Below are positions 1 to 64,000 of a stretch of 64,000 nucleotides of DNA, piece by piece. The DNA is from Protonemura montana (Eukaryota; Arthropoda; Insecta; Plecoptera; Nemouridae). A program made the position numbers and the translations under genes. The stretch's first letter is position 1. Every line of letters begins with the position of its first letter. The notes beneath the pieces were generated by a model that worked only from the letters and a program-made list of their open reading frames with translations, did not search any database and was not told the origin of the DNA. Location: the NCBI GenBank assembly GCA_947568835.1, contig OX387608.1:10516001-10580000 (forward strand), read 5' to 3'.

Positions 1-1264
1 TATGGTAGTACAGTGCTAGTAAGCTGGTGACAATCCATTGGATTTGTGAAATCTGTTGAGACTGATTTTTACAAAAACACAAACTTCCAATCAAGGGGAA
101 TAGTCCATTTTGAAATCTGACATTTGCCCAAGCCAAACATTTTTTTTAATATCAAAATCTCAACATTTTCACGGCATTATTGTTTCATACTCCCTGCAAA
201 CTCACTTTCCAGGGTAGCAGATAATTAAAGAACATCGGCACTTGTCATTTAGTATTGGCATTCAAATATCTTACTTCACTTGAACTGTCATTGCATAATT
301 CAATCTCACTCGGATTTCTTCAAGCTTTTGGTTCCCCAGCGTTCAATCACTGCGAAAAAACTAACAAAGATCAACTAGAAACTAAAAAAAAAATCTCATA
401 CCATTGCATGGTCAATCACCTTCAAGTACTCGCATGCCTCGACATTTCCCTTCCCAAGTACCGCGAGCATGGCAACAATTTAAATACTAACGCTGCAACA
501 ATCGCACCCACACCACCATATAGCGATCTAAAATAATTGAGGTTTTGTACACATTTCTTATCTCAGGTCTATCATTTACCATCAATCATTCCTTGTAGCC
601 TCCAGATATTAATTACATCTCCATCTTTATCAGTCACACGTTCACAATGGCGTGTCGCTCTCTGTTGCACCAGGGCCTCATTAAATGCCACCCCCCATTT
701 TCTATGTTAATCACGAGGCCGCTCATTACAGATTTCTACCGATGCTGTTGTCTGACTGACCTATACATAAGTATAGACGAGTATGGACACTGATGCAATT
801 GTTCTGTCAATAATTATTTATAACTGTTGACCAGAGTGATAAATAATGATAATTGTGTAATAAATTTATTGAATCACTTGATTGGTATGATGTTGAGAAG
901 TGTTTGTGGATCACGTAGACTATTGTTTGACAGTTTTCTATATTTTTTTCAAACACTGATTTGCAACTAGTAAATAGTTTTTTTAGTTTTTGTAATTGCC
1001 GGATTTTCTTGGTAAGTTTTTCGACTTGCCAAACACTGCTTTGCTGTTTACTGAGTAGGTTTATGGTATTCCGACACTCGATCGGTAAAGAAATCATTTT
1101 CTACCGGAAGAATTTTACTTTCCAAAGTGACAATCAACTAATTTCTGATAATAAATGTCCTCAATTGGACAGTACAGAATTATTTTATTGTAAAATTAGC
1201 TTACATATCGAGTTTGCCAGTGATTCGGACCATCTTGTATCAAGTACTTACACGTTTTTGATTA

Positions 1265-1318
1265 ATATACAAAATAATAATAAAATAAAATAATAAAATA
1301 AAATAATAAAATAAATAA
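1265..1318. repeat. (AAAAT)n-type microsatellite
   Basis: Irregular AATAAAATAAAATAAT repeats lie immediately 5' to the tRNA-derived SINE at 1331. Confidence 0.85.
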
Positions 1319-1330
1319 TCGGCTCATAAA

Positions 1331-1494
1331 CCCAGTGTCCAAGTAGCTCAATAGGTTAGAGCAACACCCGCGATAGGTGGAGATCGGGGTTGGAGTCCCA
1401 GTTTGGGCATCAATAATTGAGACGGTTATAGTGTACACAATAATAAAATACCCCACGCATTGCAAGCTTTTGCAATTTTAATGAGATTTCATCT
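1331..1494 (+). mobile_element. tRNA-derived SINE
   Basis: An A-box-like TAGCTCAATAGGTTAGAGC and a B-box-like GGGTTGGAGTCCC are spaced as in a tRNA gene. A unique middle (gagacggttatagtgt), an AATAATAAAATACCCC stretch and the terminal GCATTGCAAGC / TTTGCAATTT motif follow. It lies just downstream of an (AAAAT)n microsatellite. It is tRNA-like, but no intact acceptor stem is present, so it is not a tRNA gene. Confidence 0.75.
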
Positions 1495-1499
1495 AAAAA

Positions 1500-2670
1500 T
1501 ATATATTTCTGTCCATAACATTGCGCAGTAAATCTATAAAAACTCACTATGGCAAACTGTCAAATTGGCATGCGGTATAAATTTAGCTTTCGGTGACATA
1601 TTTGGAATTTGCTAAAGAAAAACAATTTCTATTCATGAACATTTCTACGTAACAGCTACCACTTCTTTAGTAAGCCAAATCACAGAGTCTAGAACCATTT
1701 TTGCCAAAATATCTAGTGGAAACAAATTCATACGTGAACTTTGAAATGGTATATTCTCTCACGGACCAGACTCTATTTATAAAAAACACTCAGAACAAAA
1801 AAAAAATCGAACAATTGTGCCAGACACAACACTTTTCAATGTACTTACAAAACGTATCAAGCAATAAGTATCACCATCGTCGTTATACCCATCGAGGTAT
1901 AGGATGCGAGCAGTTCGTGTATATTATTGCATGGAATCGAGAAATTGAACTCAACTCGCGCTCGTCTCTAAGATTATCGCCACGGGCGACTCACGATAAT
2001 CGGCAACCACTATATCATTATAATACCTTTAAGCCTGATTCCGAAGCTCGAGCTTAAAAACAAAATCACACAATTACCAATACACCGTAATCACCCAGCC
2101 TACACGTAGCTATATAGTTAATGCTCAAATACTATTTCGAACAGGCATTTCTTTTTGTTTTCTAGAAGTGTGTGTGTATGTGCATGTTGTATTCATGAAT
2201 TATCTTTTTTTTTTCGTTTTGGAATTATTGATTTCACCCACTCATCGATTCTATTTCCTATTCTGGCTGTATAGGTACGCCACACTTTTGTTTAGATACA
2301 CGGCTTGATTTTCCGATACTATAATTATTTAGGAATTACAAGACTAATTTTCTCGTGCGATTCGAACCTCGATGATTAGACTATGCCGGTGAGATTTGAC
2401 ACGATGACCTTTTATGAATACTATATTGTAAATCTATAAGCTGCATTGTTTTTATATTTCTATAATTTTATAACAACTTGATTTTTATTTTTGCTGTTGT
2501 AATATCAATTTGTCGGACGGTAAGTGGAGAGAATCAAAGTAATCTGGATGCAGGTCGAAATTTCACCGCGGCTTCAGGTCGTGTTTGATTCTTGCAAAGA
2601 ATTACCGAGAAGTTTTCTCGGTAAACGGTTCCGGTTCCTTGCCTGAAGATGGTGACGTTTTTGGTGAGAA
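1500..2670. other. no gene seen; AT-rich spacer
   Basis: A + frame of 118 codons (1701-2057) has no codon bias. A block near 1697-1735 (ccatttttgccaaaatatct, agtggaaacaaattcat) recurs at 12282-12318, indicating a small dispersed repeat. Nothing else is recognised. Confidence 0.4.
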
Positions 2671-2676
2671 TTGTAA

Positions 2677-3128
2677 TTGATTGATTGATTTGTGGTGTTT
2701 AACGACGCACTGTTTTGACAACTGGCCCTGTGGCACTGGTCTTATGGCGTCAGTGAATGAGTGGATGAAGATGAGGATGATAAGAACTCAACCTAGCCTA
2801 GCATTGCGAACTCAACCTAGCCTAGCAGGGAGGAGGGGAAACCCGGTGACAGAACGTAGCCTCCTGTCGAAGAGCACTGGAGACTACCAGCTTAACGTCC
2901 CTTCCGAAGAACGGTACAACTCGGACAGTAAGATTCCTCCAACAATACATGCCGTCGAGAGGTTGATAAGCAAGGCGAATGAAGTTGCTGTACTGATTTT
3001 CATCCCTCCAGCCTCTCTCCCGAACGGAATGGTCATGTGTATGATGGTCACCCATCCAATTTGACTCAGCGTAGTGGTGCTTAACTTCGGTGATCTGATG
3101 AGAACCGGTGTTTCTAGCATGGCAAAAT
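2677..3128 (-). mobile_element. 5S-derived SINE
   Basis: On the - strand the copy reads 5S head (acaccggttctcatcagatc, accgaagttaagc), box C-like ggatgggtgaccatc, core, then the tail GTCGTTAAACACCACAAATC followed by several ATCA units. A small duplication (actcaacctagcctagca, twice) sits in the core-to-tail spacer at 2788-2828. Two overlapping reading frames in this region come from the SINE and are not genes. Confidence 0.85.
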
Positions 3129-3129
3129 C

Positions 3130-4679
3130 GTGCCACACTTACAGATATTCACTGATTAGACCGCAGGAAGATGCTAGACTTTCTTCATATCATTATTTTG
3201 GTAATTTTGTTCATTTTTGAACTTTTTGACATATGCCACATATACGATATCCATTTCGGCTTGTATGCCACACACCCACCCAAAACTTTTTATAAAAGTG
3301 GGTCGGTACCCTACTTGGAAAATTCACAATCCCTTGACCTCTTACAAAAGAGCGACAGAAAAAAATCACTCACAGATTATGCTGACTTTGGACCAGTCTT
3401 GCTGAAAATTCTCTGCCCGCCATTTCTGACAATAAAATCGCTCGAATGATCACTTTGTACTCACACTGTAAAGACCAAAGGCAAGCCGCATCGGAAAATT
3501 CAGATTAGAAATTCCTTGTCGGGAAAATGTATGATGGGAGATGAAAAGTTGCTGACCGTAAGGGCGAGCGTCGGGAAATTCTGGAAAGGGTTGGGTGGTG
3601 GAAGAGGAGTTTGGGAGGAAATGTTGACAGCGTATTCGATGTAAGCGAGAACTAAAATAAAAATTAACAGGTTTATTCATAACACTATCAAAATGCAAAA
3701 GTTTTAAATTTCCAGTTTTGATTTCTGAACAATTGGGATCTTTAAAAATGTTACTTTTCAATTTCTGATTTGTTCAAATTCTTACCGCTTGACATTTAGT
3801 TTCTAGGAACTTCCAGCTTCTTCCAGCACACGTAGTGAAAATAAAAGAATTTTATTTTTGTTCCTCCAGATTACAAATTTTGTTCAAATCTACATTCTTC
3901 TTAAATATAATCCTTATAAATATGTTTGCATCTCGAATCAATCACTACTCTTTATCAATACATACAGTGGTGTAAAGATGGAAAATTTGGTAATACGGTG
4001 ATTTTATATCAACTGAGGAAGGGGTGGGGGTCAGAGATAATTTTTAACACTTAGTATTATTTTGTTTGATTTCATTTCGTTGACGGTTGATTTGGATGGT
4101 AAGTCCTAACCTTATCACGAGCTATTCAACCGTGGTTACTTTCCACGTTCAAGAAGTCAGATATATTGTAATTAAACATCGAATTAGCAACAAATTAATC
4201 AAGTTCAAATTATGTAAAATACAATTTTCTTGGAAGAGACACAAAATACGGACGAATCAATTTTTAAAATATGTATGTTCTTAGCAGTGCATCCTTGTAT
4301 ACCCAGAATTACACCACTGCTAACAGCAATGGCGTCTTAGCGCCCCACTTGGAAAGTTCTCGCGCGACGAATTTTCATGCCCCGTGTCCCAATCTATATC
4401 CGCATAATTAAAACCGGGTGTTGGAATGCCCCCGGGGCCCATGTCATATCGCCTGACATGATCCAAGATTCTCTCATTAAATTCGATCTCAGCCAGCGAA
4501 AATTGCTATCACATCTTCATTATAACATACCCTTGGGTGTCGGATTAAAGATGGGTTCACTTTATTGGGCACATAATTAATTATCTATGTGATGATCACA
4601 TTTCTTATGAGAAGAATGCGAATGCATAGCATCTTTTAACTAACTATATATCTACGGTACATCCATCGAGTTTATAGCT
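3130..4679. other. no gene seen; AT-rich spacer
   Basis: Only short frames without codon bias are present. A CpG/GC-richer patch lies at about 4320-4460 (cgccccacttgg, cccccggggccc). No repeat family of this window was recognised. Confidence 0.4.
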
Positions 4680-5036
4680 ACAGTTAGAGGGCCAGCGTTC
4701 ATTTGAAACTTTCTGCTAAGAAAACTAGCCGGAAAGAAGAAGTAACGGAAGGTGTCACCTGATGGCGCTTGCGGCTGTACTTTTAACAAATCTCTGTAAT
4801 TGAATTCTTACGATTTCTAATATCGTTACATCTACATCAATTGTCGAGTTCAGGATCAGTAAGGATTAATTGAGTTTTAACCAGCTTAAAATGCGAGTAA
4901 TCTGCGTGAAGAAAAGTAATTAATTTTATAATACTCAAAACGACCGTTCACCTAGTAACATCCTCATTTTTTTTTCGGTAAAGTATTCATTTGTTGTCCA
5001 TTTTCCTTGAAAAAAATAAAATCAGCGCTATGGTAA
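4680..5036 (+). mobile_element. family X non-autonomous repeat
   Basis: Conserved blocks in order are: cagttagagggccagcg; ggtgtcacctgatggcgctt; ttttaacaaatctctgtaat; aatgcgagtaatctgcg; tactcaaaacgaccgt; cacctagtaacatcctc; and agcgctatggtaatgc. It has no ORF. It is about 355 bp, with the same layout as five other copies in the window. Confidence 0.7.
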
Positions 5037-6179
5037 TGCGTATTCATTAAATTTTCTCTATGCCTTATTTCATGTCGAAAACCTTTAAATTCCCTACATT
5101 AAAGTCACGAAAAAAAAACAAGGCTCATCATTTTCAGGCCAATGAAATTAACAATACATTTTTCGTGTAAAAAAACACCGAAAATAAATGCAAACTAATC
5201 TACTTATAAGTTAAAAATGTCGTGACAAGATTAATTTCGTTCGATACGAAATTTCCAGAGAAAAACACCCGAAAAAAAAAACTGAATGTTAATTTAGATT
5301 GCGCCACGCGCGCTAGCCGCGGTATTTTGGGTGGAAAAACTAATTTTCTTTCTGATACTCAATTATAAAGAAGCCCGGAAAAGCGCAAAGAAGCAGTTAT
5401 CAACCGACTAGAATCGAATTTCCCAGTAAACGTTCGCTTTACTGTTGGAAAGTTTTGGTTGAGTTATATTGAATGTCAGCCAAAGACCCGAAGAGTTCTT
5501 ATTCATTTGCTTTGTTTGAGCTGGAAAAATCATAATTTTCCATATTAATCGAGGACTTTTCAAAGGTCCATAAGCAATGGACATTAACGGTGCATTAGTC
5601 ACCGAATGCTTTGTTCGGCAAGGCTTAAAATCTCCCAACCACAACTTATTAAAAGTAAAATGTCCATTTACATTGATTTTAAAACCATCCGATAGGAAAA
5701 ACAAACGCTATGGATTATTTCCGTTAAAGGAATGTCAGACCCTGTCCCACTCTCTACCAATTTTTCAGGAAAAGTTCACATTCCTCTAAAAATATCGCTG
5801 AATCTATTACCTACTCTCACTTTGGATTAAAAATGCCAAATTATCCATTTTAATTCAGTACGACAATATTTTAGACATGTTGGTGTGCTTCGATACCATT
5901 GCATCTGACCTTGAGATATTCTAAATTTGGTTTCTTATCTTAACTTCAGATTGTTTTCTGCGTAGATTTCGTAAAATTACTGATAAACTATTTATGTTGC
6001 AAAGTATCATTATTTGCAATGGTCAGTGCAAAATTTAGAATTCAGAAAACTAATAGGTGTTCTCACCTCCATTCCAAACGTACTTTTGCTGAACGGCAGT
6101 CTATCAAAGTGTGCTGCGTACCCCAGCTAGCTATCAAAGATCCTGTCCGATAGCACCCACCGAAATAATGCAGCTAAGT

Positions 6180-6400
6180 GCGTGGAATTAACACTGGTCC
6201 ATCATGACCGACGCTAGCACGCTCCGTAAATCGCGGGGTCGGCTCGCAACGCGTCGTATTATTAGACAATAATTGATACCCGTTGATCGCGCGCGGCTTT
6301 CAGCGTGCGGACACGCACGTATGGCGTGGACGAGGAGGCGCGTTGGGTCGGGCGGAGACGAGGTAGAAGTCAGCTAGTGGGCTCAAAGATGGTAACAGAT
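6180..6400. other. CpG-rich segment before the 43-bp array
   Basis: cgcggggtcggctcgcaac, gatcgcgcgcggctttcag and cgtggacgaggaggcgcg stand out from AT-rich flanks. No long frame is present. It could be regulatory or an exon of a transcript not otherwise visible. Confidence 0.3.
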
Positions 6401-6460
6401 ATCTCTATACGTTTGGTAATGTAGTGTTTGGGGAATTAAATGGGGTATTCGATCTGCGTT

Positions 6461-7115
6461 TTTGACTGGGCATGCGACTCTGTCCCAGTGCAACTTTCAC
6501 GTGTTCGACTGGACATGCGACTCTGTCCCAGTGCAACTTTCACGTGTTCGACTGGGCATGTGGCTCTGACCCAGTGCAACTTTCACGTGTTCGACTGGAC
6601 ATGTGACTCTGCCCCAGTGCAACTTTCACGTGTTCGACTGGACATGTGACTCTGTCCCAGTGCAACTTTCACGTGTTCGACTGGGCATGTGACTCTGTCC
6701 CAGTGCAACTTTCACGTGTTCGACTGGACATGTGACTCTGTCCCAGTGCAACTTTCACGTGTTCGACTGGGCATGTGACTCTGCCCCAGTACAACTTTCA
6801 CGTGTTAGACTGGACATGTGACTCTGCCCCAGTGCAACTTTCACGTGTTTGACTGGGCATATGACTCTGCCCCAGTGCAACTTACACGTGTTCGACTGGG
6901 CATGCGACTCTGTCCCAGTGCAACTTTCACGTGTTCGACTAGGCATATGACTCTGCCCCCGTGCAACTTACACGTGTTCGACTGGGCATGTGACTCTACT
7001 CCAGTGCAACTTTCACGTGTTCGACTGGGCATGTGACTCTGCCCCAGTGCAACTTTCACGTGTTCGACTGGGCATGTGACTCTGTCCCAGTGCAACTTTC
7101 ACGTGTTCGACTGGC
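6461..7115. repeat. 43-bp tandem array, 15 copies, E-box in each
   Basis: The unit is 43 bp, made of the parts cgactggacatgtgactctg, tcccagtgcaactttcacgt and gtt. CACGTG occurs 15 times at a 43-bp step from 6499 to 7100, with one unit a base shorter. Variants are point changes (ggcatg/gacatg, tgtcccag/tgccccag, tttcacg/ttacacg). Because 43 is not a multiple of 3, the reading frame changes each unit; open frames on both strands here are artefacts of the array. Confidence 0.95.
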
Positions 7116-7589
7116 AGAGTTGCTCGCTCTCGATTCTCTCCCGGTGCACTTTTCTTGCTCCGAAAACTTCAATAGTGCAATTGAAAAATAAATGAATGCA
7201 CTGACAGCTAGTGATCCCTTGTTCGGGTGGGAGCGCTGGTGAAACCTGGTGAAGAGCATGACGTCATCGAGCAAGTTTCAAATCCACCCAGGTGCAAGGC
7301 AGTCAAAAATACCATCAGTTTTTAAAGTCCTCACCAAACTTTTGAATAAATTCAAATTTTTTTTCACAGGAAAAACATACAGAAAGCCTCTTGAATGCCA
7401 AAATCTGAATCTGAATGCCAAAATCTGCTCTTTTCTTAGTGGCATACCCTATTGATATGAACAGAACCTCGAGTTTACTGAGGATGGTTCCTTGAGAAGT
7501 GTATGATATTTTCGATATATTTTCTTAAACTGCGTTTTTTTTTCTAAAAAGACGCCTCCAGGAAAAAAAGAATTTCTGATGAAAAGTTC

Positions 7590-7735
7590 AGTAATTAACA
7601 GACTGCTAAAAAAAAATCTTCTGATTGGCTGTTAACAAATTATCTGTCCGTGAAAAACCAAATAGTCATGTTATTTGCCTAGCAACAGCTAATCAGACGA
7701 TGTTCTTTATTTGTTAACGGTCTGTTATTCATTTA
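7590..7735. mobile_element. palindromic MITE-like element
   Basis: The left arm aattaacagactgc ... ttctgattggctgttaaca pairs with the right arm, whose complement reads aataacagaccgttaac ... gtctgattagctgtt. The arms are about 45-50 bases with small gaps, around gtgaaaaaccaaatagtcat. Confidence 0.5.
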
Positions 7736-7939
7736 AAGTACCACCACAAAATTGGCACTAAGGGTTCAATCGGGTCAAAAATAAACACAATCACACTCAA
7801 AAAGACCCCTTATACCAAACCCACGCAAATCGTATACAGAACTGAAACCATGCAACATAACTCGACTCCACTCTTTAATGTCACTAAATAATACAATCAC
7901 CGGTAACATGCCACTCACAGTGCAATGGCTAATGGTGTA

Positions 7940-8115
7940 CATAGGTAAAGCACGCGGCAGACAGGTCGACCCGTGCAGAACTAGACATGAACAGGAGGCC
8001 GGCCGCTTGGCGCCCGTTCTAGCGTGCACCGTCCCAGACCGCGTGGTTAATTAAAATGGACGCCGTGTGTGCATGACTCTCGTATAGCCTCGCTCGGCGA
8101 TGCGGGAATTAGGGA
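7940..8115. other. CpG-rich segment
   Basis: cagacaggtcgacccgtgca, ggccggccgcttggcgcccg and ctcgctcggcgatgcg form a GC-rich block. A - strand frame (7775-8029) crosses it without protein-like features. Confidence 0.3.
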
Positions 8116-8348
8116 AATCACGTTAATGTGAGATTTTGTGTGCTGGTTTTCTTGTGATCTGTGAGGAGTGAAGTGATTACTTTGCCAGGCTGTGTAGGTT
8201 CTATATCCAGTGAGTATACAGCGTCCATCGCTGTAAACATTATTTGATTGAAATGGATTTTTGGTGTTTTATGTGTTTTGGTTGAAAATTTCTTCCGGTT
8301 GTGTCAATTTTGACTTGGTTTTATGCTATTAAGTCAATTTATATCCAT

Positions 8349-8762
8349 ACCCCATCGGTTCTTGTGAGATCACCGAGGTTAAGCAGCTCTGCGCTGCGTC
8401 GGGTATTGGATGGGTGACCATCATACAAATGACCAGTTCCGTTCGGGATAAAGGTTGGGGGGATAAAAGTTGATACAACAACTTCATTCGCTTTGCTTAT
8501 CAACCTCTCGTCAGCATTGCTTTGTGGAGGAATCATATTGTTCACGTTGTAGCGTTCTTCGGAAGGAACGTTAAACCAATGGTCCTCTTGGTGCTCTTCG
8601 ACAGGAGTAGGCTACGTGCAGTCCCTGGGTTTCTCCTCTTCCTTTGTAGCCTAGATTATTTTCATCATCATCCTCATGGTCATTTTCTCACCGATGCCAT
8701 TAGACCAGTGCCACAGAGCTCATTATCAAAACAGTGCGTCGTTAAACACAATAATCAATCAA
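8349..8762 (+). mobile_element. 5S-derived SINE, slightly 5'-truncated
   Basis: It begins within the head (ccatcggttcttgtgagatc, accgaggttaagcagct) and keeps GGATGGGTGACC. The core is diverged (gttcttcggaaggaacgttaa). It ends CAGTGCGTCGTTAAACACAA plus ATCAATCAA. Confidence 0.85.
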
Positions 8763-9579
8763 CCATGCAATCTTTACCTCTTTTTTTTGTGTGGTTTTCC
8801 AGAAACTATTTAGTTTGACAATATGCTGGTTTTATTAGAAGAGAGACAGTTTTTAAGATAGGATACGAAATAGAAGGTAAAAAATATGTCAAAGAAAGGC
8901 GAAGAAAATGTTAACAGTATTAGCATTTGCAAAGTACACGAAGAAAATTGTATTTATTTCGATTTTCAAATAAAAATACTCTAATTTTATAACTAATTGG
9001 GAGTCAGTATAATTTACGTCGTATGGCAGCAAAAACTGTAGCTCTTACAGAATTGCAAAAACCTTATTAATTTTCATACCAAGCAAACCAGTTAGCTATT
9101 GGGCTATGAGTCACTTAAAGAAAAATCAATATCATAATTGAATAACTGCCTATTATTTGCTATTAGTAAGATTCGGGAGACAATAAGTGAAATTCTTAAG
9201 CTTCATCACATCTGCCACTCACAAAACGAGACAAGATCTAGATAGCATAATGCATAATAAACGTCAATCACACGCATTCGGCACTGCCACACGCCACCGC
9301 AGTGCCCCGCAGTGCCCACGGTGCCTAATTGACGTCACACATGCTCAACATGCGTTAATACGCGAATGTAACCGACTAAAGATCGGTAACGAATTGTTAC
9401 ACCCATCCACAGGTCGTTCGCATGAAGGTTCTACCTCCACACCAAGAGTCGGCAAGTGGTGAAGCGAAGATCACCGGAACTTTAGTTGCAAAAAAAAAGT
9501 ACATTGTATTTTCAAAGCTAAAGGAAAATAATGATTTCCTCGTATTTTATTATTATCAACACTATAATCGTCTCAAAAA

Positions 9580-9746
9580 TTGCTACCCTCGTAGTTTCTC
9601 AAGGGTGTAAACTATATTTTTTTAGGAATAATCGAAAAGCTAAATAAGCAAGTTCAGTTTGTTATATGTTAAGTTGTCAAGTATAACTCAAAGAAAACAT
9701 AACTCAAACATTTAGCAAATGGTGTTACAAAACTCAGTCAAAAATT
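9580..9746 (+). repeat. left arm of ~165-bp inverted repeat
   Basis: It begins ttgctaccctcgtagtttct and includes aatcgaaaagctaaataagc, aagttcagtttgttatatgt and aactcaaagaaaacataact. It is roughly 90% identical by eye to the complement of 11041-11200. The arms enclose 1.3 kb containing a SINE fragment, the 65-bp array and a CpG-rich segment. Confidence 0.85.
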
Positions 9747-9858
9747 AAAAACCCAATAATTTCTTCGTTTTCCACCTAAAAATAAAACTCTCAAGCACTC
9801 AAAAAAATCAAAAAGGAAAACTGTCAACAACTTAAAAATTTTCCACCTCACACGGAAA

Positions 9859-9945
9859 CGGTTATATATGAGACAGTTATAGTGTTAATAATAATAAAAT
9901 ACCCCGCGCATTGCAAGCGTTTGCAATTTAAATAAGATTGCATCC
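9859..9945 (+). mobile_element. tRNA-derived SINE, 3' half
   Basis: It has gagacagttatagtgttaat, aataaaataccccgcgcatt and gcaagcgtttgcaatttaaa. The tRNA-like head is absent. It lies inside the 9.58-11.20 kb inverted-repeat unit, just before the 65-bp array. Confidence 0.65.
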
Positions 9946-9974
9946 TAATGATTTCCACGAGTTGGCTACTCTTA

Positions 9975-10535
9975 GGCTATCAAGACTCCATGGCTTGACA
10001 GTCAGTCTTGCAGAAAACATGGCGCTAACACCACTATCAGGCTATCAAGACTCCATGGGTTGACAGTCAGTCTTGCAGGAAACATAGCGCTAACACCACT
10101 ATCAGGCTATCAAGACTCCATGACTTGACAGTCAGTCTTACATAAAACATGGTGCTCACACCACTATCAGGCTATCAAGACTCCATGGCTTGACAGTCAG
10201 TCTTACATAAAACATGGTGCTCACACCACTATCAGGCTATCAAGACTCCATGGCTTGACAGTCAGTCTTGAAGAAAACATGGCGCTTACACCACTATCAG
10301 GCTATCAAGACTCCATGGCTTGACAGTCAGTCTTGAAGAAAACATGGCGCTTACACCACTATCAGGCTATCAAGACTCTATGGCTTGACAGTCAGTCTTG
10401 CAGAAAACATGGCGCTAACACCACTATCAGGCTATCAAGACTCCATGACTTGACAGTCAGTCTTGCAGAAAACATGGCGCTAACACCACTATCAGGCTAT
10501 CAAAACTCCATGGCTTGACAGTCAGTCTTGAAGAA
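9975..10535. repeat. 65-bp tandem array, 8.6 copies
   Basis: The unit is made of ggctatcaagactccatggc, ttgacagtcagtcttgcaga, aaacatggcgctaacaccac and tatca. Copies differ by a few bases (gcagaaa/cataaaa/gaagaaa; gcgctaa/gtgctca). Each unit contains CAAGACT ... AGTCTTG, a 7-bp perfect stem around ccatggcttgacagtc. The array lies inside a pair of long inverted repeats. Confidence 0.95.
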
Positions 10536-10689
10536 ATTGTGGCACACTATGTAATAGTGTCGCAATTCCGCCGAATAACTCCCCTGCCCTCCTCCCCCCC
10601 TTCCCCAGAGGTTTTCTTCGTCGTCTTGGTCATGCCAAGACCACCGCTTGTCTCAAACCTGACTGGCCATGTTTAATCGTATTAGTAAT

Positions 10690-10860
10690 TGCCTGGTATT
10701 GTCATATTACGGGCCCGGTCGACACGCACACCCGCGTGTTCTTCACGCACGCACGTGCACGCACGAGTAGTGGTCACGTGGTCGCACCGCGCGGCGCGTA
10801 ATGAGTGAGTAGCGTCGAGATGGGAGTCAGATGCACGCTCGCGGAGAGCTAATTGATTGG
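10690..10860. other. CpG-rich segment inside the inverted-repeat unit
   Basis: It has dense CpG (gggcccggtcgacacgc, acgcacgcacgtgcacgc, gcaccgcgcggcgcgtaatg) and a purine/pyrimidine-alternating CACGCACG stretch. No credible coding frame is present. It is unlike the AT-rich arms around it. Confidence 0.45.
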
Positions 10861-11040
10861 GTGTCGATGATTGCATTCGGAGAATGTGACACACACGTTT
10901 CTTGGATGTTTGCTGGTTTCCGTGTGCGGTGGAACATTTTCAAGTTGTTGACAGTTTTCCTTTTTGATTTCTTTGTTGCTGAGTGCTTGAGAGTTTTAGT
11001 TGTAGGTGGAAAACGTGGAAATTACTGCAGTACTGGTTTT

Positions 11041-11200
11041 TAATTCTTGACTGGGTTTTGTAACACCAGTTGCTAAATATCTGAGTTATGTTTTCTTTGA
11101 GTTACAACTTAACGTATAACAAACTGAACTTGCTTATTTAGCTTTTCGATTATTTCCAAAAAATATATTACACGCCCTTGAGAAACTACGAGGGTAGCAA
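11041..11200 (-). repeat. right arm of ~165-bp inverted repeat
   Basis: Its complement begins ttgctaccctcgtagtttct and runs through aatcgaaaagctaaataagc to gttacaaaacccagtcaaga, pairing with the left arm along its whole length. A convincing flanking target-site duplication was not found, so foldback-element ends and two opposed insertions of one repeat both remain possible. Confidence 0.85.
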
Positions 11201-11292
11201 AGACATAGTTTAACGTTATGGAAGGGATTTATTAGACGTCTTATATGACAAATAATATTTTATTATACCATTAGAGATGTGGAGGAGCCTTC

Positions 11293-11400
11293 TTATGGAG
11301 CCCCTGTTAACGGATGCACTTGTTATGGAGCCCCTGTTAACGGATGCAGTTGTTTTGGAGCCCCTGTTAACGGAGGCACTTGTTTTGGAGCCCCTGTTAG
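11293..11400 (+). repeat. 30-bp tandem array, ~4 copies, frame-preserving
   Basis: The unit is ggagcccctgttaacggatg plus cacttgttat, repeated at 11297, 11327, 11357 and 11387. Since 30 is a multiple of 3, one + frame (from 11279) stays open and reads GAPVNGCTCY-like decapeptides. The frame then runs on to 11530 without repeat structure. There is no other sign of a gene, so it is called a repeat only. Confidence 0.85.
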
Positions 11401-12337
11401 ATCCGAGTTACCAGTGATGCTATTCACACCTGTGCTACGATTTGTTTTCGAGCCGAACTATTCCGAGTACTTTTTTCGTCGCTTCTCCAGCAAAACGAGA
11501 ACCCATGCGATGACTCTAGAAATAAATTAACACCACATCAATTATAATTAAGCAACCGAAATTGAATATGCAATCAACAATGGATTAAAATTCTTTAGAC
11601 TTGCCGCGCTGCAAACATTTTTTTTCACCCGGCATGCCTCGGTCGAGAAATAATTCATGTTTTTTTTTCTAATTTCTTTCTAAGACACACCGTGATTTAC
11701 GACTTATTCTTATAATCTGAAATATTAATTGTAATTTATGTATTTTTTTTCATCGCGTTTCACCAACTATATTTTTTTCCATTCATCGAGTTTTCGCCCC
11801 CGCGTTCGCGCGCCTTACGCCCCATTGTTCTTTAATATATTTCGATGTAGCTCTATTTTACCCGAATCTCTTTCATAAGACACCACCGGATTATAATTTC
11901 TTTATATATTCACCTAAAATTCGTTCTTGGCGTGCTAGACACTCATTAATTCGGTATCACCTTTTCTCATTATAACAGGCCCACTGCTAGATTCTTTTTC
12001 ATTGGGTATTATTTCTCATATTTTTATTTTTAAACCTCAGATTTGTCGCAGGGCAAATTAGCTGTCTCTTTTCATAAATTTCTTTCAATTATTAACTAAA
12101 TTAATCATTCCTCGCATGCGATACACAGAGGCGGCTAGACAGGGTGCCTTTTAACCACTCACTTCCATCAATTTTCCATTCATAAAATCGTACTTATTTT
12201 TTATTTTATTTTGCAAATTTGTAAAACATATAACTACAGTCTATACAGCGAGAGAAGATACCAAATCAAAGCCATCTAGCGCCATTTTTGCCATAAAATC
12301 TTGTGGAAACAAATCCATGGCATTGAAATTATATTTC

Positions 12338-12760
12338 CGATGATTATTGAGGTTTAACGACGCACTGTTCTGGCATCTGGCCATGTGGCACTGGTCTAAT
12401 GGCGTCGGTAAATGAGTGGATTATGATGAGGATGATGATGATGATGAACTTAACCTTGTCTAGAAGGGAGGAGGGGAAATCCAGTGCCGAAATATAGTCT
12501 AATCCTGTCGAAGAGCACCAAGGGGACCATCGGCTGAACGTTCCGTCCGAAGGACGGTACAACGTGAACAACAGGATTCCTCCACAAATCCATGCTGTCG
12601 AGAGGTTGATAAGCAAGGCGAATAAAGCTGATGTACTAATTTTCATCCCTCCAACCTCTCTCCCGAACTGAACTGGTCATGTGTATGATGGTCACCCATC
12701 CAATACCTAACTCAGCGCAGTGTTGTTTAACCGGAGTTTCCAAAACGCCAAACCGTTCGG
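12338..12760 (-). mobile_element. 5S-derived SINE with deleted head segment
   Basis: On the - strand it starts ccgaacggtttggcgttttg but lacks most of the segment between the ACACCGG region and GTTAAAC. It then continues with ggatgggtgaccatcatac, the core and the terminal CAGTGCGTCGTTAAACC. A run of GAT/ATC trinucleotides sits near the 3' part. Confidence 0.85.
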
Positions 12761-12889
12761 CAATTATATCTCTTTTTACGGGCTAGACTGTATAATTGTC
12801 AAAATATATCAAGCCAAATAAACTCGCGCGAGGACTGTAAACATCGATTTGAAATCGGACAATTCACAATCATGATTAATGATGATGAA

Positions 12890-13160
12890 CAGGAGGAGAC
12901 CAAACTCAAGGAGCGCCATGTTTGAAGACAGCCGCTGCCCGAGGAGGGTCATTAGTGATTAATCTCCCGCGTAATTAGTTCAGAAAGGGTTGGTAAGTGA
13001 CGCTCCTGGCGGCCAGAGAGGTTATTAATTTCGTAAAGCATGCAGCACCTTCATAAAAGCCGTATGACCTTATTAATTGATTGAAAAGGAACTGTGTGAG
13101 CCGCGCATTGTTTTGATGTCTCTGTTGGCATGAAATACATGCACACTTTTCAATTAATCA
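12890..13160. other. candidate conserved regulatory DNA
   Basis: This is less AT-rich than its surroundings and dense in homeodomain-type motifs (attagtgattaat, gtaattagttc, ttattaatttcg, cataaaagcc, ttattaattg). It has no repeat homology in the window and no coding frame. The regulatory reading is inferred from composition only. Confidence 0.25.
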
Positions 13161-13879
13161 CTGGTCACGAGATTCTGAGATTGTTTCCGGAAAAATAAAA
13201 ATAACGCTATGAGAGGTATAAATTGGTTTCTTTTATGGGTAGAAAGATTTTGTCCGATTTCTGATTTTATCGTGATGAGATTTAAAAAGAAGTTTTGCAT
13301 TTTATTTTTTTAACGTGCACATGGTATGAATAGGAAAATAGCCTTGCATTATCTCGTTCTCATGAATTGAAAAAAATAGAGGTGAAAAAAACTCAAGGAA
13401 AATAGAAAATCATGTAAATTAAATGCTGTGATTTTTAATCAAGTCCCATCAGTCTGAAAGGAAATGGCATTCCGTGTACATGAATTTATCAACGCAGGTG
13501 TATGAATTGATCATCGTGATTTCCCAGCTCAGGAAAACTCGTGGAACTTTTCTGCGGTCACGTGTTCGTCTCAAAGAGAAGAGTGGTTTTATACCGAAGT
13601 GATTATTCCTTTGAGAATTTACCTTTGCGCTGGGTGATGAAAAGCTTTTCATAATTACGATAATGAACGCGTAGTTTTTTTTTTATTAATATGGATCACC
13701 CATGTGATGCCCATTCGTGATTTTATTTTTGGGGTCAATTTTTTAATCTTTATCTTTGATTAGCTAATGCTTTCTATAAGCTATTTTATGGATTTGTATC
13801 TCATAGAATGTATCCCATAGATATAGTCAGAGGGCAATCACTAATTTTAAACTGTCTTCGCGAAAACCAGCCGCCAAAT

Positions 13880-14150
13880 GACTACTTTACTGACAAAATG
13901 AAAGAAGCATTGTCGTTTCGAGTGTTAACAAATTAAAAAGATTACTCACATTTGAGACTGGTTTACGCTTAATTAATCTTATCAATGATGTTACCTAAAA
14001 TATCGATTATATCGTTGTATCGATATTTTATGTCCTTATTATTTAACTGTAATGGTTTGTTAAGAAAGCCTGCCGCAAGCGCTATCAGGTGGCACCTACC
14101 TGTACCACTTGTTACCGGCAAATTTGCTCACTTGCTTTCTGACTATACCA
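13880..14150 (-). mobile_element. family X non-autonomous repeat, partial
   Basis: Read on the - strand it has tagtcagaaagcaagtgagc, aggtggcacctg..., ttgcggcaggctttctt, tctcaaatgtgagtaatctt and aaacgacaatgcttctttca. A local palindrome, aaaatatcga(n)tcgatatttt, lies at about 13998-14030. The 99-codon frame over this region is not a gene. Confidence 0.62.
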
Positions 14151-15140
14151 ACAAACTCAATGATAAAATTTTAATTGCATTTCGCCATACTGTTTTGACA
14201 ACATACATTTTTCGCGTTTACAACGAAAAAAGGTACCAGATCACAGAAAATCAAAGAAAATCGTATCGTTTTCACATACGCTAACCTGTTTCAGACATTT
14301 TAAATGGGAAATCTGTTTTTAAACTCTGCAGTAAAACGTACGTTAGCGTTATTTAATAATGATTACAGTACAAATAAAGCATTTCTTGACTGTATATCCG
14401 ACTCCTCCATCTTCGATGACATGCACATTTACCAAACGCTTAATCCATCAGTTAGTCAAAGGCAATATAATTGATTTACACATTTGCAAATCAGCTGTGT
14501 AAACATTTATGTCGCGTCTCGACCACAAAGGCTAGGCCATAGATTCCTCTCTGACCTCAAATGCAACTCAAATGCACGACATTATCAAACGTCTTACCGT
14601 CATTGCGTCGCTTAACTGCGCCAAATATTTCATTAGTATATATTCATCAACATAAATTAATCGCCCATCAACGCAGTAGAAACGTAACCTGGAAAATGAT
14701 TTTACCTCTTTTACACACCACAGTAAATTTAATTTTAAGGTCATAATGCATGTGTAAACTTCAGATGGTCTAAAACAAGAAAATGTAAAGTGCACTTTTA
14801 TATTATGTGTTGCTGTGAGAAGATCTCGGCACATAGAGTTTTAGTGTCAGATCGTTAAATTCGGTATTTTAACTAGTGACATGACACGAAAAATGTGATA
14901 ATTTATACATTCTGCTCGAGACATTTGCATGCGTCGCTAGTTTAAGTCTTCTGGTTGGCCATTAAATTAATTACACTAGGGCGGAGGAGTTGGCTCAACG
15001 CGACGAAATTTAGCACTTTGGTTGTTTTATATAGATTGCTTTGATTGTGGTTGCAAATGAAATCGGAATGGGTAGCTTTTAGATTTGGTGAATCTCAACA
15101 ATTTTGAGGTTAAGTTTTTATCACCTCTGAAGTTCTGGAA

Positions 15141-15583
15141 CCGAACGGTTTGGCGTGTTGGAAACACCGGTTCTCGTTTGATCACCGAAGTTAGGCAACA
15201 CTGCGCTGAGTCAGGTATTGAATGGGTGACCATTATACACATGATCAGTTCTGTCCGGGAGAGAGGTTTGAGGGATGAAAGTTAGTACAGCAACTTCATT
15301 CGCTTTGCTTATCAACCTCTCGACAGCATGGATTTGTGGAGGAATCCTGCTATTCGAGTTGTACCGTCCTTCGGAAGGGATGTGAAGCCGGTGGTCCCCT
15401 TGGTGCTCTTCGACAGGAGTAGGCTACGTGCCGGCACCGGGTTTCCCCTCCTCCCTTCTAGACTAGGTTAGGTTCATCATCATCCTCATCATCATCCACT
15501 CATTCACCGACGCCATTAGACCAGTGCCGCAGGGCCAGTTGTCAAAACAGTGCGTCGTTAAACACCACAAATAATAATAATAA
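15141..15583 (+). mobile_element. 5S-derived SINE, full-length reference copy (443 bp)
   Basis: The 5' head matches 5S rRNA: caccggttctcgtttgatcaccgaagtta, the box A region, then TGGGTGACC of box C. The body has a conserved core (ccgtccttcggaaggga), a short TCATCA-type microsatellite and the tail AAAACAGTGCGTCGTTAAAC plus ACCACAAATAATAA. The copy is flanked by a perfect 13-bp target-site duplication TGAAGTTCTGGAA at 15128-15140 and 15584-15596, which fixes both ends. The head would supply a type-1 internal RNA polymerase III promoter. Confidence 0.9.
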
Positions 15584-15959
15584 TGAAGTTCTGGAAACAC
15601 CGTCTGTGATTGCCGGTTAAATTCGTTTTCTTGCATCTAATTCCTTTTGATTTTCTTTGAGAATTAGAAAAAACCGTAAGGAGTTGGAAAACCTGTGAAA
15701 TTAATTGATTTCTCACATAAATGTGATGTGCCAGAATTAATAAATGACAAAATGAACCAGATTTACCATGTGTTGATAAGCAAAAAAAGAAAAAAGTGTT
15801 TGTAATTTTCCGAAATGTCAACAAAATTTTGTAGAAATAGGGTGAGACTGTTTGTTTGACGACAAACTTGTGATTTTTTTTTAATGAGTCCTGCCTTCGA
15901 GTCTCCTCTTGAGTATGTTTTGAAACCAAAACCGAAACCTTCCCCCCTTTATTCCAATT

Positions 15960-16335
15960 TTCACGAATTATAGCCTATTACGGCGAAAGGGACACGTCTT
16001 AAAAATAATGAAGAAAATAGCAGAAATGTTCCGGATATAATTACCAAAAAACGTAAACGACTTACGCGACCTCGAATTGAAAATAGGGCGGGATACCAAC
16101 ACCTTACCTCCCCCATTTTCTTCGTAGCTACGAGTAACTAAAAAGAATACAAGCATCCCTTCCTAAAAACTATTGAGGATGTTTCGGGCCTAGAACATAA
16201 ACATGCATACTTAATTCACATTTGACCAACTACAGCCCATTACGGCGAAAAGGACACGACACAAAATGTTCTAACATAATTATAATAAAATCATAAAACA
16301 ACATCCTAAAAAGCATCCCTTCCATACGTCATCGT
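15960..16335 (+). repeat. direct repeat pair
   Basis: Blocks near 15967-16170 (cctattacggcgaaa, ggacacgtct, gcatcccttcctaaaaac) recur at 16230-16325 (cccattacggcgaaaaggac, acgacac, catcctaaaaagcatccctt). The second copy is shorter. Both look like decayed copies of one unidentified repeat. Confidence 0.5.
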
Positions 16336-16989
16336 ACCGGTGACACATCAGCAAAAGGTGTCAGCTGATTTCGCTCAAGGCATACATTCCTCAGGAGTGT
16401 CGACCACGGTAGATTCCTCGGGCTCGATTCTTTGTGTGCTCTCTGGCTGCCCCCTGTCGTGTATGGGTGAGGACCGCAGGTGCCGATTTACATTTACACA
16501 ATTAAACACTGAATTGTAATTAATCACATTTTGTTTCGGAACGCGCGGCTTCAAGTTCTTCTCTTGTCTGCTCATGCCGTTTTTTTTTTTTAAATTTTTT
16601 TTTATCTTTTTCACAATGTAGTTCTAATCACGATCTTTAGCCGTCGGGATCTTCCCGTCAACATTCGGAGATCGTATAAAATGCTAAATCTAAAGCCACA
16701 AAAATGTTGCCGCAAAGGTTTATTTTTGTATTCTGTATTTTTATTTTGTGGTCTACAGTTTTAATTACCATTATGTTTAATTGTTGCTGCTTTATAGTTG
16801 CCGAACGCAATAAAATGCAAATCCTGAGAAAGAAAGAACGAAACAGCTCTAAGGATCTGTAATGATACAAAGAAAAACATATTCAGACTCAATTTGACTG
16901 CAGTGGCCAGATGCACAAAGCAGGTCTCTTGTACATAAGAGGTTAGAGTTGTTATCACCGTGGTACAACCCCTATAAATCTGAAAACAC

Positions 16990-17085
16990 CGTCTGTGATT
17001 GGCACTCTTTGGCACACTTTAAACTCTGGGTAATAATTAAGCAAAGTTTAAGTTTAAGTTAAGATGATCAGCCAATCACATCCGT
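16990..17085. mobile_element. short palindromic MITE-like element
   Basis: A perfect 10-bp inverted repeat TGTGATTGGC ... GCCAATCACA lies about 85 bp apart. The AT-rich interior contains gtttaagtttaagttaag. Element size and structure are MITE-like; the TA-type target duplication is not clear. Confidence 0.5.
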
Positions 17086-18468
17086 TTTTTTTCAGATTTT
17101 CATGCGTTATCGCAATATTGATAGTAACTTTACCCCCAAATGTATTGAGGTATACGCCTTAAATCACCTCGGTGTAACAGGCAGGGGCTACATTTGCCCT
17201 CTAATTTGTGGATACGGCTCCAGGTTTTCTTGAGCTTCAAATAGGGTACCCAGAAATGTAAGTAAATTATATTTCGTGGACTACCCTGCACTTAATTATG
17301 TCCGAATCACATGTCCAAATAAACCAAACGATGCAATGGGCATGGCTTCTCGTACAAGATTCTTCGCCGTGATTACAACGAATCGGGTATCGTGCAGCCC
17401 GAATGCGAACGGCATGATCTAGAATTCATATTCCCGGCAAATAGGCTTTTAATAAGGCTTCATTAGTAGTGCGATTGCATTAAATATAGTCCTTGCTTCG
17501 CGAGGCTATGGGGTGGACTATGTTTCAGTTTTATAATCTTTGAAGGTGTGTATGCTTGCAATGTTTAACCCGCAGCACATTTAGAAGTAGCTTCGTGTGT
17601 AAGCTGAGATTAAAATATTTTTAGCGTCACTTTTTGCGGATAATTGTACGGTGCTCGCCGCCTTTATTGTGGTGGCGTCCGTTAATATTTTTCTAGCCGA
17701 CGCCATTTTCGGCGCATGGCCGATTCGTACGCCCACACTATGGTGCGGGATAATTGTCCCTTTGCACGTTCTGGTGATCTTTTTCGAGAAATTACACACG
17801 AATAGGGCTGACTTAAATAGGAAATGAATCCTTGAAACGAAAGATTATTTCTTTTTTAGATTGATGATGAGTATAGATGGATTAAAAAAAAAACTAGGCT
17901 TGATTTGCATATATTTTTCGTAGCTTTTTATTACTATTGTTTAACATTTTATTGTTTTATTTGTTTTTTTCTCTTCGAGCGCCATGCTATGCGTTTCGGT
18001 TCTTGTTCCTTTTAATTTTATGCAGACGCCAAGCGTAATCAGTAGTTCTATCAATCTTTTACAATCGGCTTTCATGCAATCATGATCTTATTTCTAGTTT
18101 AGAGCAAGCAGGAAAGGTTCCGGGATAGAGAGCAAAAATACAGGGACATTGCGGGGTCTTTTGTGTTTAGAATTTTTTATCCTTCTCAATAATTATGTGA
18201 TCATATAAGAAGCTTGGGGGTGCAACGAGTTTTCTTAACACTCGTTTTGAGCTTGACGTCAACGGGTTTTGAACTGTTCTATATATTTTCAATAATGTCT
18301 ATCATTTTAATCGGCACAAATCCGATTTGCAAACACATTTCATGTAAATTTCTGAAACAACTCTTAAATGAAATGCCTATACACATTTTATAGCATATAC
18401 TCAAACGTTTCTAAGATAGTTATTATCGTTGCCAACTTAGAAAACAAAAAATACTATCAAGCATATAA

Positions 18469-18690
18469 GGTTCAATGGTAGATTCAGCGTTTGGTAGCGA
18501 TGGAGATGCTGAGATTGCCTGACAGAGCTTCTCAATTCTGCTATCTTATGTTATCACGGGTATATCATGGCCTAGCAAAGGAGGTTCAATGGTAGATTCA
18601 ACGTTTGGTAGCCATAGAGATGCTGAGATAGCCTGACAGAGCTTCTCAAATCTGCTTTCTTATGTTACCTCGGGTATAGCCATGAATTCA
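18469..18690 (+). repeat. 114-bp tandem repeat, two copies
   Basis: Copies start at 18469 and 18583 (ggttcaatggtagattcarc, gtttggtagc, gatgctgaga, cctgacagagcttctcaa, ctttcttatgttac). The same unit recurs as a trimer at 51238-51555 on the other strand. Confidence 0.9.
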
Positions 18691-18694
18691 ATGT

Positions 18695-21170
18695 TCCAAC
18701 ACTTTTCATGCAAGACTTTACCTGTAAGCAGTGAATTAATTCAACATCTCAATAACCATCGGTGGTAAATAACAATCATTAACACTATTTTAATGGATAT
18801 TGTATTCAGATACCACACTCTTAGAAAATAATTCCAAGTTTATCGACTGTAAAAATACTTTGTAGCGGAATTCACGTTGTATTTTTTTTATTTGGTCAAA
18901 CATTCTTCAATAGCGTGTTTTGTTTTTCTCTACAGATATTTGGATGTTCGCGAATAGATTTTTCCAACGCGGGGTTGGTTATAGACAGACAATTATTATT
19001 CAAATACATGCACAATGCCCGAGACAAGAATGATTTGTAGGGACGTTTACAATTTAGCATTTTTTTTCGCGGCAGTCGATAAAACCATATTAAACTTGTA
19101 TGTGAAGTAGCATGGATGCATTCCAGACTTTCTAGACGTCTGGATGAATTTTCTATTTATTCCCCGTGTCTCTACCGTTTCAAATTGCATTATTCAGTCG
19201 TCGGTTTCCTCTCTCCTGAAATCCGATACACGTATTATGGTACGCCCCAAAAACGCAGGTTCAAAGAATTTTTTAATTATTCTTGTGGTAATTAGGATGG
19301 TCTTTCTTTGATTTGTTTTTATTTTGTGAGGTATCGACATTACAACCCGACTCAATTTGAAAGCTGTGTTGCCAACTTACGTGCCTATCCTCACCCTGAA
19401 CCGTGAAGTAAACATAAGAAATATACTTGCGCAATTCAATGTAGGTAATACATTTGACAACGATGCCAAATCAATCAATTCTGACAGCTAACGTGTTGCA
19501 GAGGTTATTGCAAAGTTCTACAAATGCGTAAACAACTACCAGTTGTGAAAAATCGATGCACGCGGTGTTTTTGGGAGACACTTTACCACAGAGATACAAA
19601 GAAGACATTTCCACAATTTTCTCAAATCTCACAGTCAAATGGCTCACTCAGCGCGGTCCAGACAGATTTTTAATAACAACATCAGCTTTTCTCACGGTTC
19701 AGACAGAGAGAAAAAAAATGACATCCCTTGACAATAAATCAGGCGACGACGACGACAACTGTGCCTTTTTAATTCACAGTCATTTACATGCAACTTACAT
19801 GCTTATAGTTCCTTTGTTGGTAAGTTTCTTAAAAATGTGAGCAGAACATTTTGTGTGATTGTTTTCCTAGATAGACGCACGTTTATGAGTCACGTGAAGA
19901 GTTATAATCACGAGTCAGACATCTTTATAATATTATTATGAACGTTTGGTGAATTTTCAATCAAAAAGCACATAATTCTTGGCCACTCAAAGCTCGTCTT
20001 AAAATAACATCCCGCTTAATTTTTTATACACTTCATTCACCCTTAAATTAAAAGCAAGAACAAATTCGATTCGCGAGTGAAGCTGGTATACTCGTTGAAA
20101 TTGACGACTGTGATTCACAGAATTTGATTGTCATCTGAGACAGCAACGGATCCGGGTATCTTTTAAACTTAATGGGTTCTTTTCTTCTCAAGCATCAATC
20201 GCCTTCCGTGAATATAAAATCGTCTTACTATCTCAAAACGCTATCCTTTTTTAATACCATTCTCTAGAGTAAATTTAATTACAATTAGTATTCAAAGAGC
20301 AATGTCCAAAGACTCTCCTACAGTAATGACATAATGTATTTTGTACGTGTGGCAGGCCGTACCTTATACCTATAGATATAAGATCTGTATGAAGTGAGAC
20401 CATTGCCAGAAGTTTTCCTGTAACCGTCTCGAGATGTTTTGCCAACAATCATTATATATTACTCCCAAGACATAAGATATACCGGTATTGTACCCACCTT
20501 CAGTCGGATTATATTACCTTTTAATGGCATTCTAGGGACGTTATGCCTAAATTGTCAGCCATTTTTGCTACTAAACACAAAGACTGCTTATTCGGTGAAT
20601 GCTTAAGGTGATCACCTTGTTGCGATGGGCATGAGACAATGACAAGGTTATTATAATTTATAAGTTTAATGGCAGAAAGACGTTTGCGTTTCAAGTTGGC
20701 GGGCGATATAAAGAAGAAATAACAATTTGAAAAACATATGTAAGAAAGATTTTTATGATTATGATAATGTTGGTGATGTGGATAATGATCTTAATTGGTT
20801 TGTGGACTTATGTGTAAACGGTGAGAATTTAGATTTAGTATGTTTTTTTTCGCCTGCGCTTGAATTTTTATTCGCTGAGTGTAACTGCATAAGATTACTC
20901 GTCTAGATTACGAGATTGTATTTCTTGGTGCACTTTTGCCTGCCGCGCAGACTTGTTGCCAAATTTTCTTTGTGATTTTGATGGGAACCATGGATGTATA
21001 ACCCTGAAAAAACTAGTTTGCCATTACTAGTAGGTTAAAACAACAAAATGAGAATTATTTAATTTTTGCACCAATATTTTGGGTAACAAATTTCGATTAA
21101 GAGGCAACCGTAAGGTGGGAAACTAATTTTTCTCTCCCAACCCTCGTTTTTTACCTCTTCCTCTAAAACT
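18695..21170. other. no gene seen; AT-rich spacer
   Basis: Single-copy AT-rich DNA. The 94-codon frame at 19556-19840 lacks codon bias and any family signature. No recognisable element was found. Confidence 0.4.
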
Positions 21171-21178
21171 TCCTCATC

Positions 21179-21472
21179 AAACGGTTTGGCGTGTTTCAAT
21201 CCCAGTTCTCGTGAGATCACTGCGCTGGGTCAGGTATTAGATGGGTGACCATCATATACTTTCTGTTCAGGAGAGAGGTTGGAGGAATGAAAGTTAGTAC
21301 AGCAACTTCATTCGCCTTGCTTACCAACCTCTCGACAGCATGGATTTGTGGAGGAATCCTGTTGTTCGCGTTGTACCGTCTTTCGGAAGGGACGTTAAGC
21401 CGGTGGTCCCCTTTGTGCTCTTCGACAGGAGTAGACTACGTTCCGGCACCGGTACCGGGTCTCTCTCTCCGA
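21179..21472 (+). mobile_element. 5S-derived SINE, 3'-truncated
   Basis: The head (aacggtttggcgtgttt, cagttctcgtgagatcac) lacks about 15 bases at the GAAGTTAAGCAAC position. Box C is atgggtgaccatcatat. The core is well kept up to the caccgggt segment; the microsatellite and tail are missing. It lies 200 bases upstream of the CpG island and the candidate noncoding exon. Confidence 0.82.
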
Positions 21473-21689
21473 TAAAACCGATAAAGGTGCAAAGTAACAA
21501 ATTAAAATTGTGGAAACTATTAGTCTAACAACTTGGTTAAGATAAAGGTTAACAAAATTAAAGTACAACAAAGTTAAAGAAACTAATCCAAATGCCAGTA
21601 AGAAAGCTACCTTCATACAGTGACATAACCCCGTCAGCGCATCCCCAACCAAGCATTACTCTACCTTCTTGTTCGTTCCCGATCGCGAT

Positions 21690-21930
21690 TTACGTTTGAA
21701 TATGTGGCGGTTGTGAGCACAACGCATGGAGCGGTTACTTTTTCTCCCCGCTCATTCTGCGGACACGTCGCGCCATCCAGCGGCGATTCGGTCAACTAGG
21801 CGTGACCGCTGGCCGGTCGGTCAGGCGACACCTCGCCACGAGAATACAAAAGAAAAGTTTCGAAGAGAAGTTTTCCTTTGTTTTCCCCGGTGTTAAGCGA
21901 TGCTAGAGGTGCCGGTCTTACGCTGGATCA
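21690..21930 (+). promoter_or_regulatory. CpG-rich island, probable promoter / first exon
   Basis: CpG-rich sequence (cacgtcgcgcc, gcggcgattcgg, ccggtcggtcagg) stands out sharply from AT-rich flanks. It lies immediately upstream of a convincing noncoding exon at 21984-22052. No TATA box is evident. A possible first-exon donor is GTGTTAAG at 21890, which would give an intron of about 94 bp. The promoter reading is inferred from composition and position only. Confidence 0.4.
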
Positions 21931-21983
21931 GCGGGGAAATGAAATGGATGATGAAATAAGCATTTTTTTGTGTCTCTTTGCAG

Positions 21984-22052
21984 GACTGGAACACTCACGA
22001 ATGAAGCCGTAAATTAGCTACATTTGCGGCGAAAAACACGTTCTTGGCCGAG
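21984..22052 (+). other. candidate noncoding (5' UTR) exon, 69 nt
   Basis: The acceptor is strong: a T-rich tract (tttttttgtgtctctttgcag) ends at 21983. The donor is good: GCCGAG|GTTAGT at 22052/22053. All three + frames between them contain stops, so this is not coding in this direction. The short ORF ATG AAG CCG TAA inside it would be an upstream ORF. It probably belongs to a gene whose coding exons lie downstream, perhaps beyond this window. Confidence 0.42.
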
Positions 22053-22059
22053 GTTAGTT

Positions 22060-23750
22060 TTCTCAATGCATTACATATTTTTGTTGAAGCCCTTAATCAT
22101 GTAATTGCGTACCTAATATTCCAGCTAACATATTTTAATTTAAATTCAAAAATATAACGTGCTGGTCATATAAAAATATAATTATTTGATTGGCTGTGAC
22201 TATGGTGATGAGTTTATAGCTTGCAGTTATTTTTTTTTTTATCAGAATATATTGTTATACGCGTAGACTAACAAATAGCATTCTAAAAAAGTCTCGGTAT
22301 AATTCTTCAACTTACAAACAAAATCGTCTGTTCGCCTTGCACAATCCAATCAAAACTGAAACGAAAAGCAACTTCCAGTACGTTTTGATAACTAAACTCT
22401 TTACCAGTGGTAAACCAGATTTCTCTGCCTGCATCTCATCAGTATCAAAGAACAATGGCACGAATCTTGCAGCAGTTCATTAAATTAGCATGTTGCTTTG
22501 TCGGAAGGTCAGCGAAGCCAGCGACTTGACGACTGTCACCCGAATGATGCACAGATTGAGCACGTGCCACCTTTATGACTGACCATTATGATGCGTGAAA
22601 GAGTTTTTGTCCAAAAAAAGAGTACAGCTCATAAAATGTGCCGTGCAGTTCGGGACGTAACGTCTTGCCCCGTTTCGGCAAAACCCCTTATCGTCTGCAA
22701 TTTTATTACCCACTTGATATTTATCGCGAGAGGATTTCTTTTGGGCTGTTTCTTTGACCAGTACGCCAGTTTCGAATTTCAAATTAATATCAAATTTAAA
22801 CTCGGCGTTTAGTTTTTTTTTAGAATAATTTGACATTCGTTGAACAGAAAAAGGTTCGGGCTACGCCAGAGTTCTTTCTGTCAACTGTTATTTACTGGTT
22901 TCAATCATCGCAGAGCGTCTTTTAATGGTGTCTTTGCTTATGCTAACCGAAGAAAAAAATTAATACATTACGAATAATTCAAACTGTTGGTTTCTATAAA
23001 AATTATAATTTCTGATGTGATGGAACTGGCAACAAAGGGAAATTTAATTAGGGGCAGCGTGTAGTGGGCGACCATCGCGTTGCATGCTTTCGAGATTGAG
23101 ATAAGTAAGTCGGGGCCAGGTTTTCGGTAAGGCAATCTCTCATCGCGTCGGTGACAATACTTTATAACCGAAGACAGCCACATCTGATGTATTTATCGCG
23201 CTTCGCCTTATGGCCGTATATGGGAGCTTCTGGGAGATAATTTATTCCGCTCGACGACCGAAAGACAAAAATATGCTTCGAGAGGCGAACCGAGCTAGAA
23301 TTTATAGCTTTTGCTGTTTTATTTATTTATTTTATTGTTATTAAATTAAAATACGTTTAGTTTTTGAAGATTTCACAGTAATTCATTACGTTTTAATGTC
23401 GATGCTGTGTGAAAGAAATTTTAACTGATATTTTAAAATGAAAATATATTAGGATATCTTATTATTATTACATAATATAGATAATATAAATAATAATATA
23501 TATGGGAACCAATTTTTAGAGGTTATTAGTGTTTCTTTCAATTAAATACTCGGCAAATTTCAAGTTTATCAAAATTTAAATCTGATTTCACAGCATAAAA
23601 CGCATCTAACGTCAAATCGGAGTTACTCGAGATTGAATGGTTGTGACGTGTTATAGCGTCACTAGAATCAGAATGACTGTGAGTATTCACAGCCTCGTGG
23701 TTTTAATCCTTGAAGATCCGTCATTCTCATGAAATCCAATGAAATAACCC
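22060..23750. other. probable intron downstream of noncoding exon
   Basis: AT-rich sequence follows the donor at 22053. No matching second exon was identified by eye. A balanced-composition stretch lies at 22480-22700. A very AT-rich patch with TATTATTA / ATAATATA runs lies at 23440-23510. Confidence 0.35.
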
Positions 23751-23757
23751 GTAACAT

Positions 23758-23862
23758 CAGAAACACTCGCGACAGGTGGAGATCGGGGTTCGTGTCCCAG
23801 CTACTTGACATCAATTTCTTCTAGGTTGCATTGCAAGCATTTACAATTGAAATCAGTTTTTC
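23758..23862 (+). mobile_element. tRNA-derived SINE fragment
   Basis: The A box is missing. It keeps acactcgcgacaggtggaga, tcggggttcgtgtccc (B box) and the tail region gcattgcaagcatttacaat. The middle that normally lies between head and tail is mostly deleted. Confidence 0.6.
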
Positions 23863-23899
23863 CCAAAGTCAGAGTGATCGTCTAATGCCTATTACTACA

Positions 23900-24020
23900 A
23901 TTTTCCTAACTCCGAGATAAAGTGGCAGTTAAATCAATTGCCAGGGCAACAACCAATCACATGCAGTGAAATTCAGCTGTTTCTATGAGTTAAGTGCTTA
24001 ACTCAGAGTTAAAACATATT
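23900..24020. mobile_element. family M-like palindromic element, diverged
   Basis: Ends TTTTCCTAACTCCGAG and CTTAACTCAGAGTTAAAA are inverted repeats of each other. The middle, gggcaacaaccaatcacatg cagtgaaattcagc, matches the core of the other family M copies. Confidence 0.5.
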
Positions 24021-25149
24021 GTAATACCGGGTTAAGAAAACTAACGTGTGGTATGCAATTGGTAATTTCATCAAGTTGGTATGTAATCCTGACTGGTCTT
24101 GCCTTTAAACGTAGAAGCTTCTGTTTACAGTCCCTATGTATAGCAGTTCTTATTGAAAGCAGGGATCGTCACATTTATAAACTCGCTGCCCCTGTTTTAT
24201 TAAACAACTAAATGTGCTTTGATTATTAACTTTGAAGGCCGCACCTAAAATTATCTTTTTCTTTCAAGATGTCAGACCATTGCTTTTGTTTTCTGCTCTC
24301 ACCTGGATTTGAAATGCGACACCCGCCCATGAGCCCGAAGAAAAACACCTCGGCGCAATTAATTTCTAATCTTTGGTGTATGCGGTTTAATCTTTGAGTC
24401 GAAGCTCTAATCTTATTTAAATTTAGATAGGTGTTTGTGTCGTGTCCTGAATCTCGGTAGTGGCTTAGACAGTTAGTTAGGATGTGGGGCACGGGCTTGT
24501 GGTTATATTTGGGTCATTCGTTCCATGATTCTTTGATTTCCAAAGCTTATGTTAGTAGCAATCAATTAAATTTGCCTATTTCTACTTTTTTACCTGAATT
24601 AAAATTTTCCGCACTCACCGATTTACCTATTTGTACCTATTGATCTACTTTACTTTCAAGTAACAAACTCCAATTTATCTTTTACATCGAAAGCTCAGAA
24701 AACTTATAATTTCTGATCTTCTTGATAGCCTTCTCACTTCAAACTGTAGTAAATTAACACATCTCAAAAAGGTGTGTCTATGTAAGAAAATTGTTAAAAT
24801 CGTTAACCCTTCTCTGGATGCTAACTAAAAAAAAAAAAAAAATCCGAAATCCAGCAAAAAAAAAGACCGAACGCCGCCGTTGTCTTTTGGGAAGGTAACG
24901 TGAAACGGAGAGTAATTAGTGATTAGCGTGGTAGAAGCAGGGCCTCGATAATTGACCACCTTTTCACAGGAAGTTAGTAACGGTAGTACATAGCGACGTA
25001 ATGACCTGATGAACGCACTAACAACAACACAAAAAATTGTGTTGCCGAGACCAGGCACCAGAGTATGTAGCTGTCAGCCAATAGCCATCCTAATGACAAA
25101 ACTCTCCTTGATTATCTCGACGAGTATTTCATAAGACTTATCAAAAATA

Positions 25150-25412
25150 GTAAGAAAGTAAGTATTTATTGTCTTTAAAATCAATTTGATGTACAAGACA
25201 TGGTTTAACATAAAAATATATGAACAACCTTTACAATTTCAGAATAAAAAACTAACACTGTGTAATACTGTGGTCATTAAATTGATTTAGCTACATAGAA
25301 TCAGATTACAAATGATAACGTAGATATACTTAAAATTATGTAAATAATAACTAAAAACAAGTAATAAATTGAAAGTCATTCAATCATTAAATCATAAAAT
25401 ACCATAGTGTAA
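25150..25412 (-). mobile_element. LINE 3' UTR with AATAAA near its end
   Basis: Following the stop of the RT remnant on the - strand is AT-rich noncoding sequence that ends near 25160 with gacaataaatacttac. That combines a polyA signal and a short terminal motif typical of LINE 3' ends. No clean polyA tail or target duplication was visible. Confidence 0.55.
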
Positions 25413-25715
25413 TTAAAATTCTTGAATACTGTAAACTATATTTTGAGTTAGACTCTGTCGAAGTTTATTTTTAAAATGTAACATATTCAATGTCTTAACC
25501 TCCTCAGGTAAGCCATTATAAAGTCGTCGTCCGATATAATGAGCCAGGTTCTGGCATCGTGTGGACGTTTGTTTCTTTGCATAAAGATCGTGCTTTTGTC
25601 GTGTTTCATGGAATGGCACCTCGCTGATCTTTTTAAAGTTTGATTTTATAAAGATTAAGAGTCGATAATAAATATACACACAGGGCATTGTCATAAAGAA
25701 ACCAAATGAAACCAA
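25413..25715 (-). pseudogene. LINE reverse-transcriptase C-terminal remnant
   Basis: The 100-codon frame encodes the extreme C terminus of a non-LTR retrotransposon ORF2, downstream of the reverse-transcriptase core. Recognisable landmarks in order are the M(T)MPCVYIYYRLL segment, HETRQKHDL (the HNTR-type motif), IGRRLYNGLPEEVKTL (YN-LP-I/V pattern) and FKNKLRQSL ending in YSIQEF. The catalytic RT and endonuclease domains are absent: the element is 5'-truncated, as is usual for LINE insertions. The family is most like Jockey/CR1-type C termini, judged by eye. Upstream of 25715 on the - strand the frame closes within about 100 bases. Confidence 0.75.
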
Positions 25716-25784
25716 ATAGAGCTTCTAATAAGAATAGAGTTGTGATTCAAATTTGTATTTCAATATTATATTATGTCCAGTAGG

Positions 25785-25932
25785 ATTCGGTTTTACCAAA
25801 ATCTAGCCTCCTAGTTGAAGTGTTAGTTGAAATTGTTGCCATGGCGACTTCCAATCACATGCTGTGAAATTCAGATTTTTCTGTGAGCTAGAGATCCAAC
25901 TTGTGGTTGACAATTTTGGTACAACCCGACCT
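25785..25932. mobile_element. family M palindromic MITE-like element
   Basis: The ends are imperfect inverted repeats (ggttttaccaaaatctagcc against the complement of acaattttggtacaacccga). The middle is gttgccatggcgacttccaa, tcacatgctgtgaaattcag. No ORF is present. It adjoins the LINE remnant. Confidence 0.6.
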
Positions 25933-26383
25933 TAAATAAGCAAACGAAGGTTTAGATGGAAATAGAGGCATCTGATCGGGTATGACCATGGCGATGAGTT
26001 TTAAGCTCCGAGCCATCGATTTAACTAGGCATTGTAAAACTGACACATAAATTTGACAAATACTATTTGAACTGGGTTTTGAATGCTAAGTGAAGGACAA
26101 ATAAATTTCCCAACGTTTTGTAACTAGGACCTGTTACTTTATCACTGGTGAAAACAGTCATGAACATTTTCCGAAAAAAAATAATCAAAGAAAAATAAAA
26201 TAATGACCTAGTTCATGCGTCCTAAATGCATCTAACTAAAATAATCAAGGTCAGTAATTAAAAAGAACTAACACATTTTGTATTTTTTGAAAATATGACC
26301 CGAAAATGTTGACGTTTTTCACTAAATAACCAAAAAAATACGAACCAAAAGTTGCAAAAAGTATAAAAATGCAGTTGTTCTTC

Positions 26384-26468
26384 ACTTAGCAATCAAAACT
26401 CAGTTTAAATAGTTTTTGTCAAAACTAGTGCTAAGGTTAGAGAAAGTAGACATGAGTCTTAAAACCTA
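26384..26468 (+). repeat. family Y module, isolated copy
   Basis: It carries the same blocks as at 53519 (ttagcaatcaaaactcagtt, aaactagtgctaaggtt, aagtagacatgagtcttaaa), but no tRNA-like head follows; the next sequence is a TACCTA-rich low-complexity run. Confidence 0.6.
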
Positions 26469-26964
26469 TATACCTATACCTACACCTATATGCCCAAATA
26501 CCTACTCTCACCGTACCTACCTTTGTTCCAAAAAATGTTCTTATAAAAATATTTTATAATAACCAGTCCTGTCCTCGCTTCTCAAGAGATCTGAATAGAA
26601 TTACCCTCCAAGCGAGAAAATTTGCGAGCGCATGTCGAACAAAGGCGGTGTCGCCTAACAAAAAAGCATATGAAAATTGCTTGTCTAATGTCTCCCCTAC
26701 CACCACACACATGCACAGACCTAGATGGACGGTTTCATGTATTATTAACTAAGACTTAGACGGGGAGTGAAAGGATGGGGAGTGTGGGTGGCGTTTTGTG
26801 AAATCCACCCCTGCATCAAGCTTGCCCTATGTCTCGTCTCTATCTTAGCTACGTCGCAAGCCCTTAGTCGAGTAGCAAAAGAAAGGACTTTGCACGAGCT
26901 TGCCTTTTAAATATTTCAGGACGTTATTAGGTTAGGCAAAGTTTAGAGTGAAAAAGTAAAAAAA

Positions 26965-26987
26965 AAAAAAAATATATATATATATCG
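26965..26987. repeat. poly-A plus (AT)n microsatellite
   Basis: An A-run is followed by tatatatatata; similar A-run/(TA)n junctions occur at 32315-32340 and a (AT)n at 52066-52078. Confidence 0.75.
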
Positions 26988-27354
26988 TATCCACATACTG
27001 CAGATGCCGCCTGCGTATACATGCGGAGGCATGTCGAGAGGCCATCTTGTGGATGAGAAGGAAATTAGGAAAAGCGTGTACGAAAATGAAAATGCTTGAG
27101 GCTCGACGCCTGTAACTGGAAAATTAGTTGTTGCATACATTGACAACACAGTTTTTTTCCATCAAAATCTATTTTTTTCTGACTATTATATAAAATCGCT
27201 GTTGCACGTTATAATCACTTGAACAACTTTACTAAAGAAACAGTTTAAAAAATCTGCACGTGGTCACTGTATTGCAGTATATTGTACCTGAAGGGCGCAA
27301 GGGCGGAGGCCCAAGTTTTCGTATAAAAACGTGTGCGTAAAATGTTTTGCTTCC

Positions 27355-27637
27355 GATTGATTGATTATTCTGTTTAACGACGCACTGTTCTGACAACGGG
27401 CCATCTGGCAAAATGGCGACGGAGAATGAGTGGATGATGATAATTATAATGATGATGAACCTAACTTAGACTGGAAGAAAAGATGAGAAACCCGGTGCCA
27501 TAACATAACCTACTCCTGTCCGAAAAGAACTGGTCATGTGTATGATGGTCACCCATCCAATACCTGACTCAGCGCAGTGTTTCTGACCTCCGGTGATCTC
27601 ATGAGGACCGGTGTTTCCAACAAGCCAAATCGCCCAG
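27355..27637 (-). mobile_element. 5S-derived SINE, large internal deletion
   Basis: The tail (gtttaacgacgcactgttct), the microsatellite and the 5S head (caccggtcctcatgagatca, cagcgcagtg, ggatgggtgaccatc) are all present. About 150 bp of the central core, including the ccttcggaaggg motif, is missing. Confidence 0.82.
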
Positions 27638-27699
27638 TTTTTGCTTCCGAAAAAAAAAACCACACAATAATCGACAGAACAATTAATAATTACCATTAA

Positions 27700-28120
27700 C
27701 CACTACCGACAACCGAGAGACATTTTAATTTGACCCACTCATGCCCAATGACCGAACAACACTATGTGGTTTGTATATATGCCACCTCATCAACCATATG
27801 CTCATTCTGTGACAGTTGACCAAACTCGCTGGCTGCGCCAAATGAAGCTACCTAAGCCCAGAACTTAATCGAATATTAATAACCGAGCAGGCTGTAGTTT
27901 TTCACGCAATCAGCGGTAACCAATGGCGGCTGGAGGTTGACCGGACATGCATTTGGCTTGGCAAGTCAATTAAATTAATGCGGATGGAAGGAAACGGATC
28001 AGGGCACGTGTGCGCTGTGTGACTTTGCTCGTTGAAATGATGACGGTTGTCGATCTGGTTTGTCGCTCGCTGTTTGCCTAATTCATTGTGATATTCTGGA
28101 CGAAGAACCACAGAAAGATA
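27700..28120. other. candidate conserved regulatory DNA
   Basis: Single-copy, balanced composition with caatggcggctggaggttga, tcaattaaattaatgcgg and gggcacgtgtgcgctg. There is no repeat homology, and the short - strand frame lacks codon bias. Confidence 0.22.
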
Positions 28121-31100
28121 TCGGAATAGTAACTCTGCATTGTGCTAGATGGCCACATGAGCGTAATTTTAGTTGAAACTAGTAATCGCCCGATGCCCGC
28201 ACCCAAACAGGGTCATCGGCTGCGCAGGAAATTTAAATTTGCTGAACAATTCTTATAACAGCTCGGAAGACAAAACATCTTGGCATGAGAAAGCTTTTAA
28301 CCAATAGGAAACAAGCGGTCATCAGCAAAAATGATCATGGTTTTTAAAATGACAGTTGGCCCTCATGACATCCCAAAACGACCGGTGGCGCCTCTGACGG
28401 AAAAATATGTTATCATGCTGCAGTCAAGCTTAGCACTGATAATTACCAAATAAGTGTTCCAATGTTGAAACGAACATCAGCTGCTTGGTTAATCAGCAAT
28501 CTCCCTGCACTCTACGTGCGAGATTTGTCTATTTAATCCATCCCTTCGCTTGGCCAGTTTGCCGATGCAAAATGAGCTCACGTTCAGCCAATATTTCACT
28601 GAAATCCTAATCCCGTGAACGCCATTAAGCAACGGCCGAATCAGCGAGCGTCGAGTAATCCGGAAATAATGCGAAGAATGCGCTATCTGATCGCTGGGCC
28701 CCGTGATACGCACGAATCGGCCCGCCAAATTATTTTCACTTCTAGAGAAAATGTGTTGGAAAAATTAAACTTGTTTTGAATTGATCGTCCGGATCAAACG
28801 ATGCCGGCTGTACTGTGGTGGAATGAGAGACCGATTAATCTTCGAGGGGATTTTCAATTAAATAAAAAAGGGATGAAAGTGCGGTGTTTGTTGGCATACG
28901 GCACCTCCACCTCTTTTCGCGACTTACGGTATTTTCTTGAAACATGGGAGAAGATTTTTTTTTGAATAGAAATGCTTCTCTCTCTGTTCAAAATTAATCC
29001 TTCCGGAAAAAAAAGGATTGTATATAAAGAAAAACAATTTCCCTTAATTGCGTTTTGGTGGCGCACGTATTTGTGCAAATAAATTAGTTTACACTGTTGG
29101 CATTTTTTTTTCTCAGCTCTTGCGTCTTGGGAATAATAATTATTATTGGTGTACGGGCGAGTTGCTTCTAATGTGATTATTACGAAATTGGAAAAAATAA
29201 CGAAGACGGAACGTAAGAGTTTTCTCATCCAGTTTAATGTTATCTGCATGGAATGGCATTGCTGGAAGGCACACTGGAAGGGTATTGCAGCACCATTGCC
29301 ATCTCGCTCAGCAGGGTATAATTTCAATGGCCCGTTGCAGATTCCAACGCGCTGGGATGGCGCACAGCATTTAATCAAAGATGTAATTCTCATTCTGTTA
29401 TTTAAGAAAACCCAATTTATTTAAATTACAAAAATCTCTTCCCCGGTTTTTTTGTTAGGAAATTTAATTGGATTTGCATTTGCCGGTTAGAGATATTTTT
29501 TACAGCTCGAGCGCTTCAATCAGTTTTATTACACAAAGAAATAGATAATTAAAACGAGAATAATCTATTTAATCAACACCGTCCTAATCAAATTTGATTA
29601 AATCTATAATACCCTCAAATCACCGAGATTCACGAACATCTTTAGATCCTAACCACTTTTCTTCTTCGAGAAGAAATCGTACTTAACATTTTCCCCATTC
29701 CATTTACTTTTCGTCTCGTAGCTCGTCCTAATTTTCTTCGGCGCTGCATGGCACTAATTCACCAATTATCCTTCTCATTCACACCCTTTGCGTTCCCAAT
29801 CACTCCTCTTTGTTCCACGCCGTGCTCTCCTCTATCTCTCTCCGTTATGAACACTCGATCGACGCTTCCTCCAGCTCACAAAAGCCATGTGCCACCCTTA
29901 AACAGAAACTCAATTGCCGTTCTCAGGACTAGCGAACATAGCTAACTACTCTGTAACAATTAACTAACCCTAACTAACCCTTTAACTTCTCAATCAAGCC
30001 AGTTAGAGCAACCATTGAGGGGTAACTAACTAATTAACAATAAGATTTAATCAATTCCGTGAAGGCGGGAATGATAAGGGCGCCGCGGGGCGCAAAGGGG
30101 GAGTTGGGAAATCTTTGAGCAACAGATGGGCCAACTTTGTCTGAGACCGCATTTTGCGAGCAAGTTTCGCGATGTAACGAGGTTTCGATGGATTTTCATG
30201 GCATGCCCGGGTAATTACTGGATCTAGGGTATCTTAATGAAAGCGATGAGTTTGTTAATTTTATTAGAATGGATCAATTGGGAATTTTAGCAATTTTAGG
30301 GATGTTCAAAGAAGTGGTGGTTGGAATTATTATGGTTTGCGATGGTTGTGGTAGTGGGGGGGTTGGGGGGGGGGGGGTCTATCAAACGAGGGTTTCTAAT
30401 CAAGTGTTCAACGATACTGTGTTGTAGTGGAATATTTCTCTGCAGCGTCGCTTCTTCTAATTGGCTTTCATCTCACTCAAAGCAATTCACCGCCTAATGA
30501 ACCGCGCCTCTCAGCGTCGGGAAATTTATTTTCGGAAAACTAGACGATAACGGCTGGCTTTCCATTTAAATTTTCACTCGATTTCATTCGAATTTTCACA
30601 AAAATGTTATACTGCACTATATAGTGGGTCATGAAAAAAAATGAATCTGCAAGTTTTACTCATTCACTTCGTTTCAAAATTGCAAATCTAAAAAAAAATC
30701 AAAATCAAATACTTTAAAAATGTAAAAAGACCTGATTATTGGTAACCTAGGCTAGAGAAAGAATGCAGATTTCGGGGGCATTGGTTTTCAAGGGGCTTTC
30801 TTTGTTAACTGTAATTTACTCCAAATTCAAAAAATGTAACCCAAAAAAAAATGATAATAATACTTAAGAACGCGGGCTTCCAAAAATAATGTTTGATTCG
30901 ATTGGTAGCTACTTGGGCAAATGGCGTTACGATCGCCTAATCCCTAAACGCAATAATACTCTGTCCCGGAAATATACTACATGTAGTATATGGAGTGTCA
31001 CATCAATAACAGGCAGTAAAACTGTAAAACGAGGTTTCAGCCTCCCTGAAAAAAAAAAACGCATGAATTCGAATTCTTTCAGTGATGCAAAATGCGTTTC

Positions 31101-31655
31101 ATTTTCTAAAAATGTTACACCATCACCTAAGAAAATCTTCATTTGATTGCAAATGATGTCGTAATTTGGCGGCGCGATATTTTATAAGTAGGTACCCATC
31201 ATAACGCTGAACAAAAGATAAGCCCTGCAGAATTCCCCATTTCAAATAACCACGTTCACATATATATACATAAAATGCAATCGAAGTGTACCGACCTATA
31301 AATGCAACCTACATGTTCAAATGTCTCTTCAGATCAAATCTAGTGCCCCCAATTTCCCCTCGCCCCGACGTCGGTATCAAATATCGGTGAGTTCATCTCG
31401 ACACCGCAATCTCTCCCCCCCATTCGAAGAGCTAATCTCCGCCGCGCTCTGTTGTCTTGGTTGTAATGACAGAATCTTCATCTACTTCATGATTTTCCAG
31501 TCTCATCTCAAGAAACGGATGAGAATGTCTCTTTTACAAAGTTTCATACTAGCTCGTGTCCTCGCTGGTATGGTTTAATCGTGGATTACCACCCAGCGTA
31601 CAGTACTTTGACTTTAATTGCAAACTTGAAGTGCTATGTACACTGGTGCTCATCA
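28120..31655. other. no gene seen; spacer with CpG patches and a G-run
   Basis: It includes GC-richer patches at 28480-28730 and 30050-30230, a pyrimidine-rich C/T stretch at 29740-29900 and taaccctaactaaccct at about 29965-29985. The 179-codon - frame at 28854-29393 shows no codon bias and its antisense is also partly open, so it is not called. Confidence 0.35.
30352..30380 (+). repeat. G-run tract
   Basis: gtggggggg ttggggggggggggg has two uninterrupted runs of G on the + strand, able in principle to form a G-quadruplex. Confidence 0.85.
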
Positions 31656-31659
31656 AAAT

Positions 31660-32045
31660 CCGAACGGTTTGGCGAGTTGGACACATTGATTTTTCTTATA
31701 TCTCCGAAGTTAAGCAACAAAAAGCTTGGTCAGTTATTGGATGGGTGACCATCAAACACATGACCCGTTTTGTTCGGAAGAGAGGTTGGAGGGATGGAAG
31801 TTAGTACAGCAACTGCATTTTCCTTGCTCATCAACCTCTCGACGGTGTGGATTTGTGGAGGAATCCTGCTGTTCGAGTTGTACCGTCCTTCGGAAGGAAC
31901 GTTAGGCCGGTGACTCATTGGTGCTCTTCGACTAGGCTACGTGCCTACGCCAGATTTTTCCTCTGCCCTTTTAGGTTAGGACCAGTTCATAACCGCCTCA
32001 TCATTACCCACTCATTCTTGTACACTATTAGATAAGCGCCACATA
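31660..32045 (+). mobile_element. 5S-derived SINE, diverged, tail lost
   Basis: It starts ccgaacggtttggcgagttg, keeps ccgaagttaagcaac and attggatgggtgacc, and has the ccgtccttcggaaggaacg core. It fails after the ATTAGATAAGCGCCACAT segment and abuts an inverted fragment of the same family. Confidence 0.8.
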
Positions 32046-32210
32046 TCCATGATGTCAAGAGGTTGACAAGCAAGGAAAAAGGAGTTGCTGAGGAAACTTT
32101 CTTCCGTCTAACTTCTCTCCCAAACAGAACTTGCCATGTGTATAATGGTCATCCATCTAATACCTGACTCAGCGCAGTGTTGCTTAACTTCGGCGAATCT
32201 ACGAGATCAA
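32046..32210 (-). mobile_element. 5S-derived SINE fragment, inverted to its neighbour
   Basis: On the - strand it reads from the 5S head (cgccgaagttaagcaacact, gcgctgagtcaggtatt) to the conserved segment around ctcttgacatcatggat, then stops. It abuts the + strand copy without a gap, giving a head-out inverted pair. Confidence 0.78.
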
Positions 32211-32214
32211 CCTA

Positions 32215-34530
32215 CGTTGATTGATGAAACACTCGAGAGATGCTTATTTTTTGTTTTTAAATTGTGCACAAAATTTCACGTTTTGCATTCACAAAAATCG
32301 TATCAAATTTCACAAAAAAAAAAAAAAATATATATATATTTCCCAAGCAAGTCTGGTTTAGCGCTTATCCCAAACGATGTTGCTTTATCACAAGAAATAA
32401 TCTCCAGGTTCTAACTTTCAGAACGTGCCAGCTACACGTCCTTTACTTTTATTTCAACAAAATAACAATCCTGGCCAATTTTAATCCATTCCCTTTTCGG
32501 AAACTGCAGTCGTGACTAGACAATTAGAAACCAGGTTCGCGATTAGCATCTCGATATATAAACGTGTCTTATCAGAACTAGAATAATTTCTGCCTTGAAA
32601 TATCACGATCGTTGACACGTAGCACTAATTGTAGATCATCTCAATTCATACAGTTGAACCATGCGGTTGAATCCTGCACCTAAATAAAACCATCACACGG
32701 CACCGCGATATTATCACCAAGCGTACATGGAATAATTATTCTTTCGGTCATTACTATTACCCGTAGCCTCATGCACCAATGACATTACAAGTGGACCACA
32801 GTTTTTTTTATTTTCTTTCTATAGCTCAATATATAATTTATATAAAAGCATGAGCCTTACGGTGAATGAAACAAAAAAATATAATCCGTACTAGTGAAAT
32901 AAAAGATATCGTAGGAGGGCTGCTAAAGCATAATGATAATCCACTTGGATTTGCATGACAGAGAGTCTATAGTCGACTAAATGCAGAGCTCGGACAATTT
33001 GTGAAAGGCAAAACAGAAAAAAAAATAGTGGCATCCAGCCCTCAGTTTTTGGTAGCGTTGCTGAGTAGCGCATTGTAGCGAAACAAAGCGATAGGCGTGC
33101 TGGTTTTTCAAGGGGTTGCTGCCTATCTTTTTGTCTTCTGTTTCGAAATCACTAGGCTCATTTGCATTTATAGGCTGATAGAATAAAGATGTGCTAGTTA
33201 TAGAATGGTTTCTATAGGTGCTCGATTTCAGTTGAGCTGTGTGATTTTGTCAGAGGTTTAATGGATTGAACGTTTGGACGTCAAATGGCCGATTTCACAA
33301 CCTATGAGATTAGCTCCGATTTAAACTCTGTTTAAATGCAGCTTAAACGTCGAATTAATTTTTACTGTTTTCTGATATTTTAAAAAGGTTAAAAGGAGAT
33401 AATTACAGAAATAATTAAATAAACTTGAGATTTCGTATTCATAATTCTTTTTTGCCTTAATTTACTTTGTCTAAATTTACTTACTTGACGTTTACAAAAT
33501 GTTGTTAGTTAGCAAATACCGAATCATGACCCGAAACCGTGTTTAATTTAAATCTAACCCGAATTTTGGTGATGTCAGCCATGAATAATTGTGTTTCGTT
33601 GGTAAAGACTTTATCAGATTCCATAAAATTTAACTAACTATTCAAGAAAATGAAATAAAAAATATGGATAGTTCTTTTTCTTTCTTATGACTCCTGATTT
33701 TCATTTCTGGGTCACATTACGCCCATTGTTGATTGGTGTGTACATAATTACGTATCTGTCCAGGAGCGACGAACAGAAAATTAGCAACACACGTACCTTT
33801 TTTTTTTGTAACATGAACTCGTCGACGGCAATTTTCACATTTTACCACGTGCACAAATCTCGTTATTATGCAAATTAATTAAAATTTTGCCATCATCCGT
33901 CGTTGAAAATATGAATAAATAAATGTGTATATAACGTGGAGCGTGCAGTGTGATCCTGGAAAATGAGGACTCTGCTATATAGAAACATGAGCCATGATGA
34001 GGAATCCAATGAGTGGTAGACAATGAGAAGAATAGCCAGCCAAATTATAAAGTTCATATTGTAAATGCATGAATTTTCGGTAAAGTACGGTACACGCTCT
34101 ATGACAACTCGGGGGGCGGCTGCAAATGACAAAAACCAATTAATATTCCTATCACGTGAACCTATTCAAAACATATCTCGTCAACGGCGGGAGTAGTTAG
34201 TTTTCAAGTACCGAAGACCCATGCACTGGTCGTTCCAATGCGAAGTCTAGCAATTATAAGGGTTGTACGTGACTTTTGCCAGAATTGTCGCCGATAGATG
34301 ATGGGATTCTACTGTCGGGCGTGGGAGTGAGATCGAAAAACTAGCTTGAAAATTACCAGTGATTTTGATTAGAATTGGTACATGACGAATTCGAAATCTA
34401 CAACTCGTATCGCATAACAAAGTTGCGTATGACGATTTCGAATATGCTGCACTAACTTTTAATTGATCTCGCGTGATTAATAGCACGCACCGAGCGCGAG
34501 GAAATCAGTAAAATAATGCCAGTGAGTTTA
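32215..34530. other. no gene seen; AT-rich spacer
   Basis: Only short frames are present, along with an A-run/(TA)n junction at 32315-32340. No window repeat family was recognised. Confidence 0.4.
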
Positions 34531-34535
34531 AAGGT

Positions 34536-34893
34536 ACAGTCAGAGGGACATTGTTAAAGTTAAACTTTGTGCTGAGCGAACGAGTCGGCAACGCGCGGTA
34601 ACAGTAGGTGCCACCCGATGACTTTTACGGCGGTCCTTTTTAACAAATCTCTGGAACTAAATAATTACGACTCAAAATATCAAATTATGTATATCAATCG
34701 CTTAGGTTAGCATCAATGAAGCATAATTAAATTAAAACTAGTCTCAAATGCGAGTAATCTGCGAGAAATAACGAAATAACGTCTCGTTAAACTCAAAACG
34801 ACAGTGACTCCACCTAGTGACATCCTCCATTTTTGTCAGCAAAGTAGTAATTTGGTTGCACATTTTTCTTGAAGACAGTTTAATATAAGCGCT
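34536..34893 (+). mobile_element. family X non-autonomous repeat, near complete
   Basis: It has cagtcagagggacattgtta, gtaggtgccacccgatgact, ctttttaacaaatctctgga, tctcaaatgcgagtaatctg, aactcaaaacgacagtgact, ccacctagtgacatcctcca and tataagcgctggcc. It is one of the most complete copies. Confidence 0.72.
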
Positions 34894-35782
34894 GGCCTTT
34901 TAAATTTCCTGATAAACTCAATGATAATACGCATTCAGGCGAGATGCGTAAATTACCAAGCCAAGTATGAAAAGTGAGAGGGTGTTATGTTAGCCATGGG
35001 TGCGTTTTGGTACCATGGATGCGTTGATGACAGAAGCAATTTTAATGGTGATCTTGCCCGGTATGTTTAATAACCCATGGAGTTTAAATTCATATGTTAA
35101 TTCTTGGTGGCGTGTGCTAGTGAACTTGGTGCCCATTGGTATAACAAACACGGTAGCGAACGAACTTTGCTGGCCCGTGGACCATACGATGATTATTCAA
35201 ACTGCAAGAGCTCATCAGGGTTATAAGAGAAGCATTATCGCACAAGGGAAATTAGCAAGTTCCCAGTCAAAACTAGGGTAACGGTTGGATGCTGTGTATG
35301 ACTGATTCGCCCCATAGTTAATTTCAACCCCTTCTTCGCCTGCCCGCCTCCCCCAACCCCCTCTCAAGCTTCTGTCGACACACCCCCGTATATCCTGATT
35401 ATTATTACGCTGTTGAATATGTAATGAATAATAATGTCAATGTCATTGTTCAAGCGCGATTTCACGTCAGTCTTATAAAATAATTATACATTATAATCGG
35501 GGGGATTTCATGTGAACGGAACATCTGCATTGCATAAATTATCAAATTGTTGGCGCTGTTGTCGTAATCCACTACAATGACGAGACGGGCCAAAATTTGT
35601 TTTTGAGTTTTGAGTTTGAGATTATCGTGGTGCACCCGAGAGCGTTTTCTGGAAAAGTCAAATAAAAAAAATACTTTTTTACGGAACATTGTGTCATTGT
35701 GGCTTTTGATTTGTCGAAAACGCTTCGAAATTGAATATTTCGGTGTGATGTTGAAGAAAAATACAGCATTGAAAGTGTACGA

Positions 35783-36209
35783 GACCTAACGGTTTGGCGT
35801 GTTGGAAACACCGGTTCTCATGAGATCACCGAAGTTAAGCAACACTGCGCTGAGTCAGGTATTGGATGGGTGACCATCATACACATGACCAGTTCTGTTA
35901 GGGAGAGAGGTTAGAGAGATGCAAGTTAGTACGGAAACTTCATTCGCCTTGCTTTTCAACTTCTTGACAGCATAGATTTGTGGGGGAATCTTGTTGTTCG
36001 CGTTGTACCGTCCTTCGGAAGGGACGTTAAGCCGGTGGTCCCCTTGGTGCTATTCAACAGGAGTAGGCTATGTGCCGGCACCGGATTTTACCTCTTTCCT
36101 TCTAAAAGTTAATCATTATCCTCATTATCACCCACACATTCACCGACGCCATTAGGCCAGTGCCGCAGGACCCGTTGTCAAAACAGTGCGTCGTTAAACA
36201 CAATGATCA
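35783..36209 (+). mobile_element. 5S-derived SINE, near full-length
   Basis: The head is intact (ggaaacaccggttctcatga, gatcaccgaagttaagcaac, GGATGGGTGACC), as are the core and the CAGTGCGTCGTTAAACAC tail. An 11-bp target-site duplication AAAGTGTACGA lies at 35772-35782 and 36210-36220. This copy has one of the best-preserved 5S heads in the window and is probably among the younger ones. Confidence 0.9.
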
Positions 36210-36329
36210 AAAGTGTACGAAGAAACTAATAGGATGTTTAAAGAAAGAAAGAGCTTGTTAGACAATTGAAATATAACTCCAAATTCAAAAAAATCCTGCT
36301 AATAACAAAAAAATTACTCTTTCGGTGTT

Positions 36330-36364
36330 CGGGGGGGGGGGGGGGGGCGGGGGGGGGGGGGGGA
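36330..36364 (+). repeat. G-run tract
   Basis: Two long G runs separated by a single C lie just 120 bp downstream of the SINE copy ending 36209. Length in the source DNA may vary or be mis-sequenced. Confidence 0.85.
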
Positions 36365-37277
36365 AGCATCTACCCTTTTGACACGCGGAATCGCGCTCCG
36401 GGCGGCGTATTACACGCGCTATGACGTTTTCAATTCAGGGTGGGGGTTGGTTTACTACTAGTGCTACACATGGGGGTATTGTTAACGGGAACAATTACAA
36501 GTGTTGTATTGTGGGATGATGCAATGCAAATGAGCGGATTAAAACGTTTCGAATGGGTTCACATCGAGATGGTACATTATTTTATGAAGCATTTATTAGC
36601 CGAATAGGTTTGCGTGTTTTGTAGTTGCAGGAGTATTACTTATCAAAATTATATTTTAACACTTATTCTTGTTTTTTTTTTATTTAAAGACATTTTTAAA
36701 ATGTCCGTATCGCTAGAAATCAACGATTAAAGATCAATTTTTGTGTGTTTTTTTTTATTAGAGTGTTTTGAAATGACCTGGTTGGTAAAATCATTACAAA
36801 GAGATATTTTTCGGTCCCTTGCACCGAGAAACTTAGATATTTTGAAAAATATGTTCAATCTCAGGATATTTTTGTTGTTTGTTGCTCATCTTTAGGTGTT
36901 AACCAGAAGTGTGGTTTAGAAACCGGAACTCGCGATAACTATGTACCTGCTCATGTGTTTTTTTTTTTGAGTTGATGGAGGTGCCGTGCGCTCGGGCTGA
37001 AATCCTAAATAATGTTTCAGAAATTCCAGTGACTGTTTGATGCAATTTTTTACGCTGGTATGGGCCTCCAAATACAGTTAAATTTTAAAAGCGTACAAAA
37101 GCTTAGAATAAATATATGTGGGCTATTTTTATTTCATAATTTTCCCCTTAGTATTGGGATTGTCCCAAAAATGCACAGAAAATTAGACTTATTTTGCTAT
37201 ATTCGTTATAATCTTGATAGAGTGCGAAAGATTTCAGGAATCTAGGAATATATGGAGAATGATTTTATCATATGAAA

Positions 37278-37340
37278 CACTACTACCTTCTCAAAAATTG
37301 CACCACGTTTGGGTTTTAATTTTTGAGAGGGTAAGTAGTG
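37278..37340. repeat. hairpin-forming inverted repeat
   Basis: cactactaccttctcaaaaa at 37278 pairs with the complement of ttttgagagggtaagtagtg ending 37340, a stem of about 21 with one or two gaps and a loop of about 18. It lies 245 bp upstream of the ATG of the two-exon gene. No function can be read from it. Confidence 0.6.
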
Positions 37341-37584
37341 TTACTAATAAAAAAAACCTTCCCGCATTCAAAAGTTTGAAATTTATATCAAATTTCATGG
37401 AGAACGATTGGTTCCCTCAAAAGATTCTAAAAAGATACGACATTCTTTTCAAATTTCACAACAGCCAAACTAGCTGCAATATCTGTGTCAACAATACCGT
37501 AACAATCTTACCGTGGTAACATAAATTGCGTTTGAGCCCATCACATTTTTTCCTACATGTTTACACTTTGATTTGACTTTGACA

Positions 37585-38581
37585 ATGGAGTTCAGCTTTT
37601 ACAAGACATTGAGCGTGGAAGACGCGGATTCTGTGCTGAGGGCTCGTCGTGAGGTGGCCAAATTGTACTTCGACGTGATCTCGAAATTGTGGGTGGATTT
37701 GCACCCCTCGGAATCAAACGACAAACTGTGCGTGTCGTTGAACAAGTCATTGTCGTTCAGCGAACCTTACACCAAGCGTTTGACGACGCGGTTGACGTTA
37801 AGCAACAGTTCTCTGACGGAGAGGCTTTATTGGAAACAAGATAGGAAGGTGGCGAAGGAATTGCTGACGGTCAGTGCGCGGGAATCACCGGAAAAACGGT
37901 ACGGCTTGAAATGAGGTTAGGATAAATTGAACCTAACCTAAATCTAACCTAAATCAAAACCTAACATGACTGGCTAAATTGGTATTTTGTAGGAAGAGGA
38001 CAAAGTATTTTTCCTTTATAAAATTCTTGGGAAAAAATGATGTTGGAAACCAGATATTAATTGCATAATGTATTTTGGAAACAATGTGGATTTTATTTTA
38101 TTTCTCGTTAATTTTTTGTGAATTGATAAGTAAAACAATATAAATGTCACTAAAAATAAAAAACGATATGGGAAAAGTGAACCGTTAAGTTGTTAGATGA
38201 TTTTGGTGAAAGAGGACTAAATAGGAGTGGGCATATTATTGAGCCGTACGTAATGAGGCTGGCATCATACTGGGACAATCCAAAATTGTTTGAGTATTGT
38301 GAACGCTCAAATCATGGAAGTGTTTCATACTCAAATGATATCAAAGTGTTCCATGCAGGTTGAGATCGCGCCTGGGGCTCATTGCTACAGACGTGCGTTT
38401 GGTCAGTCAACTTTTCGACAAAAACCGAAAAGCGAAGCCGATGCAGGGCAGCGTCTTGAGAAAGCGGCTGACTCTCGCCAAGCAGAGAGAGTCTTACGAC
38501 CCTTGGATTTTTCTGCTCGGTGCCAATGAATGGGATTCCCTGCAAGAATCAACCATGTTTTCGAACGCAGATTTGGACTAA
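37585..38581 (+). CDS. two-exon protein-coding gene, 178 aa, unknown family
   Basis: Exon 1 is 37585-37898 and exon 2 is 38359-38581, ending in TAA. I chose the ATG at 37585 because its context (gacaATGG) is favourable and the high third-position GC of the frame begins there. Exon 1 uses many NNG/NNC codons, unlike the AT-rich surroundings. The intron (donor GTACGG at 37899, acceptor ATGCAG ending 38358) splits Arg105 as CG|G, and both exons stay in one open frame across it. Unspliced, exon 1 would stop at 37914. The protein is basic and probably soluble. A likely helix lies near residues 15-37 (DADSVLRARREVAKLYFDV), followed by a Ser/Thr/Leu-rich middle and a C-terminal part with the motif PWIFLLGANEWDSL. 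I see no signal peptide, membrane segment or known catalytic motif. I do not recognise the family and assign no function. An alternative donor (GTCAGT at 37870) would join exon 2 in another open frame, but that frame has weaker codon bias. Confidence 0.66.
37899..38358 (+). other. intron of the two-exon gene
   Basis: The intron runs from GTACGG to ATGCAG, 460 bp. Its first 80 bases contain several CCTAA/TTAGG-like hexamers (aacctaacctaa and variants), resembling the insect telomere motif. Elsewhere it is AT-rich and has stops in every frame. The polypyrimidine tract before the acceptor is weak, so the acceptor call rests mainly on the frame match. Confidence 0.55.
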
Positions 38582-38588
38582 CTTTAAA

Positions 38589-38594
38589 AATAAA
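38589..38594 (+). promoter_or_regulatory. polyadenylation signal AATAAA
   Basis: A canonical AATAAA lies 8 bases after the TAA of the two-exon gene, followed by a T-rich, GT-containing stretch at about 38597-38630. A very short 3' UTR is implied. Confidence 0.55.
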
Positions 38595-38663
38595 ATTTTC
38601 TGTCTTTTAAGTTTTGAGTTTTTGTCGGATTTCAAATATACATATTTTTTGTACACAATATTA

Positions 38664-38712
38664 CAGTGAAATCTTATTTAAATTGCAAACGCTTGCATTG
38701 CAAGCGTTATTG
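38664..38712 (-). mobile_element. tRNA-derived SINE tail fragment
   Basis: On the - strand it reads gcaatgcaagcgtttgcaat followed by ttaaataagatttcac, matching the 3' tail of the tRNA-derived SINE. Nothing else of the element remains. Confidence 0.5.
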
Positions 38713-38728
38713 CAAGTGATTGGTAGAA

Positions 38729-38935
38729 AGAGTTAATCAGTTATTGGATGGGTGACCACCTTACACATACACATGTACAATGCGTATATGTAGAGAAATA
38801 TCCGTAGAAACTTTTAGGCGATGATTTACTTTCGACAGAATAAGCCTATACATTTTAGCGCCGGGTTTTCTCAGCTCTCTTCTAGGCTTCGTTTGACTTA
38901 TCATCATCCTCATCATCCTCGTCAAAAATTTAAAA
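38729..38935 (+). mobile_element. 5S-derived SINE, heavily degraded
   Basis: Only cagttattggatgggtgacc, a mangled core, gccgggttttctcagctct and the tcatcatcctcatcatcctc stretch remain recognisable. It lies about 150 bp downstream of the two-exon gene. Confidence 0.65.
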
Positions 38936-39311
38936 TAGTAATATGGTTGGTATTGGAGATTTGGCCCCGTGTGGCGCATGAATTCTGTGCTCAAGGTCAG
39001 TACAATGGAGGGACGCTAAGGAATGACCTTCAAAGTGAGAAACTCTCTGTGCGTTGGTCGATACCCGCGGTGCTTTGCGCCATAATCTAAACTTAAAATA
39101 TCAAAAGTCTCTTGCCTTAAAATCTAGAATCAGAAACGAGTTTTGGGTGAAACTATAAGAATTCGACCCACATACCTACACTGAATATACCGCTATTTTG
39201 TGTGCTGGTCGTCCTTTTTTGGGGTGCTTTTCTATGTAATTATTTTAATATTATATTTCGTTCGACTATTTGATTTTAGAATTTTTAAGCTAGTACACTT
39301 TTTGGCACTTC

Positions 39312-39460
39312 CATGATCCGGTTTTGCCAAAATTTCGCTTCCTAGTTGAAGTGTCAGTTGAAACTATTGCCATAGCAACTTCCAATCAGCTGCAGTATAA
39401 TTCAGATGTTTCTGTGAGCTAGAGATCAAACTTATAAGTGAAAATGTTGGTAAGGGGACT
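39312..39460. mobile_element. family M palindromic MITE-like element
   Basis: Its blocks match the 25785 copy: ccggttttgccaaaatttcg, cttcctagttgaagtgtcag, ttgccatagcaacttccaat, cagatgtttctgtgagctag. It is about 80-85% similar by eye. Confidence 0.6.
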
Positions 39461-40181
39461 TTATATGTGGGCATTTTCTGGTGTACGAAGGAATTTTACT
39501 ACAAATTCGCGGTCAAAGTTGAGTTAGATTCGCGGTTTGAGTTAGGTTATCCCTATACACTAAATATCTTGCGTTCTAGCTGGCAAAAAGCCTTCACCAA
39601 AATATAATGTCAAGCATCAGCAAAATATTACCATCTTCACCCCCGTGAACCTGTAAGACCCTAATAACTCATTAAAACACAGTCTAAAACGGATGCAAGA
39701 CAGATGAATAGTTAATTAGATATTTACTTCCATCCGAGCTGGCTCTAAGCGATGCCAACGCACGCTACGAGTCACACAGCCATCTGATATTGTTACAACT
39801 TTGTCTGTAATTATCAAGGCAGCTACGCTATGAATCACAATATCAGAGGCTTGAAAGGGTGAATAAGGGGTTGGTATGACTGGTAATATTCAAATGTCAT
39901 CCGGCGCCGAGCCACCCTGAGCAACGGATTGTTATCCGGTAATGAGGCTAGTCGTACGTACTTGATTGGATCGAATCTAGAGATGGCATGCACTGGGTAA
40001 CGTTGATTTTGTTTAATTAGAACGCGTTGCATGGGACAGTTGAGATTTGCAAGGGATGTTGGCCGGGAAATTTGATGGGACGGACTGAAATAATATTCAT
40101 GAAATCATGAATAATTTACTATCATGATTTTCAGTGACAGTCAATTCCTGGTTCATTATTTTTTATATTTTGACGCTTGAT

Positions 40182-40580
40182 GCGAACGATCGGTTTGGCG
40201 TTTTGGAATAAAAAAGGGTTTCTGTAGGGTTAAGCAAGGGTCTCCAGAGTTAAGCAGCACTATGCTGAGTCAGTTATTGGATCGGTGACCAGTTCTGTTC
40301 AAGATAGGGGTTGGTGGGATAAAAGTCGTCTTGCTTATCAACCTCTCGACAGCATGATTTTGCGAAGGAATCCTGTTGTTCGCGTTGTACCGTACTTCGA
40401 AAGGAACGTTCTAGTGGTCTCATTGGTGCTCTTCGCTGAGTGCCGTAACCAGGTTTCCCTCATTTCTATTAGGCTAGGCTAAGGTTTATCATCATCATCT
40501 CCATCAGCATCCTCTCATTTCTGACCCCATAAGACCAGCGTAGCATATTGAAAACAGTGCGTCGTTAAAAACGACAAATT
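40182..40580 (+). mobile_element. 5S-derived SINE, diverged
   Basis: It starts gaacgatcggtttggcg and contains a locally duplicated GGGTTAAGCA / GAGTTAAGCA in the box A region. Box C is altered (attggatcggtgacc), and it ends AACAGTGCGTCGTTAAAAAC. It is an older copy. Confidence 0.8.
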
Positions 40581-41380
40581 GTGATTAGATTTTTGCGAAT
40601 AATTTTGCCAAACAAAAAATGTTTGTTTGGTTTGTATGTTTAAATCTGTCCAACTTTCAATTATTTTCATATGCGCTGTCCGTGTTGATTTATTGCCCTC
40701 ACATATCCACGCTGTATCTGAAATTGTTTAAATGACTCCCTTCCCTATCTACCGTTATCACGATTAAAACAGAAAAATGAAATTTCCGGAGTTTTATATA
40801 TATATACGACACTCGAGCTGGTTTTCGAAAATACGCGTCATTTAAACACGACGATGAAAAAACTCGCTGGTATTAGTTTCCCGGCGTTTTCCAATTCAAT
40901 TTCCAGGGTGCACAGTTAATGCCCAGATCGAACTAATTGATTCGTATCGATAGTGCTCCCTAGGTCGTGCTACAATTCATGCAATTCGTTGCACACACTT
41001 TTTTTTAATGCTAACTTCAAATGGTGCTCTTTTATTTAATCTATAACTGACGTGGAAATGGCCATGGTTGATATCGCAGTAGGCGTTCATGTGGGACACA
41101 TTTAAATTTAATAAAAATTCTCGCGCTTTTTTCGTGTTTGTATTATGTATAACATAAAATGCGGTCTCGCGGATATTGCAAAAATGTGATGCTATACGTA
41201 CTTTAAACTATCTATTATTTATTTCGCGATTCTACGGATGTAAAATGGTATTCAGTTTCCTTCCTAAATTTTATTTCTCTTTGCAAATTCATAGTATAAG
41301 CATCGATGTTGATAGCGTATATTTACCAGTGGCGAGTATTTTTGCTCCATGCCAGAGTATTTCATTCAGTATCTCTCATA

Positions 41381-41798
41381 CCGAATGGTTTGGCGTGTTG
41401 GAAACACCGGTTCTTGTGAGATCACCGAAGTTAAGCAGAACAGCGCCGAGTTGGGTATTGGATGGGTGATCATCATACGCATGACCAGTTCTGTTCGGGA
41501 GAGAGGCTGGAGGGATGAAAGTTAGCACAGCAACTTCATTCACCTTGCTTATCAATCTCTCGATCGCATGGGTTTGTGGAGGAATCTTTGTGGGTTTGGA
41601 AGGGACGTTAAGCCGGTGGTCCCCTTGGTGCTCTTCGACAAGTGTAGGATACGTGCCGGAACCGGGTTTCCCCACCTCCTTTCTAGGCAAGGTTAGGTAC
41701 ATCATCCTCACATTTATCTACTCCTTCACCGACGCGATTATACCAATGCCACATGGCCAGATGTCAAAACAGTGCGTCGTTAAACAATGTAATCAAAG
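41381..41798 (+). mobile_element. 5S-derived SINE, internal deletion in core
   Basis: The copy starts ccgaatggtttggcgtgttg and keeps the 5S head and box C (GGATGGGTGA). It lacks part of the core between ggaatc and gggacgttaagcc, and ends at GTGCGTCGTTAAACAATG. A 17-bp target-site duplication with one mismatch (cattcagtatctctcat / catttagtatctctcat) flanks it at 41363-41379 and 41799-41815. Confidence 0.88.
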
Positions 41799-41874
41799 CA
41801 TTTAGTATCTCTCATCACATTTCAACTTAAGACTTTAATTTGAAAAAATAGCTCACTTAGTGGAACTTTATTTG

Positions 41875-41982
41875 ATCGATTGATGTATAGGGTTTAACGA
41901 CATACTTTTTTGACAACGGGCCCCGTAGCGCTGGTTCTCAAGCGTCAGTAAATGTGTGGATGATGATGAACCTAGCCTAGCA
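41875..41982 (-). mobile_element. 5S-derived SINE, 3' tail fragment
   Basis: Only the terminal ~110 bases are present: on the - strand tcatcatccacacatt, a diverged cgctacggggcccg, then GTATGTCGTTAAACC and an ATCAATCGATC-type end. It lies 60 bp from the full copy at 41381-41798. Confidence 0.72.
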
Positions 41983-41999
41983 GCAACAGACACTATTGG

Positions 42000-44900
42000 C
42001 TACCAAATACCAGACCAAGACTAGGTTCTACTTTGTTTAACTCTTCATATAAAATCCGAGAGACTCAAAGAAAACATGCATCCACCACTGGAAAACTTCA
42101 AGCTTAAATTAAATCACATTTTCGACCACGGATGGCTCAAATCTATATTCACGAACCAAATGAATATTAATGTTTTCCTTTTTAATATCCTCCAAGCATT
42201 TTCATCGCAATGAGAGTTCGCGAGCACAGAGTTAATAGTTCAAGGGAAAAGGAAATGGAATTTCCGTAATAGATTCCAGCCTGATACTAATAAATTATCT
42301 GTGATGTATATTTTGAAGCTATGCCCGAGTAGCGAACGATATTTCGGTACGGTTCAGTTGGTCGAGATTTGTAGACCTCGGCTGGAAATCTGTGGAGAGA
42401 TGAATTTAGTTGAAATCTGTGCCTGTCTGATAAAGGTACTGCCTGCATGCAGCCACTTTTATGTCGGAAACGAACATGGTAATCTAGCTGTATTAACAAT
42501 TCGATCAGACATGTTGGAACTCAAAAAGCAATCATCTTCATGCACTATCAAAAGTAACGAAAATATGCTTTTGAAACGAATGTGGAGTGTGTATGTACCT
42601 ATTTTGATCCTTGTGGTATATCACTTGATCAACAACCGAAGTCTCTTTATCTTAGCTGTTCAAAGACAATTGTTTTATTACTTTAAGATGCAGTTCAGTA
42701 TGATATCATAATTTACTTTCGGAATTGTGAAAATTGTTGCAAAATTTAAACAAGCTGCCTTGAAGTAGACAAACGAATCCATGGGTTGGCCAAATCCTTC
42801 TTTTTTTATGAACTGATTTGGATGTTTGTTTTATGGTGTAGGTGTACGCTTCTGAAAATAAGATCACTGTCTTTGTTGCAGTCAGTTGTTGCGACAATGC
42901 AGGGCTCGATTCATTTCTAACTAAGATATTGAATCTTGAAGACAAATATTCTCTCATTAGACAAATTAATTATCAAATGATCCATTCCGGTCACTCATAA
43001 CACAATGAAGTCGTTTCTTTTTTCAAGAAAAACTTTCCCACGTAGTGTGGATCCAATTCCACTGAAAATCAAGGCAAATCCTTTTCAAGGCTGGCCATAA
43101 GAAATGAGTTGGGATGAGCACCGAGATGGCCGATTCGCGCCCTATACCCTTCGCGGCCCGCCAATGCCCGGTCCAATGCAGATACGACAATGCCCTTTAA
43201 GCCATAAGCAATTCCAATTTCCACACTGACTTTCATCTCCTCTCTTTTAGCGCTAGCCATCCCTTTATCTCGTTCCATCTCTCAGAGCCAACTCAATATT
43301 CTCTGTCGCACCTTCCTATGCCCGTGGATTTCACTATAGATTTGCATCTCTCCTGCTCCTTTTTAAATCCAAACTACTTCTTTCTGTAGAACGAATTGGT
43401 TCTCCATTTTCATCCATTTGCCTGAGCTGCATTGCAAGAGAATTTTGGAGTCAAAGCTTTTTTTTTCGTCGAATCTTATCGTATGCAGAAGTTGTTGGAA
43501 CCAAAGGAAGATTGAAAGATGTGCTCTAGTAGCCACAAGAAAAACATTCACTTCGTACGTGTGAGAATGAAAACTCTCAAAAAAGTCGATTTCTCTTTGG
43601 GAAATTAACTTTGTGGAATGAACTAACGCGCGGGCACTAACGTAAAAGATTTATTTGTATTTAAAAAATAGATAATGTTGCTAAATGCATGTTTCTTGAA
43701 TTTATCGGCACCACTTTTAATTGTGACATTATAGTTCTCAGCACAATATTTTGTTTCATGGTACTTTTTTTATTCCCGTGTCCATCGAATTACAATTGGC
43801 TATCGCATTAAAATTAGAATCAAAGCTGGTCGCCTAGCAACTAAATCCTGAAAACCAACAAATGATTAACATTTTCCAGTCTGCAATCATCATTCTCAAG
43901 AAATCAACCATCTCGCAAAGACCTGTCTAAAACGACGTCCCCGAGAAAGCTTTCTCGGCGCTGCATACTTTGTTTCTGAGCAGAAGGGGTAGTGACAGGA
44001 GGATGGGTAGTTTTTTTTTGGGTGGCCTAGAAGCCACCCATCTCGTAAAACCATTAATAGAAGCCCCTGCCCCAGATCCCACTCGGTCTCTCCACCCCCG
44101 CGTCGCACATATTGAGTCGTTTCGAAAGATTTGAATAGCTCTGCTCTCGCACCAAGTTTTCCCGCTTTGCCGTGCCACTCATGCATTTGGTGGAAGGGGA
44201 TGGGAGAGGGGCGACCCCAGAGGAAATCGAATTTGAAATTACTTTAATTCACTGGGGATCAGGTATAGGTATCGTGTTTGGACCCTCAGGACCAGTTTGG
44301 AGTCAGTTTGGCATGTGCCAACGATGCGACTTGGCCGAATACGTCGTCGCGTGCACTGATAGAAATTATATTGGTCAACAGACCAATGAACGACAGGGGC
44401 CTTTTTTTATGGTAACGAAGGTTTTTATAGGATTTGACTGAATTTTTTATTTTTATGTGTATTGCTAGCTATTGAATCTTGCCAACGGATAATCAATTTA
44501 GAAAAAGTGCGTAAAGAACCCATCCTTTCTTTGCAGCATTTCCTTTTTACCATAATCTTGACTTCAAATGTAAACTGTTAAATGAAAAAATATCCGATAT
44601 GAAATGTTTAATACGAAAAGTGAATTCACTTCGATATTCGAAAGTTCTGCTTCATTTTTTAAAATAAAATTTGCAAATAAAAATTGATTAATTATTGATT
44701 TTTGACATATTTAAGCCAAAAATTAATTCAAAATCTTCCATTGGTCATACCTCCTACAGTTGAATTGGACAACGGTAACCACTTACCCTTAATTTCCAAA
44801 TTACTCCATCCTTACAGAATAATTAATTCACAGGCTCATTATGGTAATTAGCCGTCGTTTCGAGTTACAATCCGGCAGTTTAATCAGCTGCTAACATCGC

Positions 44901-46670
44901 GTACATGGGCGCTAACCGGCCTTAAACGAGCCACGCTAATTTACCACCCGTTCCATTCAGTGTTGATTTATTATAAATTACAAAATTTACTTTTCAGCAG
45001 ATAATTATCAACGAATTGTTGATAGCTCGAGAACTCTTTTCACGGTATTTAATTTCGTTTTGTTGAAAATTTAATACACCATTTTAATTATACATTCCTT
45101 CATTAGCATTTAATTGCCCCTATGAATTACAACTAGAGAATATAGCTATGTCAAAAACAAGCCCGAACGATTCTCACTGATGCTAGCTACAAATTTTTTA
45201 AACTGAAATGTCTATCTGTCTAGAACGCCTGCTGGCAAGTGCAGCTATCTTAAAACGTACCTCAATAACAATTTAAAAGACATCCTTTTACACGGTAAAG
45301 ATAATCGCCTGTACAATTATCAGTTTAATACACCTTTCTGATTAGCATCTTATCTTGCTGGACAATTTGATTGGTCGACAAGGTAATATACGGTGTAAAC
45401 TTGTCACACGCTTAGTTCGGTGCATTTAAGAGCAGATGGTGGAAACACAATGCCACATGTCTGTTTTTTCTTGTCGGCAATGCAGGGGAACAAGGGTGAC
45501 ACCCACGACCCAAGCATGCCATTTAATTTAACACGGTAGTAAATTACCAGACAGACGGAAGCTTAAAAAACAATGAAATTAAATATAAATTATGCTACTT
45601 TTGCATTTTTATGTATATGTGTGACTTTATTCACAGTTATTTTATTGAGAATGAGACGTTAATATAGATACGGTTTTTTTTATTTATAAAAAAAACGTTT
45701 TGTTAGCTGGATTTGATTCTAGATTACGATTACACGCTGGCGATTTTGCGAATTTGTCCGGCGTAGCTGCAATGCCCGTGCGAGTTATTGCCCGCCAAAG
45801 ATAATGTCCATTGAAATGGGCGGCAATCGGTACGTGGGCCGCTTCCTGGGAATTTGCTACTGAAGATGAGGGTTTGAACATCAGTGCAGCTGTACCAGCT
45901 GATGACTCGGTTGCATGTCACGGTGATAACGACTTGTCACCTCACACCGAGCTGTTTTTGTGCTTGGAAGTGGCGTCCAGTAATTGTTGTGGAGAATTAC
46001 TTGGGGTGCTTTTGGACACCGGTTTTAAGGATGTTGAACACCAAAAGAATTGTTTTTTCTTATTTTTGTAAAGATTTCATCGTTATGATGAAGAAATATA
46101 AAAAGAAATTAAGGAATGATAAGGCTCATTTACAATCAAATTAGCCATTAGCTCAACGTTAGGTAAAAATTAATGGTACAATTATGTTTAATTGTAATAA
46201 TATTATTACATTATCCTTACGTTAGGTAATTCTGTTCAGGACATAGTGTTTTAATGTAAGCCAATCAAATACTTTGGTAACTTCAAAGAGGCGGGTAACT
46301 CGACGATTTGCTTCCTAACCTATTTTGGATCGTTTTTGAAATAGGTAAAGCCTATTTAGGTGAACCCTAGGCTTTTGCTTACGAGAAAAATGTAACTCTA
46401 AAAAAAGATTAGGCTGGTGAAACGTTTCGTTTACGTTTTTTTTAAGCTACGCTAAAATGTTTGTTCTAGCAATTTTTAGAAAAATCCATATGGAAAAGCG
46501 ATTGCTTATTGTTATTGTAGAAGAGTCCTTAGCGTAAGTAATATTTAGAGGACATATAACCTAATCTAACTTTTTTCAGGTTCATATATTTAAATTTTAA
46601 TATTTTAACATTTCAATTTATCTTACAAGCTGAATGCAATAAAAAACCGAACTGTTTTCTTGGTTTTTTG
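42000..46670. other. no firm gene; several open frames of unclear status
   Basis: Open + frames at 42301-42711, 44172-44441 and 45811-46071 read as protein-like in parts (for example HFYVGNEHGNLAVLTIRSDM), but none has convincing splice sites, codon bias or a family match. CpG-richer patches lie at 43080-43260 and 43920-44380. Confidence 0.35.
44820..45070. other. candidate conserved regulatory DNA
   Basis: It contains taattagccgtcgtttcgag, cagtttaatcagctgct, gggcgctaaccggcctta and gctaatttaccaccc. TAAT cores lie next to GC-rich, CpG-containing motifs. It is single-copy here and noncoding. Confidence 0.25.
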
Positions 46671-48029
46671 TAATTTTTGCATGCACCATCGTTTGAAGAA
46701 CCTAATATTTCCATCAGAAAAGCTGCGCTGTCCATGACATTGACGAAGCTACCATCTTCACAAGTCGTTAATAGAGTCATGAAAACTCAGACATTTTCCT
46801 CAGTTTTGGAGGAGACTGTAAAAGGTTTTCCCTCTTCACATAAAAAATGTGTGTTTAGGAAATGCGTCGGAGCAATAGATCACAGATTCGACACTTTAAT
46901 AACCAGCTATGCTTGTCCGTAACAGATGAGACCTGCGGTGAAACCTAGCTTCGGGACACAAGTTCGACCCCGGGACAAGGGTGTTTTCGCGTTCAAATGT
47001 CTTTGTCGCACGGGATAAGTTTGCCTACTTGACACTTTGTTTTGCGTATGACTTTACTGTACTAACAAAGCTCGGTTTAATGTCGTTGTAGTTGTAGTTG
47101 TAGTTTGTACTAGTTAAACGTACAATCATTTTTTTCACATATGTGTCTCAATTAAACATTACGTGATGTTTAGGAATCGAGTACAAGTCAAAGAATTGAT
47201 TACACTCGACATTCACTGGAAGATTCGGGAGAATTTTATCGAAAAAATCTAATGGGTGATTTCTTAAATTGTAATTAAATAGCGTATTAGCAGTTCGTTC
47301 ACAAAGGCAGTGGTATCAACCACTCCAGTGCAGGTATTTTAAGGATACAAAGAAAATCTAAGGTTATTTCAAAGTACACTAATTTTAACCCCAACCTTTT
47401 CATGCCGTTATTTCAATAAATTGCAAAAACTGCTTCACATTTTCAACCGTGTTATTCATAGAATATCACAGTGAAGTATACACAGTCCCCCTAAGCTATC
47501 GCCAAAGTCCTGGTGTCGGCTTCCTGGTCCAGCCGTCTACAGCGTGCTGCATCTTGGTGGAGGTGCCATGTCCCTGCTCTCGTCTGGATGAGGGAGGAAG
47601 AGAGGCTGTGGCGAGCTGAACCTTGGGAATGTCATGCAAGGAAAATTGAACGGGTTTGTTCCAAAAAACAAACGGTTTGACGAGGGAAAACATATCGTGG
47701 ACTACTTCGTCAGAATGGGTTAAACTTTTGTCAGAAAATCGATCTGTCTGTTTTTAACTAATTAGAAGTAGTATAGATATAGAACTTCTTAATTGTGTAC
47801 GTGGGTGGGTAATATATTTGAGTTTTAGTTACAGTGAGAGAACATAATTTTCTGCTAGAAGCGCCACCGGTCAGTATCTACTCTCGCGGGCTAGACCTTA
47901 AGGTGTGTTTTGTGGCCTTCAATACCTTTCATTCAATGCGACATACTTATAAGACTCAAAAGATTGCAATTGAGCTTATCAATTCAGCGATGCTACTTAG
48001 GTGTTGCGTTGAATCTAACGATACACACT

Positions 48030-48300
48030 GTAAGGTCGCTCTTGCGGTGACAATGTCCCCTCCTTACGCCACTGTTGTTAGGGGTCGCGGCGCTAGGACA
48101 ACCACGCGATGTTGGCGCGAGAGAAGGGGGGTGGTTAACACGACAGCGACACCATGTAAATGTTTTTCAAAATTTCTTTGCTCTAGCATCCCCCCCTTCC
48201 GTCCCATCCGCCCACAAGCTTGTTTTCTTCGCCCCCCCCCCCCCCGACACCCCACGCGTAAGCTGTCGGCGACGTTTTTTTTTCACACTAAGATCGATGC
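48030..48300. other. CpG-rich segment with C-run
   Basis: GC- and CpG-rich sequence (ggtcgcggcgctagg, cacgcgatgttggcgcg) is followed by a run of about 14 C at about 48230-48245. It is embedded in a 182-codon open frame (47834-48382) that shows no protein-like codon bias and reads through the homopolymer, so I do not call that frame a gene. It may mark a promoter for the small ORF at 48429. Confidence 0.3.
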
Positions 48301-48428
48301 ATGCTCTGGTATAACTAAGAAGATAAAGTCAACCAAGTTACCATGGTTACTTATTGGTGGTCGTCGTCGAGATGTTTTTTAGGCGTTGCTTTCGGCTTAA
48401 GGATCGCGCTCTTAAATATAGTTTTAAA

Positions 48429-48563
48429 ATGGCGACTGGAAAGGTGAAAAACACTCTGACGATGGCGAAAATGAAAATTCGAACTTTCACCTTGTCAAAT
48501 GTGAGGAAAATGTTTGGCGGCGACGATCAAGGGTTACTTTTGGGATCGTTGAGACATTCCTGA
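48429..48563 (+). CDS. candidate small ORF or first exon, 44 aa
   Basis: The ORF starts ATGGCG in a good context (ttaaaATGG) just downstream of a CpG-rich segment (about 48030-48300) and ends TGA. The product is basic in its first half (MATGKVKNTL, KMKIRTF) and ends GLLLGSLRHS. It is short, has no recognised domain and could be chance. An internal GTGAGG after codon 24 (TLSN|VRK) could serve as a donor, making this a first coding exon instead. Confidence 0.2.
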   Translation: MATGKVKNTLTMAKMKIRTFTLSNVRKMFGGDDQGLLLGSLRHS

Positions 48564-49461
48564 TTGTTTTATGAGAGGAATTGGGAACTGGGGGAATTTA
48601 GGCTGCTTTCGGGCTGTTTTCGTAGATTGTAGATTAGGGACAATGTTTGCATTATTTGGTTTACATTTCAATTGCATTGGAGTCGAAACTTAACTGGAGT
48701 AAAATATTTTGTCATTATTTTTGGGGGTGAGACGGGGGTAGGTATTTGGGGGCACTTAAAAATTAACATTAAATAAGGATTCCAGTGCTGTAATGACACT
48801 ATCATATTGATCTCATCGATATTATTAGATTAATCTTTTTAGAATTAAAATCAGACTGATCTTATTAATAGAACTTCTTAAAATGTGAATCTGATCATTC
48901 AAACAGGTCTTCAAATTCTCACAATAGAAAAGTGATAAAACCCAACTCAAGCGAAAGTTCAATCCCCAAAATATGCTCCACCTCACTCCCCTAAAAAAAA
49001 ACAGTTCTGCGCCTACCCTATCCAGCTCAAATTCAAATTTCCCTTCCTGCTAGAGCTTCCACACCCAGCCACCAGGCGTCCACCCGCGCCCCGTGCGGTC
49101 GGGATTGGCATTACTAATTGATTTATGTCACCGTTAGGACCTGAGTCTCGGTGTCAGTCGACTCATAAACAGAATCTCCGTTCGGTACCTCACATGCGTT
49201 TTGCTTTCTACGCTTGTGTGGATATACATTATTCAAAAAAAAAAAATCAAACGCTAGCGATTGCGCGCGAATTGGAAATTGAAAAAGATATCGTGGCGAT
49301 ATCAATTCCAAGCCAAAGTGAATTGTGTCACTGGCGTTTATTTTTGGGATGCTTGGGATTTTATTTTGTTCTAACTTTTGATTTGTACGTTGTTGCAATT
49401 TGAAAATACACACATACATGTGTTAAATCACGATACTATTCAGTATACAATATTTCAATGT

Positions 49462-49530
49462 TGATTATTTGAAATCTGATTTAAGTTGCAAATGCTTGCA
49501 ACAACCAAAGTATTTTATTATAAGGAACCC
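49462..49530 (-). mobile_element. tRNA-derived SINE tail fragment
   Basis: On the - strand it reads ttataataaaatactttg, then tgcaagcatttgcaacttaa and atcagatttc. That is the same tail with a diverged AATAAAATACCCC stretch. Confidence 0.45.
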
Positions 49531-49694
49531 CTTTTTTATTTTATTTTTGTTTGGGTTCCTATCCATTATTGAGAAAATGATTCATTCTTATTATTGTAAT
49601 AGCGAATTCTTGCAAATTAGGTAGATTGTCTTCGTCTTATAGACACAAGTACCGTACTTCCCATTCCTTTCTCGAATGTACCACCTCAACGCTA

Positions 49695-49925
49695 ATTTAA
49701 AAAATGTCTTTGCAGATTACTCGCATTTGAGACTGGTTTACACTCAAGCAATCTGTACTAACATTAATCTTAGCGATTGATAAACTTCGATCTTTTGATT
49801 CGTAATTATTTACTTAAGCAGTTTGTTGAAAAAGACGGCCGCAAGCGCCATCCGGTGGCACCTTATATGACCACGTTTTGCCGGCTCGTTTGCTCAGCAG
49901 AACGGTTAACATAACCGCTTTACTA
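49695..49925 (-). mobile_element. family X non-autonomous repeat, partial
   Basis: On the - strand it reads ctgctgagcaaacgagccgg, ggtgccaccggatggcgctt, gcggccgtctttttcaacaa and tctcaaatgcgagtaatctg, then ends. The 3' third with the CACCTAGTGAC block is missing. Confidence 0.68.
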
Positions 49926-50195
49926 TTTCTATAAGCTTACTGCTACTGCCATCTCACAAATGTGAACCCACAGACACATTTCCTATTAGCACAGTATTAG
50001 TCCAAAACATTTATGACAGTGACTTTGTTTTAATAATAAACTATAAAGTAAGTTAGTTAAAAAACAAATTTATCGACTATATTTTCACATAAATATATAA
50101 TTAACTGATTTGCTCAACAAAAAATTTTGGCCACTTGAAAGAACATGTTCTGACTTGTACCCCTAACAACTCCACACACTCATACAAGCGCTAGA

Positions 50196-50218
50196 CCCCC
50201 CCCCCCCCACCCCCCACC
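50196..50218 (+). repeat. C-run tract
   Basis: A run of C with one A, followed by cccccaccct; this is a G-run on the - strand. Confidence 0.8.
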
Positions 50219-50814
50219 CTTCACTCCTTAGTCGAGATCTGACAACGTTTCCCCCCTGACTATGTATGCAAGCCACCACACACGTCAAGCAGTCTTCTTG
50301 CTCTCTCCCTCCCACCACGCACTGACATCCTCCCCAACTCATTCCCTCTCACTCCCTCTCTCGACGTAGCCCATTTAAATTGATGAAAATCCAATTCGAT
50401 TTTCCTCTTGAAACTTTGTCCCTTCTTTCATCCCATTCCATTTTATCCTAGCATTCGACTCGTCTTCGCTTGTTCTTCACTGGTATTATCTTCTCAGTCC
50501 GCTTTTGAGTCGGTTCGTTTCGACTAATTGGCATTTTGCTATAAAGTCCTTTAAAAATTTAACCCGCTTCTTCACAATACGTGATTTCTCATAACTAATT
50601 CGAAAAATTGAATTTTTATTGAAGTGGCATCAACATCAATTTTCTCAGCAACAAAAAACTGTCCTCTACACCCATCAAAAATAAATAAAATCACACCTTT
50701 TCTCCTCATCAGTCTCATAATTCCCGTGACTATTAACTCATCAACTTGAATCGTTCCAATCACATTTCGATGATATTTCATCCGGTAGCCAGAAATATCA
50801 ACGGTCATTAACTG

Positions 50815-51130
50815 TAATTACTGTCTCATCACAGTCAGCCGCATTGCAATAGAAATGTAATTGCAACGTTACAGCCATGTATCAAGCTAACCTATAACGT
50901 GCAGTAGCCGCTGTCCGCATCTGGAATACCTGCGCATGTGAACGAACAATGAAGTGTAATTTGTCATCATTGTCCCGTATCTAATTGCGCCTGGCATTTG
51001 CTACAATTCTCTTTTCACCCCAATCGTAATCGCCGTTATGATAATCGTCGCGCGGATTGTAATTATTTCAATCTCTAATTGGATGTAATAATCATTTTCA
51101 GGCGAGCAGCTTTGTGACGTGGATAAATTT
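50815..51130. other. candidate conserved regulatory DNA
   Basis: It contains tctaattgcgcctggcattt, caatcgtaatcgccgtta, cgcgcggattgtaattattt and ctctaattggatgtaataat. It is noncoding and immediately upstream of the 114-bp array at 51238. Confidence 0.25.
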
Positions 51131-51237
51131 TATATACCTATGGGTGTGCTTACCTGTGCCTGTGCTATACTGTGTTAAAACTAGATGAGTGAAAAAAAAA
51201 CAATGAGAAAATATTTTCTACCATTTCATGCAGGTAA

Positions 51238-51555
51238 TAAGAAAGCAGAATTGAGAAGCTTTATCAGGTGATCTCAGCATCCCCATAGCTACCAAACGTT
51301 GAATCAACCATTGAAATTCCTATGCTAGGCCAGGATATACCCGTGGTAACATAAGATAGCAGAATTGAGAAGCTCTGTCAGGTGATCTCAGCATCTCCAT
51401 GGCTACCAAACGTTGAATCTACCATTGAACCTCCTATGCTAGGCCAGGATATACCCGTGGTAACATAAGAAAGCAGAATTGAGAAGCTCTGTCAGGTGAT
51501 CTCAGCATCTCCATGGCTACCAAACGTTGAATCTACCATTGAACCTCCCATGCTT
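51238..51555 (-). repeat. 114-bp tandem repeat, three copies, inverted relative to 18.5 kb
   Basis: Units start at about 51238, 51352 and 51466. Each contains agcagaattgagaagctctg, tcaggtgatctcagcatctc, catggctaccaaacgttgaa, and (except the last) gccaggatatacccgtggta. The second and third copies are nearly identical, which points to recent local duplication. Confidence 0.9.
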
Positions 51556-53518
51556 GAGAGAATTTATTGTTTATGAGTAAAATGGTACGAAAAGACTGAG
51601 ACTTCATACCTTAATTGTTAATAACATTATTTATACCATGATTAGCTTCTTACAATATAAAGCATACACTATGACATTACCTATTGGTGAACGAGGAATA
51701 TTATATGTATCTATCAAAAATCTATCAAAACCACAGCGGGTTTAAAAATCATTTTCATCATTTAAATTGAATAAGCTGGACCGCATACAGCTTCTCAGCT
51801 GATCTTCTTACAGTGAGGTGTAAGTAATATTCAAATGTGTGATATTAGCAATGTGAATGAATCTGGTCGCTGCCAGATAAAGAGCTCGTCCACGCGAACA
51901 CGTCGCGAACGACCGTCTCGTTCAATATTTTCTATAAAGATCTTTATTACCTTTGCATTCGTACGGGCTCTTTGAATTTGCCTAGTTCGTCGCAGCCCTT
52001 CCCGATAGTGTCCACTGGTCAACGCCAAGCGTGGAAGCTGCCCTAATGCTCGCTCAGATGCACGCTATATATATATATGCTTTCAATGTGTCACGACTTC
52101 ATTACTTTTCAGATTTTTGCTAGCTTCACATCGTCTTTCGTTTTCGCGGACGGAGATGGTATTGAGTTATATAAGATTATTTGCACGTCAATGCTTCTAT
52201 GAGTTACGTCAATGTTGGCATCCTTGAATAGGTTTCTGTCGTCCGAGCGTTTTGGATCTAGTTCCGAATCGAAAGATTTTTTTTTGACACTGACGAAAAA
52301 ATCGATATATTAGGTACACAAAATTTTCTGATGGGATTATTTTAAATTAATAAGTAGCCCATGAGAATTTGTTTGGTTTCGATTTTCTTAGCTTTTGATA
52401 TTACACCCTTGAAAAAAAATTTGGTATTGAGTTGAAACCGCTCCATTATTTAGCTATTCATTTCGTTATGGCCAATTTTACAATGCTAGTCTAAAAAGAT
52501 TCACAGCCAATCAGACATTTTGGAATTCATCTTCAACAATTACACGTTTCTCTGTTGGACTAAAAAAAAAAAAAAAAAAATCACAAAATATGACCTATCT
52601 TGTTTATTTTTTGTACAAAAATCACACCATCGACAATAATAATAAATTCAGGTCATCACACACAAAAAAAAAACGTCCCATCCAAATCATCGTCGAAGTC
52701 AATGCAACTCCCTACGAACGATATCGCAGCATTTCTTACCTCCACCCTTATCTAGTCGCCACCACCCTCCCAGAAGATACATCACACTATATTGGCCCGT
52801 ATTTCCATATTAGACCCTGAGGTAGGAGACGTCCACGCGTCACAAATAAAACAAACAAAAAAAAAACCGAATACCTCCTCGGCGTATCCATATCTTATAT
52901 TTCCATCTGATATCAAAATATAAGACGAGCAAATCTCGTGCCCATAATAACTCATCGTATGCGGTGGCCATCCTCGGTTTCGATCTCGGGCCTCTAGGTT
53001 CAACCCATCAGATGGAGCTATTGGAATTGCTGGCTACATGTATTTGAAAGGGAGATGAGATCTCGGACGTTGGGGGGTGTGGGCGACGTCGGTCTCACCA
53101 CGTCGCGACGGGAGGAAGGGGGTGTTCGACGCCCAAGCGTCGTTATTTGCATACCATTATCTATAAGCCTGTTCACGTGCCCTGCTATTCGAAGAAACGT
53201 CTTAAAATTCATGGAGATTTTGCTTTTTATTCGTTTTCGTTGCTGGACGTCTTTTTTTTGGTTTGTTTTATTGGTAGTGTTGTTTTGTTAGATAGGCACA
53301 CGTTTTTGATTGGAGGCGTAACGATAGTAAATTTGGAAGTACATTTTAGGATGTCAGTTAGTTTACTTATTTAACAGCAACGCATTGTAGTACATTGGGA
53401 AAATGCTTAAAATTTCTTTGGCCAACTTTTGTATACTTTTGTCTAGCAGGACTGCTCTAACCCTTGAAGAAGTAGCTAGTGCATGTTACCAAACGTCGGG
53501 AAATTTAGTAGCCCTTTA

Positions 53519-53602
53519 CTTAGCAATCAAAACCCAGTTCAAATAGTTTGTCTTAAAACTAGTGCTAAGGATAAATCAAGTAGACATGAGTCTAAAAACC
53601 AA
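53519..53602 (+). repeat. family Y module upstream of tRNA-like SINE
   Basis: It contains ttagcaatcaaaacccagtt, aaactagtgctaagg and aagtagacatgagtctaaaa. It is about 85% identical by eye to 26384-26468, and its end is shared with 61345-61375. Here it directly precedes the tRNA-like head. Confidence 0.65.
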
Positions 53603-53619
53603 CACTAAAATCGTCTCCA

Positions 53620-53745
53620 CAAGCCAGTGTTCAAATAGCTCAATGGTTCAGAGCAACACCCGCGATTGGTGCAGATCGGGTTCAAGTCTGCGTTTGGGCA
53701 TCAATTTTTGAGACGGTTATAGTGTTGTTAATAATAAAATCAAGC
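53620..53745 (+). mobile_element. tRNA-derived SINE, 3'-shortened
   Basis: It contains CAAATAGCTCAATGGTTCAG, agatcgggttcaagtctg and gagacggttatagtgt. It ends at TTAATAATAAAATC without the GCATTGCAAGC tail. It is preceded by the family Y module at 53519-53602. Confidence 0.75.
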
Positions 53746-55255
53746 GTATTTTTGGAGGTAACTTGAGCACTGCTAGTTCAATTTGAACCAAACACCGAGT
53801 ATCCAGAGAACGATTAAAAAGATTGATTGTTTTAATAGTGCGTTGTACTTGATTGCAGTGCCACTTAGACTGATGCTGTGCCGTTTGTTTGTTCAGCCCA
53901 GTTGCTGTACGCCCTGCCTCGCGTTCCGACCGATGGGGGGGTGGAGTACCCCGGGGAGGGGTTGAAGGCCCCTGGAGCGACCACCACCTGTGACCTACCG
54001 AATTAATCGGTGAGTTCTTCGAGCCTTGCATTTGTATCAAACCCATGGTGTGCCCGAGCAATCAAGACACGGCGACGATTGCTTTGGTTTTTGAAAGCCA
54101 AAGAAAGGCACTTTTTACTCGAGCTTTTGTGAAGTGTGAAACGAATTTCAATTGCTCATTTAGGTGCACCTTTTAATTTATATTTTTCGCAGCAAAAGTA
54201 TTTTTTTTCAGGTCACACTTACTTCTTGTATTTGGTAGCACAATAAACAATTGGCTTTTTGTCTCCTTCGATAGACAACAAGTGCTTAGTTATTTTTTAG
54301 TTTTCTCTTATATTTTACTGAGAACTTTCAAAGTATCTACATCAATTGAATGTAACCTTTGGAATTTGTATAAACAAAGGTCTATCAAAGTGTACACAGA
54401 TCACTCAGAAACAATCTCCCGGCTCATCTGGTGGTACCTTTGATGAAACCTCACCACGTTCTAATTTGTTTTGCCTTTTATCTTCGACTGATATCTAATT
54501 CCTAGCATGGCATCGGCTCAGCGTCTTGTATAATTGATCTTTGCTTTGGGTTGGTCTATCCTAGTCGATGGTAGGTACTGACTGATCCAGAGGTAATCAA
54601 TTACAAGTACAACAAAGGTGAATTCCATTACTCCGTCTTGGAATGAGTTTAGTTAGAGGCGTCGTCATAGATCCAATTATTTGGCGATTAGGTATTACAT
54701 GTTGTCATGGAACACTCAAATGAGAGTGTAAATTTTAAAAGTAGAGAACTGGAGATACCTACTCCATCTTTATTATAAATTACCTGTTTGTTGAAAAATC
54801 TCTCCTTCCAATTGAGTATATCATGTTTGCTAAGCAAGAAGAACTGCAGGTCTTAAAAGAGTTTCTTTGTTTCTTCCTATCTCGGTAGATATGCAAAGAT
54901 ACCCAAGAAAAATCCATGAATATTAATCCAGGAAGAAAAACTGCGATGCTTCTTTTAAGTTGATGTATTTTCCTGGAAAATAAGTTGCTTCATTTCCATT
55001 GGACAGTGTTGGCGTTTTCAGCTTTCTAGCGCAAATAACACGTAGGTACACGTTGGGTAATTCTAACTATTGATTTTTAACTTAACATTTTTGATTTCGT
55101 CATTGCGCGCATTTTTTTCTGTGTGGCCGAGATGCTCCGTTTCTTATTTTTAAGCTCAGTGGAAATATGAAAATTCTAAGATTGGAAACGAAATTTTACG
55201 AGAAAAAGTTCAAAACTAAGTATTTGTTGTAGCTTGTTTTCAGACAATCTAACTG

Positions 55256-55639
55256 ATTGATTTGTGGGGTTTAACGACGCACTGTGACACTGGTTTAATC
55301 ATGTATGTGGATGATGATGAACCTAGCCTAGACTAGAAGGGAGGAGGGAAAACCCGATGCAGGTACGGATAACCTACTCCTGACGAAGAGCATCAATGAG
55401 ACCACCGGCATGGTCCCCATAGATGGTACAACTCGACAAACAGATATCCATTCTGTCTAGAGAGGTTTATAAGCAAGGCGAATGAAGTTTCTGTACTAAA
55501 TTTCATCCCTCCAACCTCTCTCCCAAACAGAACTGGTCACGTGTATGATGGTCACCCATCCAATACCTGACACAGAGCAGTGTTGCTTTACTTCGGTGAT
55601 CCCACGAGAACCGTAGTTTCCAACACGCCAAACCGTTCG
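55256..55639 (-). mobile_element. 5S-derived SINE
   Basis: On the - strand it starts gaacggtttggcgtgttgga and has accgaagtaaagcaacactg, ggatgggtgaccatcatac and a diverged core. It ends GTGCGTCGTTAAACCCCACA plus AATCAATCA. It is nearly full length, with several small deletions near the tail. Confidence 0.83.
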
Positions 55640-58065
55640 TTGATTGAACAAGTATATTGATTACATATTTGTACGCGAATCTTTAAAACACTTACCTACA
55701 TAACACCCATGTTACAATATCAATTTAGAAAGTGTCCACCCACCCATGAAACTTCCCAAACCACCACCCATTGTCGCTAGCGTTAAATGTCTGTCACCTC
55801 ATCTTGCCCACTTCCCCATCAAGTCAGGAATTTTCTAGCCATGAGCCAACATCGCGCTATAGAATACCGCTGATGAGTTATGTTATGAGCCACACTGGTT
55901 TATTCGATGCCCGGTGAGGGATGTTTCGATTGACAGACGCCATGCATCATCCGGGCCCGATCCCGACCACAGATTACAGAATCCTTCGACAAGAATGCAG
56001 ATCCGATATCGCTGCGGTCGCGAAGAATTAGATACCTCTGTGTAAGAATTTCAGAGTTAATTCTTGGAACGCGAGAATGTCGAGGTATTTTGAAAGTTTT
56101 ATTGATTATTCATTAGAGAGGTTTATTCGATCTGCTACTCGTGATAAACGGTTGGTTTATTGTTTGGTTTCTTTTTTTTGGTACATTGGAGCCGTTGTAT
56201 GGGTTTTTTTTTCTTTGGATAGAGGGTTGTTTCTTGTTCGGGGGTAGTAAGTCTATGTTAGCCTCTACGCTACGGTAATTAGTTAAAAGTCGGATCAATA
56301 ACGAAGAAAAATGGGCGGATGGAAGGAAAAGTAATGAAAATTCAGGAGTTTCTCTCGCTGGAATTTACTGACAGAGCTTTAGGAAATAAGCATTCCTGAG
56401 CTTTATGTATACCAAAATTTAAGTGATTTTTTTACATTGTCTTGACATTTTTTTTTGTTAGCTTTCTTTTTTCCTAAGTTGTCTAAAGATAATAACCAGG
56501 ATAAATATTATCGTAGTCTATAATAATGGAACACTTGGTTCGCTTTACAACAAAGCAATATAGCAATCTAGCAGTTTTAAAAGAAAAGCTATCACCCCAA
56601 ACAACCCCCATCTTATGATGGGCCGGGAGAATTTTAGAGCAATCTTCTAAAATTATAAAGACGAGAATGATTTCCTCGATCTTCATTGTTCCCTTGATTC
56701 TTCTTTCCATCCGTCCCTTTCCATTTCGTTTTTCAAGATACTAATTCGCTTCCTTTCTTCGTTTCTTTCATCCATTACGAAAAGATATTTCAAAGTTAGA
56801 TGTTTAATGACCTTACAAAATTTCGCTATGTTTTTATGTACTCATCTTATATCTAAGAAGTCATTTTTTTTTCTTTTACTTCGGTCCTCTCAGCTTTGAA
56901 AAGAGTATCTTTTCCAGTGGAAAGTTTTAATATTTTCTTTTCGTCTTGAAGCTCTTCATTGGCATAATAACAATATTGTGTATATTATACTTTTTGATGA
57001 AACTTGAGAATAGATTTTTCAGTCGGGTCTAGATTTGATAAAGAAAAGAGTTTTCAATGCACGACCCAATGAACTAATGAAGTTCACCAAGAGAAACTCG
57101 TTCTCATCCGAGTTTTTTTTTTTCTTTCTTTTTGGTTTGATCATTCTTGTAGCGGGTTACTGGCAAACTAGCTTGAGATTGGCCAGGCGTTAATGAACAC
57201 AAATCACAAAACATTTCATTGTCGCTTTTTTTGTTTTTACAAATATAACCAGTGTGAAAACACGGTTACCTTAAAAAAACTTTTTGAATGACGGAAACTC
57301 CCGTGTTTGGTGCTATGAGATAAGAAAAAAAATTCTGAGACAGAACGTAAACTTTTGAAATCATATTATTTCCTCATAGGTATCGTTAAAATCATGGAAA
57401 ATCATTTCATTTGAGTTCCACAAACAACGTCGCGATAAAATCAATGTTAACTGGGAGTTAAATAATTACATCTAAAAGCTATAATCACTTCAAACCTAAC
57501 CAAACATCTAAAAGCTTTCTTCCGCTTTCCCATCAAACCGTCCAATTGAAACCAACTAACCGAAGAAGAACAAAACTCTGCCAGCATAATTCAGAGACTT
57601 GGTAATAAAACAGGTCCCCAGACCGAATGGTCACAAGCACACACTGTTGTTCTTTTTCGACAACGTGCTCTGCCAGCGGGGCAGCTCCTTTGGTCGCCGC
57701 CGTGCGACCGTCTACCCCGACTTATGGGCGTCGCGGCGCCCTCCTGTGGCGTCGTCAATGTCCCACAGAAGCGCGGGCTGCTTGACGATTTACCTGGTAT
57801 TGAGTAGTGGAAAGGTTACGCTCATATGTTTGGATATGAATTGTTCATGAGTGTCGGCGAACTGGAGGTGGAAAATAACTGCTAAGTTAAACTTTTATTT
57901 GATACTTATTTCCATTCACAATTAAAATTTTGAATTAGTGTTAATTAAAGGTAAGATTTACTGTTATGGGACACTAGTTTTTATAAAATCTACTATCTAC
58001 AATAAAATAAATACAAAGTTAAATTTCAATCTTTGAGGTAAACGCTAATAAAGATATTGATTTGG
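55640..58065. other. no gene seen; spacer with one GC-rich patch
   Basis: A balanced, CpG-containing patch lies at 55855-56060 (ccgggcccgatcccgaccac, gatatcgctgcggtcgcg). The rest is T-rich spacer apart from the CpG segment at 57640. Confidence 0.35.
57640..57800. other. CpG-rich segment, possible exon
   Basis: agcggggcagctcctttggt, cgccgccgtgcgaccgtcta and gcgtcgcggcgccctcctgt give one of the highest GC contents in the window. On the - strand, atgagcgtaacctttccact then actcaataccag|gtaaat looks like an ATG-initiated short exon ending in a good donor, but this is only a motif-level observation. Confidence 0.3.
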
Positions 58066-58069
58066 CGTA

Positions 58070-58195
58070 CACCAGCGTCAAATGCGAGTAATCTGCGAGA
58101 AATAAGGAAATTAAATGTTGAAACACTCGAAACGACGGTGACTTCTCTTTGAAAATTTTCCATTTTTGCCCGTAAAGTCATTTAACGGCCTTTTT
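58070..58195 (+). mobile_element. family X non-autonomous repeat, 3' fragment
   Basis: Only the caaatgcgagtaatctgcga, gaaataaggaaattaaatg, actcgaaacgacggtgactt and ccatttttgcccgtaaagtc blocks are present. Confidence 0.62.
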
Positions 58196-59698
58196 TTTCG
58201 AAGAAATTTTAAAATTATAACTACAGTAGCAAATAGAGTTCAATAATTTTGTAAATTGTGAATTTATTTATTATTGATTGTGAAATATGATTTTTCGGTA
58301 GCATTCCTTTAAAAATTACAAGGCTTTCTTGAACTCTTTTGCAAATAAATGCACACATTTGACAAAATTTCAGAAAATTGCTACAAACACATTAAATTGC
58401 ACAAAACATTTTTGGAGGAGGTGCCAAACTCGCACTTTGCGTGGAGGTGCCGTGATGTTTGAAAAACAAATATATTCATTTGAAAAATTGAACCTACGGA
58501 ACCGTGGTCCATGCACATATTTGAAACTAGATTACATTTATTATTTTTGACTTTACTGAAAATCCCAGAAAGTGTCGGAAGCTAATAAGTTAAGTGACTT
58601 TATCAACAATGTGCAATTTTGTCCCCTTTATTTTTCCACATCGAAGATTTCTCGTTGTAAGTCTCCTCTCAACGGGGTCGCCGTATTTTCAAAGACAAGC
58701 AAGAATCTTAATTTCAAATAACATAACTTAACCAGAACGCGTGGAGGCGCCATGATTTTCTATAAAAGTAATCTTCATCTCCTTTTTATTACATCTTCAT
58801 CCAAACAGCCTCTTTATCAAAAACCATTTCATTTATATTAAGAGTTACGCTTCATTTACATACAAATATCTTTCTCGCTTTTTCCCAAAAAATTTTAAAT
58901 AGACTTTTCGCATGTATAGCGTTATATAATATTTCGTGTCAAACTGATAAATAGTACTTCGGGGGGGCAGCAGTGGCTCTCCCCCTGAGGGGGTCTTTTC
59001 CACTATTTTCATTTAGATGGCGACACGAAATCATTTCGATGCCAGGGAATTATTATTTTTATTATAAACGGCACCATTGCCCGCGAGTGGAATGTCTTCG
59101 GCCCTGTTGGATGCCGGTTACGATATGACCATCACTTATAAGCCGTAGCTTCTTAGGTTGGCGGTAAGAGACAGTCAAATGTCGTTAGAATCTCTTGTTT
59201 TAATAAAGTTCCTACCAGCTTAATAGTTGACGTTCATTGCTAATACATTAATTCACAGCCGTGATGTCGCACTGCATGTTAGTTTTACTGTTTCTTTGGT
59301 GTTTTTTGACGGCGAAAACTTTGAGTGCCTCACGTGAGATGTTTGTTGCAGTGCAAGGGCCACATTAACTTGTGTGCAGACTTTAATTTAAATTAACAAT
59401 TGGCTTGATAATTTGTTTTATTGTTGAAACTGATCTATCAGGCGATCAGAAACGTTTTTGACGTAACACATAGAAAAAAGATAAGTCCTTACAATGACTG
59501 TAGAAATGTTAAGTGAACAAAGGGAAGTGTAGGACAATTTTAAAATGTATACAACTGAAAATTAAGAGCAGTTAAGAATCTGTAGTAATATTAAAATGTT
59601 TTTGAGCAAAACTATGAGTTTAACACCGATTTGAGGAATTTTCTCCCTTACAGAATGGTGGTAAACGCAAACTGCATTACGTTTAAAAATCAGAAACC

Positions 59699-60040
59699 TT
59701 ACACATGACCAGTTCTCATCGGGAAAGAGGTTGGAAAGATGAAAGTCAGTACAGCAACTTCGTTCGCCTTGCTTATCAACCTCTCGACAGCATGGATTTG
59801 TGATGGAATCCTGCTGTTCAAGTTGTACCGTCCTTCGAAAGGGACGATAAGCCGATGGTCCCCTTGGTTGCTATCGACAGGAGTAGGTACGTGCTGACAT
59901 CGGGTTAACCAGTCTCTCTTCTAGACTAGGTTAGGTTTACATCATCCTCGTCATCATCCACTAATTCACCGACGCCATTAAATTAGTACCACAGGGCCCG
60001 TTTTCAAAACAGTTCGTCGTTAAACTCCACAAATCAATAA
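59699..60040 (+). mobile_element. 5S-derived SINE lacking the 5S head
   Basis: It begins at ttacacatgaccagttct, just after the box C position, and runs through the core (ccgtccttcgaaagggacga) to CAGTTCGTCGTTAAACTCCA plus CAAATCAATAA. It is a 5'-truncated copy with no 5S promoter. Confidence 0.82.
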
Positions 60041-60829
60041 TACACTAAAAGTAAAGGTGATCTAGCTTATTATGAATTAACGGTTATTAGCAAAAGGCAA
60101 ATTCCTTTGCAGTTAATAAAGTGAAATATGAGAACAAATATAAGTGTACACATGCGGGTATAGCCAAAGCATAACCATTTTATCGTCATCTTTTGTCGTT
60201 CAAGTCCAAATAGACCATCAACATATAACGCAGCTCTGGTGGCATCTTTCAACCAACTTGCGGCTATCTGCGTTGAAATTGCACTGCAAGCTTACATCAT
60301 ATCGCCCAGGCTGGTGCAATAAATTTTCACCATCTCCTTTCGAAATTACCTATCAACGTGGTACGCTCGGCCGCATGAAAAATACTATAGTCTGCATTAT
60401 TATTACCTACACACGGGGTTAATTTAGTATAAGGGATGAATTGTACGCGATGGATATGTTCAGGTGGGAGGGAGGGGGGGGTGCTGTATGAGATGAGTAA
60501 AGTATACTTCATACATCTATTATTTACGGGGGTTATTTTTATTAGACTTTTTATATAAGAAAATATTTCACATTTTTTTTTCGTTCGTTTTATTCAAAAA
60601 TAAGACCCCACAGGGATGGTTCATCGTAATATATTGGTAGCTTCTCTTTTTTTTTTGGTTCTTGGTACCACCCTGTTTCACCTTGTTTTGATATACTCAA
60701 AGTCTCTGTCCCTCCCCGCCATTCTACCACAGTTTCACCAAAACGTGGTAAAATACCATAAACAAGTGTCCTAACCCGTTGTACTTATTCAAATTAGCCA
60801 CAAAAAGGGGTACGAATATACGAGACACT

Positions 60830-61210
60830 ACAGTAATAATTGTCTAAAACAAAAGTATGCGCACACTGTAATGGCAATCGTGCAATTTATCTTCCATGTT
60901 TTGGCGATCTTGATCGTAAATCTGTCGTGCCTGCTAAGGCTGTACGGCCAGCAAGCTGTAAATATGAAACTGTTCAATTCGCAGCGGGAAAACTGTTGTT
61001 AAATAGATTTGAATTGAGAGATCATCATTAATTTCACGCGGCCCAGCATCCTGCTTAAGATTAATCGAATGTGTTTTAATTCACGGTTTGTGCTCTGGCT
61101 AGACTAGGCACTTAGATAGCCATGTGTGTAACCGGTATGATTTTATTTTCGGTCGTCTCGAATCGTTGAAATCAGCGAATTAAATTGTTGTACCAGATTT
61201 AAGACTAGTG
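60830..61210. other. candidate conserved regulatory DNA or short ORF
   Basis: Single-copy sequence with cgcggcccagcatcctgctt, aagattaatcgaatg and ttttaattcacgg. A 63-codon + frame (60840-61031; VCAHCNGNRAIYLPC) is open and contains two CxxC-like cysteines, but it starts without a good ATG and has no recognised domain. Confidence 0.22.
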
Positions 61211-61344
61211 TGTTTAATTCGTACAGTAGTTACTTTTGATTACCCTACAGTCCATTTGGAAACTCAATCCACAAGTAAGCATCAAGAAATGGAAAAAAGC
61301 TTCAATCATTACTTATCTACAGAAAACGAATTAGATAAATAGAT

Positions 61345-61376
61345 AAGATAAAGTAGACATGGGTCTGAAAACCAGT
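61345..61376 (+). repeat. family Y module, end fragment
   Basis: Only aaagtagacatgggtctg and aaaaccagtgtcat are shared with the other two copies. The CCAGTGT end also matches the start of the tRNA-like SINE copies. Confidence 0.4.
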
Positions 61377-61667
61377 GTCATTCACATTTGCACAAAATTA
61401 TTCAACAAAATTCTATCTGCAATCAGAAGCAATCAAAATGTATCATATTTAGCTAGTGTAACCTGAAATTATTTCTACTGAAAAATCTTATTTTTACTAT
61501 TGATGAATTTTAAAACTCATTAATTATTAATTTTTGGACTTATAACTTTTTTTTATAATTCAGTACCATTACCATAATATAATTATAAAATAACTTCCCA
61601 TACTTCCGCTATGACGGTTCTCGTCTTGTCTGATTTCGGTTAAAGCATTAAGTTTTTTAACGTAATA

Positions 61668-62029
61668 GTCAGAGGACCGGCGTTAATGTTAAACTTTTTG
61701 GTTAGCAAGCGAGCCAGTAACACGTGGTAACGGTAGTTGCCACTTGATGCCAAGCGCTGCCTTCCTTTTTAAAAAAACCTCCACATTTAAATCATTACCA
61801 GTGAAAATACCCATACGAGTATGTCAATTATTAATTTAAGCATAAATAAAGATCAAGTAATCGTCAACTAGTATCAAATGCAAGTAATCTGCTAGGAATA
61901 ACAAAATTAAATTTCTTAAAATTCAAAACGACGGTGACTCCACCTAGTAGCATCCTCTATTTTTGTCGGCAAAGAAGTTCTTTTGCAGATTATTTTTACT
62001 ACAACAGCTTAAAATAGTGCTGTGGTAAA
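61668..62029 (+). mobile_element. family X non-autonomous repeat, near complete
   Basis: It has tagtcagaggaccggcgtta, acacgtggtaacggtagttg, tatcaaatgcaagtaatctg, aattcaaaacgacggtgact, ccacctagtagcatcctcta and tagtgctgtggtaaag. It has the same length class as the copies at 4680 and 34536. Confidence 0.7.
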
Positions 62030-64000
62030 GTAAGCAATGACCAAAAGACGCTCAGCTTTCTACAGTTTCCGCCAGCGACGGTAAAATGCAGTTGAAATAA
62101 TTGCACGGTGCACTTGTTGGAGACGTGGGCACATCGTAACGATCACGATTTTGCCGATGACATCTCACGATCTTCTTCTTGGTAGCGCGCGGACTGAAAG
62201 ACAAAATATCAGCGTGCATTGTTAGGTATACTTGTTTTGGTAAATGGAGACAATGCGGTAAGCGATATTGGTGGTTAACATGGATATTGGTAATGTGATT
62301 GATTGCAGTCGGGTGATTTACAAAGCGAATTATTATTATTTGTATGGGTACAAGGCACGTAACGGAATTATAGTATGGTAAAGAAAAAATAAAGAATAAA
62401 ATTAAAATTGTGCTTCTTTCAAAATTATTCACTATAGAGTACTAACTTATTCCTTATATCCGGGAGCATTTGGACCAGTAAAAAAATGTATGGCTCATAA
62501 ATCGCCATGCAAATATAAGATGATGAGAGATGAAAGAGGTTGAACCATCTTAGATGGAGACAGATAATAGATTGAAATGACAACCATCTACGAGATGGAA
62601 ATTCTATATACAAGAGAACCAAAAGTCATGAACATCAAATTGTACAATATAATGATTTCTTAAATGGTCTTGCTGAGGCCATGGCTTAGATGGCTGGCCA
62701 GATTAACCATGCGCTCGCAGGTAACTCTGCAGGCCATGAATTATTATCATTATAGGAACACACCTGCACTCGTCAATGATGGACCAGCATGATGTTAGCT
62801 CCGATCGTGGATTTCTTTGTTGTGTCAATTACACTTATCGGGAGGTGTTTTTTGAATATAAAAACATAGAAAAAAAAAAACTGTAAATAATTGTCGGACT
62901 TTAACGAAAAGGTTTTTGGGTCGCGCTGTTAAATATTTAACGCACAACGGAGATAAATATTTAAGTTAAACGTCAACAATAGAGTTTTTTGTATTTTGGA
63001 CCAAACGAACATGAAAGCTAAAAAGAAAAAAGCATCAATTTTTGAAAACTGCTGGACTTCTATACATTTGAGTTGCGATAGAAAAAAAGTGTATCAATAA
63101 AAACAATGCGTGAAAGGTTGTTTCTAATTGTACTTCTATCTTTTCAAACTAAATGTATCGCTCTAAGCAAAACAATTTCTTATTTTCGAAGCCAAAATAA
63201 AATTGTGATCAGAAATGAAACGGGCACTCTAACACAACAGACCAATAAAAAGCAACATGATATACACGCCATTGTCTCGGTGGCAAATAAAACTATTCCC
63301 ATAAATACATTCATGTGTACCGGGTAATACTTTAAAATATATTAAATTACCATGTGGACCATGGCCTCTACTGACAACTGAATGAGTAGGAATTCTAGTA
63401 AAACAATGCGTACACTGCGAATAAACAACTCATCGACATTAATGCGCCTATCAAGAGGCCCCCGCTAACTCGATCACCTTACAGTAACGTGTGACCTGTG
63501 ACCTGTGTCTAGTTTCTGCATAATCCTGCTCTGGGATCACATGTGCTTGCGTCCCACGCTTATTTTCTACCAGCGACTTCTTGGGTTTACTTGGAGCAAC
63601 TTGATTTGCATGTCTTTAGGAATTTATAATTGACTTCAGTTTGGTAGGCTACATGAGGATTGATATTATTGTTCTTCTGATTAGGTCAATATGGAACTAG
63701 TTTTTATACCTACTTGACCTTTTTAGTGTTGATATGTTGTTATTGTAAATTAAAATTACTTTTTTTATTTTTTATAGACAATGTATTTGACTTGGGTCAT
63801 CCAGTTCAACAATATCTGCCAGCTAAAAACTCATCTTCATGGTAACAGCCAATCAGATTATTCCCTTTTCATCTTATCCGCAAGGTATCTTTTCGTTCAG
63901 ATATTGTAATCGTGGATATAAGTAGTACATAAAAATGTCCACCTGATAGAAGAAAAATCATAATATTAAACGATACAAAGATGATCCATCGAATTGTGTG
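62030..64000. other. no gene seen; AT-rich spacer
   Basis: The 126-codon - frame at 62052-62432 has no codon bias. A CCAATCAGA-core fragment lies at 63825. Nothing else is recognised to the window end. Confidence 0.4.
63825..63875. repeat. CCAATCAGA-core repeat fragment
   Basis: The blocks aaaactcatcttcatggtaa, cagccaatcagattatt recur as the complement at 22165-22215 (ttatttgattggctgtgact, atggtgatgagtttatagc) and in part at 25970-26010 (gaccatggcgatgagtttta). This is a short shared core, probably from related MITEs. Confidence 0.4.

Follow-up and report, generated by a model that had tools for sequence, protein, structure and literature searches.

The genome of Protonemura montana harbours a SINE family with a head derived from 5S rRNA; pieces of it occur in the stretch of DNA analysed here (the window; 64 kb, C11:10,516,001-10,580,000), and many copies elsewhere carry the 5S promoter region as a tandem array. 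The repeat is a 5S-headed SINE of the SINE3 class. The class itself is already known, and the unexpected part is that about half of the exact-head copies contain more than one unit. Taken together, the evidence makes it probable that short multi-unit elements of this family retropose as seeds and that their arrays then mostly lengthen in place, mainly near chromosome ends.

Dispersed copies with a 5S-derived head

BLAST with a consensus of about 438 bp, built from the window copies, recovered 15 chained pieces that together span 4920 bases (7.7% of the window), and the first-pass annotation (at least 15 copies, roughly 8%) is thus right if pieces are counted. Two of the pieces are no more than fragments, of 91 and 168 bases, and truncation or interruption affects several of the others. 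Mutually different target duplications of 11-17 bp bound five of the 15, two of them with one mismatch, the swapped-flank control described below applying to 46 retrieved copies; no target duplication stood out in the remaining 10. The best-preserved copy is bounded by the perfect 13-bp duplication that had been annotated for it:

15128..15140, no strand: 5' target-site duplication, TGAAGTTCTGGAA, a perfect 13-bp match with 15584-15596
15141..15583, + strand: best-preserved SINE copy of the window, with 5S head, body and tail
15141..15259, + strand: 5S-rRNA-like head of this copy (RF00001, 58.0 bits, model 1-120)
15188..15278, + strand: single 91-bp promoter unit of this copy (consensus 48-138), assigned by position
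15584..15596, no strand: 3' target-site duplication, a perfect 13-bp match with 15128-15140

The other pieces are as follows:

2684..3126, - strand: SINE copy with one unit, 85% to the consensus
8353..8749, + strand: SINE copy, 86% to the consensus
12352..12760, - strand: SINE copy, 86%, with an 11-bp target duplication (one mismatch)
21180..21452, + strand: SINE copy without its 3' part (consensus 4-300)
27371..27632, - strand: SINE copy with an internal deletion and a 12-bp target duplication
31660..32058, + strand: old SINE copy, 81%
32039..32206, - strand: SINE fragment (consensus 32-199), on the strand opposite to the copy at 31660..32058
35785..36201, + strand: SINE copy, 90%, with an 11-bp target duplication and the highest-scoring 5S match in the window (65.8 bits)
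38737..38920, + strand: old SINE fragment in two pieces
40248..40579, + strand: old SINE copy, 71%
41381..41786, + strand: SINE copy, 86%, with a 17-bp target duplication (one mismatch)
41879..41969, - strand: 3' SINE fragment (consensus 346-436)
55256..55639, - strand: SINE copy split into two parts (85% and 93%)
59700..60040, + strand: 5'-truncated SINE copy (from consensus 96)

The window also contains 114-bp tandem repeats at 18468-18678 and 51237-51554, which by eye are apparently the same unit on opposite strands, 43-bp and 65-bp tandem arrays at 6457-7114 and 9974-10536, a tRNA-Ser (CGA) gene or pseudogene at 1336-1411 (+), and only three stop-to-stop frames of at least 140 amino acids.

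The derivation of the head from 5S rRNA, as first annotated, was borne out both by the Rfam model and by the host gene. The Rfam 5S model matched seven places in the window at E < 1, four of them above the gathering score; the best match (65.8 bits, E 1.3e-11) spans the whole model, the second reached 58.0 bits (E 1.5e-9), and the one at 3024-3135, in the copy at 2684..3126, lay slightly below the gathering score. The match occupies about 119 bases at the 5' end of the repeat. Consensus bases 1-130 aligned to a host 5S gene (L042) with a score of 42, the maximum among 1000 letter shuffles being 7, and identity was 15/25 over 5S nucleotides 1-25, 34/37 over 26-62, 23/35 over 63-97 and 14/22 over 98-119. 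Boxes A, IE and C were placed by their usual positions in 5S rRNA, IE receiving no separate score, and the consensus is free of any run of four T. The family thus shares with SINE3 a 5S-derived head with an internal promoter region, from which transcription by Pol III would be expected. The host 5S genes lie at C11:70-49868 in a repeated block of about 9.5 kb with three genes per block, one of them reversed; these blocks start at the left end of C11, and further genes extend to about 106 kb.

Across the 258.5-Mb assembly of 34 contigs, an exact 18-base head word occurs at 4376 places and an exact 16-base tail word at 4828, as compared with none for reversed control words, more than the hundreds of copies that the first-pass annotation had asked for. 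Its description of the family as a major genome component was overstated, since, counted by exact tails, the window exceeds the genome mean density about 6.7-fold (eight 16-base tails, 1.2 expected). As separate features of the assembly, COX1 matches of equal score were found at C4:5760925-5762262 and on the mitochondrial contig (C34:3504-4841, gene order ND2-COX1-COX2-ATP6, as expected for insects and many crustaceans), the former being either a recent nuclear copy or a misassembly.

The copies are dispersed and bear differing target-site duplications, as is the case for SINE3 members. Among 46 retrieved copies with both ends inside the limits set for scoring, 20, including 9 of the 22 multi-unit copies, carry a target duplication with a score of at least 9 and 26 have none at that score, whereas swapping flanks between copies gave a duplication at a mean of 0.6% (highest 2.3%); the variable duplications anticipated earlier are therefore present. 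Shared flanks, which would have spoken against retroposition, were largely absent: 76 flanks yielded seven cross-hits, four inside one locus and three short ones between loci (54-80 bases, 81-88%). At loci L101 and L104, young copies nested in older ones of the family were recognised by eye, the target word standing on either side of the insert. The 3' end is fixed across copies, terminating in GTGCGTCGTTAAAC followed by short AAT/AAAT/CAAT repeats, and the 5' end is variable. The element may be described as a putative 5S-type internal promoter region, a body of about 300 bp and a fixed 3' end, which would insert by target-primed reverse transcription with the help of LINE enzymes. A partner LINE was not found: none of 12 stretches downstream of RNase-H matches, chosen from 44 such matches with LINE identity presumed from long frames, carries the SINE tail. 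At 143 exact tails, including that of the deleted window copy near 55280, non-SINE letters were found at four upstream positions; among tail-only loci no common upstream sequence was seen, and L088, in which the tail stands without a SINE body, is a single occurrence. Long RNase H frames (1037-1861 aa) of presumed LINEs were observed at L128, L132 and L133 (C16, C3), and run into minisatellite-like repeats downstream, for example with 72-bp and 62-bp periods, suggesting target-specific insertion. Pattern searches in viral and prokaryote contigs returned 0, 16, 7 and 18 stretches, and BLAST of the consensus against these 41 gave only matches of 18-21 bases, in four of them, which were taken as chance.

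Tandem promoter units and chromosome ends

Many copies outside the window have the structure [1-144][48-144]n[48-438] in consensus coordinates. The repeated unit measures 91 bp (consensus 48-138) and lies over the 5S promoter region, and its two borders have the hexamer AAGTTA in common (consensus 48 and 139). Its first base corresponds to 5S nucleotide 49, and the box C word falls inside it; by the usual box positions of 5S rRNA, it presumably runs from box A across the complete A-IE-C region. It is single in the copy at 15141-15583, and a 22-base unit-junction word, found at 16,001 exact places genome-wide (control words, 0), is absent from the window even at three mismatches, so that multi-unit copies lay outside the view of the first-pass annotation. 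Where arrays were read, unit numbers ranged from 2 to 17 (225 units, 37 elements of two or more units), and 30 of the 37 multi-unit elements have only 2-8 units in a sample that is non-random, loci L069-L084 having been selected by their match to a query some four units long. About 41 units are indicated at C1:990206-993957, an array read in part only (L021), by junction positions that are spaced, with some gaps, in multiples of about 91, and another array was placed by the junction word at C1:62182-63930. Genome-wide, 819 exact-head copies run straight into the body (one-unit) and 811 into another unit (multi-unit). Control words gave 0 in both counts, which need exact words at a fixed distance and thus favour young copies.

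Several further arrangements were observed. A second tandem form, with consensus 1-92 head to tail at a period of 92, occurs as short arrays in L009, L018, L021 and L026, and its exact words number four at C1:923486-923779 and six at C1:1225136-1225613. At L034, L069, L071 and L083, and in an older piece in L015, 5' ends fall at consensus 42-47, directly before box A, possibly a recurrent stop or start. In L099, near position 1117, the SINE tail appears about three times before the final tail.

It is extremely improbable that the repeats as a whole are satellite or segmental duplications instead of retroposons. Most arrays that were read continue into a SINE body. One array in L072 (six units) ends without such a body and, with the inferred length of some 41 units on C1, would suit a satellite; against this stand the fixed 3' and variable 5' ends, the nested insertions and the differing target duplications and largely unrelated flanks, on the last two of which segmental duplication was rejected. 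Some arrays may, on the other hand, have turned into satellites. Tandem repeats are also prone to assembly error, but that the array lengths, or the arrays themselves, are artefacts of assembly is very unlikely, as the private variants of units are distinct and ordered within arrays and most of the multi-unit elements are short.

Multi-unit copies are concentrated near chromosome ends. On C1, for which the listings of exact-head copies are complete (77 multi-unit, 62 one-unit), the 2.5 Mb next to either end contain 54 of the 77 multi-unit copies, as against 11 of the 62 with one unit (Fisher p 4e-10), and between 2.5 and 28.1 Mb there are 7 exact multi-unit beside 37 one-unit copies. The best 40 array matches in each of two listings place 34 of 40 within 3 Mb of an end, where 27% were expected. 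Among tail-anchored C1 loci, which include the body-less L088, two or more units were found in 15/24 at 0.3-2.3 Mb, in 0/6 at 2.6-3.8 Mb and in 0/20 at 3.9-13.1 Mb, the last 20 having been picked from 62 listed, with L101 and L104 read by hand; a unit is missing by truncation or interruption in 5/24 loci of the first interval and 8/20 of the last. Contig C16 (29.6 Mb, about 12% of the chromosome-sized sequence), possibly a sex chromosome, holds none of the best 40 array places in either listing.

Probable growth of arrays from retroposing seeds

The distribution of private variants among units shows that near neighbours resemble each other. Within arrays, shared private variants amount to 0.42 at lag 1 and 0.48 at lag 2 and fall to 0 at lags 9-11 (39 pairs); units of different elements share 0.105, as measured on the 29 elements that have at least three units. 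For 25% of units, the nearest one belongs to the same element, 3% being expected. The 5' truncations provide a second line of evidence. One-unit copies are truncated at a rate of 0.0023 per base (7/25), from which 14.8 truncations would be expected in the 14 tail-anchored multi-unit copies had these been copied at their present length, yet the count was three (Poisson 0.0002). Had they inserted with one or two units, 4.5 or 7.5 would be expected (Poisson 0.06 for the latter), in better accord with the count. This estimate covers 14 copies, all from one chromosome end, with L021 left out as its array leaves the locus. Together, the sharing of variants and the scarcity of 5' truncation suggest that the arrays grew mostly after insertion, from retroposing short seeds.

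An alternative is that a multi-unit master is retroposed whole, with the number of units varying through jumps of the reverse transcriptase between units. Last units of different elements share variants beyond chance (108 pairs, 46.7 +- 17 expected; 6/2000 permutations), as would follow from such copying, and A at column 86 is found in 11/37 last units and 6/188 other units; first units of different elements share variants weakly (84/2000 permutations). Locus L012 starts inside an array, retains seven full units and one partial unit and has a 14-bp target duplication. On a tree of bodies, multi-unit copies are more clustered than under shuffling of the labels: there are 10 changes, where shuffles average 18 and 0/500 were as low. 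Array-internal starts, considered as possible starts of transcription, are few (L012, L073 and others) and form no clear peak. The truncation counts and the sharing of private variants mainly between near neighbours in the same element speak against whole-array copying, which we regard as unlikely; as the sole route for long arrays it is disfavoured by the truncation counts. The sharing among last units, which also speaks against a purely local origin, the clustering on the tree and the target duplication of L012 are instead probably due to short multi-unit seeds that retropose and then grow.

The body tree comprises 56 rows of 71 bodies, nine other window copies and six rows more than 10% diverged having been excluded; most of its branches are weak, and two nested copies are combined in the row for L104. 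Copies with one unit and with several lie interspersed over the tree, 41 of the 53 inner branches are open, and it fits one or several origins of unit duplication alike. The sole starred clade (7 rows, 97/88), with short branches, unites the window copy at 15141-15583 with copies at least 2.6 Mb from the left end of C1, and it is without multi-unit copies.

In the favoured course of events, in which seeds retropose and arrays grow locally, the first duplication would most likely have arisen, perhaps by slippage, between two AAGTTA words 91 bp apart. The resulting short multi-unit elements would retropose, and their arrays would then, for the most part and chiefly towards the ends of chromosomes, lengthen and turn over locally through tandem duplication, either by slippage or by unequal exchange. 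We propose that one-unit copies stay one-unit because they have no internal repeat to misalign.

Whether the units are also of use to the element was considered separately. Tandem units might be kept as helpful, since a 5' truncation inside the array would leave a complete putative 5S-type promoter, in the manner of the 5' monomers of mouse L1. Each unit covers box A to box C by the usual box positions, L012 retains whole units after truncation, and half of the exact-head copies are multi-unit, all of which would fit such a benefit. However, promoter columns (box A and the box C word, without IE) are no better conserved than other columns outside CpG (2.5% and 2.1% differing, respectively), and within inner units they are the more variable ones (2.5% vs 1.8%), so that selection on the promoter of every unit was rejected; the starred short-branch clade without a multi-unit copy moreover indicates that one unit suffices for recent spread. 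A benefit of this kind is therefore doubtful. The CpG columns differ in 8.0%, which suggests CpG methylation. As a tentative extension, with some chance of being correct, the Pol III promoter of the family could be a self-renewing tandem array whose 5'-truncated daughters would keep a complete putative 5S-type promoter. If so, end-proximal insertions would become growing promoter satellites, linking the spread of a retroposon to the birth of a satellite.

Comparison with known 5S-headed SINEs and tandem-bearing retroposons

5S-headed SINEs are recorded in a beetle and in moths and, by motif, in planthoppers, according to the available parts of the literature (PMC3272025, PMC8010984, PMC7245038, PMC6401454, PMC10886601), only one earlier family having been named in insects by 2012 in the accessible text of PMC3272025. 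SINE3-1_TC of Tribolium castaneum is likewise an insect SINE with a 5S-derived head, as far as the available sections describe it (PMC7245038, PMC3272025); it seems to be mobilised by the I clade (PMC7245038, in part), and its motif is carried by planthopper SINE-like sequences in the accessible portion of PMC6401454. In those same portions, and in those on the moth families, tandem heads are undescribed, the word 'tandem' being absent from PMC6401454 and from PMC3272025, and a narrow literature search found no description of a tandem-headed (multi-unit) 5S SINE. The present family is, by comparison with these published descriptions, probably a new member of SINE3.

In Lepidoptera, HaSE3, PxSE4/PxSE5 and their kin also have a 5S head with boxes A, IE and C in the available excerpts, and the 5S families listed in the table of PMC8010984, as far as it was accessible, measure 294-389 bp. 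Partial sources give 4415 and 1952 copies in Plutella and an RTE partner proposed for HaSE3. The tails given there are (TGA)n for PxSE4 and (ATGT)n for PxSE5, whereas the Protonemura montana family ends in GTGCGTCGTTAAAC with AAT-type repeats. A retroposed 5S promoter is held to be weak or silent because it relies on upstream signals, in the parts of PMC3272025 and PMC8010984 available. With about half of its exact-head copies multiplying the 5S promoter, the present family allows one to test whether tandem internal promoters overcome this weakness, and it offers a natural series, from one to perhaps 40 units, for asking how tandem arrays develop out of a retroposon, and why they do so near chromosome ends.

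Beyond SINE3, mouse L1 elements possess tandem 5' promoter monomers and resemble the present family in that the promoter-bearing units on their 5' side vary in number; these monomers belong to a LINE promoter, whereas the Protonemura montana family is a SINE with a predicted 5S-type Pol III promoter region. The SVA (SINE-VNTR-Alu) elements of apes are composite retroposons with an internal variable tandem array which, unlike that of the Protonemura montana SINE, is not a 5S-type promoter.
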